From positions 1 through 53,478 of IMG/VR virus record IMGVR_UViG_3300020020_000038: a stretch of 53,478 nt of DNA; one strand, given 5' to 3'. Position 1 is the stretch's first letter. Every line of letters starts with the position of its first letter. Made by a program: the position numbers and the translations under genes. Positions 1 to 53,478 of this stretch are shown here, one piece after another. This stretch comes from a virus. The notes beneath the pieces are model-generated. The model saw only the letters and a program-made list of their open reading frames with translations. It was not told where the DNA came from and did not search any database.

Positions 1-209
1 ATCACGGCGGCGGAGTCGACACGGGCACCGTCGGGCAGGGGGACATGACGAACGGCGGCGACGGAGGCGACAGCCGGGTCGACGGGTCGACGGGCGACAC
101 GGACGACAGCGGTGATCCCGAGACGTTCAACGTCGCCCGAGTGAGGGGTGCCCATGATCCAGAGACGATCGGCGAGCTGCCAGCCGCGGGGCTTAGATGC
201 GGGAGCCAT
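1..209 (-). CDS. hypothetical protein, 3' end cut by window edge
   Basis: An ATG at 209 opens a frame that runs off the left edge with no stop for at least 69 codons. The N-terminus contains RGWQLADRLWIMGTPHSGD, which looks like real protein rather than shadow translation. The start lies inside the last codons of the 309-aa gene (17-nt overlap), so it is the next gene of the same minus-strand operon. No family is recognised. An overlapping frame from 226 reads as a Pro/Ser-rich shadow. Confidence 0.5.
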   Translation of the reverse strand, partial: MAPASKPRGWQLADRLWIMGTPHSGDVERLGITAVVRVARRPVDPAVASVAAVRHVPLPDGARVDSAAV

Positions 210-1122
210 CGGCCAACTTCTTCCACTCATCCTCCAGCCAGACACGAGGCCCGGTCCAGCCGTACACCTCGCCGAGATAGGAGTCGTCGAAGAGGGCGGC
301 ACGAATCGCTCGGAACGGCAACACGGATTCCAGCGCTGGGCCGTGGTGCTTCTCGGCGGTCAACCAGTAGGCCAGCTCACGATCCTGGGAGCGGCCCGGG
401 TACTTGCCGGTGAGCGCTTGGCGGTAGGTGCAGAGAAACACTTCGACGTCGTACCAGGAGACGGGGATGTCGGCGGAGCGGAGTCGTTCTCGGACTTCAA
501 AGGCGAGAGCGTCGGTGAGGCGTATGGTCCGCAGCGAGTTGCCGGAGAGCTGATCGGCACGGTCGGGGTAGAGAGCGGCGAGAGCGCGGCGGCCGTAGGT
601 GTTGCCGTCGGCACGGACATCGGAGGCAGCGCAGTCGAGGAGGCCGACGCGGTGCATGGTTTCGAGGACCTTGATGGTGGCGTAGCGGCCGAGCCCCCAG
701 ACATCGGTGGAGACGGAGTCGTAGACGGCGGGATAGGACCTGCGGCGCATCACCGGCCACCTGAGCCGAACCCAGCGACGCCACGATGCGTCGCATCGAT
801 GCAGCTTCTCGGGGGACTTGACAGCGCGGCGCTCCTTCCGCATTGGGAGCGTTGTGGAGGGTCCCCAGGCATCCTGCCACCAGGCGAGGTCGGGATCGCA
901 CGGGATGCAGCCGCGGCGTTCACGGCCAAGCCATTGGACAGCAGCGGCGGCGACGGTGTAGCAATTGACGAACTCACCGGCCATCATCGCCGCGCTGTAC
1001 TCGTCGGCAGCCCGAGCTCGAATGGCGTTGGCGACGATCTCGATCTGCGGGTCGGGGCCACCAGCGGCGATCTCCTCCCGGGCGTAGCGGAGGAGGAGCT
1101 GCCAGTGGAAGTCGGCAGACAC
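193..1122 (-). CDS. putative DNA base-modification enzyme (AADT / aGPT-Pplase-like)
   Basis: A 309-aa protein. The middle holds a helical block with WGLGRYATIKVLE (about residues 146-158), like the hGhGRYAxIK motif I recall from the alpha-glutamyl/putrescinyl-thymine pyrophosphorylase families, since renamed amino-acid:DNA transferases, which attach groups to activated hydroxymethylpyrimidines in phage DNA. Downstream there are conserved-looking Trp/Tyr/Arg segments. It starts 2 nt after the 67-aa gene and follows the TET-like dioxygenase in the same operon, which favours a role in modifying a base the dioxygenase has oxidised. Family assignment rests on motif memory and context. It could instead be an unrelated helical protein. 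Confidence 0.5.
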   Translation of the reverse strand: MSADFHWQLLLRYAREEIAAGGPDPQIEIVANAIRARAADEYSAAMMAGEFVNCYTVAAAAVQWLGRERRGCIPCDPDLAWWQDAWGPSTTLPMRKERRAVKSPEKLHRCDASWRRWVRLRWPVMRRRSYPAVYDSVSTDVWGLGRYATIKVLETMHRVGLLDCAASDVRADGNTYGRRALAALYPDRADQLSGNSLRTIRLTDALAFEVRERLRSADIPVSWYDVEVFLCTYRQALTGKYPGRSQDRELAYWLTAEKHHGPALESVLPFRAIRAALFDDSYLGEVYGWTGPRVWLEDEWKKLADGSRI

Positions 1123-1124
1123 AC

Positions 1125-1328
1125 TCAGGCTCCGTCAGCGGCGGCCAGGAGGGCACGAGCGGCGCGTAGGAGCCGGAAGTCGGCGTGCGGCTCGAAGTCG
1201 TCGACAGCGGCACGCAGTTCATCGAGGCGGTCGGAAAGAGGAGTAGGCGCTCCGGCTCCACGGAGGTTGAGCACGTCGGGGTCGTAGAGGAACGGCGAGG
1301 GGGTGACAATCTCGATTGGTTCATCCAT
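1125..1328 (-). CDS. hypothetical 67-aa protein between TET-like and AADT-like genes
   Basis: Starts with ATG at 1328 inside the last codons of the dioxygenase gene (stop at 1321) and ends 2 nt before the next start, so it is translationally coupled in the modification operon. The product is acidic and mostly helical (residues about 35-65, LDELRAAVDDFE...), with no zinc or catalytic motif. It may be a small adaptor or partner of one of its neighbours. Function is unknown. Confidence 0.65.
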   Translation of the reverse strand: MDEPIEIVTPSPFLYDPDVLNLRGAGAPTPLSDRLDELRAAVDDFEPHADFRLLRAARALLAAADGA

Positions 1329-2217
1329 CGGGACCTCCGGTTTGGGTTTGGGCCATTGCTCGGGCGCGGACCGTGGCACGACTGGCGGCACGGGCAATCT
1401 CGTCTTGTTCTGTGGCGGCGCAGGGGATGCAACCGCGGAGACCGTAGAACACGGCGGTCACCCGCCAGCCACGACGGGACACGGTCATCGGGGTGACGCC
1501 GTGGGTGACGTCGCCGCCGGGGAACGCGATGAGGGAGCGGTGGGTGACGGCGAGGGTGACGCCGTATTCGGGAAGATGGAGGTGGCCGCCATCGACAGAG
1601 GATCGGGCGCCGATCATCGCTGACCACGAGTGCGTCAGGTTGCCGGCGTCGCGGTGGTAGGGGAGGAGTTGGGTGAGGTTGAGGACACCGGACGTCCAGC
1701 CGGTGCCAGACCACTTCCAGACATCGGCGATATCGGCGGCGGAGGCGACGTTGGCCGAGGCGACAGCAGGAAGGTGCTCGGCGAGGACGTGGTGGCATTC
1801 GATGGCGACGGCACGCCACGAGCCGGGGTCGGTTTGCCGGGCGACGTTTGAGCGGGAGCATCCGTACCGCTGGCGCAGCGGCACCGGGGCAAGCGTGCCG
1901 AACATGGCTTGCCGGTCACCGATCCCGGAGAGACGAGCCCGACCGTCGAACCGGGCACCCCACTCGTGAGCGGCAGCGGCGATGTAGCCGGCAGCCGACG
2001 ACGACACAGACGCGGCGAGGGCGAGCGGACGGTCGTCGCAGTAGAGGATGCAGTCGGACAGCACCTCGGTCGGGACAGGGGCAACGGGTCGATGCTGGAG
2101 GCCACGGCAGTGGGGACAGGTGCGGCGGGCGACCGGGACATCACCACCGCACGACGGGCCGGCCTTGGAGGAACAGCGGTAGTAGACGTCGAGACGTTCG
2201 ACGTCAATCCGGCGCAT
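1321..2217 (-). CDS. TET/JBP-family 2-oxoglutarate/Fe(II) dioxygenase (DNA pyrimidine oxidase)
   Basis: A 298-aa protein predicted to hydroxylate 5-methylpyrimidines in DNA. The C-terminal half carries the double-stranded beta-helix motifs of the phage TET/JBP family: LPYHRDAGN with the iron ligands H188 and D190, WSAMI, GGHLHLPEYGV, the distal ligand H239 in THGVTP, and the 2-oxoglutarate-binding R252 in WRVTAVFYGL. A four-Cys zinc-ribbon candidate lies at the N-terminus (C15, C23, C34, C37). I chose ATG 2217, which overlaps the stop of the ParB-like gene by 14 nt; the open frame extends upstream only as ParB antiframe. Phage TETs are known to act on 5mC and be followed by further base decoration. 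No DNA methyltransferase is visible in this window, so the substrate is not fixed. Confidence 0.85.
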   Translation of the reverse strand: MRRIDVERLDVYYRCSSKAGPSCGGDVPVARRTCPHCRGLQHRPVAPVPTEVLSDCILYCDDRPLALAASVSSSAAGYIAAAAHEWGARFDGRARLSGIGDRQAMFGTLAPVPLRQRYGCSRSNVARQTDPGSWRAVAIECHHVLAEHLPAVASANVASAADIADVWKWSGTGWTSGVLNLTQLLPYHRDAGNLTHSWSAMIGARSSVDGGHLHLPEYGVTLAVTHRSLIAFPGGDVTHGVTPMTVSRRGWRVTAVFYGLRGCIPCAATEQDEIARAASRATVRARAMAQTQTGGPDG

Positions 2218-2812
2218 TCTCGACCATGAGTTTGACGACGGCGGAGTAGGTGTCGACCTGGTGGTGGCGGGCGATGCGATCGAGTGCTTCGGTGACCTTG
2301 TCGTGGGTGGCGACGTTGTAGGTGAGTTGGATGGTGCGGAGCCCTTTCGCTTCCCAACCGGGCAAGTCCTCCGACGCGGATGAGCCTTGCGTATCACGGG
2401 GAGTGAGGGCGTCGAGCATCGCTTTCGTCTGGGCGAGATCGTCGGGGCCATAGCCGGTGCCGGCGTAGTCACCGTCGAGGATGCCGATCAGCTCGGCGAG
2501 GGCATCGAAGTCATACCCGCCAAGATCGGAAGAGCGGTTGTCGACCAGCAGAATGCGCAGCGCCTGGTCATCATCGACATCGACGTAGACAACCGCGGCG
2601 TCGGTCCAGTTCAACGCTCGAAGAGCCTGGAGCGTGTGGTTGCCTTTGAGGACGTGGCGGGTGGAACGTTGGACCACGAGCGGGGCGTACTGGCCGTGGG
2701 CGGTCAGGGATTCCTTGATGACTTCGACGTCGCCACGGCGGGCGTTGCGGGGATGTTCGACGAGGGAGTCGACAGGGGCTTGCTCGATGGCGAGTCCGGG
2801 GATCAGTTGCAC
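2204..2812 (-). CDS. ParB-like nuclease/NTPase-domain protein 1
   Basis: A 202-aa protein with an N-terminal ParB/sulfiredoxin-like domain: EHPRNARRGD (residues 19-28), then KGNHTLQALRAL at 56-67, equivalent to the GxHRxxA box of ParB, then DDDQALRILLVDNR (80-93). The C-terminal 80 residues are variable and may recognise DNA or a partner. It overlaps the next ParB-like gene by 10 nt and the dioxygenase by 14 nt. ParB-like proteins are often found beside phage DNA methylases and TET-type enzymes, sometimes fused to them, so a targeting or modification role is likelier than partitioning. Confidence 0.85.
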   Translation of the reverse strand: MQLIPGLAIEQAPVDSLVEHPRNARRGDVEVIKESLTAHGQYAPLVVQRSTRHVLKGNHTLQALRALNWTDAAVVYVDVDDDQALRILLVDNRSSDLGGYDFDALAELIGILDGDYAGTGYGPDDLAQTKAMLDALTPRDTQGSSASEDLPGWEAKGLRTIQLTYNVATHDKVTEALDRIARHHQVDTYSAVVKLMVENAPD

Positions 2813-3381
2813 TTTGGCAGCTCCTCCTCGATGAGAGCAGCGACGACTTCGCTGTAGGACTCGAATCCGAACTGAGCAGCGAGCACGTCGAGCCGAGCAC
2901 AGAGAGCAGCATGCTCATCGACGGTGTAAGTGAGCAGGATGGAACGGGAGTCCAGCTCGTCCCAGCCGGCGTCGGGGCCGGCGTCAAGAGAAGCGAGACG
3001 GGCGTCGAGGTCGCCGGGCTCGTAGCCGGTGCCGACCAGATCGTTGAGACCGGCGAGCAGAGCGGTCAGCGACTGTTCCTCGTAGCCGCCCAGGTCGGCG
3101 GCACGGTTGTCGACGAGGAGGATGCGGAGGGCTTGGTCATCGTCGACATCGATGAAGGCGGCGTCGACGAACTCGAACCCGAGTTGCCGGGCGGCGAGCC
3201 AGGTGTGGTTGCCTTTGACGATGTGGTTGGTGGAGCGTTGGACGATGAGCGGGACGAACTGGCCGTGGACTTGGAGCGAGTCGCAGATGGCGTCGATGTC
3301 GCCACGGCGGGCGTTGTCGGGGTGAGGGTGGATTGAGTCGAGCGGCACTCGTTCGGACACGAGGTTCGTGATGACGGTCAT
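2803..3381 (-). CDS. ParB-like nuclease/NTPase-domain protein 2 (tandem paralogue)
   Basis: A 192-aa protein closely parallel to the next gene: HPDNARRGD, VKGNHTWLAARQLG and DDDQALRILLVDNRAADLGGY occur in the same order and spacing, so the two arose by tandem duplication. Both lack the Arg of the classical GxHR box (GNHT instead). It is the first gene of the modification operon, placed just after a 12-bp hairpin. Upstream of its ATG, TAGGGT (3393-3398) is a weak -10 candidate. The C-terminus differs from its twin (YSEVVAALIEEEL against YSAVVKLMVENAPD) but follows the same plan. Confidence 0.85.
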   Translation of the reverse strand: MTVITNLVSERVPLDSIHPHPDNARRGDIDAICDSLQVHGQFVPLIVQRSTNHIVKGNHTWLAARQLGFEFVDAAFIDVDDDQALRILLVDNRAADLGGYEEQSLTALLAGLNDLVGTGYEPGDLDARLASLDAGPDAGWDELDSRSILLTYTVDEHAALCARLDVLAAQFGFESYSEVVAALIEEELPKCN

Positions 3382-3419
3382 AACGGGGATAACCCTAGCC
3401 GCGACAGGAGGGTGGACGC

Positions 3420-3454
3420 GGAACGACCGCCCCCCGTCGGGAGGCGGTCGTTCC
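3420..3454 (-). terminator. 12-bp perfect hairpin between two operons
   Basis: Bases 3420-3431 and 3443-3454 are perfectly complementary (12 bp, 8 G-C pairs) with an 11-nt loop. The hairpin follows the stop of the 158-aa gene (3469) and precedes the ParB-like start. No U-tract follows on the minus strand, so termination may be incomplete or factor-dependent. It marks the boundary of the modification operon. Confidence 0.6.
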
Positions 3455-3468
3455 TGTTGACCGGTGTG

Positions 3469-3945
3469 CTACGAAGCAACGGCGGAGAGATGCCGCTCGC
3501 CGATGCCCAGCTCGCTGCGGACGAGGGCGACGGCTGGGTCCATGCGGACCCGGCTGACCTTGACGCCAGCGGCCCGACAAGCGACGTACAGGCGGGACAC
3601 ACCGACCTTGGGATTGGCGGCGAACTCCTGGCGGACGACGGCGACCACCGCAGCATCCGCCCCACCGTTGCTCTGGCGGGCCTCCAGCAGTGCTTCGGCT
3701 TCGGCGACGGCATCGGCCACGTTGAGTCCGGCAGGCGTCTCCTGTCGTCCCTCAGCGTCCGATCCGGGGACTTCGGGCTCGGCGGTGGCGTCGGCCTTGG
3801 AGGCTTCGATTTCGGCCTTGGCGGCGGTCGCCGAGAGGAAGCGGAGCGGTACGCCTTCGGCGTCGAGGAGCGGGTTGCCGTTCTCGTCGAGGACGTTGTA
3901 GTTGCGGGAGGCAACCTTGGTGACGGTGAACTGTTCTGGATTCAT
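3469..3945 (-). CDS. hypothetical 158-aa protein
   Basis: Starts at ATG 3945, overlapping the 80-aa gene by 4 nt (ATGA). The first 40 residues read like a small beta domain (NVLDENGNPLLDAEGVPLRFL). A low-complexity acidic linker follows, then a C-terminal helical region (about 105-158) with RLYVACRAAGVKVSRVRMD, which could be a DNA-binding helix pair. No known family is recognised. It is last in its operon, just before the hairpin at 3420-3454. Confidence 0.7.
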   Translation of the reverse strand: MNPEQFTVTKVASRNYNVLDENGNPLLDAEGVPLRFLSATAAKAEIEASKADATAEPEVPGSDAEGRQETPAGLNVADAVAEAEALLEARQSNGGADAAVVAVVRQEFAANPKVGVSRLYVACRAAGVKVSRVRMDPAVALVRSELGIGERHLSAVAS

Positions 3946-4184
3946 GCTGTTTCTCCTTGGGTTGTTGGTTGGGGAACGGGGACCGATTCGTCGGTGAGGA
4001 CGAACTGGTAGCGGAGGATGCGGGGACTGGAGGCCATGGACCAGACGGGTTCGGCGTGAACGGGACGACCTAGTTCGGCGGTGAGCACGTCGGCCTTAGC
4101 CTTGGCGGCATCGCCAGCAGCGCGCTCAGCGTTCATATCGGCGTCCCAGCGGGCGTGCCGGGCGGTGAACTTGGTGGTGGTCAT
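3942..4184 (-). CDS. hypothetical 80-aa protein, leaderless start
   Basis: An 80-aa soluble protein beginning MTTTKFTARHARWDADM, with a helical Ala/Lys-rich middle and a C-terminal RYQFVLTDESVPVP strand. Its ATG at 4184 lies 7 nt from a perfect TATAAT, so the mRNA should begin at the start codon. It heads a two-gene unit with the 158-aa gene. Function is unknown. Confidence 0.65.
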   Translation of the reverse strand: MTTTKFTARHARWDADMNAERAAGDAAKAKADVLTAELGRPVHAEPVWSMASSPRILRYQFVLTDESVPVPQPTTQGETA

Positions 4185-4191
4185 AACACTG

Positions 4192-4220
4192 ATTATAGAG
4201 GAACGTGGTGCAGAAGTAAA
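4192..4220 (-). promoter_or_regulatory. sigma70-type promoter, leaderless
   Basis: On the minus strand, TTTACT (4215-4220) is followed by a 17-bp spacer and a perfect TATAAT (4192-4197). The ATG of the 80-aa gene comes 7 nt later. The -35 lies in GGGGTTTACTTC, a block repeated at 5582 and 8453. Confidence 0.85.
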
Positions 4221-4241
4221 CCCCTATTTAACCTTCGTGTT

Positions 4242-4487
4242 CTAGAGACCGGCGAACGGATCGGCGGGGTGCCGCTCCGCCTCCAGCACACCGAGCAGAT
4301 GACGCACGAGGTCCTTGGTGAGGTCGGAGGGAGGGTTGACGCCGGCAGCGGCAACAGCGGCATCCCACGGGAAGTCGGGCAGGTCGAGGTCGTCGACGGT
4401 GGCGCCAGCTGCGACGAGGGCAGCGACGAGGCGGTGGGCCTTGCGGGCACGGGCCTCAGCGACAGCGGTCTCTTGAACAGTAGTCAT
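4242..4487 (-). CDS. hypothetical 81-aa protein, leaderless start
   Basis: A helical protein with an Ala-rich N-terminal half and DLDLPDFPWDAAVAAAGV in the middle. It has its own promoter with TATAAT (4495-4500) 7 nt upstream of ATG 4487. It is isolated from the next gene by the 4184 promoter region. No family is recognised. Confidence 0.65.
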   Translation of the reverse strand: MTTVQETAVAEARARKAHRLVAALVAAGATVDDLDLPDFPWDAAVAAAGVNPPSDLTKDLVRHLLGVLEAERHPADPFAGL

Positions 4488-4494
4488 AACCCCA

Positions 4495-4500
4495 ATTATA
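4495..4500 (-). promoter_or_regulatory. -10 element, leaderless gene
   Basis: A perfect TATAAT with 7 nt to the ATG at 4487. The -35 region is weak (TGAGCA about 18 bp upstream), and the GGGTTTACTTC block is absent. Confidence 0.7.
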
Positions 4501-4520
4501 CACCGATCGTGGAACGGTGC

Positions 4521-4769
4521 TCACGGGCGAGCCCGCAGCGTTACGTCGGTCTGATGTCGAGCGGAGGCGAACCCTTGCTCCTGCGCCCGCTTGTCATTGA
4601 GACAGCGGCGGCACGCAGCGCAGTCATCGGGGGAGTCGAGACCGTCATCATTGCGGGGACCGGCGAACATCCAGCGGCCACACAGCGAGATGAGATCGCC
4701 GGCCGGGAAGTAGTGGGCCTTGCGGGCGCGGGCGGGGAACGCCCAGCCGGCCTCCAGCTTGTCGGCCAT
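4521..4769 (-). CDS. small zinc-binding protein (82 aa)
   Basis: Starts at ATG 4769 with a clear ribosome binding site (GGAGG, 4 nt spacing) and TGATG overlap with the preceding gene. Residues 3-30 read KLEAGWAFPARARKAHYFPAGD. Cysteines at about 31, 53, 56 and 59 (C...DCAACRRC) suggest a zinc site. This type of short protein is common in actinophage early regions. Role unknown. Confidence 0.7.
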   Translation of the reverse strand: MADKLEAGWAFPARARKAHYFPAGDLISLCGRWMFAGPRNDDGLDSPDDCAACRRCLNDKRAQEQGFASARHQTDVTLRARP

Positions 4770-4924
4770 CAGTCCTCCAACCTTTCGTAAAGGTAGCCGT
4801 CGACTACTGCTTGGTCGCCGGGATCGGCGTCGCCCAGGGCTTCGGCGAGCGCCGACCGGGGGAACACGTCGTACTCCATGCCGTTGACGAGCTTGCGGGC
4901 ACGGAACAAGGGTTGTGCGGCCAT
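4769..4924 (-). CDS. hypothetical 51-aa protein
   Basis: An ATG at 4924 overlaps the stop of the gene before it (TGATG), and its own stop overlaps the next ATG. The product begins MAAQPLFRARKLVNGMEYDVF and is soluble and acidic toward the end. It has the look of a small inhibitor or adaptor, but nothing identifies a function. Confidence 0.6.
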   Translation of the reverse strand: MAAQPLFRARKLVNGMEYDVFPRSALAEALGDADPGDQAVVDGYLYERLED

Positions 4925-5052
4925 CAGAACGGTCCTCCGTTGTCGGGTTGCAGGCAATTGGCGAGCGTGTGACCGGGAGCGTCGCAGACGTCGCAGAAGT
5001 CCTCATGTGCCTCAGGGGCGTCGTCGAGGGACCAGGCAGCGGGAGCGTTCAT
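4924..5052 (-). CDS. small zinc-knuckle-like protein (42 aa)
   Basis: ATG 5052 overlaps the stop of the upstream short gene (ATGA). The sequence contains CDVCDAPGHTLANC, a CX2CX4HX4C arrangement identical in spacing to retroviral-type zinc knuckles, which bind single-stranded nucleic acid. An acidic N-terminus precedes it. It is one of several micro zinc proteins in this block. Confidence 0.6.
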   Translation of the reverse strand: MNAPAAWSLDDAPEAHEDFCDVCDAPGHTLANCLQPDNGGPF

Positions 5053-5250
5053 GAGCGGCTCCGCTTCCAGCGGCCATCCATGTCGAGAGGCTTCCAGCCG
5101 ACCAACGCACGCAACCGCTGAATCTCGTCCAGGTCGATACGGACGTCGTCGCGGGTTTTGACCACGGGCGACGTGACCGGTGTGGTCGAGCAGGTGGCCT
5201 TGCAGTTGAGCGATGCGGGTGATGGCGGAGGTGGATTCGGTGAAGGTCAT
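5049..5250 (-). CDS. small protein, reading frame probably split by one base
   Basis: ATG 5250 opens with MTFTESTSAITRIAQLQGHL, but after about 28 codons that frame becomes an Arg/Pro-rich shadow. A different frame (GTG 5165 to stop 5049) gives VKTRDDVRIDLDEIQRLRAL, which is good protein and ends in an ATGA overlap with the next gene. Removing one G near 5170-5175 would join both halves into one 60-70-aa protein. Alternatively two separate genes exist: 5049-5165 and a long 4924-5250 frame. Confidence 0.45.
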
Positions 5251-5414
5251 GCGAGCCTGCCTTGGAGGACACGGATGTGGCCGATGGCTTGGGCCTCAGA
5301 GAGGCCACCGTTGGCGAGCGTCCACTTGACAGCCGTGGCGACATCATCGGACCGGACACCGGCCGACAGGCAGTCGGTGAACAGGGAGGCGAGGAGACGG
5401 AGGGTGGCGTCCAT
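5247..5414 (-). CDS. hypothetical 55-aa protein
   Basis: ATG 5414 sits in a TGATG overlap with the zinc-ribbon gene, and its stop overlaps the next ATG at 5250. The sequence MDATLRLLASLFTDCLSAGV... is amphipathic and helical, without transmembrane character. Unknown function. Confidence 0.6.
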   Translation of the reverse strand: MDATLRLLASLFTDCLSAGVRSDDVATAVKWTLANGGLSEAQAIGHIRVLQGRLA

Positions 5415-5551
5415 CACTCGGCACCGAGCGCATCGCCGTCAGCGCAGCCCTGGCAGAGGGTGTCGGAGGCGAAGGCCGTTGAGACTTCGATGTCGGGGTC
5501 GGTGGAGGCGAGTCCGCAGACCCGGCACAGCAAGGCGGGGGTGGTGGTCAT
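5414..5551 (-). CDS. zinc-ribbon microprotein (45 aa), leaderless start
   Basis: Two CXXC knuckles (CRVC and CQGC, 21 residues between inner cysteines) form an obvious zinc ribbon. ATG 5551 lies 7 nt from a perfect TATAAT (5559-5564), so this is the leaderless first gene of the run 5551-4521. Possible role in transcription or nuclease control; unproven. Confidence 0.7.
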   Translation of the reverse strand: MTTTPALLCRVCGLASTDPDIEVSTAFASDTLCQGCADGDALGAE

Positions 5552-5558
5552 AACACCG

Positions 5559-5587
5559 ATTATAGACGAGGGGTGTCAGGAAGTAAA
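5559..5587 (-). promoter_or_regulatory. sigma70-type promoter, leaderless
   Basis: TTTACT (5582-5587), 17-bp spacer, GTC-TATAAT (5559-5564), then 7 nt to ATG 5551. It is nearly identical to the promoter at 8429-8458, including the block CACCCCTCGTC. Confidence 0.9.
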
Positions 5588-5590
5588 CCC

Positions 5591-5789
5591 CTATTTCTCT
5601 GGTTCGGTGACGGGGGTGCCGCTGACGACGACGTCGTAGAAGCATTGGCGGAACCCGTCCTCAGACGACCACGTCGGGACAATCTCGACGCGGGGCTCAC
5701 GCACCTCGTCCAGGGCACCCATGATGGAACGCCCAGGCAGCCGGCAGATCGGGGACACGTTCGACGATCTTGAGGTAGCGCTCAGCCAC
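5591..5789 (-). CDS. hypothetical protein, frame split by one base
   Basis: GTG 5789 gives AERYLKIVERVPDLPAAWAF and then loses sense. A frame one base away, from ATG 5722 to the stop at 5591, gives MGALDEVREPRVEIVPTW...VVVSGTPVTEPEK. Dropping a single C near 5726 fuses them into one coherent protein of about 65 aa. Either a sequencing indel or a real frameshift explains it. Its stop abuts the promoter at 5559. Confidence 0.55.
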
Positions 5790-5819
5790 GGTGAATCACG
5801 TTGCCGTCCTCTTGGACGG

Positions 5820-6059
5820 TCAACTCTCGCCGGCCGAGCTGGCGATAGTTCTGTGGTGGACGTACCGGCCGGGGATGTAGAACCCCCAATTACGGACGCG
5901 GCGGCCGGCGAACACGAGCGTCCAGGTCGGCACCCGGAGCAGAGTGTGGATCGTGTGGCACTCGTCGAGACGCATCCGGCGAGGACGTCCGGGGCGACGG
6001 GTCTCGGTGAGGCCCGGTTCACAAGTCGACGGGCAGTTCGAGTAGCGGGCATCGCTCAA
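5820..6059 (-). CDS. hypothetical 79-aa protein, TTG start
   Basis: TTG at 6059 overlaps the ASCH gene stop and has GGAGG 5 nt upstream, which decides the start. The product has Cys/Arg-rich segments early on and then a strand-rich region (TWTLVFAGRRVRNWGFYIPG). A competing frame from ATG 6050 is less protein-like. Unknown function. Confidence 0.5.
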   Translation of the reverse strand: MSDARYSNCPSTCEPGLTETRRPGRPRRMRLDECHTIHTLLRVPTWTLVFAGRRVRNWGFYIPGRYVHHRTIASSAGES

Positions 6060-6648
6060 TGCGGCCTCCAGTTGAAGATACGTTGATGGCCCTTCGCCGG
6101 GATCGGCTCGCAGCGGCCGGCGCCGCCGCAGGTCTGGCACGGAACCCAATCCCAGTTCGAGCCGTAGTAGTACCCAGGCATGCGCCCCTCGAACTGGTTG
6201 AGACACGTCGGGCAGCGTTTGGTGGTGGGTTTGGCGTCTTCGATGATCCACGCCCATCGGCCCGGCGTGAAATCGCCGTACGGCACCTGATCGGTGACAT
6301 CAGTACTGTGTTCGTCGAGAGCAAGGCCAGGCGGGTAGAGGGCGGCGAAGGCGTGACCGAAGCCAGGGTTGGCGGCGACGACGACGACGCCCGAAGCATG
6401 GAGAGCGACGACTTGCTCAGGAGCGGTGGGGCCAGCGGCGACGACGGGGAGGCTGGCGGTGATGCGGCACGACCCGATCACCGCACCGAGCGGCAACAGA
6501 GCGCCGACGCTTGCACCGCGGCGGAACAGACGTCCGTTGCTGTCGACCCAGTAATCGCCGATCGGCTGGATGGCAGGTGCCCAGCGGGACACGGCTGCGG
6601 GGTGAACATGAGGCTGGCCCACGGCTGATCGAGGGAGAGGGCGGGCAT
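6056..6648 (-). CDS. ASCH-domain protein with inserted zinc ribbon, frame split
   Basis: ASCH domains bind RNA or modified nucleotides. ATG 6648 gives MPALSLDQPWASLMFT, the classic ASCH N-terminus, but that frame stops at 6478. The remaining ASCH strands (GALLPLGAVIGSC, GDFTPGRWAWIIEDAKP, PAKGHQRIFNW) lie in the neighbouring frame (usable from GTG 6592 to stop 6056). A one-base indel around 6590-6605 is implied. A CPTC...CQTC ribbon of about 30 residues is inserted between the last two ASCH strands. The domain assignment is strong; the integrity of the gene is not. Confidence 0.6.
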
Positions 6649-6650
6649 GG

Positions 6651-6827
6651 TTATGACGGCTCAGCCTGACGGACCCGAGCGAGGTGGCGCTCAAAGTCGG
6701 CGTGCTCACGGCGAGGGGACCACCAGCCGCACGTGCAAGCCGGAGTCAACGCCCCGTCGGTGAACGAGCGGTGGGTGAGTTGGTGGAGACGCGGGTCAGG
6801 TTGACCGGGGATCGGGATGTACGTCAT
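6651..6827 (-). CDS. hypothetical 58-aa protein
   Basis: ATG 6827 overlaps the stop of the 132-aa gene by 4 nt. MTYIPIPGQPDPRLHQLTHR is followed by PACTCGWWSPRREHADFERHL, with two Cys and two His in zinc-like spacing. This cysteine-tryptophan motif with downstream HXXXFXXHL recurs in actinophage microproteins. Function unknown. Confidence 0.6.
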   Translation of the reverse strand: MTYIPIPGQPDPRLHQLTHRSFTDGALTPACTCGWWSPRREHADFERHLARVRQAEPS

Positions 6828-7222
6828 TCCTGATCCCACTTGTCGATGAGTCGGGTGGCGGCGATCACCGCAAGGATGAGATTCGTCGCGCTCCCGGCAT
6901 CGACGATGGCACGCAACGCAGCGACGGCCGCATCCCGATCCAGCACGGCACCCTCGCAGCGGACATCGGCGTCGTCGAGAGTGACGATGGTGTTCCACAC
7001 CTGGTTCCAGCCTGGCGAGTGAGGCAGGTCGGGCGGCGGCTGGAACCCGATCGGATCGCGATCGTCGACTTCCGGGTCGTACGGGACGGGTGGCACGCCG
7101 AGCTTGAGGCCACCGTCGGGATAGCGGGCAGCGAACCGGAGACAGCCGAGCAGCAGTTCCTTCGCCTCGGCGGCGGGACCCCGCTCAGGCTCCGGACCTG
7201 AGCGGGGGCGAGCGGCGGGCAT
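6824..7222 (-). CDS. hypothetical 132-aa protein
   Basis: Begins at 7222, sharing bases with the stop of the DUF932-like gene. The N-terminus is Arg/Pro-rich, the centre contains PPDLPHSPGWNQVWNTIVTLDD, and the C-terminus is helical (VAALRAIVDAGSATNLILAVI). No transmembrane segment is convincing and no family is recognised. Confidence 0.6.
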   Translation of the reverse strand: MPAARPRSGPEPERGPAAEAKELLLGCLRFAARYPDGGLKLGVPPVPYDPEVDDRDPIGFQPPPDLPHSPGWNQVWNTIVTLDDADVRCEGAVLDRDAAVAALRAIVDAGSATNLILAVIAATRLIDKWDQE

Positions 7223-8388
7223 CAGGTGCCGGCGAACTCGTGCGGCCGGGCGATGACGTCCCAGAACGACTGCTCGATCTCGGTCTGGCGATCACCATCA
7301 GACACCGTCTGAGCGGCGGCAGTGAACGACTGGCCGAGCCCGAACACCGACACGTCGCCGGACTTGACGAAACAGTTCAGCGCGGCGTCAACCTCCTCAT
7401 CGGTGAACCCCAGCTTGACCTGGGCAACCTCCATCGCCTTGGTGACGTTGGCGACTTCGACACCCTTCGCCTTGCCCATCTCGGTGATGAGGCCACGGAG
7501 GTAGTCCTCGGAGCAGAACTGGTTGACGGCGTCGGCCATGCGGGACTCGACCAACTCCAGCGACTTCCGCTTGGTGTCCTGCGACCAGACGACGAGACCC
7601 TCGTCGAGGCGGCCGCCGAGGTGGACGGAGCGGATCATGTCGGCCTTGCGGACCATGCCGTTGCGGCAACGGAGGATGAACGCACGGGGGGCGACGGAGG
7701 CGGCACCGCCACCGGTCTCGGAGTTGGAGATTTCCAGGCCGGCCCAGATGACATCACCGACCTGATGGTCACCGACGAGACCGGGCGGCATGTAGCCGGT
7801 GTCGCTCCACGGGGAGCGGTAGTCGCCGAGCAGCTCCGGCGCGGCGACGGCGATCTGTGGGATGGCGATACAGAGACGGAACCGGTCGTCAGTCCAGTCA
7901 CCTTCGACGTGGCAGCCGCCGATGTCGATGTTGGCGCGGGCAGCGCCACGGACGGCGGCGGTGAGGACGTCGAGGTTGTCGATCGCCTGGTAGCCGTTGG
8001 ACAGTGTGGCCCGCACCTTGCACACCGATCCGCCGTCACCTGGGTCCTGGCGGAGCATCCGGTAGAGGGTGGGTTTGTTGGTGGCACGGGAACGCTCGTT
8101 GAGGTTGGTGATGAGCAGGCCGGGTTGATGCGCGGCGAGGAAGTCGACGTACTTCAGGGGGATGTCGAACCGGTCGGCTTGCTGACGGAGGGCGGTCCGG
8201 GTGAACTCGATGGGCACCTCGGTGTAGGCGCCGTCCTCAGTGAAGATCGGCTCAGTGAGCGTCATGGTTCCGGCAGCGTGGTCGATGGCGGTGGATGGGG
8301 CGACGACATCGACAGCGGCGGCGGCGACGTCACGGAGACGTCCCGTGATCGTGCCCATGTCGTGTTCGTGGCGCAGGGACTGATGCAT
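7222..8388 (-). CDS. DUF932-like phage/plasmid protein
   Basis: A 388-aa protein resembling the DUF932 / TIGR03299 family of phage and plasmid proteins of unknown function: an N-terminal region with FTRTALRQQADRF, an LYRMLR...VRATLSNGYQAIDN segment (about 130-155) and a long C-terminal helical part with FSEDY-like and QVKLGFTDEEVDAAL blocks. The start at ATG 8388 has GAGGGG 5 nt upstream, so unlike its neighbours this message has a normal leader, driven from 8429-8458. It is the best-expressed candidate of the left arm by promoter plus RBS. Confidence 0.7.
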   Translation of the reverse strand: MHQSLRHEHDMGTITGRLRDVAAAAVDVVAPSTAIDHAAGTMTLTEPIFTEDGAYTEVPIEFTRTALRQQADRFDIPLKYVDFLAAHQPGLLITNLNERSRATNKPTLYRMLRQDPGDGGSVCKVRATLSNGYQAIDNLDVLTAAVRGAARANIDIGGCHVEGDWTDDRFRLCIAIPQIAVAAPELLGDYRSPWSDTGYMPPGLVGDHQVGDVIWAGLEISNSETGGGAASVAPRAFILRCRNGMVRKADMIRSVHLGGRLDEGLVVWSQDTKRKSLELVESRMADAVNQFCSEDYLRGLITEMGKAKGVEVANVTKAMEVAQVKLGFTDEEVDAALNCFVKSGDVSVFGLGQSFTAAAQTVSDGDRQTEIEQSFWDVIARPHEFAGT

Positions 8389-8428
8389 TGGTTCCCCTCT
8401 CAGGGTTCGGTGGTGGTTAACAACCCTG

Positions 8429-8458
8429 ATTATAGACGAGGGGTGTAACGGAAGTAAA
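8429..8458 (-). promoter_or_regulatory. sigma70-type promoter of the DUF932-like gene
   Basis: TTTACT (8453-8458), 18-bp spacer, GTC-TATAAT (8429-8434). The gene starts 40 nt downstream with a Shine-Dalgarno site. The sequence is almost the same as at 5559-5587, showing a reused promoter cassette. Confidence 0.85.
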
Positions 8459-8463
8459 CCCTT

Positions 8464-8874
8464 TTATTCTTTGGGGCGGCGGAGCAGATCGAGGAACGAC
8501 GGAGGACGCTCCTGCTTCTTGCCGATCGAGGAGAACGCCATCCGGATACTTTGCACGAGGAACTCGGAAGCGATGTCGTCGGCGGCGGACTCACTGAACC
8601 CGGCCTCGATGAGTTGCTTGCGGGTGCCAGTGGCGAGGTCGACGAACCCGGAGAACAAGTCGCCCATCGACATGAGGGCGGCCCCGATGGGATTGGCTGG
8701 CGGAGTGTCGGGCGTTGAGGCTCTCACGTAGCCGGCGGCCTCGACCGCGCAGGCGTTGCAGAGGCCCGGGCCGCCACAACGAGCGATGTTGGTTGGGCGG
8801 TCGAGTGGGTACTGCGGCACGCCGGGGATGGCATGTCCGTGGGTGGTCCAGCCAGCCTTGATTGGGTCGGTCAT
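8464..8874 (-). CDS. hypothetical 136-aa protein with Cys cluster
   Basis: Starts at ATG 8874, overlapping the J-domain gene stop by 4 nt. The N-terminal 50 residues hold ARCGGPGLCNACAVE, a possible three-Cys metal site. A helical region with LIEAGFSESAADDIASEFLVQ follows, and the C-terminus PPSFLDLLRRPKE is basic. Family unknown. Confidence 0.6.
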   Translation of the reverse strand: MTDPIKAGWTTHGHAIPGVPQYPLDRPTNIARCGGPGLCNACAVEAAGYVRASTPDTPPANPIGAALMSMGDLFSGFVDLATGTRKQLIEAGFSESAADDIASEFLVQSIRMAFSSIGKKQERPPSFLDLLRRPKE

Positions 8875-9530
8875 CCCCAGGTCTCCTTGAGTAGTTGGTG
8901 GGCGGCGGTGAGGCGACGGAACTCGTCAGCGTCGCCGTTGCGGTCAGGATGCAGCTTGGCGGCGGCACGCCGATACAGGACGGTGCGGACTTCGGTGCGA
9001 CGTAGAGCGTCACGGGTGAACTCACCGGGGTGGTGCTGGAAGCGGAGCAGGAACGCGCCAGCATCATCAACGGACAGGACCGGCCCCATCGGGCGGGCGA
9101 GCTGAGTGAACCCAACGTACTGCTCACCACGACCAGCGATGCCGTACCGATCCACCGCTCGGAGCGCTTCGAGCCCGAGAGCGATCGCTCGGACGTTGGC
9201 CTGCCAACCCGGGGCCTGGCCGTACCAGGTGTCGGTGAAGGTGTCGCAGGCGTAGCGGAGCGGCCCGTGGCGGGAGTCGAACGAGACGACCACGCCAGGC
9301 GAGCGGACACGGGCGTCGGCGCGGATGCCGCCGTCGCGGCGCATCGCTGATTCGTCGGCTTGGACCTGGAGGACGATGGTGCCGCCGTCCCAGGTGGCGG
9401 AGAGGTTCTCGACCTCGGTACGGAGTTTGGTGAGCGTGCTGGTCCAGGTTGCCTTGAAGTTGTGGGAGCGGCGGGGCGCGGTGACGGGATCGGTCCATGC
9501 CGGCAACGGCCGGAACACGATGGCAGTCAC
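8871..9530 (-). CDS. J-domain (DnaJ-like) protein
   Basis: A 219-aa protein with a C-terminal J-domain-like helix pair: VLYRRAAAKLHPDRNGDADEF... (about residues 183-205), including the diagnostic HPD tripeptide, then AAHQLLKETWG. The first 170 residues have no recognised fold; they contain TWDGGTIVLQVQ and VVVSFDSRHG strands. It may recruit host DnaK to replication or recombination proteins. The start is GTG 9530 (GTGA overlap). The sequences before HPD match helix II of J-domains well. Confidence 0.75.
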   Translation of the reverse strand: MTAIVFRPLPAWTDPVTAPRRSHNFKATWTSTLTKLRTEVENLSATWDGGTIVLQVQADESAMRRDGGIRADARVRSPGVVVSFDSRHGPLRYACDTFTDTWYGQAPGWQANVRAIALGLEALRAVDRYGIAGRGEQYVGFTQLARPMGPVLSVDDAGAFLLRFQHHPGEFTRDALRRTEVRTVLYRRAAAKLHPDRNGDADEFRRLTAAHQLLKETWG

Positions 9531-9682
9531 GTCGAGACCAGGCGACGGATCAACACGGCGTGCCGTTCGGTGTAGTGGCGTTCCATCAGGTCATGCGCCT
9601 CGTCTGGCGTGACCGCTTGGACAACATGCGGGCACGCGAAGCAATGAACTGTGATCAGGTTGAACAATCGCCCCGCACTCAT
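9527..9682 (-). CDS. C2H2-like zinc microprotein (51 aa)
   Basis: ATG 9682 overlaps the preceding stop (ATGA), and its own stop overlaps the next GTG. CFACPH near residue 14 and HYTERH near residue 36 give a CX2C...HX4H zinc-finger pattern. Small DNA-binding or inhibitor protein by appearance only. Confidence 0.65.
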   Translation of the reverse strand: MSAGRLFNLITVHCFACPHVVQAVTPDEAHDLMERHYTERHAVLIRRLVST

Positions 9683-9960
9683 TGGTGGTGGCCGCCCATC
9701 GCTTGCGTGTAGGCGGCGACCGGAGGCAGATTCGGTGACACCGGCCCACCCGAACCGACATCAGGAGACGACTCAACCGAGATCGGCATGAGTCGAGCCG
9801 ATGGACGGAACAGCCGAGCGAACTCCTCCCGTTGCAACGTCAACGTCCCAGTGAACGCCTTGGTGCCGTCGACCGGACCGACATAGACCGACAACTTGAC
9901 GTGAGCAGGTGTGGAACCGTCCTCGTCAACACGGTAGTAGAGGGCGATGGGGGTAAGCAC
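9679..9960 (-). CDS. hypothetical 93-aa protein, leaderless GTG start
   Basis: GTG 9960 sits 7 nt after TAACGT in a TGC-TAACGT extended -10, immediately downstream of the helicase stop. The product has beta strands at the N-terminus (PIALYYRVDEDG, HVKLSVYVGPVDG) and a Pro/Ser-rich tail. Longer starts would lie inside the helicase gene and are rejected. Function unknown. Confidence 0.6.
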   Translation of the reverse strand: MLTPIALYYRVDEDGSTPAHVKLSVYVGPVDGTKAFTGTLTLQREEFARLFRPSARLMPISVESSPDVGSGGPVSPNLPPVAAYTQAMGGHHQ

Positions 9961-9967
9961 CCCAGTA

Positions 9968-9973
9968 ACGTTA
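9968..9973 (-). promoter_or_regulatory. extended -10 element, leaderless GTG gene
   Basis: TGC-TAACGT on the minus strand with 7 nt to GTG 9960. The same hexamer with TGC in front occurs at 14720-14725. No good -35 is seen, as expected for an extended -10 promoter. Confidence 0.55.
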
Positions 9974-9979
9974 GCAGGA

Positions 9980-11644
9980 TTAGCCAGCCCGAGCGGAACG
10001 CTTCCGGGCGATGTACTGACCGATGAGGTCGGACGCCTCCCCCTTGGTGCAGCCAGGCGGGATGTGGATGCCCCACTTGCTGAGTCGATCCCGTTGCGCC
10101 TTGGAGGGCCGGGCCTGCCGCCAGCGGGCATTCAGATCAGCGAGCCCGGAACCACCCGACCGGCGAACCATATCCTCGGCGACACCCTGCGCCATCTCCA
10201 GGGTGACGGCATCGACCAGGATTCGCTTGTCCCGGCCGCGCTGATGACCGGCACGCCACACGTCAGGCTCACGCTCAACGAGCACGAACCGCTCGAAGAT
10301 GCGGCTGCCGTCGTCAGCGGTTTCCGTGGCGCCGATGCTCAGCTCGTAGCGGCGCAGCTCACCCGGAGAGTGTGCGGAGACCCAGGCCATCTTGCCGGAC
10401 GACCGGACCTTGTCGAACAGCCGCGCCTCGGCAGCCAGGAGCCGGCCCTCACGCTCGTGCCGCTCAACCTGCTCACGGAGCGCCTCGGTGACCGTCATCG
10501 CTTCGCCGTCGGCCCAGACCCGGTTGGCTTGCTCGATGCCGAACAGCGACGGGATCGTCACGAGATCATGCTGGTCGGTGACACCGACAACATCGACGAC
10601 GAGACAGTCCTGCTTCTCCGGGTGGACGCGGGTGCCGCGGCCGACCATCTGCGTGTAGAGCGCACGGGACTTGGTGGGACGGGCGACGATGATGCAGTCG
10701 GTGCGAGGCTCGTCGTAGCCCTCGGTGAGAACCATGCAGTTGGCGAGGACGTCGAGGTCGCCACGGGCGTAGGAGGCGAGCACGGCACGCCGTTCGTCGA
10801 GGGGCATGGCGCCGTGCACGTGGCCGGCGCGGACACCGACCGCAGCGAACGCAGCTTCGACCTGAGCGGCAGTCGATACGGTCGGGGTGAACACGAGAGT
10901 GCGGCGACCCCGGGCGTGTTCGAGCCAGGCCCGAGCGATCAGGTTCGGCGCGTCAGCTTCCTCCAACATCTGGCCGGCCTGACCGACGTCGTAGTCACCG
11001 CCACGCACCTTCAAATCGCCGAGATCGGCTTGCATCTGCACACGGAGCCCACGCAGATCGGACAGAAACCCGCGAGCAATCCCCCAACGGATGTCATAGG
11101 ACCAGGTGATCTCGTCGAACAGATCATCCAGGCCCTTGCCGTCGCCACGGTCGGGGGTGGCGGTGACACCGAGGAGGAGTGGCCCATCCGGTTCGTCACA
11201 ACGTAACCCGTGCATGACGGACCGGTACGACTTGGCGGCGGCATGGTGCGCCTCGTCGATGACGACGAGCCCGAACGACGGAGCCTCGTCGATGAGAGTG
11301 GGGGCGAGCAGCCGAGCGAGCCGGTTGGGGCGGGACAACGTCTGCACCGACGCAACGACGACACGGTTGGCCACCTCGTCACGGTCACCCTTGACGATGC
11401 CGATGTCGGCGTCGGGCCACCACTCACGGACCCGGGCGGCAGCCTGCTCGATCAACTCATCACGGTGAGCGACGATGAGAGTGCGGACCCCGAGCCGGCG
11501 TGCGAGCGCCACGAAGATGCACGTCTTGCCGAGCCCGGTGGCGGCGACACCGAGCTGGCGGCGGACACCACGGGCAGCGGCAGCTTCTACCCGGTCGAGC
11601 GCCTCAGACTGATAGTCACGCAACGAGTACGTCGCTGTCTCCAT
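9980..11644 (-). CDS. SF2 DEAD/DEAH-box helicase
   Basis: A 554-aa superfamily-2 helicase of the type III restriction/UvrB-like class. Motif I ATGLGKT at 35-41, IVAHRDELI (Ia), VVIDEAHHAAAKS (II), GVTATPDR (III), then LVFTPTVSTAAQ (IV), VLTEGYDEPRTD (V) and QMVGRGTRVH (VI). A C-terminal extension of about 170 residues carries no nuclease motif that I recognise. Phage homologues unwind or branch-migrate DNA during replication or recombination. The ATG at 11644 lies just downstream of the HNH gene stop (11650), without its own evident promoter. Confidence 0.93.
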   Translation of the reverse strand: METATYSLRDYQSEALDRVEAAAARGVRRQLGVAATGLGKTCIFVALARRLGVRTLIVAHRDELIEQAAARVREWWPDADIGIVKGDRDEVANRVVVASVQTLSRPNRLARLLAPTLIDEAPSFGLVVIDEAHHAAAKSYRSVMHGLRCDEPDGPLLLGVTATPDRGDGKGLDDLFDEITWSYDIRWGIARGFLSDLRGLRVQMQADLGDLKVRGGDYDVGQAGQMLEEADAPNLIARAWLEHARGRRTLVFTPTVSTAAQVEAAFAAVGVRAGHVHGAMPLDERRAVLASYARGDLDVLANCMVLTEGYDEPRTDCIIVARPTKSRALYTQMVGRGTRVHPEKQDCLVVDVVGVTDQHDLVTIPSLFGIEQANRVWADGEAMTVTEALREQVERHEREGRLLAAEARLFDKVRSSGKMAWVSAHSPGELRRYELSIGATETADDGSRIFERFVLVEREPDVWRAGHQRGRDKRILVDAVTLEMAQGVAEDMVRRSGGSGLADLNARWRQARPSKAQRDRLSKWGIHIPPGCTKGEASDLIGQYIARKRSARAG

Positions 11645-11649
11645 AACCC

Positions 11650-12009
11650 CTACCAGAGAGCCGGGGTCGGCACCCCAGCCCGTTCATTACCACGCTTGCG
11701 CCCCCGCCCTCCCGTGTAGCCACGTTCAGCCGTTCGTATGGCGTGGTGGTTAGCACACACAACCTCACAGAGGTCCAGCACCGCCAGAATCCGCTCCTTG
11801 GACCAACTCCACTGGTAAGCACCACCGTCGGTGGTGGCGTCCTTGGTGACCCCAGGTGGATGATCGAACTCAAGCGCCGCCGGGTGCTCCCGGAACCCGC
11901 AATCCGCACAACCGCGAGCCACCTTGTACTCGTTCAACCAGGTCCGAACTTCCCGATGCTTCCGAGCCATGTACTTGCGATTGGCGGCACGAGAGCTAAC
12001 CGACTTCAT
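11650..12009 (-). CDS. HNH endonuclease
   Basis: A 119-aa protein with a typical HNH core: CADCGFREHPAALEFDH (about 33-49) and CEVVCANHHAIRTAERG near the C-terminus, giving CXXC plus CXXH(H) zinc and catalytic DH. Start ATG 12009 is chosen because GTC-TACAAT lies 7 nt upstream; a longer frame from 12018 would include the promoter. It sits beside the helicase and HTH genes and looks like a free-standing mobile endonuclease. Confidence 0.88.
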   Translation of the reverse strand: MKSVSSRAANRKYMARKHREVRTWLNEYKVARGCADCGFREHPAALEFDHPPGVTKDATTDGGAYQWSWSKERILAVLDLCEVVCANHHAIRTAERGYTGGRGRKRGNERAGVPTPALW

Positions 12010-12016
12010 AACCCCC

Positions 12017-12022
12017 ATTGTA
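12017..12022 (-). promoter_or_regulatory. -10 element, leaderless HNH gene
   Basis: GTC-TACAAT, 7 nt from ATG 12009. A TTGACG (spacer only 15) is the best -35. Confidence 0.7.
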
Positions 12023-12043
12023 GACAGGCAGTGTCAGCGTCAA

Positions 12044-12079
12044 CCGCCATAGATGCCGAGGGGCATGACCAGCGGGCGG
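12044..12079 (-). terminator. weak hairpin after the HTH gene
   Basis: ATGCC (12053-12057) pairs with GGCAT (12062-12066) around a 4-nt loop, and CCGCC/GGCGG (12044-12048/12075-12079) can form an outer stem. It lies between the 97-aa gene stop and the HNH promoter. No U-tract; low confidence. Confidence 0.3.
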
Positions 12080-12090
12080 GGCTGTGGGTG

Positions 12091-12384
12091 TCAGCGTCGG
12101 GCTTTGGCTTTGGAGCCACGGGGTCGGCCGGGCTTGCCCCGAGGCTTCGGGTTGTCAGCCTTGTTGAGGGTTTGCTGCACGGCGGCGGCGGTGAGACCGA
12201 ACGCCTCAGCAATCTCATCGAACGTCAACGGAGGCGCCAACGCCCGACCCTCTCGATACATGTGGACGCGTTGCACACGCAACGTCTCCTCCGTGGCGAC
12301 CGCCCTGCGGTGCCGCTCGTTCAGCTTGCGCATCCGGGTCAGGACAGCCTCCTGTTCCCGGGTGCGGCCGTTGGACTCGGGCAT
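12091..12384 (-). CDS. HTH DNA-binding protein with AT-hook-like tail
   Basis: A 97-aa protein. Residues about 52-72 (LTFDEIAEAFGLTAAAVQQTL) are a helix-turn-helix of the sigma-70 region 4 / response-regulator type. The C-terminus KPRGKPGRPRGSKAKARR contains a GRP-R core like an AT-hook. ATG 12384 overlaps the stop of the 113-aa gene. Likely a phage regulator or nucleoid-like protein; targets unknown. Confidence 0.75.
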   Translation of the reverse strand: MPESNGRTREQEAVLTRMRKLNERHRRAVATEETLRVQRVHMYREGRALAPPLTFDEIAEAFGLTAAAVQQTLNKADNPKPRGKPGRPRGSKAKARR

Positions 12385-12725
12385 CAGGCCTCCGCAGCCT
12401 CATCGGGGGCGGGGAAGCGGAGCACGCCGGACGCTTCCTCGATGGCGATGCGTTGCTCGTCGAGGACCTCTTTGACGAGGGACTCTTCGACGAGGGTGGC
12501 GACGCCGGCACGGATGGATTGCACACGGATCAGGCCACGTCCCTCGGATGCAGGTTGGAGGGTGACCCTGGTGACCTCGCCTTCGATGACGAGGTAGACC
12601 TTCTGGCCGAGCCGTAGCTCGTCGGGTGTGACCTTCATGGCTTCCGAGAGACCGTCACCGGCGTTGGTCACCTTGACCTTGCATTCGACAGTGTCGCGGC
12701 CCTCGAACTTGTGTAGTTGCCCCAC
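12384..12725 (-). CDS. hypothetical 113-aa protein
   Basis: GTG 12725 has GGAGG 6 nt upstream. The sequence is beta-rich (TVECKVKVTNAGDGL, QKVYLVIEGEVTRVTL) with a helical, acidic C-terminus (LVKEVLDEQRIAIEE). The 113-aa length, the two strand pairs and the position before an HTH gene fit a small accessory protein seen in actinophages. No function is assignable. Confidence 0.65.
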   Translation of the reverse strand: MGQLHKFEGRDTVECKVKVTNAGDGLSEAMKVTPDELRLGQKVYLVIEGEVTRVTLQPASEGRGLIRVQSIRAGVATLVEESLVKEVLDEQRIAIEEASGVLRFPAPDEAAEA

Positions 12726-12756
12726 CGGGTACCTCCGTGATCGGGTTTAGGGATTT

Positions 12757-12772
12757 ACGTTAGCGCACTATA
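12757..12772 (-). promoter_or_regulatory. overlapping -10 candidates GTC-TATAGT and TAACGT
   Basis: GTC-TATAGT (12767-12772) and TAACGT (12757-12762) precede the Shine-Dalgarno-led 113-aa gene. TATAGT overlaps the stop codon of the upstream zinc protein gene. Confidence 0.55.
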
Positions 12773-13004
12773 GACAGTGGGCGACGGATTCACAGAGAGC
12801 ACCGGCACACGTACTGGCCCTCTTGCCCATCGGTTCACAAGGGGCGATGTCTTGACGACAGATGGAGCAGGTGCCTGGATAGCGGGCAGGCCAGCGCGCA
12901 ATGATCCGGGCGGCCGCCGTGGCTTCCCGTTGAGCGCGACCATTGCAGATAACGCAGGCAGCGACCGGGCCGAGTCCGTGGATGCAGTCGTCAGATTCGG
13001 TCAC
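12768..13004 (-). CDS. zinc-ribbon protein (78 aa)
   Basis: GTG 13004 opens inside the end of the 72-aa gene. Cysteine pairs occur as CIHG...CVICN near the N-terminus and CSICRQDIAPCEP...CAGALC at the C-terminus, enough for two zinc sites. The second half resembles PARP-type or prokaryotic DksA-like short ribbons in spacing only. Longer starts in this frame are Ser/Pro-rich shadow. Confidence 0.65.
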   Translation of the reverse strand: MTESDDCIHGLGPVAACVICNGRAQREATAAARIIARWPARYPGTCSICRQDIAPCEPMGKRASTCAGALCESVAHCL

Positions 13005-13209
13005 CGTTGACACGTTCGATGCAGATGCGAGCCATGTAGACGGCACCGTTGGCAGCGTCGACGAGACGGGCACACTCGACAGGGCCGAGCTGGTTGAACG
13101 ATTCGACGTTGCAGTTGAGGACGATGGAAGCCCATTCGAGACGGTCGGCGCGGGTGATACAGAACTTGTTGCAGGCGATGAACACCTGCCGGAGCGCAGG
13201 ATCAGCCAC
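12991..13209 (-). CDS. hypothetical 72-aa protein
   Basis: GTG 13209 overlaps the preceding stop (GTGGCTGA). The C-terminal half, FNQLGPVECARLVDAANGAVYMARIC, looks like a conserved helical phage segment; the first half has two Cys. No known family is recognised. Part of the contiguous 14711-12384 operon. Confidence 0.6.
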   Translation of the reverse strand: MADPALRQVFIACNKFCITRADRLEWASIVLNCNVESFNQLGPVECARLVDAANGAVYMARICIERVNGDRI

Positions 13210-13534
13210 GGTCTCGCAGCTCCGCCACCAGCGACACGCCGTCCAGTTCCACCACGGCTCCCCGCTTGCCTTCCTTGAACGCCGACCACAACGCCTTGAC
13301 CACCGGGATCGGGAGCCCGTTGAACCCGAGCTTCTGGAGAGCGTTGGTGAGGACGGCCAACGCTTCCAACTGATCCAACTCCTGTTCGCTGAACCACAAT
13401 CTGTTGCCGGAGCCGACGTTGCGACGTCCGTCGCCGAACACCCCGTTGGCTGCCCAGTAGTGGACGACCCGATGCGACGGGAGCTTCCATTCCTTGTGCA
13501 GCGTCCGCCACCGCCACTCGTGATACTCACCCAC
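13202..13534 (-). CDS. MerR/excisionase-like HTH protein
   Basis: A 110-aa protein from GTG 13534 (its GTG overlaps the stop of the membrane microprotein). Residues 10-40 (WKLPSHRVVHYWAANGVFG, then NRLWFSEQELDQLEAL) fit a winged HTH of the MerR or excisionase type, in which a position-specific helix is followed by a Glu-rich helix. The C-terminal region (LGFNGLPIPVVKALW) may mediate dimerisation. The longer frame from 13627 starts in Ser/Thr-rich shadow. Confidence 0.55.
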   Translation of the reverse strand: MGEYHEWRWRTLHKEWKLPSHRVVHYWAANGVFGDGRRNVGSGNRLWFSEQELDQLEALAVLTNALQKLGFNGLPIPVVKALWSAFKEGKRGAVVELDGVSLVAELRDRG

Positions 13535-13631
13535 GGCGGTGGTGGTGGATGTGGGCGACCACGGCGGCGATGATGGATAGTCCGACGAGATACAGGTACC
13601 AGTCGACCAGCGACCACGACCCGTCAATCAC
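13527..13631 (-). CDS. single-pass membrane microprotein (34 aa)
   Basis: GTG 13631 (GTGA overlap with the gene upstream) to stop 13527. The peptide contains LVDWYLYLVGLSIIAAVVA, one hydrophobic helix of about 20 residues, followed by a HIHHHRRG tail. Both ends overlap neighbouring genes by 4-8 nt, which supports translation. Possible superinfection or host-interference peptide; speculative. Confidence 0.5.
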   Translation of the reverse strand: MIDGSWSLVDWYLYLVGLSIIAAVVAHIHHHRRG

Positions 13632-13849
13632 CGGCGACCGGCTGTGCAAGTGGCGAAGTGGGGGAGATGGGCGACGCCTTCGGGGTTGGGATGTTCGGCG
13701 GAGACGACGGTGCAGCGCATCTTGCCGCCCTCCCAGCGGACGTACACGTTGCCGGCGGGATCGGGGACCGGATCGAGCGGCATCCGTTTCTTGCGGTCGG
13801 TGAGGGCGAACATGATCGGCTCACCACAGCGGCGACAGGTCGGAGTCAT
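13628..13849 (-). CDS. zinc-binding hypothetical protein (73 aa)
   Basis: ATG 13849 overlaps the RusA gene stop (ATGA). TCRRCGEPI at the N-terminus and C-terminal HLPHFATC give a CXXC...HXXHXXXC zinc ribbon; between them is KKRMPLDPVPDPAGNVYVRW, a segment familiar from many actinophage small proteins. Role unknown, though the ribbon family is common near RusA. Confidence 0.7.
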   Translation of the reverse strand: MTPTCRRCGEPIMFALTDRKKRMPLDPVPDPAGNVYVRWEGGKMRCTVVSAEHPNPEGVAHLPHFATCTAGRR

Positions 13850-14433
13850 GAGCGGTGAAGTTTGCAGACCGGACCGGAGTGGCCTTGGCGAATCCACAGG
13901 GCGGGACGCATGGCGCAGTGAGACCATGTGCAGTAATCCTCAGGATTCGGATGAAGCGGCGGCGGAGATTCGGCGAGCACGTGTTCCAGGTTCAAGGCGC
14001 CGGACGGGTACGGTTCGAGCCGGTCGAGCTTGATGATGACGCCGGTCCACTGCTGCCACACCTCCAATTTACAGACGTGACCGACGGCAATCCGGGCATC
14101 ATCGACGATCAGCCCGCCAGCCTTCAACGCGTCGGCGACCGCACGAGCCAGTTTCTCACGGTCCGGGGCAGTGTCCTTGTAGGCGACCCCGGCGGCACGA
14201 ACCTTCGCCGGCCGGGAGGGAGGCATCGGGAAGCGGAACGTCAACCAGAGTTGCAGCGGCCCGTCGAGACAGCCATGCACAGCGGCCTGCTCCCGGGCGG
14301 CATCGGCGACGTCGACACGCCACGCCTTCGTCTTCGGATTGGCCTCACGAACGAACCGGCGGCCGGTCTTGGTGACGCCGGGAACTTTGCTGCCCTGAGG
14401 GACCGGCACACCGAGGACGATGAACTCGATCAC
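13846..14433 (-). CDS. rusA: RusA-like Holliday junction resolvase
   Basis: A 195-aa RusA/YqaN-type endonuclease that cleaves Holliday junctions symmetrically. Diagnostic segments: GVPVPQGSK at the start, FRFPMPPSRP, then DREKLARAVADAL followed by GLIVDDARI with the paired acidic residues of the active site, and WTGVIIKLDRL. The RusA core covers residues 1-140; a C-terminal 50-residue tail with two Cys and His follows. It overlaps both neighbours by 4 nt. Confidence 0.9.
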   Translation of the reverse strand: MIEFIVLGVPVPQGSKVPGVTKTGRRFVREANPKTKAWRVDVADAAREQAAVHGCLDGPLQLWLTFRFPMPPSRPAKVRAAGVAYKDTAPDREKLARAVADALKAGGLIVDDARIAVGHVCKLEVWQQWTGVIIKLDRLEPYPSGALNLEHVLAESPPPLHPNPEDYCTWSHCAMRPALWIRQGHSGPVCKLHRS

Positions 14434-14711
14434 GTCTTGGCGGGGGTTCGAGGCGTCCGCTTGCGGGGGGTGAGAGAGTTGAGGACCCGCTCCGTCGTTT
14501 CCAGCTCGCCCCGCAGGTGTTGGATCGCAGTGTTGGCCCGCGCCCGGATTTCCTGATGGTTCTTGATCTGCCCCAGGAGCCAGTCGCGCTTGGTTTCCAG
14601 GTCCGCCTTCATCTTGCCGAGGTCGAGCACGTCCACCGGGGGGTTGGGCACGTTGTCTCGGAAGTTGTCAGACTCAATGTCGTAGGTGGGGGAATCGGCT
14701 GGAGTTGTCAT
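14430..14711 (-). CDS. hypothetical coiled-coil protein (93 aa)
   Basis: Begins at ATG 14711, 8 nt from the TGC-TAACGT extended -10. Residues 30-80 (LGKMKADLETKRDWLLGQIKN...) form a single long helix suited to a coiled coil, with a basic, Pro/Thr-rich tail. It heads the operon that ends at 12384. Confidence 0.65.
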   Translation of the reverse strand: MTTPADSPTYDIESDNFRDNVPNPPVDVLDLGKMKADLETKRDWLLGQIKNHQEIRARANTAIQHLRGELETTERVLNSLTPRKRTPRTPAKT

Positions 14712-14719
14712 ACCCGGTT

Positions 14720-14725
14720 ACGTTA
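14720..14725 (-). promoter_or_regulatory. extended -10 element between TACCCGG repeats
   Basis: TGC-TAACGT on the minus strand, 8 nt from ATG 14711, flanked by TACCCGG direct repeats (14711-14717 and 14733-14739) that could bind a regulator. Confidence 0.5.
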
Positions 14726-14740
14726 GCACAATTACCCGGG

Positions 14741-15439
14741 CTAGAAGTCGACCGGCGCCTCAGGCACCGGACGGCCCAGAGCCCGAGTCAGCGAACCGGT
14801 GAACCACTCCAGATCCGGCACCCGTTCAGCCTCCCGACACTGCTCCTCGTACGCTGCCTTGGCGATGGCGAGCCCAGTAGCCGGCGGCACCGGAGGCTCA
14901 GGGAACTCGGAGCACGGCGAATCCAGAGCGGGGCGATCCGTCCAACGCAGCATCCCGCGCACGGCATCGACACCGACATCGAGGGCGCTGAGCGGAGTGT
15001 CATCCAACCACTGGCGCAGCTTGCCGGGCTCGGAGAACACCTCCGCCAGGGCAGCGTTGCAGCGGCCACACGGCGACAGGCGACCGTCATCGGCCTTGAT
15101 CCAGCCGGACCCGTCGCACTGGGAGATGCACTCGGGGTAGCGGTGCCCACCGCCAGCCGACCGTTGGGCCTTGGCGATGATACGGAGCAGATCCATCGGC
15201 GACGGGAAGTACTCGGCGCCGTCACCGGCCATCCAAGCCGTTCCGGCATCACGGAAATCCTCGATGGACACACCGGAGCCCTGCATGATGTCGAGCCACA
15301 GATCCGTGGTTTGATCCTGCATCACCTCGTCTTGCCCTGTCCAGGGGGTGGGGCGGGGCTCGTACATGTAGCGGAGGTTCTTGATGGCGAGACTCATGTT
15401 GGCCCGGTAGAGGGCTTTGGCTTCGGCGGCACGGTTCAT
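14741..15439 (-). CDS. replication-associated protein with zinc motif
   Basis: A 232-aa protein overlapping the HTH initiator gene by 4 nt. The middle contains FPSPMDLLRIIAKAQ, then CISQCDGSGWI...CGRCN, a CX3C...CXXC zinc site. The PSPMDLL segment resembles helicase-loader or DnaD-partner proteins that phages encode next to an HTH initiator. The assignment is mainly from position and general motif. Confidence 0.5.
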   Translation of the reverse strand: MNRAAEAKALYRANMSLAIKNLRYMYEPRPTPWTGQDEVMQDQTTDLWLDIMQGSGVSIEDFRDAGTAWMAGDGAEYFPSPMDLLRIIAKAQRSAGGGHRYPECISQCDGSGWIKADDGRLSPCGRCNAALAEVFSEPGKLRQWLDDTPLSALDVGVDAVRGMLRWTDRPALDSPCSEFPEPPVPPATGLAIAKAAYEEQCREAERVPDLEWFTGSLTRALGRPVPEAPVDF

Positions 15440-16317
15440 TGGGTAGTCCCTTCAATGGCGTTGGTGGGCAGCGCCGGCTTGATGCCGAGCAGCGGACGAG
15501 AACCGAACTCTGGCCCAGGTGAACCCTCGCCGGCAAGAGCCCGGGCAACATCCCGACGGGCCTGCTCGGGGAGCGACAGGCGGCCGGTGCGCGCCGGCAA
15601 CGCCTCAACGTCATTCCACCGGTCCTGATGCAGCCACGTGGACGGATGCACGATGAACTGTGGTTTCGTCGCGGCCTGCTCCCACCAGACGACCCGCCTT
15701 TGGAGCCCGTCGATGATCGCCTCCGCAGGAGCACGCTTCACCGCACGCGCCCATTCCAGCTCGGCTGCACGTTTGCCGACCTTGCGCGGGTAGAGCTTCC
15801 AGAACTCCTCGAACGACGGTGGCCGGGGGGGTGCTTCAACATCCACGAGCACAAGTTCGCCGTCACCGTTGCAAGAACCGGAAAGAGTGTTAGAGGAGGA
15901 CGGTTCTAAGGATGGTTCATAGGACGGTTCGGGGGGCGCGGGAGGCACCCCCGTCGGGCCGTCGGAGGCACCCCCGCGGGGGGGCGCGGGAGGCACCCCC
16001 GTTGAGTTGGACGGGGGGGCGCGGGAGGCACCCCCGTCGAAGTGGATGGTGTAGCGGTTGGGGCGGCGGTCGCCGGGCGTGTCTTTGGAGCCGCCAGCGT
16101 TGATTTCGGTGGTGATGTAGCCGAGCGATTCCAGGGCGCGAAGCGCGATTCGGACGGATTTCTCAGTGATGCCGGCGTAGCGGGCGAGGGTGGCTTTGGA
16201 GGGCCAGGCTCCGCCGTCGCCGTCGTGGTTGGCGATGCCGATGAGGACGAGACGTTGAATGGGGGTGAGTTGGTCGTCGACGATGTTGAGTGCCCGGCTG
16301 ACGGACTCGATACTCAT
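15436..16317 (-). CDS. HTH replication initiator-like protein
   Basis: A 293-aa protein. Residues 15-75 form a winged helix-turn-helix (HTH_36/DnaD-like): AWPSKATLARYAGITEKSV, RIALRALESLGYITTE. A Pro/Gly-rich linker with GVPPAPP repeats follows. The C-terminus has a domain common in phage replication proteins (FEEFWKLYPRKVGK...FIVHPSTWLHQDRWND). Start ATG 16317 has GGAGG 6 nt upstream. Probably binds the origin and loads the helicase, known for this protein type but not shown here. Confidence 0.75.
   Translation of the reverse strand: MSIESVSRALNIVDDQLTPIQRLVLIGIANHDGDGGAWPSKATLARYAGITEKSVRIALRALESLGYITTEINAGGSKDTPGDRRPNRYTIHFDGGASRAPPSNSTGVPPAPPRGGASDGPTGVPPAPPEPSYEPSLEPSSSNTLSGSCNGDGELVLVDVEAPPRPPSFEEFWKLYPRKVGKRAAELEWARAVKRAPAEAIIDGLQRRVVWWEQAATKPQFIVHPSTWLHQDRWNDVEALPARTGRLSLPEQARRDVARALAGEGSPGPEFGSRPLLGIKPALPTNAIEGTTQ
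15937..16036. repeat. four copies of GGAGGCACCCCC
   Basis: The 12-mer GGAGGCACCCCC occurs at about 15941, 15964, 15989 and 16024 within the linker of the HTH protein, encoding the GVPPAPP-like repeats. Local expansion of a flexible linker is the simplest reading. Iterons at a replication origin inside the initiator gene are also possible. Confidence 0.7.
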
Positions 16318-16469
16318 GCAATTCCTCCAGTTCGGTGCCGGAGGGGGCTAGAGTGAGCCACCTTCGGCGTCGCAACCGTGAAGTTTAGCCCCGGCCACCA
16401 GAGCCCGCCGCGCTGGGAGGCCGGGGCGAACTTTAACCCCGGTTCTGTTATCGGGCTATAGTTCACGGC
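16318..16469. promoter_or_regulatory. divergent control region with repeated GAANTTTANCCCCGG
   Basis: This 152-bp gap separates the left and right operons. GAAGTTTAGCCCCGG (16380-16394) recurs as GAACTTTAACCCCGG (16428-16442), a 15-bp direct repeat with two mismatches. GCCCCGGCC (16388-16396) and GGCCGGGGC (16419-16427) form an inverted repeat. The minus-strand promoter candidate is TTGCGA - 17 bp - TCTAGC. A repressor binding here could switch both directions. Confidence 0.55.
16457..16462 (+). promoter_or_regulatory. -10 element, leaderless start of the right operon
   Basis: TATAGT, 7 nt before ATG 16470. The second 15-bp repeat ends 15 nt upstream and would cover the -35 region. Confidence 0.75.
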
Positions 16470-16643
16470 ATGAGTGACAGCCCTGACCAGATGGAACGAG
16501 CCCGCGCCGCCCGAGCGATTCTCACGGACGCTCGCCCACCGGACCCCTACGACGGCAAGACGAGACGGCAGGAGCAGGCCGAACTCGACGCCTTCATGGC
16601 GATCTTCCACCCCGACCACGAGCGCATCGTCTTGGAGGCGTGA
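16470..16643 (+). CDS. hypothetical 57-aa protein, first gene of right operon
   Basis: A basic, Arg/Ala-rich helical protein (MERARAARAILTDARPP) with a C-terminal FMAIFHPDHERIVLEA. ATG 16470 is placed 7 nt from TATAGT, so the message is leaderless. Its stop overlaps the Gam-like gene (TGATG). Unknown function. Confidence 0.6.
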   Translation: MSDSPDQMERARAARAILTDARPPDPYDGKTRRQEQAELDAFMAIFHPDHERIVLEA

Positions 16644-17365
16644 TGGATTTGGAGCGTTTGGCGGAGCCGCCGCGGCCCGTGGACGAGGACGCAGTCCTGG
16701 CGGAGATTGCTGCCTACCTGCATGACGACCTTCCATCCGATCAGGCCCGGGAGCCGTGGCGGATCACGAACATCGGTGAGGCTGATTGGGCGATGCGGGT
16801 GGTGGCGGAGGCACGTCGCCGGCAGCAGGACTACGACGATCAGATCCGGTTGTGGCAGGACGCCAAGCGGCGGATGGGCGGCAGCGCGGATTGGTTGGAG
16901 GATCGGTTGGCGGAGTGGGCGTTGGAGGTGCGGACGGATCGGGTGAAGTCGCAGGCGTTGGCGCATGGGACGGTCGCTACGAGGCGGAGCCCACCGAAGA
17001 TTGAGGTGGTCGCCGAGGACGCTGTCATCGAGTGGGCGAAGTCGCATGCTCCGCAGGCGGTGCGGATCGAGTGTCGATTCTTGAAGTCGGAGGTGGGAGA
17101 CTCTTGGGCGATCAGGGATGTGGTGGTCGGGTTCCGGGCGATCGAGCGGGTGACGGGAGAGGTGGAGGAGATTCCGCTGGAGCCACCGATCGTCGACCGG
17201 GACGAGGCCATCGATCGGTTGTTGGCGATCCAGTCGCGGATGACCGGGTACAACGTCACGTCGATCGTGGGGTCGGCGGTGATGGACAGCGGTGGCGGTC
17301 TCGTGCCGGGCGTCGAGGTGGTGCCCGAGCACATTGCGGCGACCGTCAGGCCGTTGATGCCATGA
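16643..17365 (+). CDS. Gam-like host-nuclease inhibitor
   Basis: A 240-aa protein matching the phage Mu-type Gam family (DNA-end binding, protects linear DNA from RecBCD-like nucleases). Residues 45-95 are a long helical pair with ADWAMRVVAEARRRQQDYD and RLAEWALEVR, followed by KSQALAHGTVATRRSPPKI, the strand motif conserved in this family. The C-terminal 80 residues diverge. It sits directly upstream of HTH and Sak4-like genes, as expected for a recombination module. Confidence 0.75.
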   Translation: MDLERLAEPPRPVDEDAVLAEIAAYLHDDLPSDQAREPWRITNIGEADWAMRVVAEARRRQQDYDDQIRLWQDAKRRMGGSADWLEDRLAEWALEVRTDRVKSQALAHGTVATRRSPPKIEVVAEDAVIEWAKSHAPQAVRIECRFLKSEVGDSWAIRDVVVGFRAIERVTGEVEEIPLEPPIVDRDEAIDRLLAIQSRMTGYNVTSIVGSAVMDSGGGLVPGVEVVPEHIAATVRPLMP

Positions 17366-17628
17366 CGGCCACGAAGGCTTCGATGGGGCGGTGGGACCCG
17401 GCCTGGCCGTACCAGCCTTTGGAGAAGTACTTGGCGGCGACGCGGCCGACGACGGACGGCCCCGTCACGGCGAGAGAAGTTGCGAAGCTGGCGGGGGTGA
17501 CACGGACGACCGTGCAGAAGTGGCGGGCGACGGGAGTGTTCCCTGAGGTGTTCGCCGACAGGGCAGCGATTGCGGCGGGCGCGCACCCGGCCGAGATCTG
17601 GCCCGACTGGTTTGACCGGGTCGCATAA
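17362..17628 (+). CDS. HTH DNA-binding protein
   Basis: An 88-aa protein from ATG 17362 (ATGA overlap). VTAREVAKLAGVTRTTVQKW is a clear helix-turn-helix of the MerR/excisionase class, with an aromatic tail PAEIWPDWFDRVA. It may regulate the right operon or act as a recombination accessory factor. Confidence 0.7.
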   Translation: MTATKASMGRWDPAWPYQPLEKYLAATRPTTDGPVTAREVAKLAGVTRTTVQKWRATGVFPEVFADRAAIAAGAHPAEIWPDWFDRVA

Positions 17629-17640
17629 ACACCCGTCAGC

Positions 17641-17646
17641 TATAAT
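17641..17646 (+). promoter_or_regulatory. promoter before the Sak4-like gene
   Basis: TATAAT at 17641-17646 in the 55-nt gap after the HTH gene; -35 poor. The mRNA would have a leader of about 30 nt with AGGAGA 5 nt from ATG 17684. Confidence 0.55.
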
Positions 17647-17683
17647 CCAGGTTTAACAGCAAACGTGTGAACAGGAGAATCCG

Positions 17684-18709
17684 ATGCCAGCACTCTTTCA
17701 GGAAGCGGTACGCGAACAGATCAAGCTGCGTGCCGCGATCGACGGCCCCACCGGGGCAGGCAAGACGTGGACAGCGTTGCAGTTTGCACGCATCCTCGCC
17801 GGGCCGAACGGGACGGTGGCGTTGGGGGACACCGAGCACCGATCCTCGTTGAGGTATGCGCCGGCCCCCGGTGAGAGCCTCGACCGGGACCGGTTCTTCG
17901 ATCCGCCGTACACCTTCAAGCGGTTGGACTTGACGGCGCCGTACAACCCGGTCGGACTGGCCGAGCTGATCAACCGGGCACCCGACGAGATTGGGGAGGA
18001 CGGCGTCCTCATCGTCGATTCGCTCACCCATTACTGGGTGGGGGAGGGCGGCACGTTGGACATCGTTGATCAGGCGAGGTTGAAGGGGTTCAACGGGTTC
18101 ACGGCATGGCAGGAAGGCACCCCACCCCAACGGTTCTTGCTGTATTCGATCGTGCAGTGCCGGTGCCACCTGATTTGCACGATGCGCTCCAAGATGGAGT
18201 ACGCGATGGAGGAGAACACCGACACGAAGGGCAACCGGAAGTCGACCGTCACGAAGAAGGGAATGGCGCCGGAGCAGCGGTCGGGCATCGAGTACGAGTT
18301 CGACTTGATCGTGTCGATGGACTTGTCGAACCGGGCAGAGGTCACGAAGTCGCGCATCCCGGGGTTGATGGGGACGGTGTTCCATCCGGGCCGGTCGTAC
18401 GAGATGGGGGAGGCGTTGGCCGATTGGTTGGCGACGGGAGCCCCACTGATTTCGACGGTGCAGGTGGAGGCGATCCGGGCGGCCATCGGTTCGTTGCCGA
18501 CGGAGGAGGATCGGGTCCGAGTGCGACGCGATTTCGTGGCGAAGTTCGGGCGGAAGCCGGCCGACTTGTTGGCGTCGGACGCTGAGGCGGCAGCGAGTTG
18601 GGTTGCTGGGCAGATCGCGGCGGCCGGGAAGTTGGCCGGTCCGTTGGCGGACGCCGTAGACGCCACCGAGCCCGACGAGCAGCCATCCCTACAGGAGGCC
18701 ACGACATGA
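17684..18709 (+). CDS. Sak4-like AAA/RecA-fold ATPase
   Basis: A 341-aa protein of the phage Sak4/AAA_24 type, single-strand annealing or recombination ATPases distantly related to RecA. Walker A GPTGAGKT is near residues 21-28, Walker B-like DGVLIVDSLTH around 106-116. RSGIEYEFDLIVSMDL is followed by beta strands; the C-terminus is Ala/Asp-rich and acidic. It has its own promoter and RBS. The 133-aa protein downstream is coupled by ATGA. Confidence 0.8.
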   Translation: MPALFQEAVREQIKLRAAIDGPTGAGKTWTALQFARILAGPNGTVALGDTEHRSSLRYAPAPGESLDRDRFFDPPYTFKRLDLTAPYNPVGLAELINRAPDEIGEDGVLIVDSLTHYWVGEGGTLDIVDQARLKGFNGFTAWQEGTPPQRFLLYSIVQCRCHLICTMRSKMEYAMEENTDTKGNRKSTVTKKGMAPEQRSGIEYEFDLIVSMDLSNRAEVTKSRIPGLMGTVFHPGRSYEMGEALADWLATGAPLISTVQVEAIRAAIGSLPTEEDRVRVRRDFVAKFGRKPADLLASDAEAAASWVAGQIAAAGKLAGPLADAVDATEPDEQPSLQEATT

Positions 18710-19107
18710 GCACCACCGATCCGACCGCGCTGGACTTGAACGCGACCATCGCCGCGGCGGTCAACGCCCGCATCGAAGCATCCGTCGCTGCGGCCTTGGC
18801 CGGTGACGAGATGATCGGTGCGCTCGTCGCCGCGGCACTCAACCAGGAGATCGAGGTCGGCCGCGACTACAAGAAGTCCAAGACGACGTGGTTGAAGCAC
18901 ACGGTCGCTGAGGCGATCCGTGCGGCCACGAAAGCGGCCGTGGAGCGCCTCGTGATCGAGGAGAGCCCGCTCATCGAGGAGGAGCTGCGGAAGGCGTTCC
19001 GCCGTCAGGCCGGCGAGTTCGCCGAGGGCATCACCCGGTCGCTGCGGGAGAACGCCGCGAAGGGCTACGGCGTGACCGTCGAGCTGAAACTGCCGGGAGG
19101 GTACTGA
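18706..19107 (+). CDS. hypothetical helical protein (133 aa)
   Basis: Starts at ATG 18706 inside the Sak4 stop. The sequence is almost wholly helical, Ala-rich at the start, then EIEVGRDYKKSKTTWLKHTV and an EEELRKAFRRQ stretch. It may be a partner of the ATPase, such as a single-strand binding or annealing subunit. No direct family match. Confidence 0.65.
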   Translation: MSTTDPTALDLNATIAAAVNARIEASVAAALAGDEMIGALVAAALNQEIEVGRDYKKSKTTWLKHTVAEAIRAATKAAVERLVIEESPLIEEELRKAFRRQAGEFAEGITRSLRENAAKGYGVTVELKLPGGY

Positions 19108-19289
19108 TGAGCGAGCGGCGACGCATCTACGTCGGGACGTTCCCCGACGGCTCCCAACTCCTCGTGAACCGATGGGTCGACGACGACGGCAACGAGACAT
19201 CAGTCGACGCCGCGACCCGTCCGCACATCGGGTACACGTGGGGTCCACCGATCACCCTCACCGATATCACCCTCACCGAGGAACGATGA
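19107..19289 (+). CDS. hypothetical 60-aa protein
   Basis: TGATG overlap with the previous gene. Beta-rich (RRIYVGTFPDGSQLLVNRW), soluble, ending with TLTDITLTEER. Function unknown; last of the recombination set. Confidence 0.6.
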   Translation: MSERRRIYVGTFPDGSQLLVNRWVDDDGNETSVDAATRPHIGYTWGPPITLTDITLTEER

Positions 19290-19318
19290 TGCCCCGCCAA
19301 ACCAGAATGGAGAACCCC

Positions 19319-19630
19319 ATGAAGAACAAGATGAGAGCAGCCACCGTGGCCGCAGCGATGCTCTTCACCCTCGCCACGGAGGGAGCAGCATCGGCGCACT
19401 CGGCGCATTGCGACTTCGGCTACATCAACGGGTCAGTTTCGGCGGCCGGTTGGGTCGTGTGCGACACCGGCATCCACGCGGCGAGGGTGACGTTCCAGTC
19501 GAACATCGGGACCCGCGTAACTATCACGGGCGCGTACGTCGTGGCTGGACACCGCTCCACAGCGACTAAGACAGGCTCGTGGACGGTCCGGTGGCGCGTC
19601 TACAACATCGTCCCGCTACACGCGGGCTGA
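19319..19630 (+). CDS. small secreted protein with signal peptide
   Basis: ATG 19319 with GGAG 6 nt upstream. Residues 1-27 are a classical signal peptide (KNKMRAATVAAAMLFTLAT, cleavage near ASA-HS). The mature part (about 76 aa) has two Cys (CDFGY...VVCD) and beta strands (TFQSNIGTRVTITGAYVVA). It resembles the protein at 44641 in plan. It may act in the host envelope. An earlier ATG (19286) is possible. Confidence 0.7.
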   Translation: MKNKMRAATVAAAMLFTLATEGAASAHSAHCDFGYINGSVSAAGWVVCDTGIHAARVTFQSNIGTRVTITGAYVVAGHRSTATKTGSWTVRWRVYNIVPLHAG

Positions 19631-19668
19631 CCCCCCTCGAATCAAACCCCCAGCCAGAAAGAACACAC

Positions 19669-20478
19669 GTGAACAAGACCATGCGTAACTTCGGTTGCGT
19701 TGCCCTCGCCGCCGCCTCATTCGGCATCGGCATCAACACCGTCGTCAACGCCGGAGACGTCCACCACCCGGACTGCACCGGTCTCGTCAAGGATCAGGCC
19801 CACACGGTGAACACGTCGGTGGCCGGCGTCGTCTACATCAAGGCCGGTGACGACCACTACAACATCGGTTTCCAGCCGGCCGGGTACGACGTGCCGGCGA
19901 GCTACAACGGGCACGGCACGTCGCATTACGACATCTGCCCGAAGTCCTACGGGACCACCACGACAGGAGTGACGACATCAACGACAACGAGCACCACGAC
20001 GACTGCTCCGGGCAACACGACGACGACGGTTGGTGCATCCTCCACGACAACGTCAACGCCGGACACGTCGAGCACCACGAGCACCACGAGCCCGGCGAGC
20101 ACCTCCACCTCGACGACTTCCACCTCGTCATCGGTCCCGACGACGTCAACGACGACGAGCGTGCCGGACTCGTCATCAACTTCGACGACGACATCGACAC
20201 CGACTACGTCCTCGTCCGTCGAGACATCCTCGACAACCTCCAGCGAGCCATCGACCACGACGTCCACGGCCCCGACCACCACCGCACCGACGACGTCTAC
20301 ATCGCCGCCCGGCAACTCCTCGACGACCGACCCGGGACGGCCCTCGACCACGGAACCGCCAGAACCTCGGGGCGCGCTGCCGGAGACCGGGGCCAACGAT
20401 TGGGCGCTCGGAGCGGCAGCCGGGCTGATGATCACGGCCGGGGCGGTCCTGTTGGCGATGGCACGGAACCGGCGATGA
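19669..20478 (+). CDS. LPETG-anchored Thr/Ser-rich surface protein
   Basis: A 269-aa protein predicted to be exported and covalently linked to the host cell wall by sortase. A signal peptide covers residues 1-28 (ALAAASFGIGINTVVNAG). A small domain (30-100) contains CTGLVKDQAHTVNTSVAG. A roughly 125-residue Thr/Ser/Pro-rich spacer follows. The C-terminus has LPETG at 237-241, a hydrophobic stretch (WALGAAAGLMITAGAVLL) and a positive tail RNRR, the full sorting signal. GTG 19669 is chosen; ATG 19681 is an alternative. It could block superinfection, alter surface properties or display receptors; all of these are inference. Confidence 0.85.
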   Translation: MNKTMRNFGCVALAAASFGIGINTVVNAGDVHHPDCTGLVKDQAHTVNTSVAGVVYIKAGDDHYNIGFQPAGYDVPASYNGHGTSHYDICPKSYGTTTTGVTTSTTTSTTTTAPGNTTTTVGASSTTTSTPDTSSTTSTTSPASTSTSTTSTSSSVPTTSTTTSVPDSSSTSTTTSTPTTSSSVETSSTTSSEPSTTTSTAPTTTAPTTSTSPPGNSSTTDPGRPSTTEPPEPRGALPETGANDWALGAAAGLMITAGAVLLAMARNRR

Positions 20479-20675
20479 GCGTGATAGCGAACCAGCTCGT
20501 TGAGCGCAACGGAGAAACACCCTCCGAGGCGCTCGACCAACTGGCTGGCGCCGTCCGGATTCAGCAGAAGCATCGGTGGGTCATCGTCGGGAAGGTGCAC
20601 GTCGTCCCCGGCCAGCCCGGGACCGGGCATGTGGCGAGGGTGACGATGGAGCAGGACTTGGGGAACTGGCCGTGA
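20475..20675 (+). CDS. hypothetical 66-aa protein
   Basis: ATG 20475 overlaps the surface-protein stop (ATGA). MSVIANQLVERNGETPSEAL then VRIQQKHRWVIVGKVHVVPG suggest a small alpha/beta protein. No family is recognised. Confidence 0.6.
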   Translation: MSVIANQLVERNGETPSEALDQLAGAVRIQQKHRWVIVGKVHVVPGQPGTGHVARVTMEQDLGNWP

Positions 20676-20986
20676 TCGGACCGCCACCCATCGAGTGCGA
20701 CCTGAGCCATCACACGGTGAACCTGGAAGCGGCACCGGATGGGGAGGGGCACCGGTTGCCGTCCGGGTGGACGTCGTTGTCGGTGATCACCAACACCGGC
20801 AACGACGCCGTACCCGTGGTGCCGTACGTGAAGCACTTGTGTCCGAGCTGCACGAGTCGGTTGGAGGCGTTCCTGGCTGGCACCGCAGCGTTCAACCGGA
20901 CACCGCCACAGCGCAGGCCACCCGACCCTGAGGGCGAGCACGTCCCGCCCGTCGTGTTCGATCCACCGATGCACGAGCGGCCATGA
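20672..20986 (+). CDS. hypothetical zinc-binding protein (104 aa)
   Basis: GTG 20672 (GTGA overlap). The N-terminus contains CDLSHHTVNL and the centre CPSCTSRLEAFL, possible zinc ligands. A Pro-rich C-terminus ends in PPMHERP. Small nucleic-acid-related role is a guess. Confidence 0.55.
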   Translation: MIGPPPIECDLSHHTVNLEAAPDGEGHRLPSGWTSLSVITNTGNDAVPVVPYVKHLCPSCTSRLEAFLAGTAAFNRTPPQRRPPDPEGEHVPPVVFDPPMHERP

Positions 20987-21183
20987 CCCGGACCGACGTC
21001 GTCGTGTGCGCAGCCGGAGCCGTCCTCACCGGTTGGACGTGCTGGATGGCGTTCACCTTGTGGATCGGTCGTCGGCAGCCGATCCGCCGGGAGGCACCCA
21101 CGGGTGAAGGCCCGTGGGTGCCCCCGGATCATGCCCGCCGACTGAGGGTGGTACCACCGGAGTCATGGAGGATTCAGCGATGA
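20983..21183 (+). CDS. single-pass membrane protein (66 aa)
   Basis: ATG 20983. Residues 5-27 (DVVVCAAGAVLTGWTCWMAFTLW) form one hydrophobic helix; the rest is positively charged and cytoplasmic by the positive-inside rule (GRRQPIRREAP). May be a superinfection-exclusion or lysis-timing factor; unproven. Confidence 0.55.
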   Translation: MTRTDVVVCAAGAVLTGWTCWMAFTLWIGRRQPIRREAPTGEGPWVPPDHARRLRVVPPESWRIQR

Positions 21184-21344
21184 ATGAGGCTGAGCAGAAG
21201 ATGGCCGCTGCATTGGCACCGTTCGGTTGGACGCGTTCCCCAGCCTTCTGGCAGCGGTATCACAACGACACGTGGGTGTTTAACCTTGCGAACGCTGTCG
21301 AGCGGCTGACTGACGAGTTGAACAGCAAGGGAGCGAGGCGATGA
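21180..21344 (+). CDS. hypothetical 54-aa protein
   Basis: ATG 21180 overlaps the previous stop. Helical and aromatic-rich: FGWTRSPAFWQRYHNDTWVFN, then a charged helix. No family is recognised. Confidence 0.6.
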   Translation: MNEAEQKMAAALAPFGWTRSPAFWQRYHNDTWVFNLANAVERLTDELNSKGARR

Positions 21345-21541
21345 CGGTTGTGGCGGGCGGGTGGGCGTTTCAGACAGGGAGAGACGTCAACAAGAGCGTC
21401 GCCCACTTCTGGCGGGACGGATTCGCCGCATCGTTGTGCGGGCAAGCCACGAGACCGACCACCACCCCGGAGCCCGACGATCAGCATCGCTTCCCGGACG
21501 ACTGCCGCACCTGCCGCTACTACCTCGACCGATTGACGTGA
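21341..21541 (+). CDS. hypothetical zinc-binding protein (66 aa)
   Basis: ATG 21341 overlaps the preceding stop. GWAFQTGRDVNKSVAHFW is followed by SLCG and CRTCRYYLDRLT, so a C...CXXC metal site is possible. The SLCG...CRTC pair resembles that of the 82-aa protein at 4521 (ISLCGRW...CAACRRC), so this is a small recurring family within the phage. Confidence 0.6.
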   Translation: MTVVAGGWAFQTGRDVNKSVAHFWRDGFAASLCGQATRPTTTPEPDDQHRFPDDCRTCRYYLDRLT

Positions 21542-21894
21542 AGCGTGGAGGGCGACTCCGGTCAATGTCGGCGAAGCGACGCGGAGAGAAACGGACGCGG
21601 CACGAGGTGATCGCCGAGGTCGTCGCCAGGGACGGCGCACGATGCCGAGCACAGTTCCTAGTGATCGAGATCGCCTGTAGCGGTCCACTGGACGCTGACG
21701 AGTGGGACCAGCGCGGGGTACGCCCAGGAGGGCACTTGGACCCGGCGAACGTCCAGCTCCTCTGCCGGGCGCATCACGACTGGAAGACGGAGCACCCCGT
21801 GGAGGCCGCGAGAGCCGGTTTACGGCCGTTTCCCCGGAACTACACCGGGGAGGACGGAAACGCGTCCCGGACGATGCCCCTGAACCCCACGTAG
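21538..21894 (+). CDS. HNH endonuclease
   Basis: A 118-aa HNH protein. Residues about 35-85 include ARDGARCRA, CSGPLDADEWDQRG and HLDPANVQLLCRAHHDWK; GGHLDPAN with LLCRAHHD is the second half of the HNH motif. The Cys of the first CXXC is not a perfect pair, so it may be degenerate. GTG 21538 (GTGA overlap) is selected. It ends the plus-strand run, and the stop is inside a structured convergent region. Confidence 0.75.
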   Translation: MKRGGRLRSMSAKRRGEKRTRHEVIAEVVARDGARCRAQFLVIEIACSGPLDADEWDQRGVRPGGHLDPANVQLLCRAHHDWKTEHPVEAARAGLRPFPRNYTGEDGNASRTMPLNPT

Positions 21895-21949
21895 CGGTAG
21901 CTCAGCGCCGATTCCCGGGGCCTGGAGGCCCTCCGGGCAGCTTTACCGC
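21894..21949. terminator. structured element between convergent genes
   Basis: Outer arms GCGGTAGCT (21894-21902) and AGCTTTACCGC (21939-21949) pair with a TT bulge. The inner arms CCCGG (21914-21918) and CCGGG (21933-21937) enclose GGGCCTGGAGGCCC. It lies between the plus-strand HNH stop and the minus-strand glycosyltransferase stop and may serve both as terminator. The string GGTAGCTCAG is tRNA-like but no tRNA fold exists. Confidence 0.5.
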
Positions 21950-23177
21950 CCAGAAACCGCCTGCGGGCGCCAGGCACGCTCGATTTCGACGGCTTCGGCC
22001 CACACTTCAGCCGTCCGCCAGGCGTTCCCTTCGACCGTCAACCGGCCGGCCACCTCACGACCCGCTGCCGACTGCTCCGCACGGAGCGCCGGGTCCCGGA
22101 CGAGGGACCGCAACGCCCGCAGCCAGTCTTTCGGCTTGGCAGCCAACGCGCCGCAGCCGAGCGCGGCGAGACGCTGGTACTCGGGGCGGGGCGACGCAAC
22201 CCACGGCACCCCCGCCGCGGACAGCTCCAGCGGTTTGAGCCAGGACTTGGCCTCGTTGAACCGGGACTCCGCCAGCGGCGCGACACCGACGCCGAGCTGG
22301 GCGACGGCTTCGATCCAGCCGTCGTACCCGATCGGACCGGTCATGGGGACTTCCACCCCCAGCTCACGGTCGGCCCCGGTGGAGTCACCGACGACCAGGA
22401 ACCGGCCGCCGTCGCGCAGTAGAGACGCGACAGCGCCGCCCATGACGGCGAGATCGCCGGGATGGGAGTGGGTGGAGCCGGGCCAACCGACGAGATCGGA
22501 GTCCTCGTGCGGGGTGTCAAGGAACCGGGCCGGGACGTAGTTCTCGATGACCCGGGCGTTCCCCCGTCCGTAGCGGCCGGCGAGGGCGGGCGTGGAGACG
22601 GTGGTGAGGGTGGCGGAAGCGGCAGCTTCCTTGGCGGCGAGCCACGAATGACGAGGGAACGACCCGAGGAACTTGACGTACAGGTCGAGGGCGAGCCGGT
22701 TGAGCATGGACTGGGACAGGGCGTCAGGATCGCGGCCTTCGGCACGGAGCCGGGTGAGGACCATCTCAGCGATGTGTTGCCGGGTGGAGTCGGACTCGTA
22801 GGACCAGAGCCGACCCGAGCGCCGATCGGGGTGCATCATCACCCACGCGGGATTGGCCGGATCGATGTGGGACAGATCATCGTCGAGGTCGACGACGACG
22901 GCGACACCCTTGGCACGCCAGAACGGGATAGCGGCGGCGACGTCGGGGACGGTCGGCCGTTGGAACACGAGCAGATCGGCGTCCTCCGGGCAGTGGGCTT
23001 CGATGACGGCGTCGCCTTTCATGATGACACGCAGCCCGGTGTCGGCGTCCTTGCGGGGTTCGTTGATGACGACTTCGATGTCAGGGTGAGCCTCGTGGAT
23101 GGCGCGGGCAGGCCAGATCAGGCGGACATTCAATGGCCGCACGCCCAAAGGTCGGCAGGCCAGACATATACCTTCAT
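21943..23177 (-). CDS. GT-B glycosyltransferase, frameshift near the N-terminus
   Basis: ATG 23177 gives MKVYVWPADLWACGH and then a stop in frame; the rest of the protein (LNVRLIWPARAIHEAHPDIEV...) is read one base off, from about 23132 to 21943. Joined, it is a glycosyltransferase of roughly 410 aa: a central VVVDLDDDLSHIDPAN, then SAAGVPWVASPRPEYQRL, the sugar-nucleotide-binding loop of GT4-like enzymes. The ATGA overlap with the HNH-AP2 gene supports the 23177 start. A one-base indel in the assembly is likely; a GTG at 23144 could rescue a shorter form. Confidence 0.7.
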
Positions 23178-23695
23178 CGTGCGGCAGGCTCACCCGCCAC
23201 GACGGAACCCCCTTCTGCGGAGGCGTTGTTGAGGCGAGCGAACTCACCCCACGCGGCCTCCGCCGCTCGATCGTAGGCATCAGCGGCCTCGGCTTCCGTT
23301 CCGAAGGCCCCCAGGTACCGCGTGCGGCCGTCGATGTGAATGTGGGAGACCCACCGATTGTGAACACCGTTGCGCGATTTGATCGAGACGCCCTTGTAGC
23401 GGGAGGTGCGACCCCGCTTGCGATTCGGCCCAGCGTTGGCCCGGTTCTGCGCCTTGGACGCGAAGCGCAGGTTGGAGGTCCGATTGTCGAGAGGGTCGCC
23501 GTTCTCATGGTCGACACGTTGATCAGGCCCAGCGCCAGCGATGAGACGGTGGAGGAACAGGAACATCTGCCCACGCATCGCCGCCACGTAGCCCTGAGCC
23601 GTGAGCTTCCAGACGAACCCGGCGACCAACTCGCGGTCAGCGGCGTCGACTACAGCCCGGACCCCATCACCCAGTTCGATCCAATGGTCGGACAT
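23174..23695 (-). CDS. HNH homing endonuclease with AP2 DNA-binding domain
   Basis: A 173-aa protein. The HNH core at about 55-85 reads VDHENGDPLDNRTSNLRFAS. The AP2/ERF domain at about 105-155 reads SRYKGVSIK, NRWVSHIHIDGRTRYLGAF, GTEAEAADAYDRAA. AP2-HNH fusions are typical mobile homing endonucleases. Start ATG 23695 is chosen for the TATGTT 7 nt upstream. It lies between a methyltransferase and a glycosyltransferase and may have carried neighbours with it. Confidence 0.9.
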   Translation of the reverse strand: MSDHWIELGDGVRAVVDAADRELVAGFVWKLTAQGYVAAMRGQMFLFLHRLIAGAGPDQRVDHENGDPLDNRTSNLRFASKAQNRANAGPNRKRGRTSRYKGVSIKSRNGVHNRWVSHIHIDGRTRYLGAFGTEAEAADAYDRAAEAAWGEFARLNNASAEGGSVVAGEPAAR

Positions 23696-23702
23696 TTCGG
23701 CC

Positions 23703-23708
23703 AACATA
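23703..23708 (-). promoter_or_regulatory. extended -10, leaderless HNH-AP2 gene
   Basis: TGC-TATGTT on the minus strand, 7 nt from ATG 23695. Confidence 0.6.
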
Positions 23709-23726
23709 GCACCCGACCGCACGCGT

Positions 23727-24935
23727 TCATCCGATCACCTCGAAGCGGGGGCAGGGCACGACCAGCTTGCCGCCAGCGGCGAGGTAGGCGGCTTCCCGTT
23801 TGGTGAACTCCGTCAGGAACTGCCAGGGCAGCACGAGCGCATACTCCGGGTGGGCGGCACGCATCGCCGATTCGGGCCAGATCGGGATGTCGGTGCCGAC
23901 GGTACGCAGCCCGTACTTCTGGGGTTGCCGTTCGGCGATCCCTTGGATGAGAGACGAGTCGAGCCCGAAGAACTGCAACAGAGTGTTGCCCTTGGTGGAG
24001 GCGCCGTAGCCCCAGACCTTGTCGCCGCGGCGGGCAGCGGAAGTCAGGAACCCGGAGACGTCGGCGGCGAGGACGTTGACGGCGTGCCAGAACGCCATCC
24101 ACGGGTCGGGCGTGTTGACGGCGGTCCACAGTTCCTCGGCGAGCAAGGCGTCGAGGCGGAACTGGCCGACGTCGCGCCACGGTTGGGAACCGATCTTGCG
24201 GACGTCGGCGATCTCGTGGGTGGCGAACACGCGCAGCGATCCGCCGTTGACGGTGTTCAGTTCGGCGTCGAGCACTTGGAACCCGAAGGCCCGCAGCGTG
24301 TCGGTGAGGGTGGTGAGGGAGTAGTAGCGGGCGTGCTCGTGGCAGATGGCGTCGAAGGCGAGCTGGCGGAGCATGAGCGGGGCATAGGCGAGTTGGATGA
24401 CGAACACCCCGTCGGCGGCAAGCATTTGACGGACCGCCCACAGGAACGGCCCGGGGTCCATCAGGTCGTAGAACATGGCGGCGCAGGTCACGACGTCGGC
24501 CGGCCCGTACTTGTCGACGATCCGGTCGGCGACATCCAACGTGAACGGCTCTTGTACGACGAGGTCAGCGTGGCGTTCGCACTCCACCCGGAACGAGTCA
24601 TCGGCGGGGTCGACCCCGACGCGCTTCGCCTCGTCGGACACGTAGGACAGGAGGGTGCCGTCGTTGGAGGCGATGTCGACCCACACGTCGTAGCCGACGA
24701 CTTGCTCGACGGCCATGACGATGTCGTGCAGCTCGAACCGCATCGTCTGGTTGACACCGGACCGATACCAGTAGCGGCCCCACATCAGCTCGGCGGGCGG
24801 CTGGGCGGCGAGGTGCACGAGGCCGTCGCCATCCATCTGCATTTGGAGCGGGAACGGATCGGCGCGAGGAACCTCGTCGAGGGCGAGGAAGTCCGAGACG
24901 TACAGGTCACCGAGGGAGAACAAGTCAGTCGTCAT
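23727..24935 (-). CDS. SAM-dependent sugar C-methyltransferase (NovU/TylC3-like)
   Basis: A 402-aa protein. The N-terminal ~85 residues correspond to the usual zinc-binding lead domain of this family but lack the four Cys. The SAM-binding core has VDIASNDGTLLSYVSD (about 95-110) and GVDPADDSF. CHEHARYYSLTTL (about 200-212) is the conserved CHEHxxYYS-type motif. The C-terminal domain holds VWGYGASTKGNTLLQFFGL. These enzymes C-methylate nucleotide-linked deoxysugars or related keto-sugars. Start ATG 24935 is set by the shared divergent promoter. Missing zinc ligands are unusual and might mean altered substrate. Confidence 0.85.
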   Translation of the reverse strand: MTTDLFSLGDLYVSDFLALDEVPRADPFPLQMQMDGDGLVHLAAQPPAELMWGRYWYRSGVNQTMRFELHDIVMAVEQVVGYDVWVDIASNDGTLLSYVSDEAKRVGVDPADDSFRVECERHADLVVQEPFTLDVADRIVDKYGPADVVTCAAMFYDLMDPGPFLWAVRQMLAADGVFVIQLAYAPLMLRQLAFDAICHEHARYYSLTTLTDTLRAFGFQVLDAELNTVNGGSLRVFATHEIADVRKIGSQPWRDVGQFRLDALLAEELWTAVNTPDPWMAFWHAVNVLAADVSGFLTSAARRGDKVWGYGASTKGNTLLQFFGLDSSLIQGIAERQPQKYGLRTVGTDIPIWPESAMRAAHPEYALVLPWQFLTEFTKREAAYLAAGGKLVVPCPRFEVIG

Positions 24936-24944
24936 ATCGGGCGT

Positions 24945-24954
24945 AGTGTAATCT
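24945..24954. promoter_or_regulatory. overlapping divergent -10 elements
   Basis: Only 25 bp separate ATG 24935 (minus) and ATG 24961 (plus). TAATCT (24949-24954, plus) lies 6 nt from its ATG, and TACACT (24945-24950, minus) lies 9 nt from its ATG. The hexamers overlap, so the two genes may compete for polymerase. Confidence 0.5.
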
Positions 24955-24960
24955 AGGTTT

Positions 24961-25935
24961 ATGGCCAGAGTGTTGATCATCAATCACGGCGGATCGACCG
25001 TGTGCGGCATCCACGACTTGGGTTCGAGGATGGCGATGCGGCTCCGCGACGAGACCGACTTGCACGTCGGGTACGCGGCGTGCTCGACGGCGGACGAGTA
25101 CCGGAAGGCGCGTGCCGACCATGACCCGGACGCCGTGATCGTGAATTACCGGGCGGACCTGGCGCCGTGGTGGAGGCAGGTCGCTCACGAGCCGGGCGGG
25201 GTCCGGTGGGCGGTGGCGCACAACTACGAGCCCGGGAACCTTGTGCAGCACGCCCAGACGATCCGTAGCCACGGCTTCGATCGAGTCCTGGCGCTCGACC
25301 CCCCGTTGTACGCCGGCACCGCTTGGGCCGAACACGGGGTGGACATCGTCGGGCGGCCACTCCCACCGACAGCCAGGACAGTTCCGGGAGACGGCCCGGC
25401 GCGCATCGGGACGTTCGGGTTCGCCTTCCCGCACAAGGGGTTCGTCGAGGTGGCCCGCGAGGTCAACATGACGCTCGCCGAGGGCACGTTCGATCTGCAC
25501 ATGCCGGAGGCATGGTTCAACGGCGCCGAGGGGCGGCCGTTGTACGGGCCGGCGATCCTCGATTCGTGCCGGGACCAGATCGATCACGGAGGCCGGATCA
25601 CGTTCCATCACACGTCGAACCACCTGCCGTCGCCTGACCTGGTGGACAGGCTCGGCAAGAACGATGTCAACATACTCCTGTACGCGCCGGGCCAGCCCGA
25701 CGCCGGACTGTCGTCGGCACTCGACTACCTGATTGCGGCGCGCCGGCCGGCGATCGTGACGGATTGCGCCATGTTTCGGCACGGACTCCCGCACGTCGCG
25801 GTTTGGCCGGCCGTCACGTTGCGCGACGTCCTCAACCATCGGGAGCAGTGGGAGCGACAGGCGACAGCGTTGTGGTGGGCGCACACCGGCCGATTCTCCA
25901 GCGACATCGAGACGGTCCTTGACCGATGGGCGTGA
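24961..25935 (+). CDS. putative GT-B glycosyltransferase
   Basis: A 324-aa protein starting MARVLIINHGGSTVCGIHDLG, the N-terminal nucleotide-sugar domain pattern of GT-B enzymes. FGFAFPHKGFVEV (about 160-172) is the linker/donor loop, and YAPGQPDAGLSSALDYLIAARRPAIVTDC carries the C-terminal sugar-binding block. No acceptor can be named. It begins a four-gene plus-strand unit ending in FkbM. Confidence 0.75.
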   Translation: MARVLIINHGGSTVCGIHDLGSRMAMRLRDETDLHVGYAACSTADEYRKARADHDPDAVIVNYRADLAPWWRQVAHEPGGVRWAVAHNYEPGNLVQHAQTIRSHGFDRVLALDPPLYAGTAWAEHGVDIVGRPLPPTARTVPGDGPARIGTFGFAFPHKGFVEVAREVNMTLAEGTFDLHMPEAWFNGAEGRPLYGPAILDSCRDQIDHGGRITFHHTSNHLPSPDLVDRLGKNDVNILLYAPGQPDAGLSSALDYLIAARRPAIVTDCAMFRHGLPHVAVWPAVTLRDVLNHREQWERQATALWWAHTGRFSSDIETVLDRWA

Positions 25936-26060
25936 GCGACGACGAGTGCGTTTGCGGGCACCCCCACGTCTGGCACACGCTTGACGAGACACGTTGCCAG
26001 TTCCATTGCGGCAACCCTGAACGATGCCCATGCACCGGATACGAGGAGGCCCAGCGATGA
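25932..26060 (+). CDS. Cys/His-rich zinc microprotein (42 aa)
   Basis: GTG 25932 overlaps the glycosyltransferase stop (GTGA); an ATG six bases earlier is an alternative. CVCGHPHVWH, CQFHCGN and CPC give seven Cys/His in 30 residues, so it must bind metal. Stop overlaps the next ATG. Function unknown. Confidence 0.65.
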   Translation: MSDDECVCGHPHVWHTLDETRCQFHCGNPERCPCTGYEEAQR

Positions 26061-26275
26061 TCGGACTACCACACAGCGAAGGCGCAGCGATCCACCGGCG
26101 CCCACCAAGCGAAGTGATGCGCGCCACCGTCGACCTGGAGCACGCCTGGAGTCACCCCAAAGTGACCATCGTCCCCGCCCGACGCCGCAAACCCCGCCAA
26201 CGCTGGTGCGCCCACTGCGCTGGCAATCACGCCGAGACCGAATGTCCGAGCCGACCTGAACGGCCCGACCGATGA
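26057..26275 (+). CDS. zinc-knuckle microprotein (72 aa)
   Basis: ATG 26057 overlaps the stop of the 42-aa gene. The C-terminus has CAHCAGNHAETEC (CX2CX3HX4C), one residue shorter than the retroviral knuckle, after a basic region VPARRRKPRQRW. Probably binds RNA or single-stranded DNA. The pair of zinc microproteins links the glycosyltransferase to FkbM. Confidence 0.65.
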   Translation: MIGLPHSEGAAIHRRPPSEVMRATVDLEHAWSHPKVTIVPARRRKPRQRWCAHCAGNHAETECPSRPERPDR

Positions 26276-26910
26276 CGTGGTACAGCCAGGCCGGACAGGA
26301 CAAGTGGGTGAGTGAGCAGATGCGAGCCTTGACCGGACGGAGCACGGGATGGTTCGTGGACGTCGGCGCCTACGACGGAATCTCCACGAGCAACACGTAC
26401 GCCTTGGAGCAGGCCGGCTGGCAAGGCTTGTGCGTCGAGCCCGGCCCGAGCTTCGAACAACTGAAGATGAACCGGAGTTGCGCCGTCACACGGCAGGCAG
26501 CATCAAACTTCACGGGAGGCGTCCGATTCGACGGGATGAGCGTCATCGCCGACGATGGAGCACCCGTGCACGGCGAGAGCTACGTGCCGTGCGCCACCCT
26601 CGACTACCTGATGGACAGCGCCGGCATCCCACACGTCGTCGACTACCTGTCGATCGATGTCGAGGGCCACGAACCCGAAGTGCTCGACGGCATCAACTTC
26701 GCCCGCCGACACTTCCGGTTCATCACCATCGAACACAACGCCTACCGAGACGGCCCAGCCCTAAAGACGGCGATCCACGACCACTTGACCGCAGCCGGAT
26801 TCATCCGGGCAGTCGACAACGCCGGATGCGTCGACCCGTGCCCGCCACCGGCCTACCCCGGGTGCCCGTTCGAGGACTGGTACATCAACCGGACCGTCCG
26901 CCGAACGTAG
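26272..26910 (+). CDS. FkbM-family methyltransferase
   Basis: A 212-aa O-methyltransferase of the FkbM group, which often methylates sugars or peptides. SAM site GWFVDVGAYDGISTSNTYA (26-44), then EPGPSFEQL and LSIDVEGHEPEVLDGI (about 126-141), the signature IDVEG-E motif. The C-terminus CPFEDWYINRTV is typical. ATG 26272 overlaps the previous stop. With the C-methyltransferase and four glycosyltransferases it suggests a decorated glycan. Confidence 0.9.
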   Translation: MTWYSQAGQDKWVSEQMRALTGRSTGWFVDVGAYDGISTSNTYALEQAGWQGLCVEPGPSFEQLKMNRSCAVTRQAASNFTGGVRFDGMSVIADDGAPVHGESYVPCATLDYLMDSAGIPHVVDYLSIDVEGHEPEVLDGINFARRHFRFITIEHNAYRDGPALKTAIHDHLTAAGFIRAVDNAGCVDPCPPPAYPGCPFEDWYINRTVRRT

Positions 26911-26912
26911 CT

Positions 26913-27644
26913 CTACTTGCCGAACGTGGCGGCGCGCCGTTCGTACGTGTGCCGATCACCGCGCATCAACGCCCCCGTGCCGTGGAGGTCACGAGATTCG
27001 TGTGAGATGACGCCGGGTAGCAGCCGCTCCGGCTTGCCTGAGACGACACACCACGCCTTCACCGACCGCTCGGCCAGATGGCCGGCCCAGATGTTGTCGG
27101 CCCACACGTCGAAGAGCGGCTCGAACCAATCCATGAATAGTTCAAGGTCTTCCATTCGCCACGCCATCCCCTGAGTCGACGGCCACGCATCGAACGGGGG
27201 AAACGACGGATCAACCCCGACCGTAGCCATCCCAGCGTTGTACGCCTCGGCGAACCCGGCAATGGCGAGCATCCAGTTCCCGGCCGACGCATAGCCAGCA
27301 TTGAACGCGACCGGGCCGGGCGCCTCGGCGAGGAGCCGGTCGCAACGATCGACGAGCCCGTCGTCGAGGATCGTCATGTCGTCCTGCAACAGGATCACGT
27401 TGTCGGCGGCAGTGAGGACGTACTTGGCGAGGATGAACCAACCGGTGAAGTCGTAGAACGCGGGGAGATGCTCCCGGTTGCCGGCCCATTCCCGAGCGAC
27501 GATCGCGTTGAGGCCGGAGAGACGGTCAACGGGGCGAGGCCCGACGAACACGTAGCGGTGGGGCACCCGGGCGAACCGGGCCTCAGCCTCCCGCTCGATC
27601 AGCAAGTCTTGACTATGGATGGTCACGAACACCTCGACCGTCAT
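26913..27644 (-). CDS. putative GT-A glycosyltransferase
   Basis: A 243-aa protein from ATG 27644. VEVFVTIHSQDLLIEREAEA, then NVILLQDDMTILDDGLVD with a QDD metal-binding (DXD-like) motif near 95-105, and FDVWADNIWAGHLAERSVKAW. The layout fits a small GT-A transferase of the kind found in phage capsid- or DNA-decoration clusters. A longer frame to 27734 would run into the divergent gene and is not used. Confidence 0.65.
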   Translation of the reverse strand: MTVEVFVTIHSQDLLIEREAEARFARVPHRYVFVGPRPVDRLSGLNAIVAREWAGNREHLPAFYDFTGWFILAKYVLTAADNVILLQDDMTILDDGLVDRCDRLLAEAPGPVAFNAGYASAGNWMLAIAGFAEAYNAGMATVGVDPSFPPFDAWPSTQGMAWRMEDLELFMDWFEPLFDVWADNIWAGHLAERSVKAWCVVSGKPERLLPGVISHESRDLHGTGALMRGDRHTYERRAATFGK

Positions 27645-27650
27645 GCCACC

Positions 27651-27656
27651 ATTATC
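27651..27656 (-). promoter_or_regulatory. -10 element, leaderless
   Basis: GATAAT, 6 nt from ATG 27644. The opposite gene begins at 27660, so only 15 bp lie between the two starts. Confidence 0.55.
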
Positions 27657-27659
27657 GCC

Positions 27660-28319
27660 GTGACGCGGCTCAGCCACTGGTATCACGTGTACGCCGACGG
27701 GAACTGGGCGCAGCCCGTCACCGAGCATTGCCAAGCCCTTTGCAAAGGCGGACTCCTCGACGCGCTGGAGGGATGGTTCGTCGGGTTCGTCGGCAGCGAC
27801 GACAACATCGCCGCAGCCAGGTGCACACTCGATGTACTAGCGCCCGGCTACACCGTCGTAGCCGCGGCGCCGGTTGGGTGGGAGCAGGAGACGTTGGAGC
27901 CGCTCTGGGCGTGGACTCAGGACCATGACGGATTGGTCAGTTACGGCCACACGAAAGGCTCGGCGCACCCGAACCCGATCAATGATCCGTGGCGGCGCTG
28001 CATGGAGTACCACTGTTTCGTTGAGTGGCGGCGACCGGTGGAGGCGTTGACGGAGGGCGGCGCGTCTATCGCCGGGTCGCATTGGATCAAGGGCGGACCG
28101 TCATCCGTGCCGGGCTACGGGACGGGAGGCATGTTCGGCGGGAACTTCTGGTGGACGAGAGCCGAGCTGCTCCGTCAGAACCCGGCACCGGACCGGACTT
28201 CGAGGATGCACGCCGAGCATTGGCTCGGGCAACTGTCGGAGGTGACGCCGTTGACCGACGCCACGGTGTGCGATTTGAATACGGCGAGCATCGGGCGAGG
28301 CTGCCCCGACTGGGTCTAG
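27660..28319 (+). CDS. putative glycosyltransferase of the phage GNFWW type
   Basis: A 219-aa protein from GTG 27660. SHWYHVYADGNWAQPVTEHC at the start, VSYGHTKGSAHPNPINDPWR in the middle and GMFGGNFWWTRAELLRQNP toward the end. The last motif is typical of uncharacterised glycosyltransferases near phage sugar clusters. Its stop shares the palindromic CTAG with the stop of the convergent 101-aa gene. Confidence 0.65.
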   Translation: MTRLSHWYHVYADGNWAQPVTEHCQALCKGGLLDALEGWFVGFVGSDDNIAAARCTLDVLAPGYTVVAAAPVGWEQETLEPLWAWTQDHDGLVSYGHTKGSAHPNPINDPWRRCMEYHCFVEWRRPVEALTEGGASIAGSHWIKGGPSSVPGYGTGGMFGGNFWWTRAELLRQNPAPDRTSRMHAEHWLGQLSEVTPLTDATVCDLNTASIGRGCPDWV

Positions 28320-28621
28320 AGGTAGACGATGACGGTGTCGGAACCCTCTTCGGGCCAGACAGGCGTCGACAAGTCGAGGAACACCGGATGCCACGTGAGG
28401 TCCCACGAACCCAACTCGGCGGTGGGCAGCCAGCCGGACAGGTCGAGCGTCACGATACGCGCCTCGGGATCATCGATTTCCCCGGGCAGCACGACCGCCG
28501 CTCCGGTGGTGCAGTGCTTGCAGAGGCCGGTGACAGCGGACGCGGTGGCGAGCGTCAGGAGGCCGTGGAGTTGCCCGGTGAGCGAGTCGACCCCGGTGCG
28601 ATGCCGCCGCCACGTCGTCAT
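28316..28621 (-). CDS. hypothetical 101-aa protein, end of tail operon
   Basis: Starts with ATG 28621 overlapping the repeat-protein stop (ATGA). KHCTTGAAVVLPGEIDDPEARI followed by beta strands (DLTWHPVFLDLSTPVW). Likely a small tail or chaperone component; not recognised. Confidence 0.6.
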   Translation of the reverse strand: MTTWRRHRTGVDSLTGQLHGLLTLATASAVTGLCKHCTTGAAVVLPGEIDDPEARIVTLDLSGWLPTAELGSWDLTWHPVFLDLSTPVWPEEGSDTVIVYL

Positions 28622-30699
28622 ACCGTGGACGTCCTACGAACCCCGTCGACCCGGGACGTCAACCGTGCCATGTCGAGTCGGGTGGTCAACCGCACCCCAT
28701 CGATCCTAGTCGTGTAGCGCGGCCCGCCCGTGTAGATCGGCGCCGACGACGGAACGGTCGGCGTGACGACGTCGGTGATCCCGACCGGATCGACGAAGGC
28801 CCGCACGGCATCGTGGACGATTTCGATGGAGTCGACGAGACCGACGACATCAACGATGTTGGCTGCGCCGGCCCCGGCGATCTCGACCGAGTCGGTGATC
28901 CCGACCGGATCGACGGCGGAGACCGCCGACCCGACAGCGATCTCGACCGAGTCGGTGATCCCGACCGGATCGACGGCGGAGACCGCTTGGCTGAGGGACA
29001 CATCGACAGAGTCAGTGATCCCGAGAGCGTCGGCGACAGAGCGAGCGACCGACAGAGCGACGTCAACCGAGTCGGCGATGCCGATGACGTCGACGTGTGA
29101 GCGGACGATGACGGAGGCGGCGTCAACGGCGTCGGTGATCCCGATGTTGTCGGCTGGGTTGATCGCCCCTTCGCCGGAGGACTCGACCGTGACGGAATCG
29201 GTGATCCCCACCACGTCCGTTTGCGGGCGGACGATCGCACTGGCGGCATCGACTGTGTCGGTGATCCCGATCTCGTCGGTCTCTGCGACCACCTTGCTGA
29301 TTACGACCGCAGCGGAGTCGGTGATCCCCACCCCGTCGACCGCGGCCAGGGCGTTGCCGACGGTGAGCGTTGCCGTGTCGGTGACACCGATGTTGTCGAC
29401 GGCCGCTACGGCGTTACCGACCGCCACCGTCGTTGCGTCGGTGATCCCGACTGGGTCGACGACGTCGAAGGCATTACCGACGGCGAGCGTTGCCGTGTCC
29501 GTGATCCCGACGACATCGACCGGGGATTGGGTGAGGCTGAGTTGTAGCGTCGCCGTGTCCGTGATCCCGACATCGTCAGCGTCGGCATCGATCGTGACGG
29601 CAAGCGCCACGTCAACGTCTTCGGTGATCCCGACTGGATCGACTGCCGCGATGGCGTTCGCCACGACGAGCGCCACCGAGTCGGTGATGCCGACGTTGTC
29701 GGTGACCGCTTCGAGGAGCCCAAGCTCCGTTGTGATCGAATCGGTGATCCCGACGGTGTCGGTGACGGCGACGACGTTGTCGACGACGAGCGTCGCGGCA
29801 TCGGTGATGCCGATGTTGTCGACTGGGGTGAGGTCGGTGTCGCCGCCAGGAACGAACGTGGTCGCCGAGTCGGTGATCCCGACCGCTTCGGCGCGTTGTA
29901 GTTCGTAGTCCTCGGCGACACCCGAGTCGCCGATCCCGATGAGATCGACAGGGTTGACGCCCCGGCCGATGACGAGAGCCACCGAGTCCGTGATCCCGAC
30001 CTCATCGGTCTCGGAGACGGTGTGGGCGATAGCGGACGACGGATGGACAGCGAGCGTGAACGCCCGCCAAGCGAACGATACGTCGGTGCTGAACGCCCCG
30101 GCGTCCTCTGACGCTGCGTTGAGTTGTCGAGACGCTGCCGCAATCAAGCCACCGAGGTTTGTGCCTGCGGTACCGCAAGTCTTCTGGAGCGGCGGGCTCG
30201 GCGTGTAGTTGGCTGGCGAACCGGCGTTGGCCCATGTGTCATCGTCGGCTTCCTCGCCAGCCGATCCGAAGAAGGTGATCCATAGGTAGTCCTTGGCACC
30301 ACCGGTCGGGGTGCAAGTCGTGGCGTTGGGAGCAGTCGAGGTGCCGGTCGCCAACGTCGACAGTTGCGGAGCCTGGGTTGCCGGGTCCTCAGCACCCGAA
30401 ATCTGATATGTAATCGTGGCGTCACGGACAGCCACCGTTGACGTGAACGTGACCGTCGCGCCTTCCGCCCCATTGGACACGCGATACCACACGGCCATGC
30501 CGCTCGGGACGGCCTCATCGAGAAGTTCGGTCCATCCGGCGAGCGTGTTGAACGATGCAGTCGACGCTGGGGTGCCCTTGTCCAACAGGACGAGAATCAG
30601 GTTCCCCGAGACGAGACTCGCGGGCAAGCTGACGACGTGGGACGTATTCGCGGTGGCTGTCGCCGACTCGTTGGTCGTAACGACGACGGGGAAGGCCAC
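28618..30699 (-). CDS. tail fibre-like protein with about 21 GITD repeats
   Basis: A 693-aa structural protein. Residues 1-220 form a beta-sandwich-like domain (SLPASLVSGNLILVLLDK, WITFFGSAGEEAD, FAWRAFTLAVHPSS) of the kind found in the next gene. From 225 to 655 there are about 21 repeats of roughly 20 residues with the core VDxVGITDSVxxAVG. The C-terminus (656-693) carries four Arg-rich decads (RLTSRVDGVR type). It is the last large gene of the tail operon and is probably a long fibre or adhesin. GITD-like repeats occur in other actinophage tail proteins as I recall. Confidence 0.8.
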   Translation of the reverse strand: MAFPVVVTTNESATATANTSHVVSLPASLVSGNLILVLLDKGTPASTASFNTLAGWTELLDEAVPSGMAVWYRVSNGAEGATVTFTSTVAVRDATITYQISGAEDPATQAPQLSTLATGTSTAPNATTCTPTGGAKDYLWITFFGSAGEEADDDTWANAGSPANYTPSPPLQKTCGTAGTNLGGLIAAASRQLNAASEDAGAFSTDVSFAWRAFTLAVHPSSAIAHTVSETDEVGITDSVALVIGRGVNPVDLIGIGDSGVAEDYELQRAEAVGITDSATTFVPGGDTDLTPVDNIGITDAATLVVDNVVAVTDTVGITDSITTELGLLEAVTDNVGITDSVALVVANAIAAVDPVGITEDVDVALAVTIDADADDVGITDTATLQLSLTQSPVDVVGITDTATLAVGNAFDVVDPVGITDATTVAVGNAVAAVDNIGVTDTATLTVGNALAAVDGVGITDSAAVVISKVVAETDEIGITDTVDAASAIVRPQTDVVGITDSVTVESSGEGAINPADNIGITDAVDAASVIVRSHVDVIGIADSVDVALSVARSVADALGITDSVDVSLSQAVSAVDPVGITDSVEIAVGSAVSAVDPVGITDSVEIAGAGAANIVDVVGLVDSIEIVHDAVRAFVDPVGITDVVTPTVPSSAPIYTGGPRYTTRIDGVRLTTRLDMARLTSRVDGVRRTSTV
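28760..30020. repeat. about 21 GITD coding repeats, ~60 bp each
   Basis: A unit containing TCGGTGATCCCGA recurs every 57-66 bp. Two neighbouring units (about 28878-28990) are nearly identical for over 45 bp, indicating recent duplication; others have diverged. Copy number is likely to vary between isolates or assemblies. Confidence 0.9.
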
Positions 30700-30700
30700 G

Positions 30701-31486
30701 TCAGATCACCCTCGTGATGGCGAGACGCACACGCGGCGGCGGCACCACCACATCGGCCGCATCAGTGATCCCGACGTTGTCGACCGGATTGACTTCCTCC
30801 GCATCGCCCGCGCCAGCGGCGACCTCGATGGCAACACCTGCAAACGAGAACACCGCCACCGACGCGCCGGCCCTGATGTCATTCCACAGCACCGAGGCAG
30901 AGGTTGACCCGGTGCGTTGCTGGAACTGTGCGCCACCAAAGAACGACGCTGACGAGTCGACCTGGGCGTCCTCAGTCCAGCCGGTCCCACCGTCGATGTC
31001 GTTGAGTCCGGCGTCCGTGTCCACCACACAACCGGCCAGGACGACACTCGACGCCGCCGGAGCCCCGGACAACGTGATCGTCTTAGCCCCGTCAGTCGTG
31101 TTATCGGCGAGACCGATGACGGCATCGATCGGGTCACCAGTGTCGAATCCGGTCACCTCGTACACGGCATAGAACATGCCGTAGGTCGACGATGCCCCCG
31201 TGCCGATCGTGATCGTCGTAGACCCGCCCACTGCGACCGCTGTGAATGACTCGCCGGACGCCTTATCGGAGACACCTTGGTAGGCGGATGCTTGCGTGGC
31301 GAACGTGTGTGACGGCGCGGCACAGGTCAACGCACCCGCCGCGGAGCTACCCATGATCGCCATCAACTGGACGACAATCAAACTGCCCGCCGTGAAAGAG
31401 ATTGCACCCAACGCCTCCGACGCAGCGACAGGCGACGTCGCCAGGTCTGCCGAGCCGGACGCCTTGAGTGTCGCTACGACGGCCAT
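30701..31486 (-). CDS. tail/fibre beta-domain protein (261 aa)
   Basis: The first 220 residues parallel the N-terminal domain of the GITD protein (SLIVVQLMAIMGSSAAGAL, GTGWTEDAQVDSS, SVLWNDIRAGASVAVFSFAGVAI). The C-terminus contains one unit, VDNVGITDAADVVVPPPRVRL. So the two adjacent genes derive from a common ancestor with different repeat numbers. Structural role inferred. Confidence 0.65.
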   Translation of the reverse strand: MAVVATLKASGSADLATSPVAASEALGAISFTAGSLIVVQLMAIMGSSAAGALTCAAPSHTFATQASAYQGVSDKASGESFTAVAVGGSTTITIGTGASSTYGMFYAVYEVTGFDTGDPIDAVIGLADNTTDGAKTITLSGAPAASSVVLAGCVVDTDAGLNDIDGGTGWTEDAQVDSSASFFGGAQFQQRTGSTSASVLWNDIRAGASVAVFSFAGVAIEVAAGAGDAEEVNPVDNVGITDAADVVVPPPRVRLAITRVI

Positions 31487-31487
31487 G

Positions 31488-32825
31488 TCATGCAGCCTCT
31501 ACCACAAGCACCCAGTCGCCGTCACCGGCAGCGTTCGTCCCGAGCGACCCGAACGATTGCGAACCGGTCGTAGCGAACACCCCGAGAGACGTCGCGGCCA
31601 GGTTGACGGGGTCGACCTTGAACACTTCACAGTTGGTCGGGGCAAGCATGCCGACGTTGAGACCGACAGTGGCCGCTCCACCACTGGGCCGGTAGACGAC
31701 AGCGAGCGTCCCGCTGGTGGCAGCGGTGTCAACTCGGGCACCGATCAACAGGCCACCCGACCCACGCCCCGTGGTGACGAACGTAGACCCCAACGGCAGC
31801 ATCGTGGACCAGCGGGTGCCGAGACCGATGATGAATTGGGCGAACATCTCCAGCTTCAATGAGCCGGGCGAATCCAGATTCGATTCCCACGTCCCGGTCC
31901 ACGCGATCCCCCACGAGGCGTCCTCGAAATGCCAGATCGGGTTGTTCCCGAACAGGACGTAGCAAGCACCACCGACGAACGGCCCCCACATCTGCGACCG
32001 CAGATACGGCTCGTCACCGTATTGATCCTCATGATCAAAGTCGGCTTCGTAGTGCCCCTCGAAGAACCCGACCGGAATCGCCGACGCCGCGTACGCCGTC
32101 TCGGTGTCGGCAGCCGGAGTGTTGCCGTAGTCGTAGATGGTGTCGAGGTCGAACGTGATCCCCGGATAGAACGTCGAACCGAGCGAGCCGCTGAGACCAC
32201 CCGGAGCAACCAGGAAACCACTGTTGGCTCGTAGCGCCGTAGCGACGTTCGCTTGGCGATCCTCCAAGGTGGCGTCGGGGTCGAAGTCGTGCCCGATCAG
32301 CCAGATCAGGTTGGGGCGATCGGCGTACCGTTGGGCGAGCGACGTCGCATAGGTGGACACCTGCCCGTTGGTCGCCGCCGCCAGCTCGGTCCGCCAACCG
32401 TCGCCGAGGTTGAACCCGAGGTACGTCATACACACGATGACCGTGAACCCCAGGCGTTCCATCTCATCGAAGATGAAGTCGATGTGTTCCCAGTACGGCT
32501 CGTTCAACGACGACTGGTACGCGGTCCCAGTGAACGGCAGGTCACCGTTGACGTTGCGTTCGGGCGGGGTCTGGTTGGAGAACCCGCCCTCGGGAGCGTT
32601 GAACAGACTGAGGTTGAAACCCTTCGCCGCCCGATCCTCCAGGTAGGTCGTTACCTCGGCGGCGGTGAGTTGCACCCCGAGCGACCACGCCGTGTCAGCG
32701 ACACCAAACCAGGGTTGTCCGTTCTGATCGACAAGGTAGGTGCCGTCACCCGAAACCGCCGTGGCGAACGGCAACCCAGTCTCGATGAACCTCAGATGGT
32801 GATCTGTGCGGACGGTCACGGCCAC
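31488..32825 (-). CDS. DUF4038/GH140-like glycoside hydrolase, probable tail depolymerase
   Basis: A 445-aa TIM-barrel enzyme resembling DUF4038/apiosidase (GH140): YLVDQNGQPWFGVADTAWSL (about 28-47), AAKGFNLSLFNAPEGG, LGFTVIVCMTYLGFNLGDGW, then RPNLIWLIGHDFDPDATLED, PVGFFEGHYEADFDHEDQYG. The last 90 residues match the C-terminal beta domain usually paired with it. In bacteria these enzymes cut apiose or other side chains of pectin or exopolysaccharides. Position among tail genes suggests a virion depolymerase for host capsule. No signal peptide. Confidence 0.75.
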   Translation of the reverse strand: MAVTVRTDHHLRFIETGLPFATAVSGDGTYLVDQNGQPWFGVADTAWSLGVQLTAAEVTTYLEDRAAKGFNLSLFNAPEGGFSNQTPPERNVNGDLPFTGTAYQSSLNEPYWEHIDFIFDEMERLGFTVIVCMTYLGFNLGDGWRTELAAATNGQVSTYATSLAQRYADRPNLIWLIGHDFDPDATLEDRQANVATALRANSGFLVAPGGLSGSLGSTFYPGITFDLDTIYDYGNTPAADTETAYAASAIPVGFFEGHYEADFDHEDQYGDEPYLRSQMWGPFVGGACYVLFGNNPIWHFEDASWGIAWTGTWESNLDSPGSLKLEMFAQFIIGLGTRWSTMLPLGSTFVTTGRGSGGLLIGARVDTAATSGTLAVVYRPSGGAATVGLNVGMLAPTNCEVFKVDPVNLAATSLGVFATTGSQSFGSLGTNAAGDGDWVLVVEAA

Positions 32826-32837
32826 AACCGTGACCCC

Positions 32838-33419
32838 CTATGCGCCTAGAAGATCATGACTCCACGTGATCGCCAGAGTGTCGCTCGCACCCTTGTCGAC
32901 GGCGCTGAACACGACACGGGAGATTGTGTCGGCCGCCGCACCTGCGCCCGTGCCGATCGGGGTGAGATTCGTGATCACAGCCTCCGTGATCGCCGAGTTT
33001 GTCGCCGTGCCAGCCGCCCACGTCGTCTTCCACTGGATGCGTCGAGACGAACCGTTCAACGCCGAGGTGGGGAACCCGCCGTCGATCGCCACGTTCGAGC
33101 CAGAGATGTGCGCAACGATCGCCGCGCCGGCACCGGTCTTGGCCGCCGCGGTCGTGCTGGTGCCGAGCCGCATCCCGGTCACCTGGTCAGGCGGCGAAGC
33201 GATGCCGGCGGCCCGTTCGCCGTAGTACTCGTCGCCGACCTGGGTGACCAGGTTCCGGATAAGTTCCAGGCTGATGATTTCGAGACCGGCAGCCTTACGG
33301 CGGGGACGGAGCAACGCCACTTCGACGAGGCCGGCGATCCCGACCGAGTCGTCGTGGCCACGGGCACGGTCGAGCGTCAAAACGACCTCGTCGCGGATAC
33401 CACTGGGATCAACGTTCAC
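32838..33419 (-). CDS. tail-associated protein with a GITD-like N-terminal motif
   Basis: GTG 33419 with AGGAGG 5 nt upstream. VDPSGIRDEVVLTLDRARGHDDSVGIAGLVEVALL at the start is two GITD-type units. After a helical stretch (AGLEIISLELIRNLVTQVG) comes a beta-rich domain ending in a VFSAVDKGASDTLAITW strand. The shared unit ties it to the fibre proteins downstream. Confidence 0.6.
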   Translation of the reverse strand: MNVDPSGIRDEVVLTLDRARGHDDSVGIAGLVEVALLRPRRKAAGLEIISLELIRNLVTQVGDEYYGERAAGIASPPDQVTGMRLGTSTTAAAKTGAGAAIVAHISGSNVAIDGGFPTSALNGSSRRIQWKTTWAAGTATNSAITEAVITNLTPIGTGAGAAADTISRVVFSAVDKGASDTLAITWSHDLLGA

Positions 33420-33428
33420 TGGGGCCTC

Positions 33429-33905
33429 CTACTTGATGCCGACGTTGGCGAGCTTGCCGGGTTCGGTGACGAGCGTCCCGGTCGAGTCGGTGCGGGTGAC
33501 GAACGACGACGTGAGTCCGACCGTCGACCAGCCGAGATAGGCGACCATGGCGAACGCCCACGTGATCGCCGCCGAAATGAACGCTGACCACGAGATGACC
33601 GCGCCGCCACCATCAACGAGATGCACGTTCACGAGCCCGGCGACACCGGACAGGACGATGGTGACCAGTTGTTTCACCCAGCTCGCCCAGAGCAGTTTGG
33701 TGAGGAGACCGGTGACCAGCGGGATGACGACACCGAGAATGACCGAGACGACATACGGCGGGAGGGCGAACGCCCCGTCGACTTGTACGGCGTCCGGGCC
33801 GACCGGGGTCGGTTCCTCCAGGCCGGAAGCGAGCACCGCAGCGGGCAACATCACCGCCCCGACGAACACGAGAGCAGCAGTGAGGATGCGACCGAGACGG
33901 CTCAT
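33429..33905 (-). CDS. multi-pass membrane protein, holin candidate
   Basis: 158 aa from ATG 33905. An N-terminal hydrophobic segment LTAALVFVGAVMLPAAVLA may be a signal or helix 1; then YVVSVILGVVIPLVTGLLTK, LVTIVLSGVAGLVNVHLV and FISAAITWAFAMVAYLGW. Four helices in 158 residues, next to a coiled-coil TM protein and amidase, fit a holin or antiholin. Promoter TACGAT at 33914. Confidence 0.6.
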   Translation of the reverse strand: MSRLGRILTAALVFVGAVMLPAAVLASGLEEPTPVGPDAVQVDGAFALPPYVVSVILGVVIPLVTGLLTKLLWASWVKQLVTIVLSGVAGLVNVHLVDGGGAVISWSAFISAAITWAFAMVAYLGWSTVGLTSSFVTRTDSTGTLVTEPGKLANVGIK

Positions 33906-33913
33906 GTGTGGGC

Positions 33914-33919
33914 ATCGTA
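33914..33919 (-). promoter_or_regulatory. GTC-TACGAT -10 element
   Basis: Lies 8 nt from ATG 33905. GTC precedes the hexamer as in the strong early promoters. Confidence 0.5.
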
Positions 33920-33949
33920 GACGGCGCGCCACCGTGAAGTGTGGACCTG

Positions 33950-34483
33950 TCAGGGTGCCCGCTCGATCAGGATGAACGCGAGCGAGGACAGCCCGACGAG
34001 TACGGCGACGGCCCAACCGATGATCTGGCGGGACTTGTCGAGTCCGGCCGCGGTGCCAGTGGTGAGGTCGAGCCGCGAGTTGACCGTGTCGAGCCGCGAG
34101 TTGACGACGGCGATGGCATCGGTGCGGGCGGCGACCCCGGCGTCGACCTTGGCGTTCATCGCTTGGAGCCCGGCGTCGACCTTGGCCTCCAACGCCTGGA
34201 ACCCTGTCTCGACCCGGCCTTCCATCGACTTGAAGCGGGCCTCGATCTCGTCACGGGGCATCGTCTTAGCGATGATGTCAGCTTGCTGACCACGGAACTC
34301 GTTGACGCTGTCGAGACGAGCCTGGATCGTCTCATTCTTCTCGCTGAGCGCTGTGTTCTGGGCGTCGAACCGCTGATCCAGGCGCAGGTCGAGGTCGATG
34401 AACCGCTGCTCGAAGTGGGCACGCAGCGTGTCAACAGTCCAGCCGGACGGATCTTTCTCCGTCTCACCGCCACCGATCGCCAC
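33950..34483 (-). CDS. coiled-coil protein with C-terminal TM helix, lysis-related
   Basis: 177 aa. Residues 15-150 are predicted coiled coil (RFDAQNTALSEKNETIQARL, LEAKVDAGLQAMNAKVDAG repeats). A single helix, IGWAVAVLVGLSSLAFILIE, ends the protein. Start GTG 34483 has GGAGG 7 nt upstream; GTG 34498 is an alternative. Proteins of this plan beside endolysins are often called one-TM holins or spanin-like. It mirrors the gene at 45303. Confidence 0.6.
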   Translation of the reverse strand: MAIGGGETEKDPSGWTVDTLRAHFEQRFIDLDLRLDQRFDAQNTALSEKNETIQARLDSVNEFRGQQADIIAKTMPRDEIEARFKSMEGRVETGFQALEAKVDAGLQAMNAKVDAGVAARTDAIAVVNSRLDTVNSRLDLTTGTAAGLDKSRQIIGWAVAVLVGLSSLAFILIERAP

Positions 34484-34523
34484 CTTCGCTCCTCCCACGA
34501 GCCTAATGCTAGTAGTGATAAGG

Positions 34524-34529
34524 ATCGTA
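34524..34529 (-). promoter_or_regulatory. GTC-TACGAT -10 element before holin-type genes
   Basis: On the minus strand GTC-TACGAT ends 25 nt before GTG 34498 and about 40 nt before GTG 34483. It is in the 81-bp gap after the endolysin stop and may drive separate holin expression. Confidence 0.45.
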
Positions 34530-34564
34530 GACGGGCGTACCTCCAGCGTGTCGCCGCGTACCGG

Positions 34565-35572
34565 TCAGTTGACCTGAACACCCAGCCGAGCAATGCCGGC
34601 ATCGGACACGTTGGTGACATCATCGGCACTGTTGACCGACTTCTTCGACGCCAAATCTATGAGCTGATCGGCCGCATTCCCCGACAGTCCACGCCGGAAC
34701 GTCCCCATCGAAATCTGCTGGTTGATGTCATTCGTGTCGGCGAGCTGCCGGCGGGCGAGTCCGTTACCGATGAAGAACTTGCCGTCCTTGGTCTTGGCGA
34801 TGAACATGCCTTCTCCTTCCGACCCGGCCAACGCGAGGACCGGATTCGGGTCGATGGGTCCGAGCCACGCCTGTTGAATTTGGATGGCCCTCGGGATGAT
34901 GAGGTTGCGGACCTGGACCTTTTTGCGGTCACCGGGGCAGGATTTGCCGGGGTGAATCGTGGTGAACGGGTAAGTATCCGGGTCGGTGTGGGATGCAACC
35001 CCGGTATCCCACCACTCGGTCACCATCACGAGAGGGAAGCCATGCACAAGCGATTCGTAGGCGACGATCGCCGCGATCGTTTCGATCTGGCCCTCATCGA
35101 AGAACGAGCCCGTCGGATACGGGTCGGCGATGGAGCCACGATCGGCGGTCTCGATGGCGAGAGACCACCACTGGACGTCGCCACGTTCACGGATCTCGGC
35201 CTGTTGAGCGTCGGTCAACGAATCCCACCGGTCGGACCCGGGCCGGACCGTCTTGTTGGCAATCCCCTTCTGCGACGAGTCCAACATCTTCCGGGCGCGA
35301 GTCACCCCGTCATGGGTGCGGTCGACCTGATAGTGCGGGAGGGTGTTCACACCCGGGTTGCCGTGCGTGTGGTTCCACGCCGACTCGATCGACCCCTCCC
35401 GCTGCGCCGCATTCGTGTGGATGAAGATGGAGCGGGCGATCCCGTCATCGGCCAGCGTGGAAGGCTCGCCGGGGAGGTCGGGCCGGGAGTCGGCGAAGGT
35501 GACGAACTTGACTTCGACACCGTCAGGGGCATGCGCCGAGTCGATGACGGCCGGGCGTGGGGGGAAGGCCAC
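34565..35572 (-). CDS. lysA: endolysin, N-acetylmuramoyl-L-alanine amidase
   Basis: A 335-aa amidase_2-like lysin. Zinc/catalytic candidates: H52 in FIHTNAAQREGS, H80 in TLPHYQVDR and the late HPGKSCPGDRKK. This order matches actinophage LysA amidases, which hydrolyse the bond between MurNAc and the stem peptide. Residues 240-335 have no clear wall-binding motif but include a small repeat-like domain (ADTNDINQQISM). No signal peptide, so a holin is needed. A second amidase sits at 46248. Confidence 0.9.
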   Translation of the reverse strand: MAFPPRPAVIDSAHAPDGVEVKFVTFADSRPDLPGEPSTLADDGIARSIFIHTNAAQREGSIESAWNHTHGNPGVNTLPHYQVDRTHDGVTRARKMLDSSQKGIANKTVRPGSDRWDSLTDAQQAEIRERGDVQWWSLAIETADRGSIADPYPTGSFFDEGQIETIAAIVAYESLVHGFPLVMVTEWWDTGVASHTDPDTYPFTTIHPGKSCPGDRKKVQVRNLIIPRAIQIQQAWLGPIDPNPVLALAGSEGEGMFIAKTKDGKFFIGNGLARRQLADTNDINQQISMGTFRRGLSGNAADQLIDLASKKSVNSADDVTNVSDAGIARLGVQVN

Positions 35573-35582
35573 GAGATGGACC

Positions 35583-36236
35583 CTAGTCGGGGATGAAGAT
35601 GTAGTGGAGGACGCAGCGAGTCGCCGCCGCGATCGAGGCCGTGCCCGTGCCGGATGCGCGGGTGATGGTGGCAGTGATCACAGCGTCGGAGGCACCGTCG
35701 ATGGCGGCGCTCCCACTCATCGACCACGGCCATGACGTCGTCGCGTCTGGAGCCTGGTTATCGACGTTGGAAATCGAGTCGCCGTCGATCAAGAGCACCA
35801 GCGAGAAGCGGTCCGTGCCAACGGTCTTAGTGTGCTGCCCATTTGACCAGGCATGGAGACGGCCGGGGATTCCCGGCGCTGGCAACGTGATCGTGTCAAA
35901 CGTGAGCGACGTCGTGCCGGACGTCGGCCCAGCGTTGGTCGCCCCGGTCTTGCCACCCGAGACCGGCCCGTTGGCAGCAGCCCCGATGACGCCGATGATG
36001 ACGGCGCCGGCCGGAGGATGGAACAGGACCATGACTCGTTGCCCGGCAGGGACCGGGCCGATCAGTGACGGCACCTCGACCGGGACCGTGTCGCCGTCGA
36101 CGAGCACCATCGGCCCGACAACATCGGCGACGGTGCCCGGACGCAACTCCGGCGTCCGGACCTTCTCCAACGCCCGCGACAACGTCTCGGAGATGAGGGT
36201 GCGGAGCATGTGATCGTCGAAACGGGGATCGCTCAC
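35583..36236 (-). CDS. tail hub protein, OB-fold-like
   Basis: 217 aa from GTG 36236 (GTGA overlap). Residues 30-90: RPGTVADVVGPMVLVDGDTVPVEVP and GQRVMVLFHPPAGAVIIGVI, an OB-fold pattern found in tail spike hub and baseplate proteins. The C-terminal 120 residues are beta-rich and possibly receptor- or fibre-binding. Confidence 0.6.
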   Translation of the reverse strand: MSDPRFDDHMLRTLISETLSRALEKVRTPELRPGTVADVVGPMVLVDGDTVPVEVPSLIGPVPAGQRVMVLFHPPAGAVIIGVIGAAANGPVSGGKTGATNAGPTSGTTSLTFDTITLPAPGIPGRLHAWSNGQHTKTVGTDRFSLVLLIDGDSISNVDNQAPDATTSWPWSMSGSAAIDGASDAVITATITRASGTGTASIAAATRCVLHYIFIPD

Positions 36237-37303
36237 GTCAGAACCCTCCGCAGAGTGTGGGCCATCGGGCCGGACGGAGACAGCGGGAGCGACCACGACT
36301 CCTCCACCCAGCGCAGATCGAACACTTCCATGACGGTGTAGCCGTCGTGGCGGGGATCGGGAGGACCAGCGAACGAGACATGCTCCACGAACGTTTCAGC
36401 CTTGCGGTGGGAACCGGTCGACAAGGCGAGCGTCCGGGCAGCCTCATCGATTTGCGATTGAGACCCGATGCCTTGGACGTTGAACACCTCGACGATGCGG
36501 AACCCGCGGGCATGGAAGGAATGTGGAGCGCCAGCCGGGACGTCGTACACACCGACGAACGCCTGAGCAGCCGAATCCGACGAGATGGCGATGGTCCGGT
36601 TGACGGCGTGGAGCAGGTCACTGGTGGTGACAGTCGTCGCTGCGTACACGGAGTGCTCATGAACGACCTCAGGTTCCACCGCGTCGGGGTCGACGATGCG
36701 TTGGACCCGGCACACGCCGTCATGGTCGAACCAGGGAGGATGCCACCCGACGTTGGTGGCGAGGTCGGTGATGATTTGGGTGCGGGACGTCCCGCCCGGC
36801 CAGGCCATCGGCGCGCCGACCGTCGCCGTTGCAGACTCGACGACAGAGGCGAGCCCCAACTCGTCGAGGATGTCGACGACCACCCCACGGACATCGGCGT
36901 CGGATTGAACACCGACCGTCCGGTCCATCGCCTGGTCGAGAATCAGTCCCTTGTCGACGAGGGTGCCGGACAGCGTTTCGCCGTAGCTGTAGCGAGGGTT
37001 CGAGGCGTCGGCGAACAGGAACACGCCGAGTGGATGTTCGGAGGCGTCCTCTAGGACCATGATCGGCCGCAACCGATCGGACAGAGGATTGACAGAGGCC
37101 CGATCGACCGGCGTGAGGTTGAGGTTCGCCATATCGCGGACAATCGTGCGGGACGTGTCGTGCGTGATGACGGGAGTCAGATCGTCACGAGCAGGGTTCA
37201 CCTCACCGATGAGCCGCTCGGCGTTGTCGAGCACCTCGAACCGGTACGCCGACGCCCGTTGGGAAACGCCACGCAGATCGAGAAGATCATGAGTTTGAGG
37301 CAT
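36233..37303 (-). CDS. minor tail/baseplate hub protein
   Basis: 356 aa from ATG 37303 (TGATG overlap with the HNH). DLLDLRGVSQRASAYRFEVL, then DMANLNLTPVDRASVN and WHPPWFDHDGVCRVQRI; this is the plan of Mu gp44 / gpD-like hub proteins that link the tail tip. The later part contains AINRT-like and VEHVSFAGPPDPRHDGYT segments. Assigned from layout and motifs, not from a strong family match. Confidence 0.6.
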   Translation of the reverse strand: MPQTHDLLDLRGVSQRASAYRFEVLDNAERLIGEVNPARDDLTPVITHDTSRTIVRDMANLNLTPVDRASVNPLSDRLRPIMVLEDASEHPLGVFLFADASNPRYSYGETLSGTLVDKGLILDQAMDRTVGVQSDADVRGVVVDILDELGLASVVESATATVGAPMAWPGGTSRTQIITDLATNVGWHPPWFDHDGVCRVQRIVDPDAVEPEVVHEHSVYAATTVTTSDLLHAVNRTIAISSDSAAQAFVGVYDVPAGAPHSFHARGFRIVEVFNVQGIGSQSQIDEAARTLALSTGSHRKAETFVEHVSFAGPPDPRHDGYTVMEVFDLRWVEESWSLPLSPSGPMAHTLRRVLT

Positions 37304-37743
37304 CAGGCACGCTGCTTCTGCCGGTAGCGCTTCCAGGCAGCCCGGGAGCACTCACGGCAGTGCCGAAGCCCTTTCGGGTCGACGTAAGTGTTGGCCCCGT
37401 CGTACGGATGCCCCTGAGGACAGCGCGTCTTGGCAGCATTCTGAGCGGCAAGAGTCAACGGTGACGCCAACAGATTCGCCCGATGGCTCGACGGCACCAA
37501 ATGAGCCGGGTTACAACACCGCCGATGCAGACAACCCTCCCCGCCAGCGCAGCCCGAACCGTTGTGACACGAGTGATCGAGAAGCGGGGGAGCCTCACCG
37601 TGCGTCAACATCCACGCCACCCGATGGGCCTGCATCGTTCGGCCCATCCAAACGACCTGCCCATACCCCCTGGACACTGCCTTGCCGGTGAACGGCCAAC
37701 ATTCATCCGCACCCTTGATTTCGACCCTGTCCCAGAACCGCAC
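37303..37743 (-). CDS. HNH endonuclease with zinc ribbon
   Basis: 146 aa from GTG 37743, 6 nt after TACATT. RVAWMLTHGEAPPLLDHSCHN (about 42-62), then CLHRRCCNPAHLVPSSHRANL is the classical His-Cys-rich HNH of phage group-I-type endonucleases. A C-terminal NUMOD-like ribbon (CPQGHPYDGANTY...HCRECSRAAW) follows. It is inserted between two tail genes, with its own promoter. Confidence 0.92.
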   Translation of the reverse strand: MRFWDRVEIKGADECWPFTGKAVSRGYGQVVWMGRTMQAHRVAWMLTHGEAPPLLDHSCHNGSGCAGGEGCLHRRCCNPAHLVPSSHRANLLASPLTLAAQNAAKTRCPQGHPYDGANTYVDPKGLRHCRECSRAAWKRYRQKQRA

Positions 37744-37749
37744 ATCATT

Positions 37750-37755
37750 AATGTA
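37750..37755 (-). promoter_or_regulatory. extended -10, leaderless HNH gene
   Basis: TGC-TACATT, 6 nt from GTG 37743. Confidence 0.6.
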
Positions 37756-37763
37756 GCAACCCT

Positions 37764-38594
37764 TTAAGTTTTGATGATCGCCCGGAGCCGCACGTGGGCC
37801 GGTTGATGGTTGACGGCCGTACCCGATCCGGCAGACCCAGTGTTGGCGGCCGACGACCCACCCGAGTTGGCGGCCGACGACCCACCCGAGACGAACCCCG
37901 ACGACGCCGGGATGTCGATGGCGTGGGCGTGGGTGCCGTCGTTGTCGGTGTTGAGGACGGTGATCGAGCCGAGCGGAGCGGTCCAGGCGACAAGATCGGA
38001 GTAGGCCGCGCCAGCGCCGGGGTTGGTCGCCGAGAAGAACCGGACAGCGTGTTCGTGACCGCCAGCGGTCGCCGTGGAGAACGACGGATGGTTGTGGTCG
38101 ATGTCGTGGGTATGGGCGATCGTGTGCGTATGAGCGATCGTGTGGTCATGGGAGGCGAGGTTGGCCTCGGTCAGGTTGTGCGTGTTGGAGCCGCCGAGCG
38201 CGCCGAGAGTGCCGCCGTCGGTGATGACCCGGTCGACGAGCGACGGCAAGTTGAGGGTGGTGCCGGACTTCCACGACGCGGGCGACGCAGCGAACAGGGC
38301 AGGAAAGTTGACGTCGGCGTTCGGGTTGGAGGTCCCCATGAACAGCCAGCCCGACGGGGCAACCGTGTAGCAGCCCCAGACCACCGTCGATGTCGGGACG
38401 CCACGCAGATTCAGTTGAGCGGTCAGCGCACTGATTTGAGCTTGGAGGTCGACGTCCTCCAAGGCGAGCGCATCGACCTGCCCTTGGAGGTCGTTGGCGG
38501 CGCCAGCCACAGCGTTGTGATGATCAGGATGATCATCAGTCGTCGGGGTGGCGTTGGTCTTGGAAGTGTCGAGAGGGAACCCGGCAAAGGGCAT
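37764..38594 (-). CDS. His-rich tail collar/fibre protein
   Basis: 276 aa from ATG 38594 (TAATG overlap; GGAG 7 nt upstream). The N-terminus has a helical stretch (DVDLQAQISALTAQL) for trimerisation. WGCYTVAPSGWLFMG and LPSLVDRVITDGG match the phage tail collar domain. The HDHTIAHTHTIAHTHDIDHNH region has paired His that bind iron in known collar fibres (T4 gp37-like). The C-terminus is Ser/Gly-rich then HQPAHVRLRAIIKT. Confidence 0.8.
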   Translation of the reverse strand: MPFAGFPLDTSKTNATPTTDDHPDHHNAVAGAANDLQGQVDALALEDVDLQAQISALTAQLNLRGVPTSTVVWGCYTVAPSGWLFMGTSNPNADVNFPALFAASPASWKSGTTLNLPSLVDRVITDGGTLGALGGSNTHNLTEANLASHDHTIAHTHTIAHTHDIDHNHPSFSTATAGGHEHAVRFFSATNPGAGAAYSDLVAWTAPLGSITVLNTDNDGTHAHAIDIPASSGFVSGGSSAANSGGSSAANTGSAGSGTAVNHQPAHVRLRAIIKT

Positions 38595-38845
38595 TAGCAA
38601 TCTCCTTGGCAGGGTGAGAATACAGCGAGACGGTCAGCCGGGCCGGAAGCGGCCGGCACGAGCCGGGGACACGGGGCAACGGTCGCCTCGGAAGAGGAGA
38701 ACACGAGGTAGAGCCCGGACCCTTCCGGATCCTCGACCAATTCGACATCTGTGAAGTAGTAGAGGCCGGAACCGGGAGGGTCCTCGACGGCGACGCCAGG
38801 AGCGATATACAGGCCCGAGCCGGGAGGGTCTTCGATGAGGGCCAT
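38594..38845 (-). CDS. short protein with three EDPPGSGLY repeats
   Basis: 83 aa from ATG 38845. Three copies of a 17-residue unit (EDPPGSGLYIAPGV, EDPPGSGLYYFTDV, EDPEGSGLYLVFSS) at the N-terminus, then a Cys-containing tail (APCPRL, SPCQGDC). It is coupled at both ends to its neighbours. Possibly a fibre chaperone or small structural decoration; unknown. Confidence 0.65.
   Translation of the reverse strand: MALIEDPPGSGLYIAPGVAVEDPPGSGLYYFTDVELVEDPEGSGLYLVFSSSEATVAPCPRLVPAASGPADRLAVFSPCQGDC
38695..38845. repeat. three 51-bp coding repeats
   Basis: The EDPxGSGLY units at 38845 to about 38695 are tandem at DNA level (GGTCCTCGA...GCC and similar), with good conservation between the first two. 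Confidence 0.65.
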
Positions 38846-38922
38846 CAGGTCACCAGACAGACCCAACCACCGACCACCGCCACGATGCCTAGCAACGTGT
38901 AGGTGACGGCACGGGCGATCAT
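38845..38922 (-). CDS. membrane microprotein (25 aa)
   Basis: ATG 38922 overlaps the tailspike stop (ATGA), and its stop overlaps ATG 38845 (TGATG). The peptide is essentially one hydrophobic helix, VTYTLLGIVAVVGGWVCLVT. Being overlapped at both ends by real genes supports it. Function unknown. Confidence 0.5.
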   Translation of the reverse strand: MIARAVTYTLLGIVAVVGGWVCLVT

Positions 38923-40772
38923 GCGAACCGCACAGCGACCGACGGAATGTTCGACGCCACACTCGACGTCGCCGCCGGAGACGGCAAAGAGGTGCCGACC
39001 ACCGAACCACGGTTACGGCCAGCCCGCAAGTTGGTGCCGGCGACGGCGTTGGCTAGTGACGAGTTGACCCCGGCCCACGACCCCGAAATGACCCGCATCG
39101 TCGGTGTGCCACCCTGCACGAGCGCAGCGAAATGGTAGACCTCGCCACCGACCAACGCTTGACTGATCGTCAACTCCTGTGCCGTGGCTGAGCCGCCGTC
39201 GATCGTACCGGCGTCAAGCAGCAAAGTCGAGGCGGAGCCGGCGCCGTCGTCGTTGTAGATCCCTAGCGAGATGGTCGATGCGGCCGCCAATGTCGTCACC
39301 TCGGCACCGATCCGGTTCACCGTACAATCGATCGGCACATACACGCCGAACGTGTACAAGGTGCCGGCAGTCGTCACCGCTGTCGTCCGCGTCAACGGCA
39401 TTCCCCAATACTCGTTGGTTTTGCCGAACAGCGATGGCGCGATGCCGGACAGGTCCGCCGACGCCGGGGCTGCCGCCGGCAACTCCAACGACTCGATGCC
39501 GAGGGCGTGCCCGGCATCATCCATCGTGACGAACCCGGTAAGGCGCAGCGACCCGTTACCTGTCACCGTGAACAGGGTCGACACGTCGTAAGGGGCGTCC
39601 GCCGAGACGATGGCTAGGCCCTCGATGAACAGTCGGGACGATCCGCCGCCACCCGGCTGGACGGCGATCTTGGGGACGACCCCGGAAGGCGGGTTGACAC
39701 ACTTGACCTCGCTCATCGAGAACGTGCCGCCCAGATCGAACCGAACCCAGTAGGTGTCGGTGTGTAAGTCGTTCGCCGAATAGAGGACGTCACGCATCGT
39801 GATCATCGGCGGCGCCGACGACCCGGTGTTCGTGATCAGGAGACGTTGATATGACTCGACACGCATCCCGTTGAACGTGTTGTGTCCGGTCAAACCGACT
39901 TTGATGGCGGCTTCGCCGCCGGCGAACCCGGCACCGAACACGGCGGCCTGAGACGCCGAGTTGACGAGGCCGTAACGGATGCTTTGGATGCGCAGGTGAT
40001 AGACGTTGTGAGTCAGGTTGTTGCCGCCAGTCCCGTTGCCCAACACGAGACCTTCTTGGTAGCGGGCCGCCTCCCCGTCCTCCCACGCCCCATTCAAAAT
40101 GATGTGGTCGAACACGTCGTCGGACACGTCGGCACCGCCGACACCGGGTTTGCCGACCCGAAACGCGGTGACGAAATCGAGGTTGCGGACCGTGATGTTG
40201 CGGTAGCTGTTGGCCGTGTTCGACCGGGACGACCCGGCCGAATCCCAATAGGTGTAGAAGGCGTTGTCGACCTGCACCCCGGCCGAACCGGTGATCGTGA
40301 ACCCTTCGAAGAGCGAGTAGGCCGCCCCGTTGATGTCGAACACGGCGGCCATGTTGCTGTCTGCCCGCAACTCACACATGCCCTGCCCGATGATCTGTAC
40401 CCCGATCACGGACCGCACCGTGATCGGGGCGGCCAACAGGTAGATGCCAGCAGGTAGGACGACTCGACGGTTCGCCGTCCGCACGGTCGTCACCGGATCA
40501 CCCGGGCCGCAGGCTTCGTCGATCGCCGCCTGTAACGCCGCCGAGTTGACGGTGCCTGACGCGGCGGTGGAGAACCCGTAGGTGCGGGGGTCGATGTCGG
40601 TGTTGGCTGCTTTCCGTCCGGCCGGGGTCACCGCCAACACTGTCGATGTCCCGGCGATCGTCTCAGGGGTCGTCGCAAAGTTGAACTCGGGGTCCAACGC
40701 ATCGATCTGCGCCTGCAAATCGGCGAGTTCGGCAATGACCGATGACGAACTCGAGGAACGGACATTCAACAT
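38919..40772 (-). CDS. beta-helix tailspike protein
   Basis: 617 aa. A coiled-coil or head-binding start (SVIAELADLQAQIDAL), then a right-handed parallel beta-helix from about 70 to 420: RTYGFSTAASGTVNSAALQAAIDEA, RRVVLPAGIYLLAAPITVRS, DHIILNGAWEDGE, RIQSIRYGLVNS. A beta-sandwich C-terminal domain (GTLYTFGVYVPIDCTVNRIG) resembles the ones in the GITD proteins and may mediate trimerisation or binding. Pectate-lyase-type spikes bind and cut host polysaccharide; no catalytic residues are named here. Confidence 0.85.
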   Translation of the reverse strand: MLNVRSSSSSSVIAELADLQAQIDALDPEFNFATTPETIAGTSTVLAVTPAGRKAANTDIDPRTYGFSTAASGTVNSAALQAAIDEACGPGDPVTTVRTANRRVVLPAGIYLLAAPITVRSVIGVQIIGQGMCELRADSNMAAVFDINGAAYSLFEGFTITGSAGVQVDNAFYTYWDSAGSSRSNTANSYRNITVRNLDFVTAFRVGKPGVGGADVSDDVFDHIILNGAWEDGEAARYQEGLVLGNGTGGNNLTHNVYHLRIQSIRYGLVNSASQAAVFGAGFAGGEAAIKVGLTGHNTFNGMRVESYQRLLITNTGSSAPPMITMRDVLYSANDLHTDTYWVRFDLGGTFSMSEVKCVNPPSGVVPKIAVQPGGGGSSRLFIEGLAIVSADAPYDVSTLFTVTGNGSLRLTGFVTMDDAGHALGIESLELPAAAPASADLSGIAPSLFGKTNEYWGMPLTRTTAVTTAGTLYTFGVYVPIDCTVNRIGAEVTTLAAASTISLGIYNDDGAGSASTLLLDAGTIDGGSATAQELTISQALVGGEVYHFAALVQGGTPTMRVISGSWAGVNSSLANAVAGTNLRAGRNRGSVVGTSLPSPAATSSVASNIPSVAVRFA

Positions 40773-41054
40773 TTAGGCGGTGACTTTCGGGTCGACAGCG
40801 ATGAAGCCTTGGTCGGCGGCGATCACACCGCCGGTCCCAGCGATCCACCACGACCAAATGCCGCCGACATCGAACGTCGGCAACACGATGGTGAGTACAC
40901 CTGCTCCGCCGTCCGTCGGCACCACCGCAGTCGGGATCGCTGTGCCGGGTTTGCGGTACTCACCGACGAACGACGACGGCGACGTCGGGACGCCAACATC
41001 GTTACGGAATGTCGTAACGATTTTGATGCGGTCACCGACCTCGTAATCAGCCAT
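40773..41054 (-). CDS. small tail-associated protein (93 aa)
   Basis: ATG 41054. MADYEVGDRIKIVTTFRND, VLTIVLPTFDVGGIWSWWIAGTGG: a beta-sandwich-like protein, typical of minor tail or connector accessory proteins. Upstream frame is shadow of the repeat protein. Confidence 0.65.
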   Translation of the reverse strand: MADYEVGDRIKIVTTFRNDVGVPTSPSSFVGEYRKPGTAIPTAVVPTDGGAGVLTIVLPTFDVGGIWSWWIAGTGGVIAADQGFIAVDPKVTA

Positions 41055-41064
41055 GACACACTCC

Positions 41065-42315
41065 TTAGGGGGTGACTGTGGACGTGGCGCCGGCACCAAC
41101 CAGCACAGAGTCGGCTGAATCTGTGAGCTCGAGAGCGGTGTCGGGGTCGACGGCGACAATGACAGACGTAGCGTCGGCCAGTTGTAGGACGGTGGTGGTG
41201 TCAGCGGCGACAATGACAGAGGTGGCGGTACCGAGAACGAATTGTGGCAACGTGTCAACGTCGCCGGCCTCGGCGATCGCCTCCGCGACCTGAGCAGCGG
41301 CGCCGACAGCAGCGGCCACGTCGTGGGCGATACCAACCGCCTCAGCCGCTCCGGCAAAGACGAGTTTGGCAAAGACGGCAGTCGGGTTGAACGCCGCCCC
41401 CGTCGCCTCAGCCGTCACCGACGTTGGGGCGACACTTGCGGCCGACGGGTTCGCTGCCGCCGTGGCCTCCGCAGTCACCGAACTCGGAGCGACGCTGATG
41501 GCAGGCTGGTTCGCTACCCCGGTGGCCTCTGCGCATTGTGCGTTAGCGAACGTCTGCGTCGCCGTGGAGACTGTGGCGTCAAACGCCGCCGCTGTCGCTT
41601 CCGCCGTCGCCGCAACTGGAGCGACACTCGTTGCCGGGTTTTCGGCGGTCGCCGTGCCCCCGGCGACCGCCGAAACAGGAGCCACACTGGCGGAGGCTGG
41701 GAACGCCGCAGCGGTGGCTTCCGCCGTTTCGGCGGGGGCGTTCGTCGGTGAGGTCGTCGAAACGGTGGCGTCAAACGCCGCTCCGGTCGCCTCGGCAACC
41801 GCCGAAACCGGAGCGACACCAGGAGCCGGCTGCTCCGCCGTCCCGGTAGCCGCCGCAGTGGCCGAGCTCGGGGCGATGTTGGCGGAGGCTGGGAACGCCG
41901 CAGCCGTGGCTTCAGCTGCTTCGGCCGCGGCGTTCGTAACAATGGCAACCGAAACAGTCGCATCAAACGCCGCCGCCGACGCTTCGGCCGTGGCCGCGGC
42001 CGGGGCGACGCCGGGAGCCGGTGTCTCGGCGATAGCGGTTACCGCAGCATTCCCAGCGACCGGAGCAACGCTCGTTGCTGGCTGCTCCGCCACACCGGTC
42101 ACCGCAGCGGGAGCGGCGGCGGCGCCGACATTGACCGTCGAACTGTTCGCTACCCCAGTGGCTTCCGCGGGTAGAGCATTCGGCGCGACACTCGCCGCCG
42201 CACCGTCCGCTACCGCGGACGCTTCCGCCGTCTCAGCTGGAGCGTTGGTGTCAGCAGTAGCTACTGCCGGTGGTCTCGGGGCGAGACGGACGTTCGCCGC
42301 ACGCCCGGCAATCAT
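41065..42315 (-). CDS. Ala-rich tandem-repeat protein (416 aa)
   Basis: Residues 15-340 consist of about 15 repeats of 20-24 residues with the core APVSAVAEATGAAFDATVS, strongly enriched in Ala, Val, Thr, Glu; neighbouring units are up to 80% alike. The C-terminus ends in ATSVIVAADTTTVLQLADA and LTDSADSVLV. It lies between a fibre protein and a small tail protein, so it is most likely an extended fibre shaft. It parallels the GITD protein in design but with other sequence. Confidence 0.7.
   Translation of the reverse strand: MIAGRAANVRLAPRPPAVATADTNAPAETAEASAVADGAAASVAPNALPAEATGVANSSTVNVGAAAAPAAVTGVAEQPATSVAPVAGNAAVTAIAETPAPGVAPAAATAEASAAAFDATVSVAIVTNAAAEAAEATAAAFPASANIAPSSATAAATGTAEQPAPGVAPVSAVAEATGAAFDATVSTTSPTNAPAETAEATAAAFPASASVAPVSAVAGGTATAENPATSVAPVAATAEATAAAFDATVSTATQTFANAQCAEATGVANQPAISVAPSSVTAEATAAANPSAASVAPTSVTAEATGAAFNPTAVFAKLVFAGAAEAVGIAHDVAAAVGAAAQVAEAIAEAGDVDTLPQFVLGTATSVIVAADTTTVLQLADATSVIVAVDPDTALELTDSADSVLVGAGATSTVTP
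41300..42270. repeat. about 15 Ala-rich coding repeats, 60-70 bp each
   Basis: The repeat array of the Ala-rich protein. Blocks such as GACGGTGGCGTCAAACGCCGC recur with few changes, at about 60-180 bp steps. Confidence 0.8.
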
Positions 42316-42318
42316 GGC

Positions 42319-42810
42319 CTACGCGGGCTCTTCAAAGACGACCCAAGGGATGCAGTTGATATCCACAGAGAACGTCGTACGGATACGCAACGACCTTGAC
42401 GGCGGGACCCTCGGGCCGCCCTCAGGGAACCACACCGCATATGCCGATTGGGGATGCACGAGTTGTGAGTCGAGGATGCGGGTGGTGGCTCCGACCGTGC
42501 CTTCTGTGGTGAACCCGTAACCGGTCGCACCCGTACCACCCACACAGAGTGAGGCGGTGAGTAGGTCTGAACCCCATTCTTCGGGGGTGATCGAAGTCCC
42601 GGAAGTCGCGGCGACATCAACGTCGGAGAGAGTGACGATCCCAGCCGGGTTCGTCGCGACGATCCCGGCGAACGAACAACCCCAACCATGAACCCTGATA
42701 TCCGTCGTCGACGGCGTGAGAACCTGTAACACGGTTTTGACCGCAGCCGAAGTAGCGACCACCACAGGAGTGTTCGACGTTCTCGGCACGGCGAGGTATC
42801 GGTTAGACAA
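42319..42810 (-). CDS. tail/fibre protein (163 aa), TTG start
   Basis: TTG 42810 with AAAGG 8 nt upstream is the best start. MSNRYLAVPRTSNTPVVVATS, IRVHGWGCSFAGI, VTLSDVDVAATSGTSITPEEW; beta-rich, no enzyme motif. Proteins with this wording are found as minor structural proteins in actinophages. Confidence in the gene is high, in function low. Confidence 0.6.
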   Translation of the reverse strand: MSNRYLAVPRTSNTPVVVATSAAVKTVLQVLTPSTTDIRVHGWGCSFAGIVATNPAGIVTLSDVDVAATSGTSITPEEWGSDLLTASLCVGGTGATGYGFTTEGTVGATTRILDSQLVHPQSAYAVWFPEGGPRVPPSRSLRIRTTFSVDINCIPWVVFEEPA

Positions 42811-42822
42811 TTCAGTGGCCTT

Positions 42823-43596
42823 TCATCGAGCGAACGTCGCTGCCAGTCGAGGACGGGCAAGCGATATCACAGGGCGGCGACGAGGCGGATTATCGACAGC
42901 GGCACCTACACCGCGTAGCCGGACGAACGCGACCGGGCCGCATTGCGACACGGCGGTAGTCATGGCGAACGCCGGAGCGACCGTCGCCGACCCCGACGAC
43001 ACCGTCGCGTCGAACGTGACAAGGTTGCCGTCGAACCCGACACCGGACGGAGTCGTCTCCGTCAACCGTGCATTCGTCGCCCCGAACGTGATACCGCCAG
43101 CGGTGATCGCCGGTGCCGTGATCGTCAACACATTGTCAGTGTCAATCGACACGGCGGCCAACAACAGGTCACCCGGCTCAAACGTGAGTGAAGTGGTCGA
43201 GGTGGCCGCCCTGTTCGCGGCGTGGCTGGCGTCGTCGCCGAACCCGACAGCGATATCCCACGTCTCGCTAGCGCCCTTCTCGTAGATGACGATCACACCG
43301 ATCGCACCGTTCGGTGAACCGGCCTGATCAAACGTCACGACACCCGACTCGCCACCCGCCAATATCTTCGTGTCAATCCCGATACGACAGGTGTGGTTGT
43401 CAGCTGTCGACCCGGTCCCCCCCGCAAGATCCGCTTGGTCCACCCACCCGCCCTCGGCGGTCAGGGTGGCGGTGGATAGCCAGACGTTGCGGACACATAT
43501 CGCCAGGCGGGCCGCCGTGGTCCCGGCCGGGTAGGACGGACCGACAGTTGTGGTGCCGGTGGCTTTCGTGCCGGAGATGATGTGGGTGACAGTCAC
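42823..43596 (-). CDS. fibre beta-domain protein (257 aa)
   Basis: Parallels residues 1-230 of the GITD protein and its neighbour at 30701: SYPAGTTAARLAICVRNVWL, GVIVIYEKGASETWDIAVGF, LTFEPGDLLLAAVSIDTDN. So three fibre-like paralogues exist. The C-terminus is Arg-rich (NPPRRRPVISLARPRL). Confidence 0.65.
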   Translation of the reverse strand: MTVTHIISGTKATGTTTVGPSYPAGTTAARLAICVRNVWLSTATLTAEGGWVDQADLAGGTGSTADNHTCRIGIDTKILAGGESGVVTFDQAGSPNGAIGVIVIYEKGASETWDIAVGFGDDASHAANRAATSTTSLTFEPGDLLLAAVSIDTDNVLTITAPAITAGGITFGATNARLTETTPSGVGFDGNLVTFDATVSSGSATVAPAFAMTTAVSQCGPVAFVRLRGVGAAVDNPPRRRPVISLARPRLAATFAR

Positions 43597-43599
43597 CGA

Positions 43600-44076
43600 T
43601 CAGAGGCTGTCCCTCATGACCCCGTTGGCATGCCACACGATAGTGAACGTCCCGTCAGTTACCGAGTTGGTGCCACCGAAGTAGTTGTAGCAGAACCCTT
43701 GGTCGGCGACAGGGGTGGTGATCGTGTCGTCATACACGAGGCAACCGAACACGAGCAGCAACGTGGCGCTCGAGCCGGACGCAGTGTTCGCGGCCCGCAA
43801 CGACACGAAATCGGCGACAGTGACGTCAATGGTTCGGGACGCCAGGTTGACGCCACCGGTCGCCCATTCGGCACCGTCAAACACTTCGTTACCAGCGGAC
43901 ACCCACTGACCGGCAGCGAACGCCGAGTTAGCTGCCGTCACATCGTTGTCAGGGGTGATGTCGTTGTCAAACAAGGCGGCCTTGACGGAGGCATCAGTGA
44001 CCCAGTCCATCGCCGTGGTGTTGTCAAAGATGTCGGCTTTCCACTGACGGAACTGCTTCGAGTTAGACCAGGCCAT
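43600..44076 (-). CDS. minor structural protein (158 aa)
   Basis: MAWSNSKQFRQWKADIFDN, then VKAALFDNDITPDNDVTAAN and LVYDDTITTPVADQGFCYNYF; a recurrent actinophage tail-region protein. Overlaps the next gene by 1 nt. Role not known. Confidence 0.65.
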   Translation of the reverse strand: MAWSNSKQFRQWKADIFDNTTAMDWVTDASVKAALFDNDITPDNDVTAANSAFAAGQWVSAGNEVFDGAEWATGGVNLASRTIDVTVADFVSLRAANTASGSSATLLLVFGCLVYDDTITTPVADQGFCYNYFGGTNSVTDGTFTIVWHANGVMRDSL

Positions 44077-44348
44077 CAGCTCTCCTCTGCTTTCAACGCC
44101 GCCACAGCGGCCTTCACGGCACGCTCAGCGGCGACGATCATCTTCTGTGTCTCCCGAGCCTTCGCCACGTAGATCGCTGCGACCGCCGCAGCCTTGGCCT
44201 CCGCCCGCGCCTTACCCTCCACAAGCTCCTCGAGGACACGTTGGGTTTGGGCGACGTCGGCACGTAACCGGTTGACACGACGCGCCGCGTTCTCCACGGC
44301 GACGGTGGCGTCCAATGCGGCGGCTTTCGCCCCTGCTGACTCAGGCAT
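44076..44348 (-). CDS. coiled-coil protein (90 aa)
   Basis: ATG 44348; almost a single Ala-rich helix with LRADVAQTQRVLEELVEGKARAEAK in the middle. Possibly a fibre or tail assembly helper; no known family. Confidence 0.6.
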   Translation of the reverse strand: MPESAGAKAAALDATVAVENAARRVNRLRADVAQTQRVLEELVEGKARAEAKAAAVAAIYVAKARETQKMIVAAERAVKAAVAALKAEES

Positions 44349-44653
44349 CAATCACTCCTTGCTGTAGCACACGGCGCATAGACGGTGCAGTCCTGCCCGT
44401 CGTCACGGGTCGTCACGACAGACATCACCGGGCGGCCTTCGCCGTCGGTGGTGACGTTGTCGCCGTTGACGTAGTCGTCGCGGTCCCGGGCCTCGATTTT
44501 GCATTTCGTGCCGGCCGGGACCATCGGCACCGTCAACCCTCGCATCCCGGCACAGATATGCATCCGGCTATGTGGCAGCGGCTCAAAGGTGACGTCGGTC
44601 CGGTTGCAGTTCGGGCATTCCCACCGCTGCTCCGGGCGGATTACCGGAACCAC
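44348..44653 (-). CDS. zinc-ribbon hypothetical protein (101 aa)
   Basis: GTG 44653 overlaps the secreted-protein stop. CPNCNRTDVTFEP...HSRMHICAG gives a CXXC...HXXXC ribbon; the C-terminus has two more Cys. This ribbon is seen in a minor structural context in actinophages. Unknown function. Confidence 0.6.
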   Translation of the reverse strand: MVPVIRPEQRWECPNCNRTDVTFEPLPHSRMHICAGMRGLTVPMVPAGTKCKIEARDRDDYVNGDNVTTDGEGRPVMSVVTTRDDGQDCTVYAPCATARSD

Positions 44654-44961
44654 CAGATGCCTTGCGAATCAATCCACGAGTAACCGGCCGAACAGTACGC
44701 TTTCGACGCACCCGACGCCGCACCCGTAGACGATTCGTTGTTCGTCCGGACCGGCCCGTACTTGGTTTGCACCGCACCAGCCCAGTTACGACACCACAAC
44801 TTCACCTGAAACGCGATGTTGCCACCAGCCGAGTTCGCACAGCGGACAGACGCGGCGTTAGACCAGACAATCTCCGGGCAGTTCGTGACAGCCTGTACGT
44901 TGCCGAACGGGAGCAGAGCGAGAAGAGCGGTGAACGCGGCGAGACCTGCTAGCCGTCTCAT
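44641..44961 (-). CDS. secreted cysteine protein (106 aa)
   Basis: ATG 44961. RRLAGLAAFTALLALLPFGNVQA is a signal peptide; the mature part (about 81 aa) has four Cys (NCPEIV, RCANS, LWCRNW, AYCSAG). It may work in the envelope during lysis or be a virion protein. It is next to two holin-like genes. Confidence 0.6.
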   Translation of the reverse strand: MRRLAGLAAFTALLALLPFGNVQAVTNCPEIVWSNAASVRCANSAGGNIAFQVKLWCRNWAGAVQTKYGPVRTNNESSTGAASGASKAYCSAGYSWIDSQGIWWFR

Positions 44962-45101
44962 GTCTGCCGGATCAGATGCTGGGCTCTTCCCTCGAGCACA
45001 CCGCGGGCCGCCTCCTGGTCGAGGACCTTGAAGATGACGACGATCACAACGATGACGACGAGCAGGAGAATGAGCAGCTCGATAGCCCGTTGGACGCTCA
45101 T
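44958..45101 (-). CDS. small membrane protein, holin-like (47 aa)
   Basis: ATG 45101 overlaps the previous gene's stop (ATGA). One long hydrophobic run IELLILLLVVIVVIVVIF, followed by a charged helix. A class III-type holin or pinholin is possible. Confidence 0.55.
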   Translation of the reverse strand: MSVQRAIELLILLLVVIVVIVVIFKVLDQEAARGVLEGRAQHLIRQT

Positions 45102-45277
45102 GGCTGGTTCGGTGTCTGGTAGACGCCACTCAAAGTGACGAAGACAGCGACGGCAACGCCGACCCATTCAACGGCGGTCACCTCAACAGGGCCATCACCG
45201 AGCGGGTTCAACGCCACTTGAAGAGCGGTGAGCCCGGCCAGCAACGCGCCGACGACCGCCTTGAGATACGTGGACAT
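45098..45277 (-). CDS. holin (r1t-like), 59 aa
   Basis: ATG 45277. AVVGALLAGLTALQVALN, then VEWVGVAVAVFVTLSGVYQTPN: two TM helices separated by DGPVEVTA, a layout with the closing VYxxPN motif typical of actinophage holins that lie beside lysins. It is the best holin candidate in the window. Confidence 0.75.
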   Translation of the reverse strand: MSTYLKAVVGALLAGLTALQVALNPLGDGPVEVTAVEWVGVAVAVFVTLSGVYQTPNQP

Positions 45278-45302
45278 GGGCAAGTGCTCCTTTGAGCGGG
45301 AG

Positions 45303-45992
45303 TTACGGGGTGGGATTGCTGTTAGCGAAGATGAACCCGAGGACCGCGACACCGGCGAACAGCAAGGTGGCGCCGAGTCCGATGATGGCGTAGACACCGG
45401 TCTTGGATTCTTCGCCACCGGTCTTCGCCGCGTTGATCGCGATGACGGCGGCTTGGATGTCGGAGACGATCTGTTTCAGGTCGTCGTACCGGGTGGTCTG
45501 CGCAGCGATCGCCGTGCCGAACGTGTCCCGCAAACCCTTCAACTGCTCCGCAAAGTTGTTCTCAGTCTTCGTGTTCGCGAGGGCAGCTGCCTCGGTTTGT
45601 TGCACCACCGACTTCTCAGCCGCAGCCAGAGCGGCGTCTACGGCTTTGGAGGTGTCGGCTTTCTGTTCGAGGCGTTGCCGTTCCGATGTCTGCTCCGAAA
45701 CGAGTAGCCGTTCCTTGATCGAGTTGAACCGTTCATCGGTCACCGCCGCCAACCCGTCCATTTCCACAGCGAAGATGTCGGTGAGTTCTTTGCGGAGGGC
45801 GTCGACTGCACGGGAGGTGAGGACGGTCGGGTCAGGGATTGGACGCGACCCCGGCCCGTGTTGCGTTTCGGGTTCGGTTTCAGTAGCCATCTCACCCCCA
45901 TCACTGCGGCGACGGCGTCTGGGCCGGGAAGGCGTGACCCGTTTTGCGATTTCATGGTTGCCCATCGCACCTCCCCAACCGGACAGAATCAT
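45303..45992 (-). CDS. coiled-coil TM protein, lysis-related (229 aa)
   Basis: Start ATG 45992 (TGATG overlap) is preferred; ATG 45965 with GGGGAGG is an alternative. Residues 60-190 form coiled coil (VSEQTSERQRLEQKADTSK), and YAIIGLGATLLFAGVAVLGFIF at the end is a single TM helix. It shares its plan with the protein at 33950, so each endolysin has one such partner. Confidence 0.6.
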   Translation of the reverse strand: MILSGWGGAMGNHEIAKRVTPSRPRRRRRSDGGEMATETEPETQHGPGSRPIPDPTVLTSRAVDALRKELTDIFAVEMDGLAAVTDERFNSIKERLLVSEQTSERQRLEQKADTSKAVDAALAAAEKSVVQQTEAAALANTKTENNFAEQLKGLRDTFGTAIAAQTTRYDDLKQIVSDIQAAVIAINAAKTGGEESKTGVYAIIGLGATLLFAGVAVLGFIFANSNPTP

Positions 45993-46171
45993 CAGTCGTC
46001 CCTTTCGCGAAGACTGGTGATGCAGAGCAGTGAGCCGACGATGCCGGCCACGATCGTGTTCGGGGCTGTAGCGGTAGTCCCCCAGAAGATGACGAGTCCG
46101 AGACCTACACAGAACCCGATGGTGCGTCGCTCACCGTCCGACAGTTCCCGAAGGCGACGACGGGGGCTCAC
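45992..46171 (-). CDS. two-helix membrane protein (59 aa)
   Basis: GTG 46171. TIGFCVGLGLVIFWGTTAT and TIVAGIVGSLLCITSL form two TM segments with a basic N-terminus (SPRRRLREL). A second holin/antiholin candidate. Stop TGA overlaps ATG 45992. Confidence 0.55.
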   Translation of the reverse strand: MSPRRRLRELSDGERRTIGFCVGLGLVIFWGTTATAPNTIVAGIVGSLLCITSLRERDD

Positions 46172-46247
46172 ATAATAATGATGAACGCCGGTCGTCCGTT
46201 AACCGTACCGGCCCGTACCGGATTTCATACTTTCGGACGATTGACAA

Positions 46248-47093
46248 TCAGCCGGTGTCTTTGCGTTGCAATAGTTCGTTCAGCTTCAACGCCGCCGCCT
46301 GGTCGTACTCGTCCGAGCCTGTGAGTTCGAACAAGAATGCCTTGAACAAGGCTTGTTGGAACCATTCCGACGCCGCCCCCGAGTTGAACTGGTCGACCGG
46401 TGGCGCCGACGTAACCGAGGCGAGAGTTTTGGAACTAACCAGCATGTCATCATCTCCAGAAGGCGGCGGGATTGGCGGGGGTTGGAGTGTTGACCCGGCA
46501 GCGGCAACGAGGCTGCGTAACGCAGCCACATCCCATGTGCCGGCACCGAGTGTCGGGTAGCCGTCAGCGGGCCCGAACGGATCAGACTTGCGGGTACCCG
46601 CCCAGCCTCGGTGGGTGGTGACGTCACGCATCGGATCGAGGCGAAGGCGGCGACACAACATGTTCATCAGGCGCAGGTAGGCGTCCATCTGTGGCCGCGG
46701 CCAACGTTCACCGACACCATTCGAGGCGGCTTCGATGGCGAACGCCATACGGTTACCCATCGAGGACGGGTCGAGCGGGATGACACCTTTCGATGTCGAC
46801 CACGGGGCGATGCCTTTGCCGTTCGTGTTTGAGGCGCCGGCTGTCCCGATGGTGACGACACCGGCCCGATCCAAGTGGACGTTGCCGATCGGTTTCGTCG
46901 TCGCGTTCTGCCACATGTAGGCGCAGTCGTTCTGCCATGTCGCATTGCTGGCCGTGTGATGGGCGACGATGCCCCACACTTGGTCGAATCCACCAGACGA
47001 CCGGGCCCGGGTCTCCCAGCCTGGATACTCACGGAACGCGATGCCCTCGGTGCGCAGCCAGTCGTCGAGATCGCGTAGCCAGATGGAACCCAT
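46248..47093 (-). CDS. second endolysin, N-acetylmuramoyl-L-alanine amidase (PGRP-like)
   Basis: 281 aa. AHHTASN (residues about 44-50), NVHLDRAGVVTIGTAGAS and THRGW (about 160) form the PGRP/amidase_2 fold with the zinc histidines. The C-terminal 80 residues hold a helical QFNSGAASEWFQQALFKAFLFE domain. It is upstream of four membrane proteins, a complete lysis cassette independent of the one at 33-35 kb. Confidence 0.88.
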   Translation of the reverse strand: MGSIWLRDLDDWLRTEGIAFREYPGWETRARSSGGFDQVWGIVAHHTASNATWQNDCAYMWQNATTKPIGNVHLDRAGVVTIGTAGASNTNGKGIAPWSTSKGVIPLDPSSMGNRMAFAIEAASNGVGERWPRPQMDAYLRLMNMLCRRLRLDPMRDVTTHRGWAGTRKSDPFGPADGYPTLGAGTWDVAALRSLVAAAGSTLQPPPIPPPSGDDDMLVSSKTLASVTSAPPVDQFNSGAASEWFQQALFKAFLFELTGSDEYDQAAALKLNELLQRKDTG

Positions 47094-47161
47094 CAGTCCT
47101 CGGGCTCGTCGTCCTCGGCTTCGTCGTCGTCCTCGAGGAACTCAGGTTCGTCAGACATCAT
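47093..47161 (-). CDS. acidic 22-aa peptide
   Basis: ATG 47161 with GGAAGG 6 nt upstream; stop overlaps the amidase start (TGATG). 14 of 22 residues are Asp or Glu. It may be only a leader for coupling. Confidence 0.4.
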   Translation of the reverse strand: MMSDEPEFLEDDDEAEDDEPED

Positions 47162-47199
47162 CGACAACCTTCCTGTTGCTATTCCAAAGCGGCGCCGTC

Positions 47200-47205
47200 T
47201 ATGAT
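47200..47205 (+). promoter_or_regulatory. GTC-TATGAT promoter of the RHH/sialidase operon
   Basis: TTGCTA (47176-47181), 18-bp spacer, GTC-TATGAT, then 6 nt to GTG 47212: leaderless plus-strand promoter opposite to the tail operon. Confidence 0.7.
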
Positions 47206-47211
47206 GGGGGT

Positions 47212-47361
47212 GTGCCACGACCACCCGAAGGCGAACGAATCTGCATCCGCCTCAAGCCTGAGACGATCGCCGTCATCGACAAGTGGGCCGCCGAAGAGGG
47301 CTTCAGTCGGGCCGGGATGATCCGCCAAATACTGGAAGACCTTGAAGAGGGCCGCCGATGA
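47212..47361 (+). CDS. ribbon-helix-helix (CopG-like) repressor (49 aa)
   Basis: GTG 47212. ERICIRLKPETIAVIDKWAAE is the beta strand and helix 1 of a ribbon-helix-helix, then GFSRAGMIRQILEDLEE the second helix. Such dimers autoregulate. ATGA overlap with the sialidase gene implies joint control. Confidence 0.8.
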   Translation: MPRPPEGERICIRLKPETIAVIDKWAAEEGFSRAGMIRQILEDLEEGRR

Positions 47362-48617
47362 CGATCTCTCGCCGTCAGTTACTCGCCGGTGCCGGCAGCG
47401 CCGCCACCTACCTAACCCTCAACCACCCCACACTCGGAGCCCTGGACGCACACGCCCTCGCCCCACAACCACCACCATCCAACACCTTCGAAGCACAAGA
47501 CTGGGCGACCGCCACCATCGTCCTCGAAAACCGGACCGGTTACGCCGACGGCTTACTACCCATCCAACTCGCCGACGGCACACTGTTTGCCACTCTCACC
47601 GTCAACGACACCGGCGAAGGAACCGGCGACGGAACCCACACCGTCACCCTCCACTCCGTCGACGGCGGAGAAACCTGGGAACGAACCGGCGTCATCGAAC
47701 CCCCCGAAGCCCCCGAAGCTGCGTGGGGCACCCCGTGGCTTCACCCTTCGGGCCGCATCTACGTCTTCTACACCTATAACGCAGCCAACCTGCGCTCCAT
47801 CCCCAACAACGACGGCACCTACGGCAACCAGAGGGTCGACAGTGTTGGTGTCATCGCCTACCGGTCATCGCTGGACGGCGGCTACACATGGGGGGCACGC
47901 CGCCACATCCACATCCCTGTCACAGCGATCGATCTACGTAACCCGTTCAAAGGCACCCACTGCATCTTCTGGATGGGTCCCGGCGTCCCCATCCCCAACG
48001 GCCTCGACGCCTACATCGGCATCTCCAAAGTCGGTGCCGTACATGGCGGCGTCATGTCCAACGACACCGAAGGCTTCGTCGTCAAGTTCACCGAAACCGA
48101 ACCCGGCCACATCACCGCCACATTCTCCACCGCCATCAAATGTGGACAACCGAACACCGAAGAACCCAGCCCAATCATCTTCGACGACGGAGTCATCAAC
48201 TGCACCTACCGATCCGTCATCGGCCGCCTCGGCGAAGCCTGGTCCACCAACGGCGGCGTCACATGGACCGTCGACTGGGCCAAGGATCGCACCGGCGCAA
48301 TCATCGCCCAACCAAGGGCCGGTGCTCAACAGGTCCGTCTCCCGGACGGCCGGTTCATCGTCTGGCATCACAACAACAGTTCCGACCCGGCGACCCTCGC
48401 ATCACACTTCGGGCCACGAAATCCGGTCTTCTACAGGATCGGCGAACGGGTCGGGAACCGCATCGTGTGGGGAGCTCCCAAACTGTTGTTGTGGGACCAA
48501 GATCCGAAGACAAACATCTCTGGTCCAAGTTTCCTGTTCGACGGTGACGTGATGACTGTCGTCGCCACCGACAAGTTGACGGCCCGCCTACTCCGTTTCC
48601 CGCTCGCCGGCCTCTAA
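47358..48617 (+). CDS. Tat-exported sialidase-like BNR protein
   Basis: 419 aa from ATG 47358. A twin-arginine signal SRRQLLAGAGSAATYL begins it. The rest is a six-bladed-propeller-type protein with Asp boxes SVDGGETW (100-107), SLDGGYTW (171-178) and STNGGVTW (296-303). These are typical of BNR sialidases and related glycosidases. An Arg triad cannot be confirmed from motifs alone. Strand, Tat signal and CCC/ACC-rich codon use differ from the surrounding genes, so it is recent cargo. Confidence 0.75.
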   Translation: MTISRRQLLAGAGSAATYLTLNHPTLGALDAHALAPQPPPSNTFEAQDWATATIVLENRTGYADGLLPIQLADGTLFATLTVNDTGEGTGDGTHTVTLHSVDGGETWERTGVIEPPEAPEAAWGTPWLHPSGRIYVFYTYNAANLRSIPNNDGTYGNQRVDSVGVIAYRSSLDGGYTWGARRHIHIPVTAIDLRNPFKGTHCIFWMGPGVPIPNGLDAYIGISKVGAVHGGVMSNDTEGFVVKFTETEPGHITATFSTAIKCGQPNTEEPSPIIFDDGVINCTYRSVIGRLGEAWSTNGGVTWTVDWAKDRTGAIIAQPRAGAQQVRLPDGRFIVWHHNNSSDPATLASHFGPRNPVFYRIGERVGNRIVWGAPKLLLWDQDPKTNISGPSFLFDGDVMTVVATDKLTARLLRFPLAGL

Positions 48618-49090
48618 GTCGGGTAGACCAGTTCCACGTCGAAGAATCCGGTAAAGGTGACGGTAACCGAACCCGCCTGTAACGCCCTGATCGACAATGT
48701 GTCTGACGTCCCGTTCATCAGGATTAGCGGACTCACACCGAACACCCCTGAACTGACCGACGACGGCTCAATGTCGAAGCCATGAAGGTCCGTCGAGTTG
48801 CGGCGTACAACCACGTTGAAACGGGTGGCGGCGGTATCGGTGGAGGCGGACCCCCTGACTCCGACCCGGTACCAGCCGGTGATGTTCGGAGTGATAACGG
48901 TCGGTGTTCCACCTGCGAACCAGCCGCGAGGGTCGAGAACCTCTGTCTCCCACGAGACCGTGATAATCGAACCACTGACCAGCGAGTTACCAGTTGACGT
49001 TGACACCTGGCAGACAGCGTTGACAGGCCGAGTCACTGCGTTCAGATTGGTGGCGGTCACGATCTCGAGGGAGGCAAACGGCCAAGCCAT
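48614..49090 (-). CDS. tail fibre accessory protein (158 aa)
   Basis: MAWPFASLEIVTATNLNAVTRP, ITGWYRVGVRGSAST, TFTGFFDVELVYPT: a C1q/TNF-like trimeric jelly-roll plan found in many phage fibre proteins. Ends converge with the sialidase gene by 4 nt. Confidence 0.65.
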   Translation of the reverse strand: MAWPFASLEIVTATNLNAVTRPVNAVCQVSTSTGNSLVSGSIITVSWETEVLDPRGWFAGGTPTVITPNITGWYRVGVRGSASTDTAATRFNVVVRRNSTDLHGFDIEPSSVSSGVFGVSPLILMNGTSDTLSIRALQAGSVTVTFTGFFDVELVYPT

Positions 49091-49102
49091 AAGTGGGGCT
49101 CC

Positions 49103-50350
49103 TTAGAAGGCTAGACGGTTGGAGTCGAGGACACCGAACACGGCGTCATCCAACGTCAGGAAGGCACGGGTGTCTGCATTGGCAAACGACAACTCGGCAG
49201 TCCAAGAACCGTGAGCGATGTTGTGGTGGATGCCGTCGACAATCGACAACTTGACGATTCCAGAACCGACGTTCAACGGTGCCCGTTCCACACTGACCAC
49301 ATCGGTCAGATCCAACGACACCACCGTCTGTACTTCGGGCTGTGTCAACGCCGCCACGTTGACCGTCGCCGATTCGAACCGGACCTCCGGTGTGGAGAAC
49401 CGGTCCAGGTGCAAATCGAGAATGTCTTGGGTCTCTACATCGTCGACAGTGAACAGCTGCCCCAAAGACAGGGTACGAATCATGAACTTGTCGATTGCCG
49501 CCAAGTCGACGGCCTCGAGCGGGACACCTGTCGTTTCTGATTCGCCGAGCACACGGGTATACAACAGGTCTGCCGCGGATCGTTGACTGGCATTGCGGTA
49601 AGGGACGCCTGCTGTCCGGTCGTCAGAGAACACGACGTCAGCAGAAGCGTTGAGGGTGGCGGTCCGGTTGCGGAACATCAATGTTCCGTCAGCGGCTATG
49701 TACAGGTAGCCGGCTTCGGAACGTGAACAGGCTTGGAGGTAGGCGAGGACGTTGCCACCCAACGTGGTCGCCCCGAACGTCGAGTTGCCGTCATCGATCA
49801 ACCGGGAGAAATGTTCCACTTCGGGACGGTCCAACACTCGGATGATTCGTTCCCCGGACAGGTCACCGGAGAACGCCGGGGCAATCTCGGGGAGTTCCTG
49901 GTTGGCGAGGATGGCGAACCCGTCAACACAGGTAGCGGTGACACGGGACAGGTTGTCGCCCGGTTCATAGGTGACAGCCCAGTCCTCGACCCAGCCGGTG
50001 AACAGGTCGAGGCCTTGCCAGCGGATCGCGACCCGTTTGATCGGAACAATTTCGCCGTCGTATGGGGAACCGCTATAGGACGGGTCGAAGGTGCGGTCGT
50101 TGTCGTTGAGTACGACGGTGGCGACCCCTGGGTTGTATTCGTCGCGTTCGTGGTCCCGGCCCCGCTTGGTCGTGATCGCCGCGACGTGTTCCGTGACGTC
50201 GACGAACACGTCATCGGGGGCAAGCAGGTAGGTGACGTTGTTGAGTTCGCCGCGGTCGGGGTGGTCGAGTACGAAGAAGTTGCCGCCGACGGCGTCAACC
50301 CCGAACCCGATTTCGACGGTGACACCGGCGAGGTTGGTGGCGACAGTCAT
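49103..50350 (-). CDS. minor tail protein / distal tail hub
   Basis: 415 aa immediately downstream of the tape measure. VTEHVAAITTKRGRDHERDEYNP, ATVVLNDNDRTFDPSYSGSP and LFTGWVEDWAVTYEPGDN are the pattern of the hub protein that follows TMP in many siphophages. The later region has LLYTRVLGESETTGVP. It overlaps the TMP gene by 4 nt. Confidence 0.8.
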   Translation of the reverse strand: MTVATNLAGVTVEIGFGVDAVGGNFFVLDHPDRGELNNVTYLLAPDDVFVDVTEHVAAITTKRGRDHERDEYNPGVATVVLNDNDRTFDPSYSGSPYDGEIVPIKRVAIRWQGLDLFTGWVEDWAVTYEPGDNLSRVTATCVDGFAILANQELPEIAPAFSGDLSGERIIRVLDRPEVEHFSRLIDDGNSTFGATTLGGNVLAYLQACSRSEAGYLYIAADGTLMFRNRTATLNASADVVFSDDRTAGVPYRNASQRSAADLLYTRVLGESETTGVPLEAVDLAAIDKFMIRTLSLGQLFTVDDVETQDILDLHLDRFSTPEVRFESATVNVAALTQPEVQTVVSLDLTDVVSVERAPLNVGSGIVKLSIVDGIHHNIAHGSWTAELSFANADTRAFLTLDDAVFGVLDSNRLAF

Positions 50351-53300
50351 CTTGTGCTAATGGGGACTGGTCCGCTGCGTCGCTCCCACTGCCGCAACGC
50401 CCGGACGACGGCGTCTGGTACGACTTCGCCGGGCCCATTGTGGTTGATCGTCAGGTTGTAGACGGCACCACCACCGGACATGCCGCCGCCGCCCCTACCG
50501 ATACTGGCGGCAGCCCCACCCATCGCCGACAGAGCCGACATGATCGGCCCCGACACCCGCGGATCACCCAACACCGCCGCCATCCGGGCCGGATTACCCA
50601 ACGGCAAAACCGCTTCATTCCCGTGGATCTGAGCAATCTGATCCTGGGCAATGTAGCCACCCTCAGCGAACGTTTTGACCTTAGCCAAAATCTGGGTAAA
50701 CCGAGTTTTCGTTAGGGCGTTCAACTGCGAGTTTGCGTCATATGTATAAGCCACAGCCACCACAGGTGCTGTGCGCTTCGGGGTCAGCGAATTAAGGAGC
50801 CGTCTCGCCTCTTCGTACTGGCCATGATCAAGCAACAGGTCCAGCTGGGTGGCGATCTCCGGCGGAATATTGTCATACTGCGCTATGAGTGCTTCGATCT
50901 CTTGGCGTGCGGTCGTCATGCCGGCCTGCACGATCGCCGTCTCCACCTGCTCCGGCGTCAACCCCCACGTATACAACAGATAATCAAACTGCTCCCTGTT
51001 GAAACCCGCCGCGAGAGCGTTGTCACGCATGACACCCGTGTTGTAGAGGACATCGTCGGCAACCGTCTCGATTGCTTCGCCATCCTCCAGACGGGCAGCA
51101 GCCAAATCCAGAATGTTGTCGCGTTGCTCCTGGAACATCTGAACATTCGCGTTGCCCTCGACCGTGCTGATCGACAACGACCGGTTGACATGCCCCAACT
51201 CGTCATCCTGTGCAGCCAGGGCGTCATTGAATTTGAGTGCCCAGTCCCACAGTTCTGCCTCAGCATCAGCCACGCCGATCGCTCCACCGGTGAGCCGAGA
51301 AAGTTCATCCCCGAAGTTGGCGGCGGCCCGGGCAGCCATGTCGAACGCCTCCGCCGACAACGTCATCGTGTCAATCGTCGACCCAGCAACCCCCTCCAAC
51401 TCGTCGAACGAACCGGCCAGATCATCGACCCCGCCGACAGCGTCGCCGGCTTCGTCACCGATCGTTTTGAACCCGGCACCCATCGCCCCGATGTCCGGCC
51501 CGAAGATGTCAGCGAGCCCCTTGCCGCTCGCCTTCAACTTGTCAACGACACCATCGACCGCGCCGGCAGCCAGGGTCGCCTTGTCTGCCAGGCCCTTGAA
51601 CTTGTCGCCCGACATCTCGACCTGTGCAGCCAACAATTCGATCTTTGATGCGCCATCAACAAACGACTCAGCTAGTTGTTTGATGGAGTCCAACGTCGGG
51701 ACAGTCTTGGTTCGCAACGACTCCTGTGCTGTCGTCAACTCCTCAACTGCCGCCGTGTACGACTCGGTGCCTAGCACGGCATCCTGAGTCGCCTGATCCG
51801 ACTGGGCGAGGAGTTCGTTGAACCTTTGGTACACCTCGACGGCTTGGTCGGATGCCCGGGTGGCACCGATCTGGGTCTCAGCGAGCCGGATCAACTCATC
51901 GGCTTCCTCCGACGCCGCCGCGGCAGCGTTCAACGCCTGCGTCGCAACCTTATCCAAATCAGTTTTTTCGGCCTGGTCCTGGATTTCCTCCATCGCCAAC
52001 GCCACCGGCAACAACTCCGCCGCGAATACCTTGGCTTCTTCGTAGGTCATGCCCATCTGCTCAGCGAAGAACCTGAGCGAGATAGACAAGTCTTCGGCAC
52101 CGCCATCGGTGTCGTTGACGGCCTGCCCGACAATCGAGATTTCCTCTGCCGTCAGCCCGGCCTGAACGCCGAGATGGTAGAGCGCCGACTCGACATCGAG
52201 GTCACGGAAGCGGGCCAGCACCGTGAACGCTTCATCGGACTGGATGCCCAACGCCCCCAACGCCTGCGTCAGTTTGACGCCGTCCTCATCGGTCTGTGCG
52301 AGAGCTAACGCCAACGCCTCGTTAGCCGCCGCCAACCCGGCAATCGCCGGTTCCGCACCCTGCGACGCCAACGTCGTCCGCAACGTCTCCTGCCACTGCA
52401 CCACCAGCGCTGCGCCGACCTCGCGGGAACGGGCCTCGAGTTCGCGTTGCTTTGACGTGAACGCCTCGTACGCCAACACACCGACAGTGGCGGCGATAGC
52501 GATACCGGCGAACGCGGTGCCTGCCAACCCGGCCGCACCAGCAGAGAGTTTCATGAGACCATTGATAGCCGCCAGGTTCTTGATGAGTGACCCGGTGATG
52601 AACATCATCGGCCCGGCCGCCGCCACCAGAGCCAAAAACCCGCCAACGGCAGCCTGCACCGGGGCCGGGAGAGCTTGGAAGCCCTCCACCCAGCTACTAA
52701 CGAGATCAAGGACAGTGGAGACGATCGGCAGCAACGTGGCCCCGAGGTCGATGAACAGGTCGACGATTTTGTTGCGGACAATCTCGAATTGGGCGGCCGT
52801 AGTGGCATACCGTTTCGCCGCCTCACCGGTCAAGGCAAGGTTGTCCTCCCAAAACCCGACGGAACGGCCCAACGTCTCATTCAACGAGTCACCAGCACCA
52901 AGCAATGACAGAAACACCTGTTGCGCCAGTTGGCCCTTCAACCCGATACTGCCCAGGGCGTCAGATGCGTTCCCGCTTTCCGCCTCGATACGGGCGAGCC
53001 CTTGTACGAACGCGACAACTGCTCCTGCCGCATCATCCCGGAACGTGGTGGCAAACTGTTCCCCCGACATGCCGGCAATATCAGCGAACGCCTCAAGTTT
53101 GGCCCCGCCACTATCTACCGCAGTGTTCATCAACAGAAATGCCCGCTGAACCGCCGTTCCACCACGCTCCGCCGGGATACCGAGGTCAGCCATTGCTGCG
53201 GCAAACCCCAACACTTCGGCTTCAGAAAGACCGATCAGCGCACCGGCACCGGCGATACGTTGCGCCATATCCAAAATCTGGCCCTCAGTCGAAGCACCCG

Positions 53301-53478
53301 TGTTACCCAACCCCACTAACGCGGAGCCGAGATTGTCGACGTCATCCCCCGACGTCTGCATCACATTCATCAACTGGGCGATCGACGTCGCCGCCTGATC
53401 CGCCGTCAGATTCGTCGTCTCCCCCAAGTCAATCATCACTCGGGTGAACTGCAAAATATCCGGCGTCGCCACACCGAG
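50347..53478 (-). CDS. tape-measure protein, 5' end outside window
   Basis: At least 1043 codons, open at the right edge; the GTG at 53472 is almost certainly internal. The N-terminal 250 residues match the TP901-type tape-measure core: NLTADQAATSIAQLMN, GASTEGQILDMAQRIAGAG, ERGGTAVQRAFLLMN. A hydrophobic segment (FLALVAAAGPMMFITGSLI) at about 280-300 follows, then long helical coiled-coil stretches rich in Ala, Glu and Asp. It sets tail length and enters the host during DNA ejection. Gly-rich and HNGPGEV segments close the C-terminus. Confidence 0.92.
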   Translation of the reverse strand, partial: LGVATPDILQFTRVMIDLGETTNLTADQAATSIAQLMNVMQTSGDDVDNLGSALVGLGNTGASTEGQILDMAQRIAGAGALIGLSEAEVLGFAAAMADLGIPAERGGTAVQRAFLLMNTAVDSGGAKLEAFADIAGMSGEQFATTFRDDAAGAVVAFVQGLARIEAESGNASDALGSIGLKGQLAQQVFLSLLGAGDSLNETLGRSVGFWEDNLALTGEAAKRYATTAAQFEIVRNKIVDLFIDLGATLLPIVSTVLDLVSSWVEGFQALPAPVQAAVGGFLALVAAAGPMMFITGSLIKNLAAINGLMKLSAGAAGLAGTAFAGIAIAATVGVLAYEAFTSKQRELEARSREVGAALVVQWQETLRTTLASQGAEPAIAGLAAANEALALALAQTDEDGVKLTQALGALGIQSDEAFTVLARFRDLDVESALYHLGVQAGLTAEEISIVGQAVNDTDGGAEDLSISLRFFAEQMGMTYEEAKVFAAELLPVALAMEEIQDQAEKTDLDKVATQALNAAAAASEEADELIRLAETQIGATRASDQAVEVYQRFNELLAQSDQATQDAVLGTESYTAAVEELTTAQESLRTKTVPTLDSIKQLAESFVDGASKIELLAAQVEMSGDKFKGLADKATLAAGAVDGVVDKLKASGKGLADIFGPDIGAMGAGFKTIGDEAGDAVGGVDDLAGSFDELEGVAGSTIDTMTLSAEAFDMAARAAANFGDELSRLTGGAIGVADAEAELWDWALKFNDALAAQDDELGHVNRSLSISTVEGNANVQMFQEQRDNILDLAAARLEDGEAIETVADDVLYNTGVMRDNALAAGFNREQFDYLLYTWGLTPEQVETAIVQAGMTTARQEIEALIAQYDNIPPEIATQLDLLLDHGQYEEARRLLNSLTPKRTAPVVAVAYTYDANSQLNALTKTRFTQILAKVKTFAEGGYIAQDQIAQIHGNEAVLPLGNPARMAAVLGDPRVSGPIMSALSAMGGAAASIGRGGGGMSGGGAVYNLTINHNGPGEVVPDAVVRALRQWERRSGPVPISTR

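Follow-up and report, generated by a model that had tools for sequence, protein, structure and literature searches.

Gene content at the left end of the contig

The window analysed in this study is the whole of the linear IMG/VR fragment IMGVR_UViG_3300020020_000038, with a length of 53,478 nt and a GC content of 65%. Five compact genes are located on its minus strand between positions 193 and 3381. They encode two ParB-like proteins of 192 and 202 aa (2803–3381, the first gene of the cassette, and 2204–2812), a TET/JBP Fe(II)/2-oxoglutarate dioxygenase of 298 aa (1321–2217), a 67-aa protein of no known family in the gap between TET and AADT (1125–1328) and an AADT-family amino-acid:DNA transferase of 309 aa (193–1122). 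The first-pass annotation described all five as overlapping. Their number and strand were confirmed and the first four indeed overlap, by 10, 14 and 8 nt, but the AADT gene starts 2 nt beyond the stop of the 67-aa gene. The third-position G+C content of the cassette ORFs (0.69 to 0.81) matches the coding DNA of the genome; for the 67-aa gene, the open frame and this coding-like composition are the basis of the prediction. No Pfam or PHROG match was found for the 67-aa protein, nor any tblastn match in phages or counterpart in the other related loci.

A hairpin boundary had been proposed ahead of the cassette, and a 16-bp stem is present at 3420–3454, in the gap between the gene at 3469–3945 and the first ParB gene. 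The 87-nt interval has a minimum free energy of -43.2 kcal/mol (z -3.4 versus shuffles), and the stem is not followed by a T run. At the other side, the operon extends past position 193, since a further minus-strand gene (3–209, 69 aa visible) overlaps the end of the AADT gene and continues off the contig. This truncated gene has no Pfam match and no relatives were found for it. By eye it shows likeness to the N-terminus of a dual-specificity-phosphatase-like protein, and it does not resemble Ploopntkinase3. When viral contigs were searched for exact 24-mers that would extend the sequence past the left end, none matched. The head and packaging region is absent from the contig; TerL is missing from the window and is expected beyond the contig end.

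ParB-like protein 1 matches ParB_N above the Pfam cut-off (2.6e-6) and a ParB-like PHROG at 4.8e-39, while protein 2 matches ParB_N below the cut-off (0.0039) and PHROG 723 at 7e-43. The two proteins share 46% identity, their genes contain a 153-nt direct repeat at 75%, and in a phylogenetic tree both copies form one clade (support 96) with the ParB of the closest relative, the contig IMGVR_UViG_3300037070_001372. Judged from these sequences, the two genes appear to have arisen by tandem duplication inside their own lineage. The combination of two ParB-like proteins with the 67-aa protein was at first suggested as a possible new arrangement. For the twin ParB genes this has to be abandoned, as at least two ParB matches were present in 19 other loci in a survey of about 100 related loci, among them Arthrobacter phage Ottawa, in which two ParB genes lie immediately ahead of the TET gene.

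Family assignment of the dioxygenase and the transferase

Profile searches with the 298-aa and 309-aa proteins returned the expected families, both below the Pfam cut-offs: Tet_JBP (PF12851) for the former (E 1.7e-6, 27.8 bits, cut-off 34.9) and ADDT (PF18724) for the latter (3.2e-4, 20.9 bits, cut-off 26.2). These matches are nevertheless regarded as confirmed, because family alignments, PDB profile hits and fold matches agree independently.

Relatives of the dioxygenase also fall below the Tet_JBP cut-off. The residues H188, D190, H239 and R252, previously named as TET motif residues, are invariant in 42 aligned TETs and correspond to the HxD...H iron site and the arginine for 2-oxoglutarate. 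The predicted model (pLDDT 92) retrieved TET2, NgTET1, CMD1 and CcTET in all of the top 16 PDB rows (Z 14.8–18.9), with Z-scores of 18–19 towards TET2 and NgTET1, at only 12–16% identity to the solved TET structures. The double-stranded beta-helix fold, the iron site and the 2-oxoglutarate arginine are common to NgTET1, human TET2, kinetoplastid JBP and the window protein. Profiles, catalytic residues, predicted fold and synteny support the assignment of the 298-aa protein to the TET/JBP family. An N-terminal segment with four cysteines resembles a zinc ribbon. PHROG 6059, to which the protein belongs, is labelled queuine tRNA-ribosyltransferase and RefSeq carries such a label too; this label was rejected for the window protein, since the proteins that carry it match Tet_JBP and it looks like a misannotation.

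The AADT of the window is divergent, with 14–27% identity to its relatives, which themselves score well above the ADDT cut-off (e.g. 90.8 bits in Wooper). As a single sequence it gave only chance matches against PDB and no match in viral contigs; a profile built from its relatives matched PDB entries 25qc (1e-14) and 8z2m (6e-4), and a profile search of viral contigs recovered 16 loci. For the predicted model (pLDDT 91), the best fold match was the 5-phosphomethyl-dU glycinyltransferase of phage PaMx11 (gp46/PUGT; 8z2n and 8z2m, Z 16.4 and 16.1), with the next rows, of other functions, at Z of about 10.7. The fold is shared over 243 residues (rmsd 3.2, 13% identity), and ERR and E..LC motifs are common to both proteins. 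The nine positions that do not vary among 33 AADTs are all conserved in the window protein (E97, R98, R99, G145, E227, C231, G239, Y241, G243), with changes at several nearly invariant sites (W46M, S59A, T228V, D232T) and at some sites of 90% conservation. The 309-aa protein is supported as an AADT-like enzyme by profiles, invariant residues, predicted fold and synteny, as had been suggested from its sequence.

Related cassettes in other phages

A cassette of ParB, TET, tailoring genes and terminase recurs in about 100 related loci (102 TET loci), with the same gene order in annotated phages and with the terminase next after the cassette wherever the contig extends that far. As in the window, where the ParB gene directly upstream of TET overlaps it, ParB lies close upstream in 94 of the 102 TET loci. 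Cultured phages of Gordonia, Microbacterium, Arthrobacter and Mycobacterium belong to this TET branch, and its AADT-type members include Gordonia phages Wooper and LittleMunchkin and Microbacterium phage Kozie. Gene content differs among the cultured relatives: Wooper and LittleMunchkin have both AADT and kinase, Cinna has the kinase but lacks an AADT, and the TET of KayaCho has neither AADT, TAGT (TET-associated glycosyltransferase) nor an annotated kinase as a neighbour. The window cassette is a known arrangement, seen in many actinobacterial phages, to which this copy is one divergent addition. The host of this tailed phage is probably an actinobacterium as well.

Rhodococcus equi phage Tonitrus encodes ParB, a Tet-like J-binding protein, aGPT-Pplase2 and a 5-hmU DNA kinase; this published sister cassette was named as one for thymidine hypermodification (PMC11955845). 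The cassettes of Tonitrus, Wooper and LittleMunchkin carry ParB, TET and AADT/aGPT-Pplase2 in the order of the window, and in the latter two phages the cassette lies immediately ahead of the terminase region. Compared with these three, the window adds a second ParB, the 67-aa gene, the zinc-ribbon-like TET N-terminus and the orphan gene after AADT, and its contig lacks the kinase. The closest relative, mentioned above for its ParB, has a TET 54–56% identical to that of the window with the same four-Cys N-terminus and a ParB upstream, followed by AADT, a kinase and a terminase-small-subunit-like gene. It differs in having one ParB, a fusion of TET and AADT into a 639-aa protein and an extra Asp-hydroxylase-like dioxygenase. 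Odd features of the window copy are the tandem ParB genes, two genes for which no relatives were found and the four-Cys N-terminus.

Mycobacterium phage Serendipitous, of the TAGT type, has the same ParB-TET-tailoring-terminase layout; such cassettes would add a sugar (TAGT with a PIG-L-type deacetylase) instead of the amino acid of the window type. AADT and TAGT were never found together in one of the surveyed TET loci.

Proposed pathway and substrate base

The genes described above and their families, together with the catalytic residues, the predicted folds and the conserved linkage, support the original reading of a DNA hypermodification operon. It is likely that the cassette is a system for base oxidation and amino-acid attachment on viral DNA, and there is a good probability that the fragment holds the 5' part of such a cassette from a tailed phage, directly ahead of terminase genes off the contig. 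ParB-like proteins, given their near-universal linkage to TET, may bind the viral DNA and help to direct or regulate the modification. TET would then hydroxylate the 5-methyl group of a pyrimidine within DNA, with conversion of T to 5-hydroxymethyluracil as the favoured reading and of 5mC to 5hmC as the alternative. A DNA 5-hydroxymethyl-pyrimidine kinase (Ploopntkinase3) would phosphorylate the hydroxymethyl group, after which AADT would flip the base out and an amino-acid amine displace the phosphate, giving an aminoacyl-methyl-pyrimidine. Such an end product would mask restriction sites, and the modification probably shields the viral DNA from bacterial defences.

No Ploopntkinase3 gene is present in the window, so the pathway as read is incomplete. 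As all 49 AADT loci found contain this gene, a kinase is expected a short way beyond the left end of the contig, which cuts a gene.

In trypanosomes, JBP hydroxylates thymine in DNA directly. The first-pass annotation offered this as an alternative to a methyltransferase outside the window, which it had correctly reported to be free of such a gene: neither a C5-methylase (PF00145) nor a thymidylate synthase/dCMP hydroxymethylase (PF00303) was detected across the 53,478 nt of this fragment. PF00145 above cut-off was also absent from ten annotated relatives and 84 of 92 further records, and PF00303 from the four annotated relatives and two contigs searched. As C5-methyltransferases are missing from the window and most relatives, we favour direct thymine oxidation over a route through 5mC. 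A methyltransferase might yet be encoded in the missing part of the genome, as the contig does not include the head and packaging region. In M6- and PaMx11-like phages, a thymidylate-synthase homologue is considered to form hmU on the nucleotide (PMC9599517); the window has TET in place of this synthesis. The ParB-TET-AADT-kinase family may well form amino-acid-bearing thymines wholly post-replication, by direct TET/JBP hydroxylation of thymine at sites guided by ParB, with neither a methyltransferase nor a hydroxymethyl-dUMP synthase.

On a cytosine route, which we consider unlikely, TET would oxidize 5mC made by the host or by a methyltransferase in the missing part of the phage, and the kinase and AADT would decorate the resulting 5hmC. 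Phage TETs characterized biochemically act on 5mC, as far as the work of Burke et al. (2021) is cited in PMC12730594, and the TET model is nearest to 5mC oxidases, although such a ranking of closest folds says nothing on base specificity. Eight of the 92 further records do encode a C5-methylase, but it lies outside the cassette, 2.3–18 kb from TET, and the closest AADT structure is that of an enzyme with phosphomethyl-deoxyuridine as its substrate. A host could also provide 5mC.

It is quite improbable that the cassette is degenerate, with a diverged AADT or a lost kinase partner, which would leave the DNA with the hydroxymethyl base alone or with a different adduct. The altered, nearly invariant AADT sites and the lack of a kinase in the window are consistent with this, and the 67-aa gene and the truncated gene at the contig edge, which occupy the positions of AspH, DAO and kinase genes in relatives, might replace the usual downstream steps. 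However, the strictly invariant AADT residues are all retained, the kinase is present in every AADT locus found, and the window stops 192 bp past AADT, while the kinase of relatives lies up to about 2 kb further on. A role of TET, ParB and AADT outside DNA, such as RNA modification or regulation, is suggested by the queuine label and is highly improbable, given the apparent misannotation and the fact that the ParB neighbours, the DNA-modifying AADT fold, the kinase and the TET-associated glycosyltransferase partners all indicate DNA.

Most surveyed records of this TET branch lack a C5-methyltransferase and, where searched, a pyrimidine hydroxymethylase, and the survey thereby makes thymine hydroxylation in DNA by these enzymes directly testable. 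If thymine is the substrate, these phages would possess a bacterial equivalent of the base-J pathway whose tailoring modules, for sugars or amino acids, can be exchanged and could be useful for DNA labelling.

Gene layout and identity of the two central enzymes

The window comprises an entire linear IMG/VR record, and five tightly packed genes occupy its left end on the minus strand. In transcription order they encode two ParB-like proteins (ParB-like 1, 3381-2803; ParB-like 2, 2812-2204), a dioxygenase of 298 aa (2217-1321) and two further proteins of 67 aa (1328-1125) and 309 aa (1122-193). The open reading frames, codon-position G+C that backs coding in all five, and a strong 35-nt hairpin (3420-3454) between the preceding gene and the cassette agree with the compact layout described in the first-pass annotation. 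A sixth gene (3-209, minus strand) overlaps the stop of the 309-aa gene and leaves the contig, so the operon is cut and incomplete.

The dioxygenase matched Pfam Tet_JBP at 1.7e-6, slightly under the curated cut-off, as do its clear relatives. Residues H188, D190, H239 and R252 are invariant in an alignment of 42 homologues, and the predicted structure (pLDDT 92) gave TET2, NgTET1, CMD1 and CcTET as top matches (Z 14.8-18.9). Motif and predicted fold thus identify it as a TET/JBP enzyme, as had been proposed. Its four-cysteine N-terminal segment is common only to the closest relative, L002 (IMGVR_UViG_3300037070_001372), and, with altered spacing, to the related locus L003. The name queuine tRNA-ribosyltransferase, given to this family in RefSeq and PHROGs (PHROG 6059; e.g. 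L008:813-1730 and L009:810-1766 in two related loci), was rejected because the proteins match Tet_JBP instead; it looks like a propagated misannotation.

The 309-aa protein alone scores weakly against Pfam, but could be aligned with relatives scoring far over the cut-off and retains all nine family-invariant residues. In the PDB, the family profile matched the PaMx11 glycinyltransferase and, at 1e-14, entry 25qc, a protein with an amino acid:DNA transferase domain. The PaMx11 enzyme, a 5-phosphomethyl-deoxyuridine glycinyltransferase, is also the best fold match of the model (pLDDT 91, Z 16.4), well over the next group of queuine-salvage and helix-hairpin-helix glycosylase folds (Z about 10). 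The protein, earlier called AADT-like, is a divergent amino-acid:DNA transferase (AADT).

A known cassette in related genomes

The predicted hypermodification system at 193-3381 was correctly spotted and is real; it belongs to a cassette type that is already known and widespread, of which this copy is divergent and truncated. The protein families were reportedly defined by Iyer and co-workers in 2013. Gordonia phages Wooper and LittleMunchkin have the same annotated gene order. This order has also been published for Rhodococcus phage Tonitrus, as a possible thymidine hypermodification system with a ParB-like protein, a Tet-like J-binding protein, aGPT-Pplase2 and a 5-hmU DNA kinase (PMC11955845).

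About 100 related loci were scanned with profiles built in this analysis. TET was present in 102 loci, partly by construction since TET or AADT queries retrieved them, with a ParB gene close upstream in 94. Of the tailoring genes that follow TET, AADT occurred in 49 loci, all of which carry the Ploopntkinase3 (DNA 5-hydroxymethyl-pyrimidine kinase) gene, a link not produced by the retrieval, and a TET-associated glycosyltransferase in 21, none with AADT. An additional Asp-hydroxylase-like dioxygenase was present in 18 AADT loci and a DAO-type oxidoreductase in a few of them. On a quick tree of TET, tailoring types are dispersed (27 changes over 90 tips), so modules seem to have been exchanged. 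In L002, TET and AADT are naturally fused into one 639-aa protein (L002:2536-4455), strong evidence that they work jointly. In cyanophage MED4-117, an FkbM/TRM5-like methyltransferase gene (L012:7078-7779) between ParB and TET could be an unconventional source of methyl groups or provide a tailoring step. Cellular copies were found in Corynebacterium, Brevibacterium and one actinobacterial MAG, in line with the actinobacterial host inferred for the window.

The two window ParB proteins are 46% identical and form one clade with the L002 ParB, which suggests that the gene pair arose by tandem duplication on the spot. The 67-aa and edge proteins had no relatives in any collection searched and may be lineage-specific accessories at most.

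The probable target base and a predicted absent segment

The interest lies in the testable question of substrate rather than in the window copy itself. A Pfam family search of the window found neither a C5-methylase gene, as first noted, nor a thymidylate-synthase-family gene. Between the two options originally left open, a methylase elsewhere or direct thymine oxidation, the balance tilts modestly towards thymine, because the nearest solved AADT relative acts on phosphomethyl-dU and the kinase is named 5-hmU kinase in relatives. Alternatively, 5mC could be supplied by a host methylase; biochemically characterised phage TETs use 5mC (Burke et al. 2021, as cited in PMC12730594). The annotated relatives tested lack PF00145 (10 genomes) and PF00303 (4 genomes), and a C5-methylase exceeded the cut-off in 8 of 92 further records (6 of 38 of at least 35 kb), 2.3-18 kb from TET.

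Neither Ploopntkinase3 nor terminase was found within the 53,478 bases, and the right end interrupts the tape-measure gene. Terminase large subunit was detected in 35 related loci. From the arrangement in relatives, one absent segment bridging both ends is predicted to hold the kinase, terminase, portal and capsid genes.

Other features of the window

The region 21943-26910 holds a glycosyltransferase-like gene and genes for two methyltransferases, a sugar C-methyltransferase (PF08484) and one of the FkbM type; their products may act on glycans of the virion or the host, or on the modified base. Apiosidase-like and pectate-lyase-like proteins (31488-32825 and 38919-40772) suggest a polysaccharide-degrading tail. 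A G/C-rich 35-nt unit (CGGGGGGGCGCGGGAGGCACCCCCGT...) occurs three times at 15929-16046, overlapping a minus-strand helix-turn-helix gene. Three similar repeats of about 49 nt (4185-4233, 5552-5600, 8422-8470) lie upstream of minus-strand genes, and two of them share a AATAGGGGTTTACTT element and contain a promoter-like site that reads exactly TTTACT-17-TATAAT.
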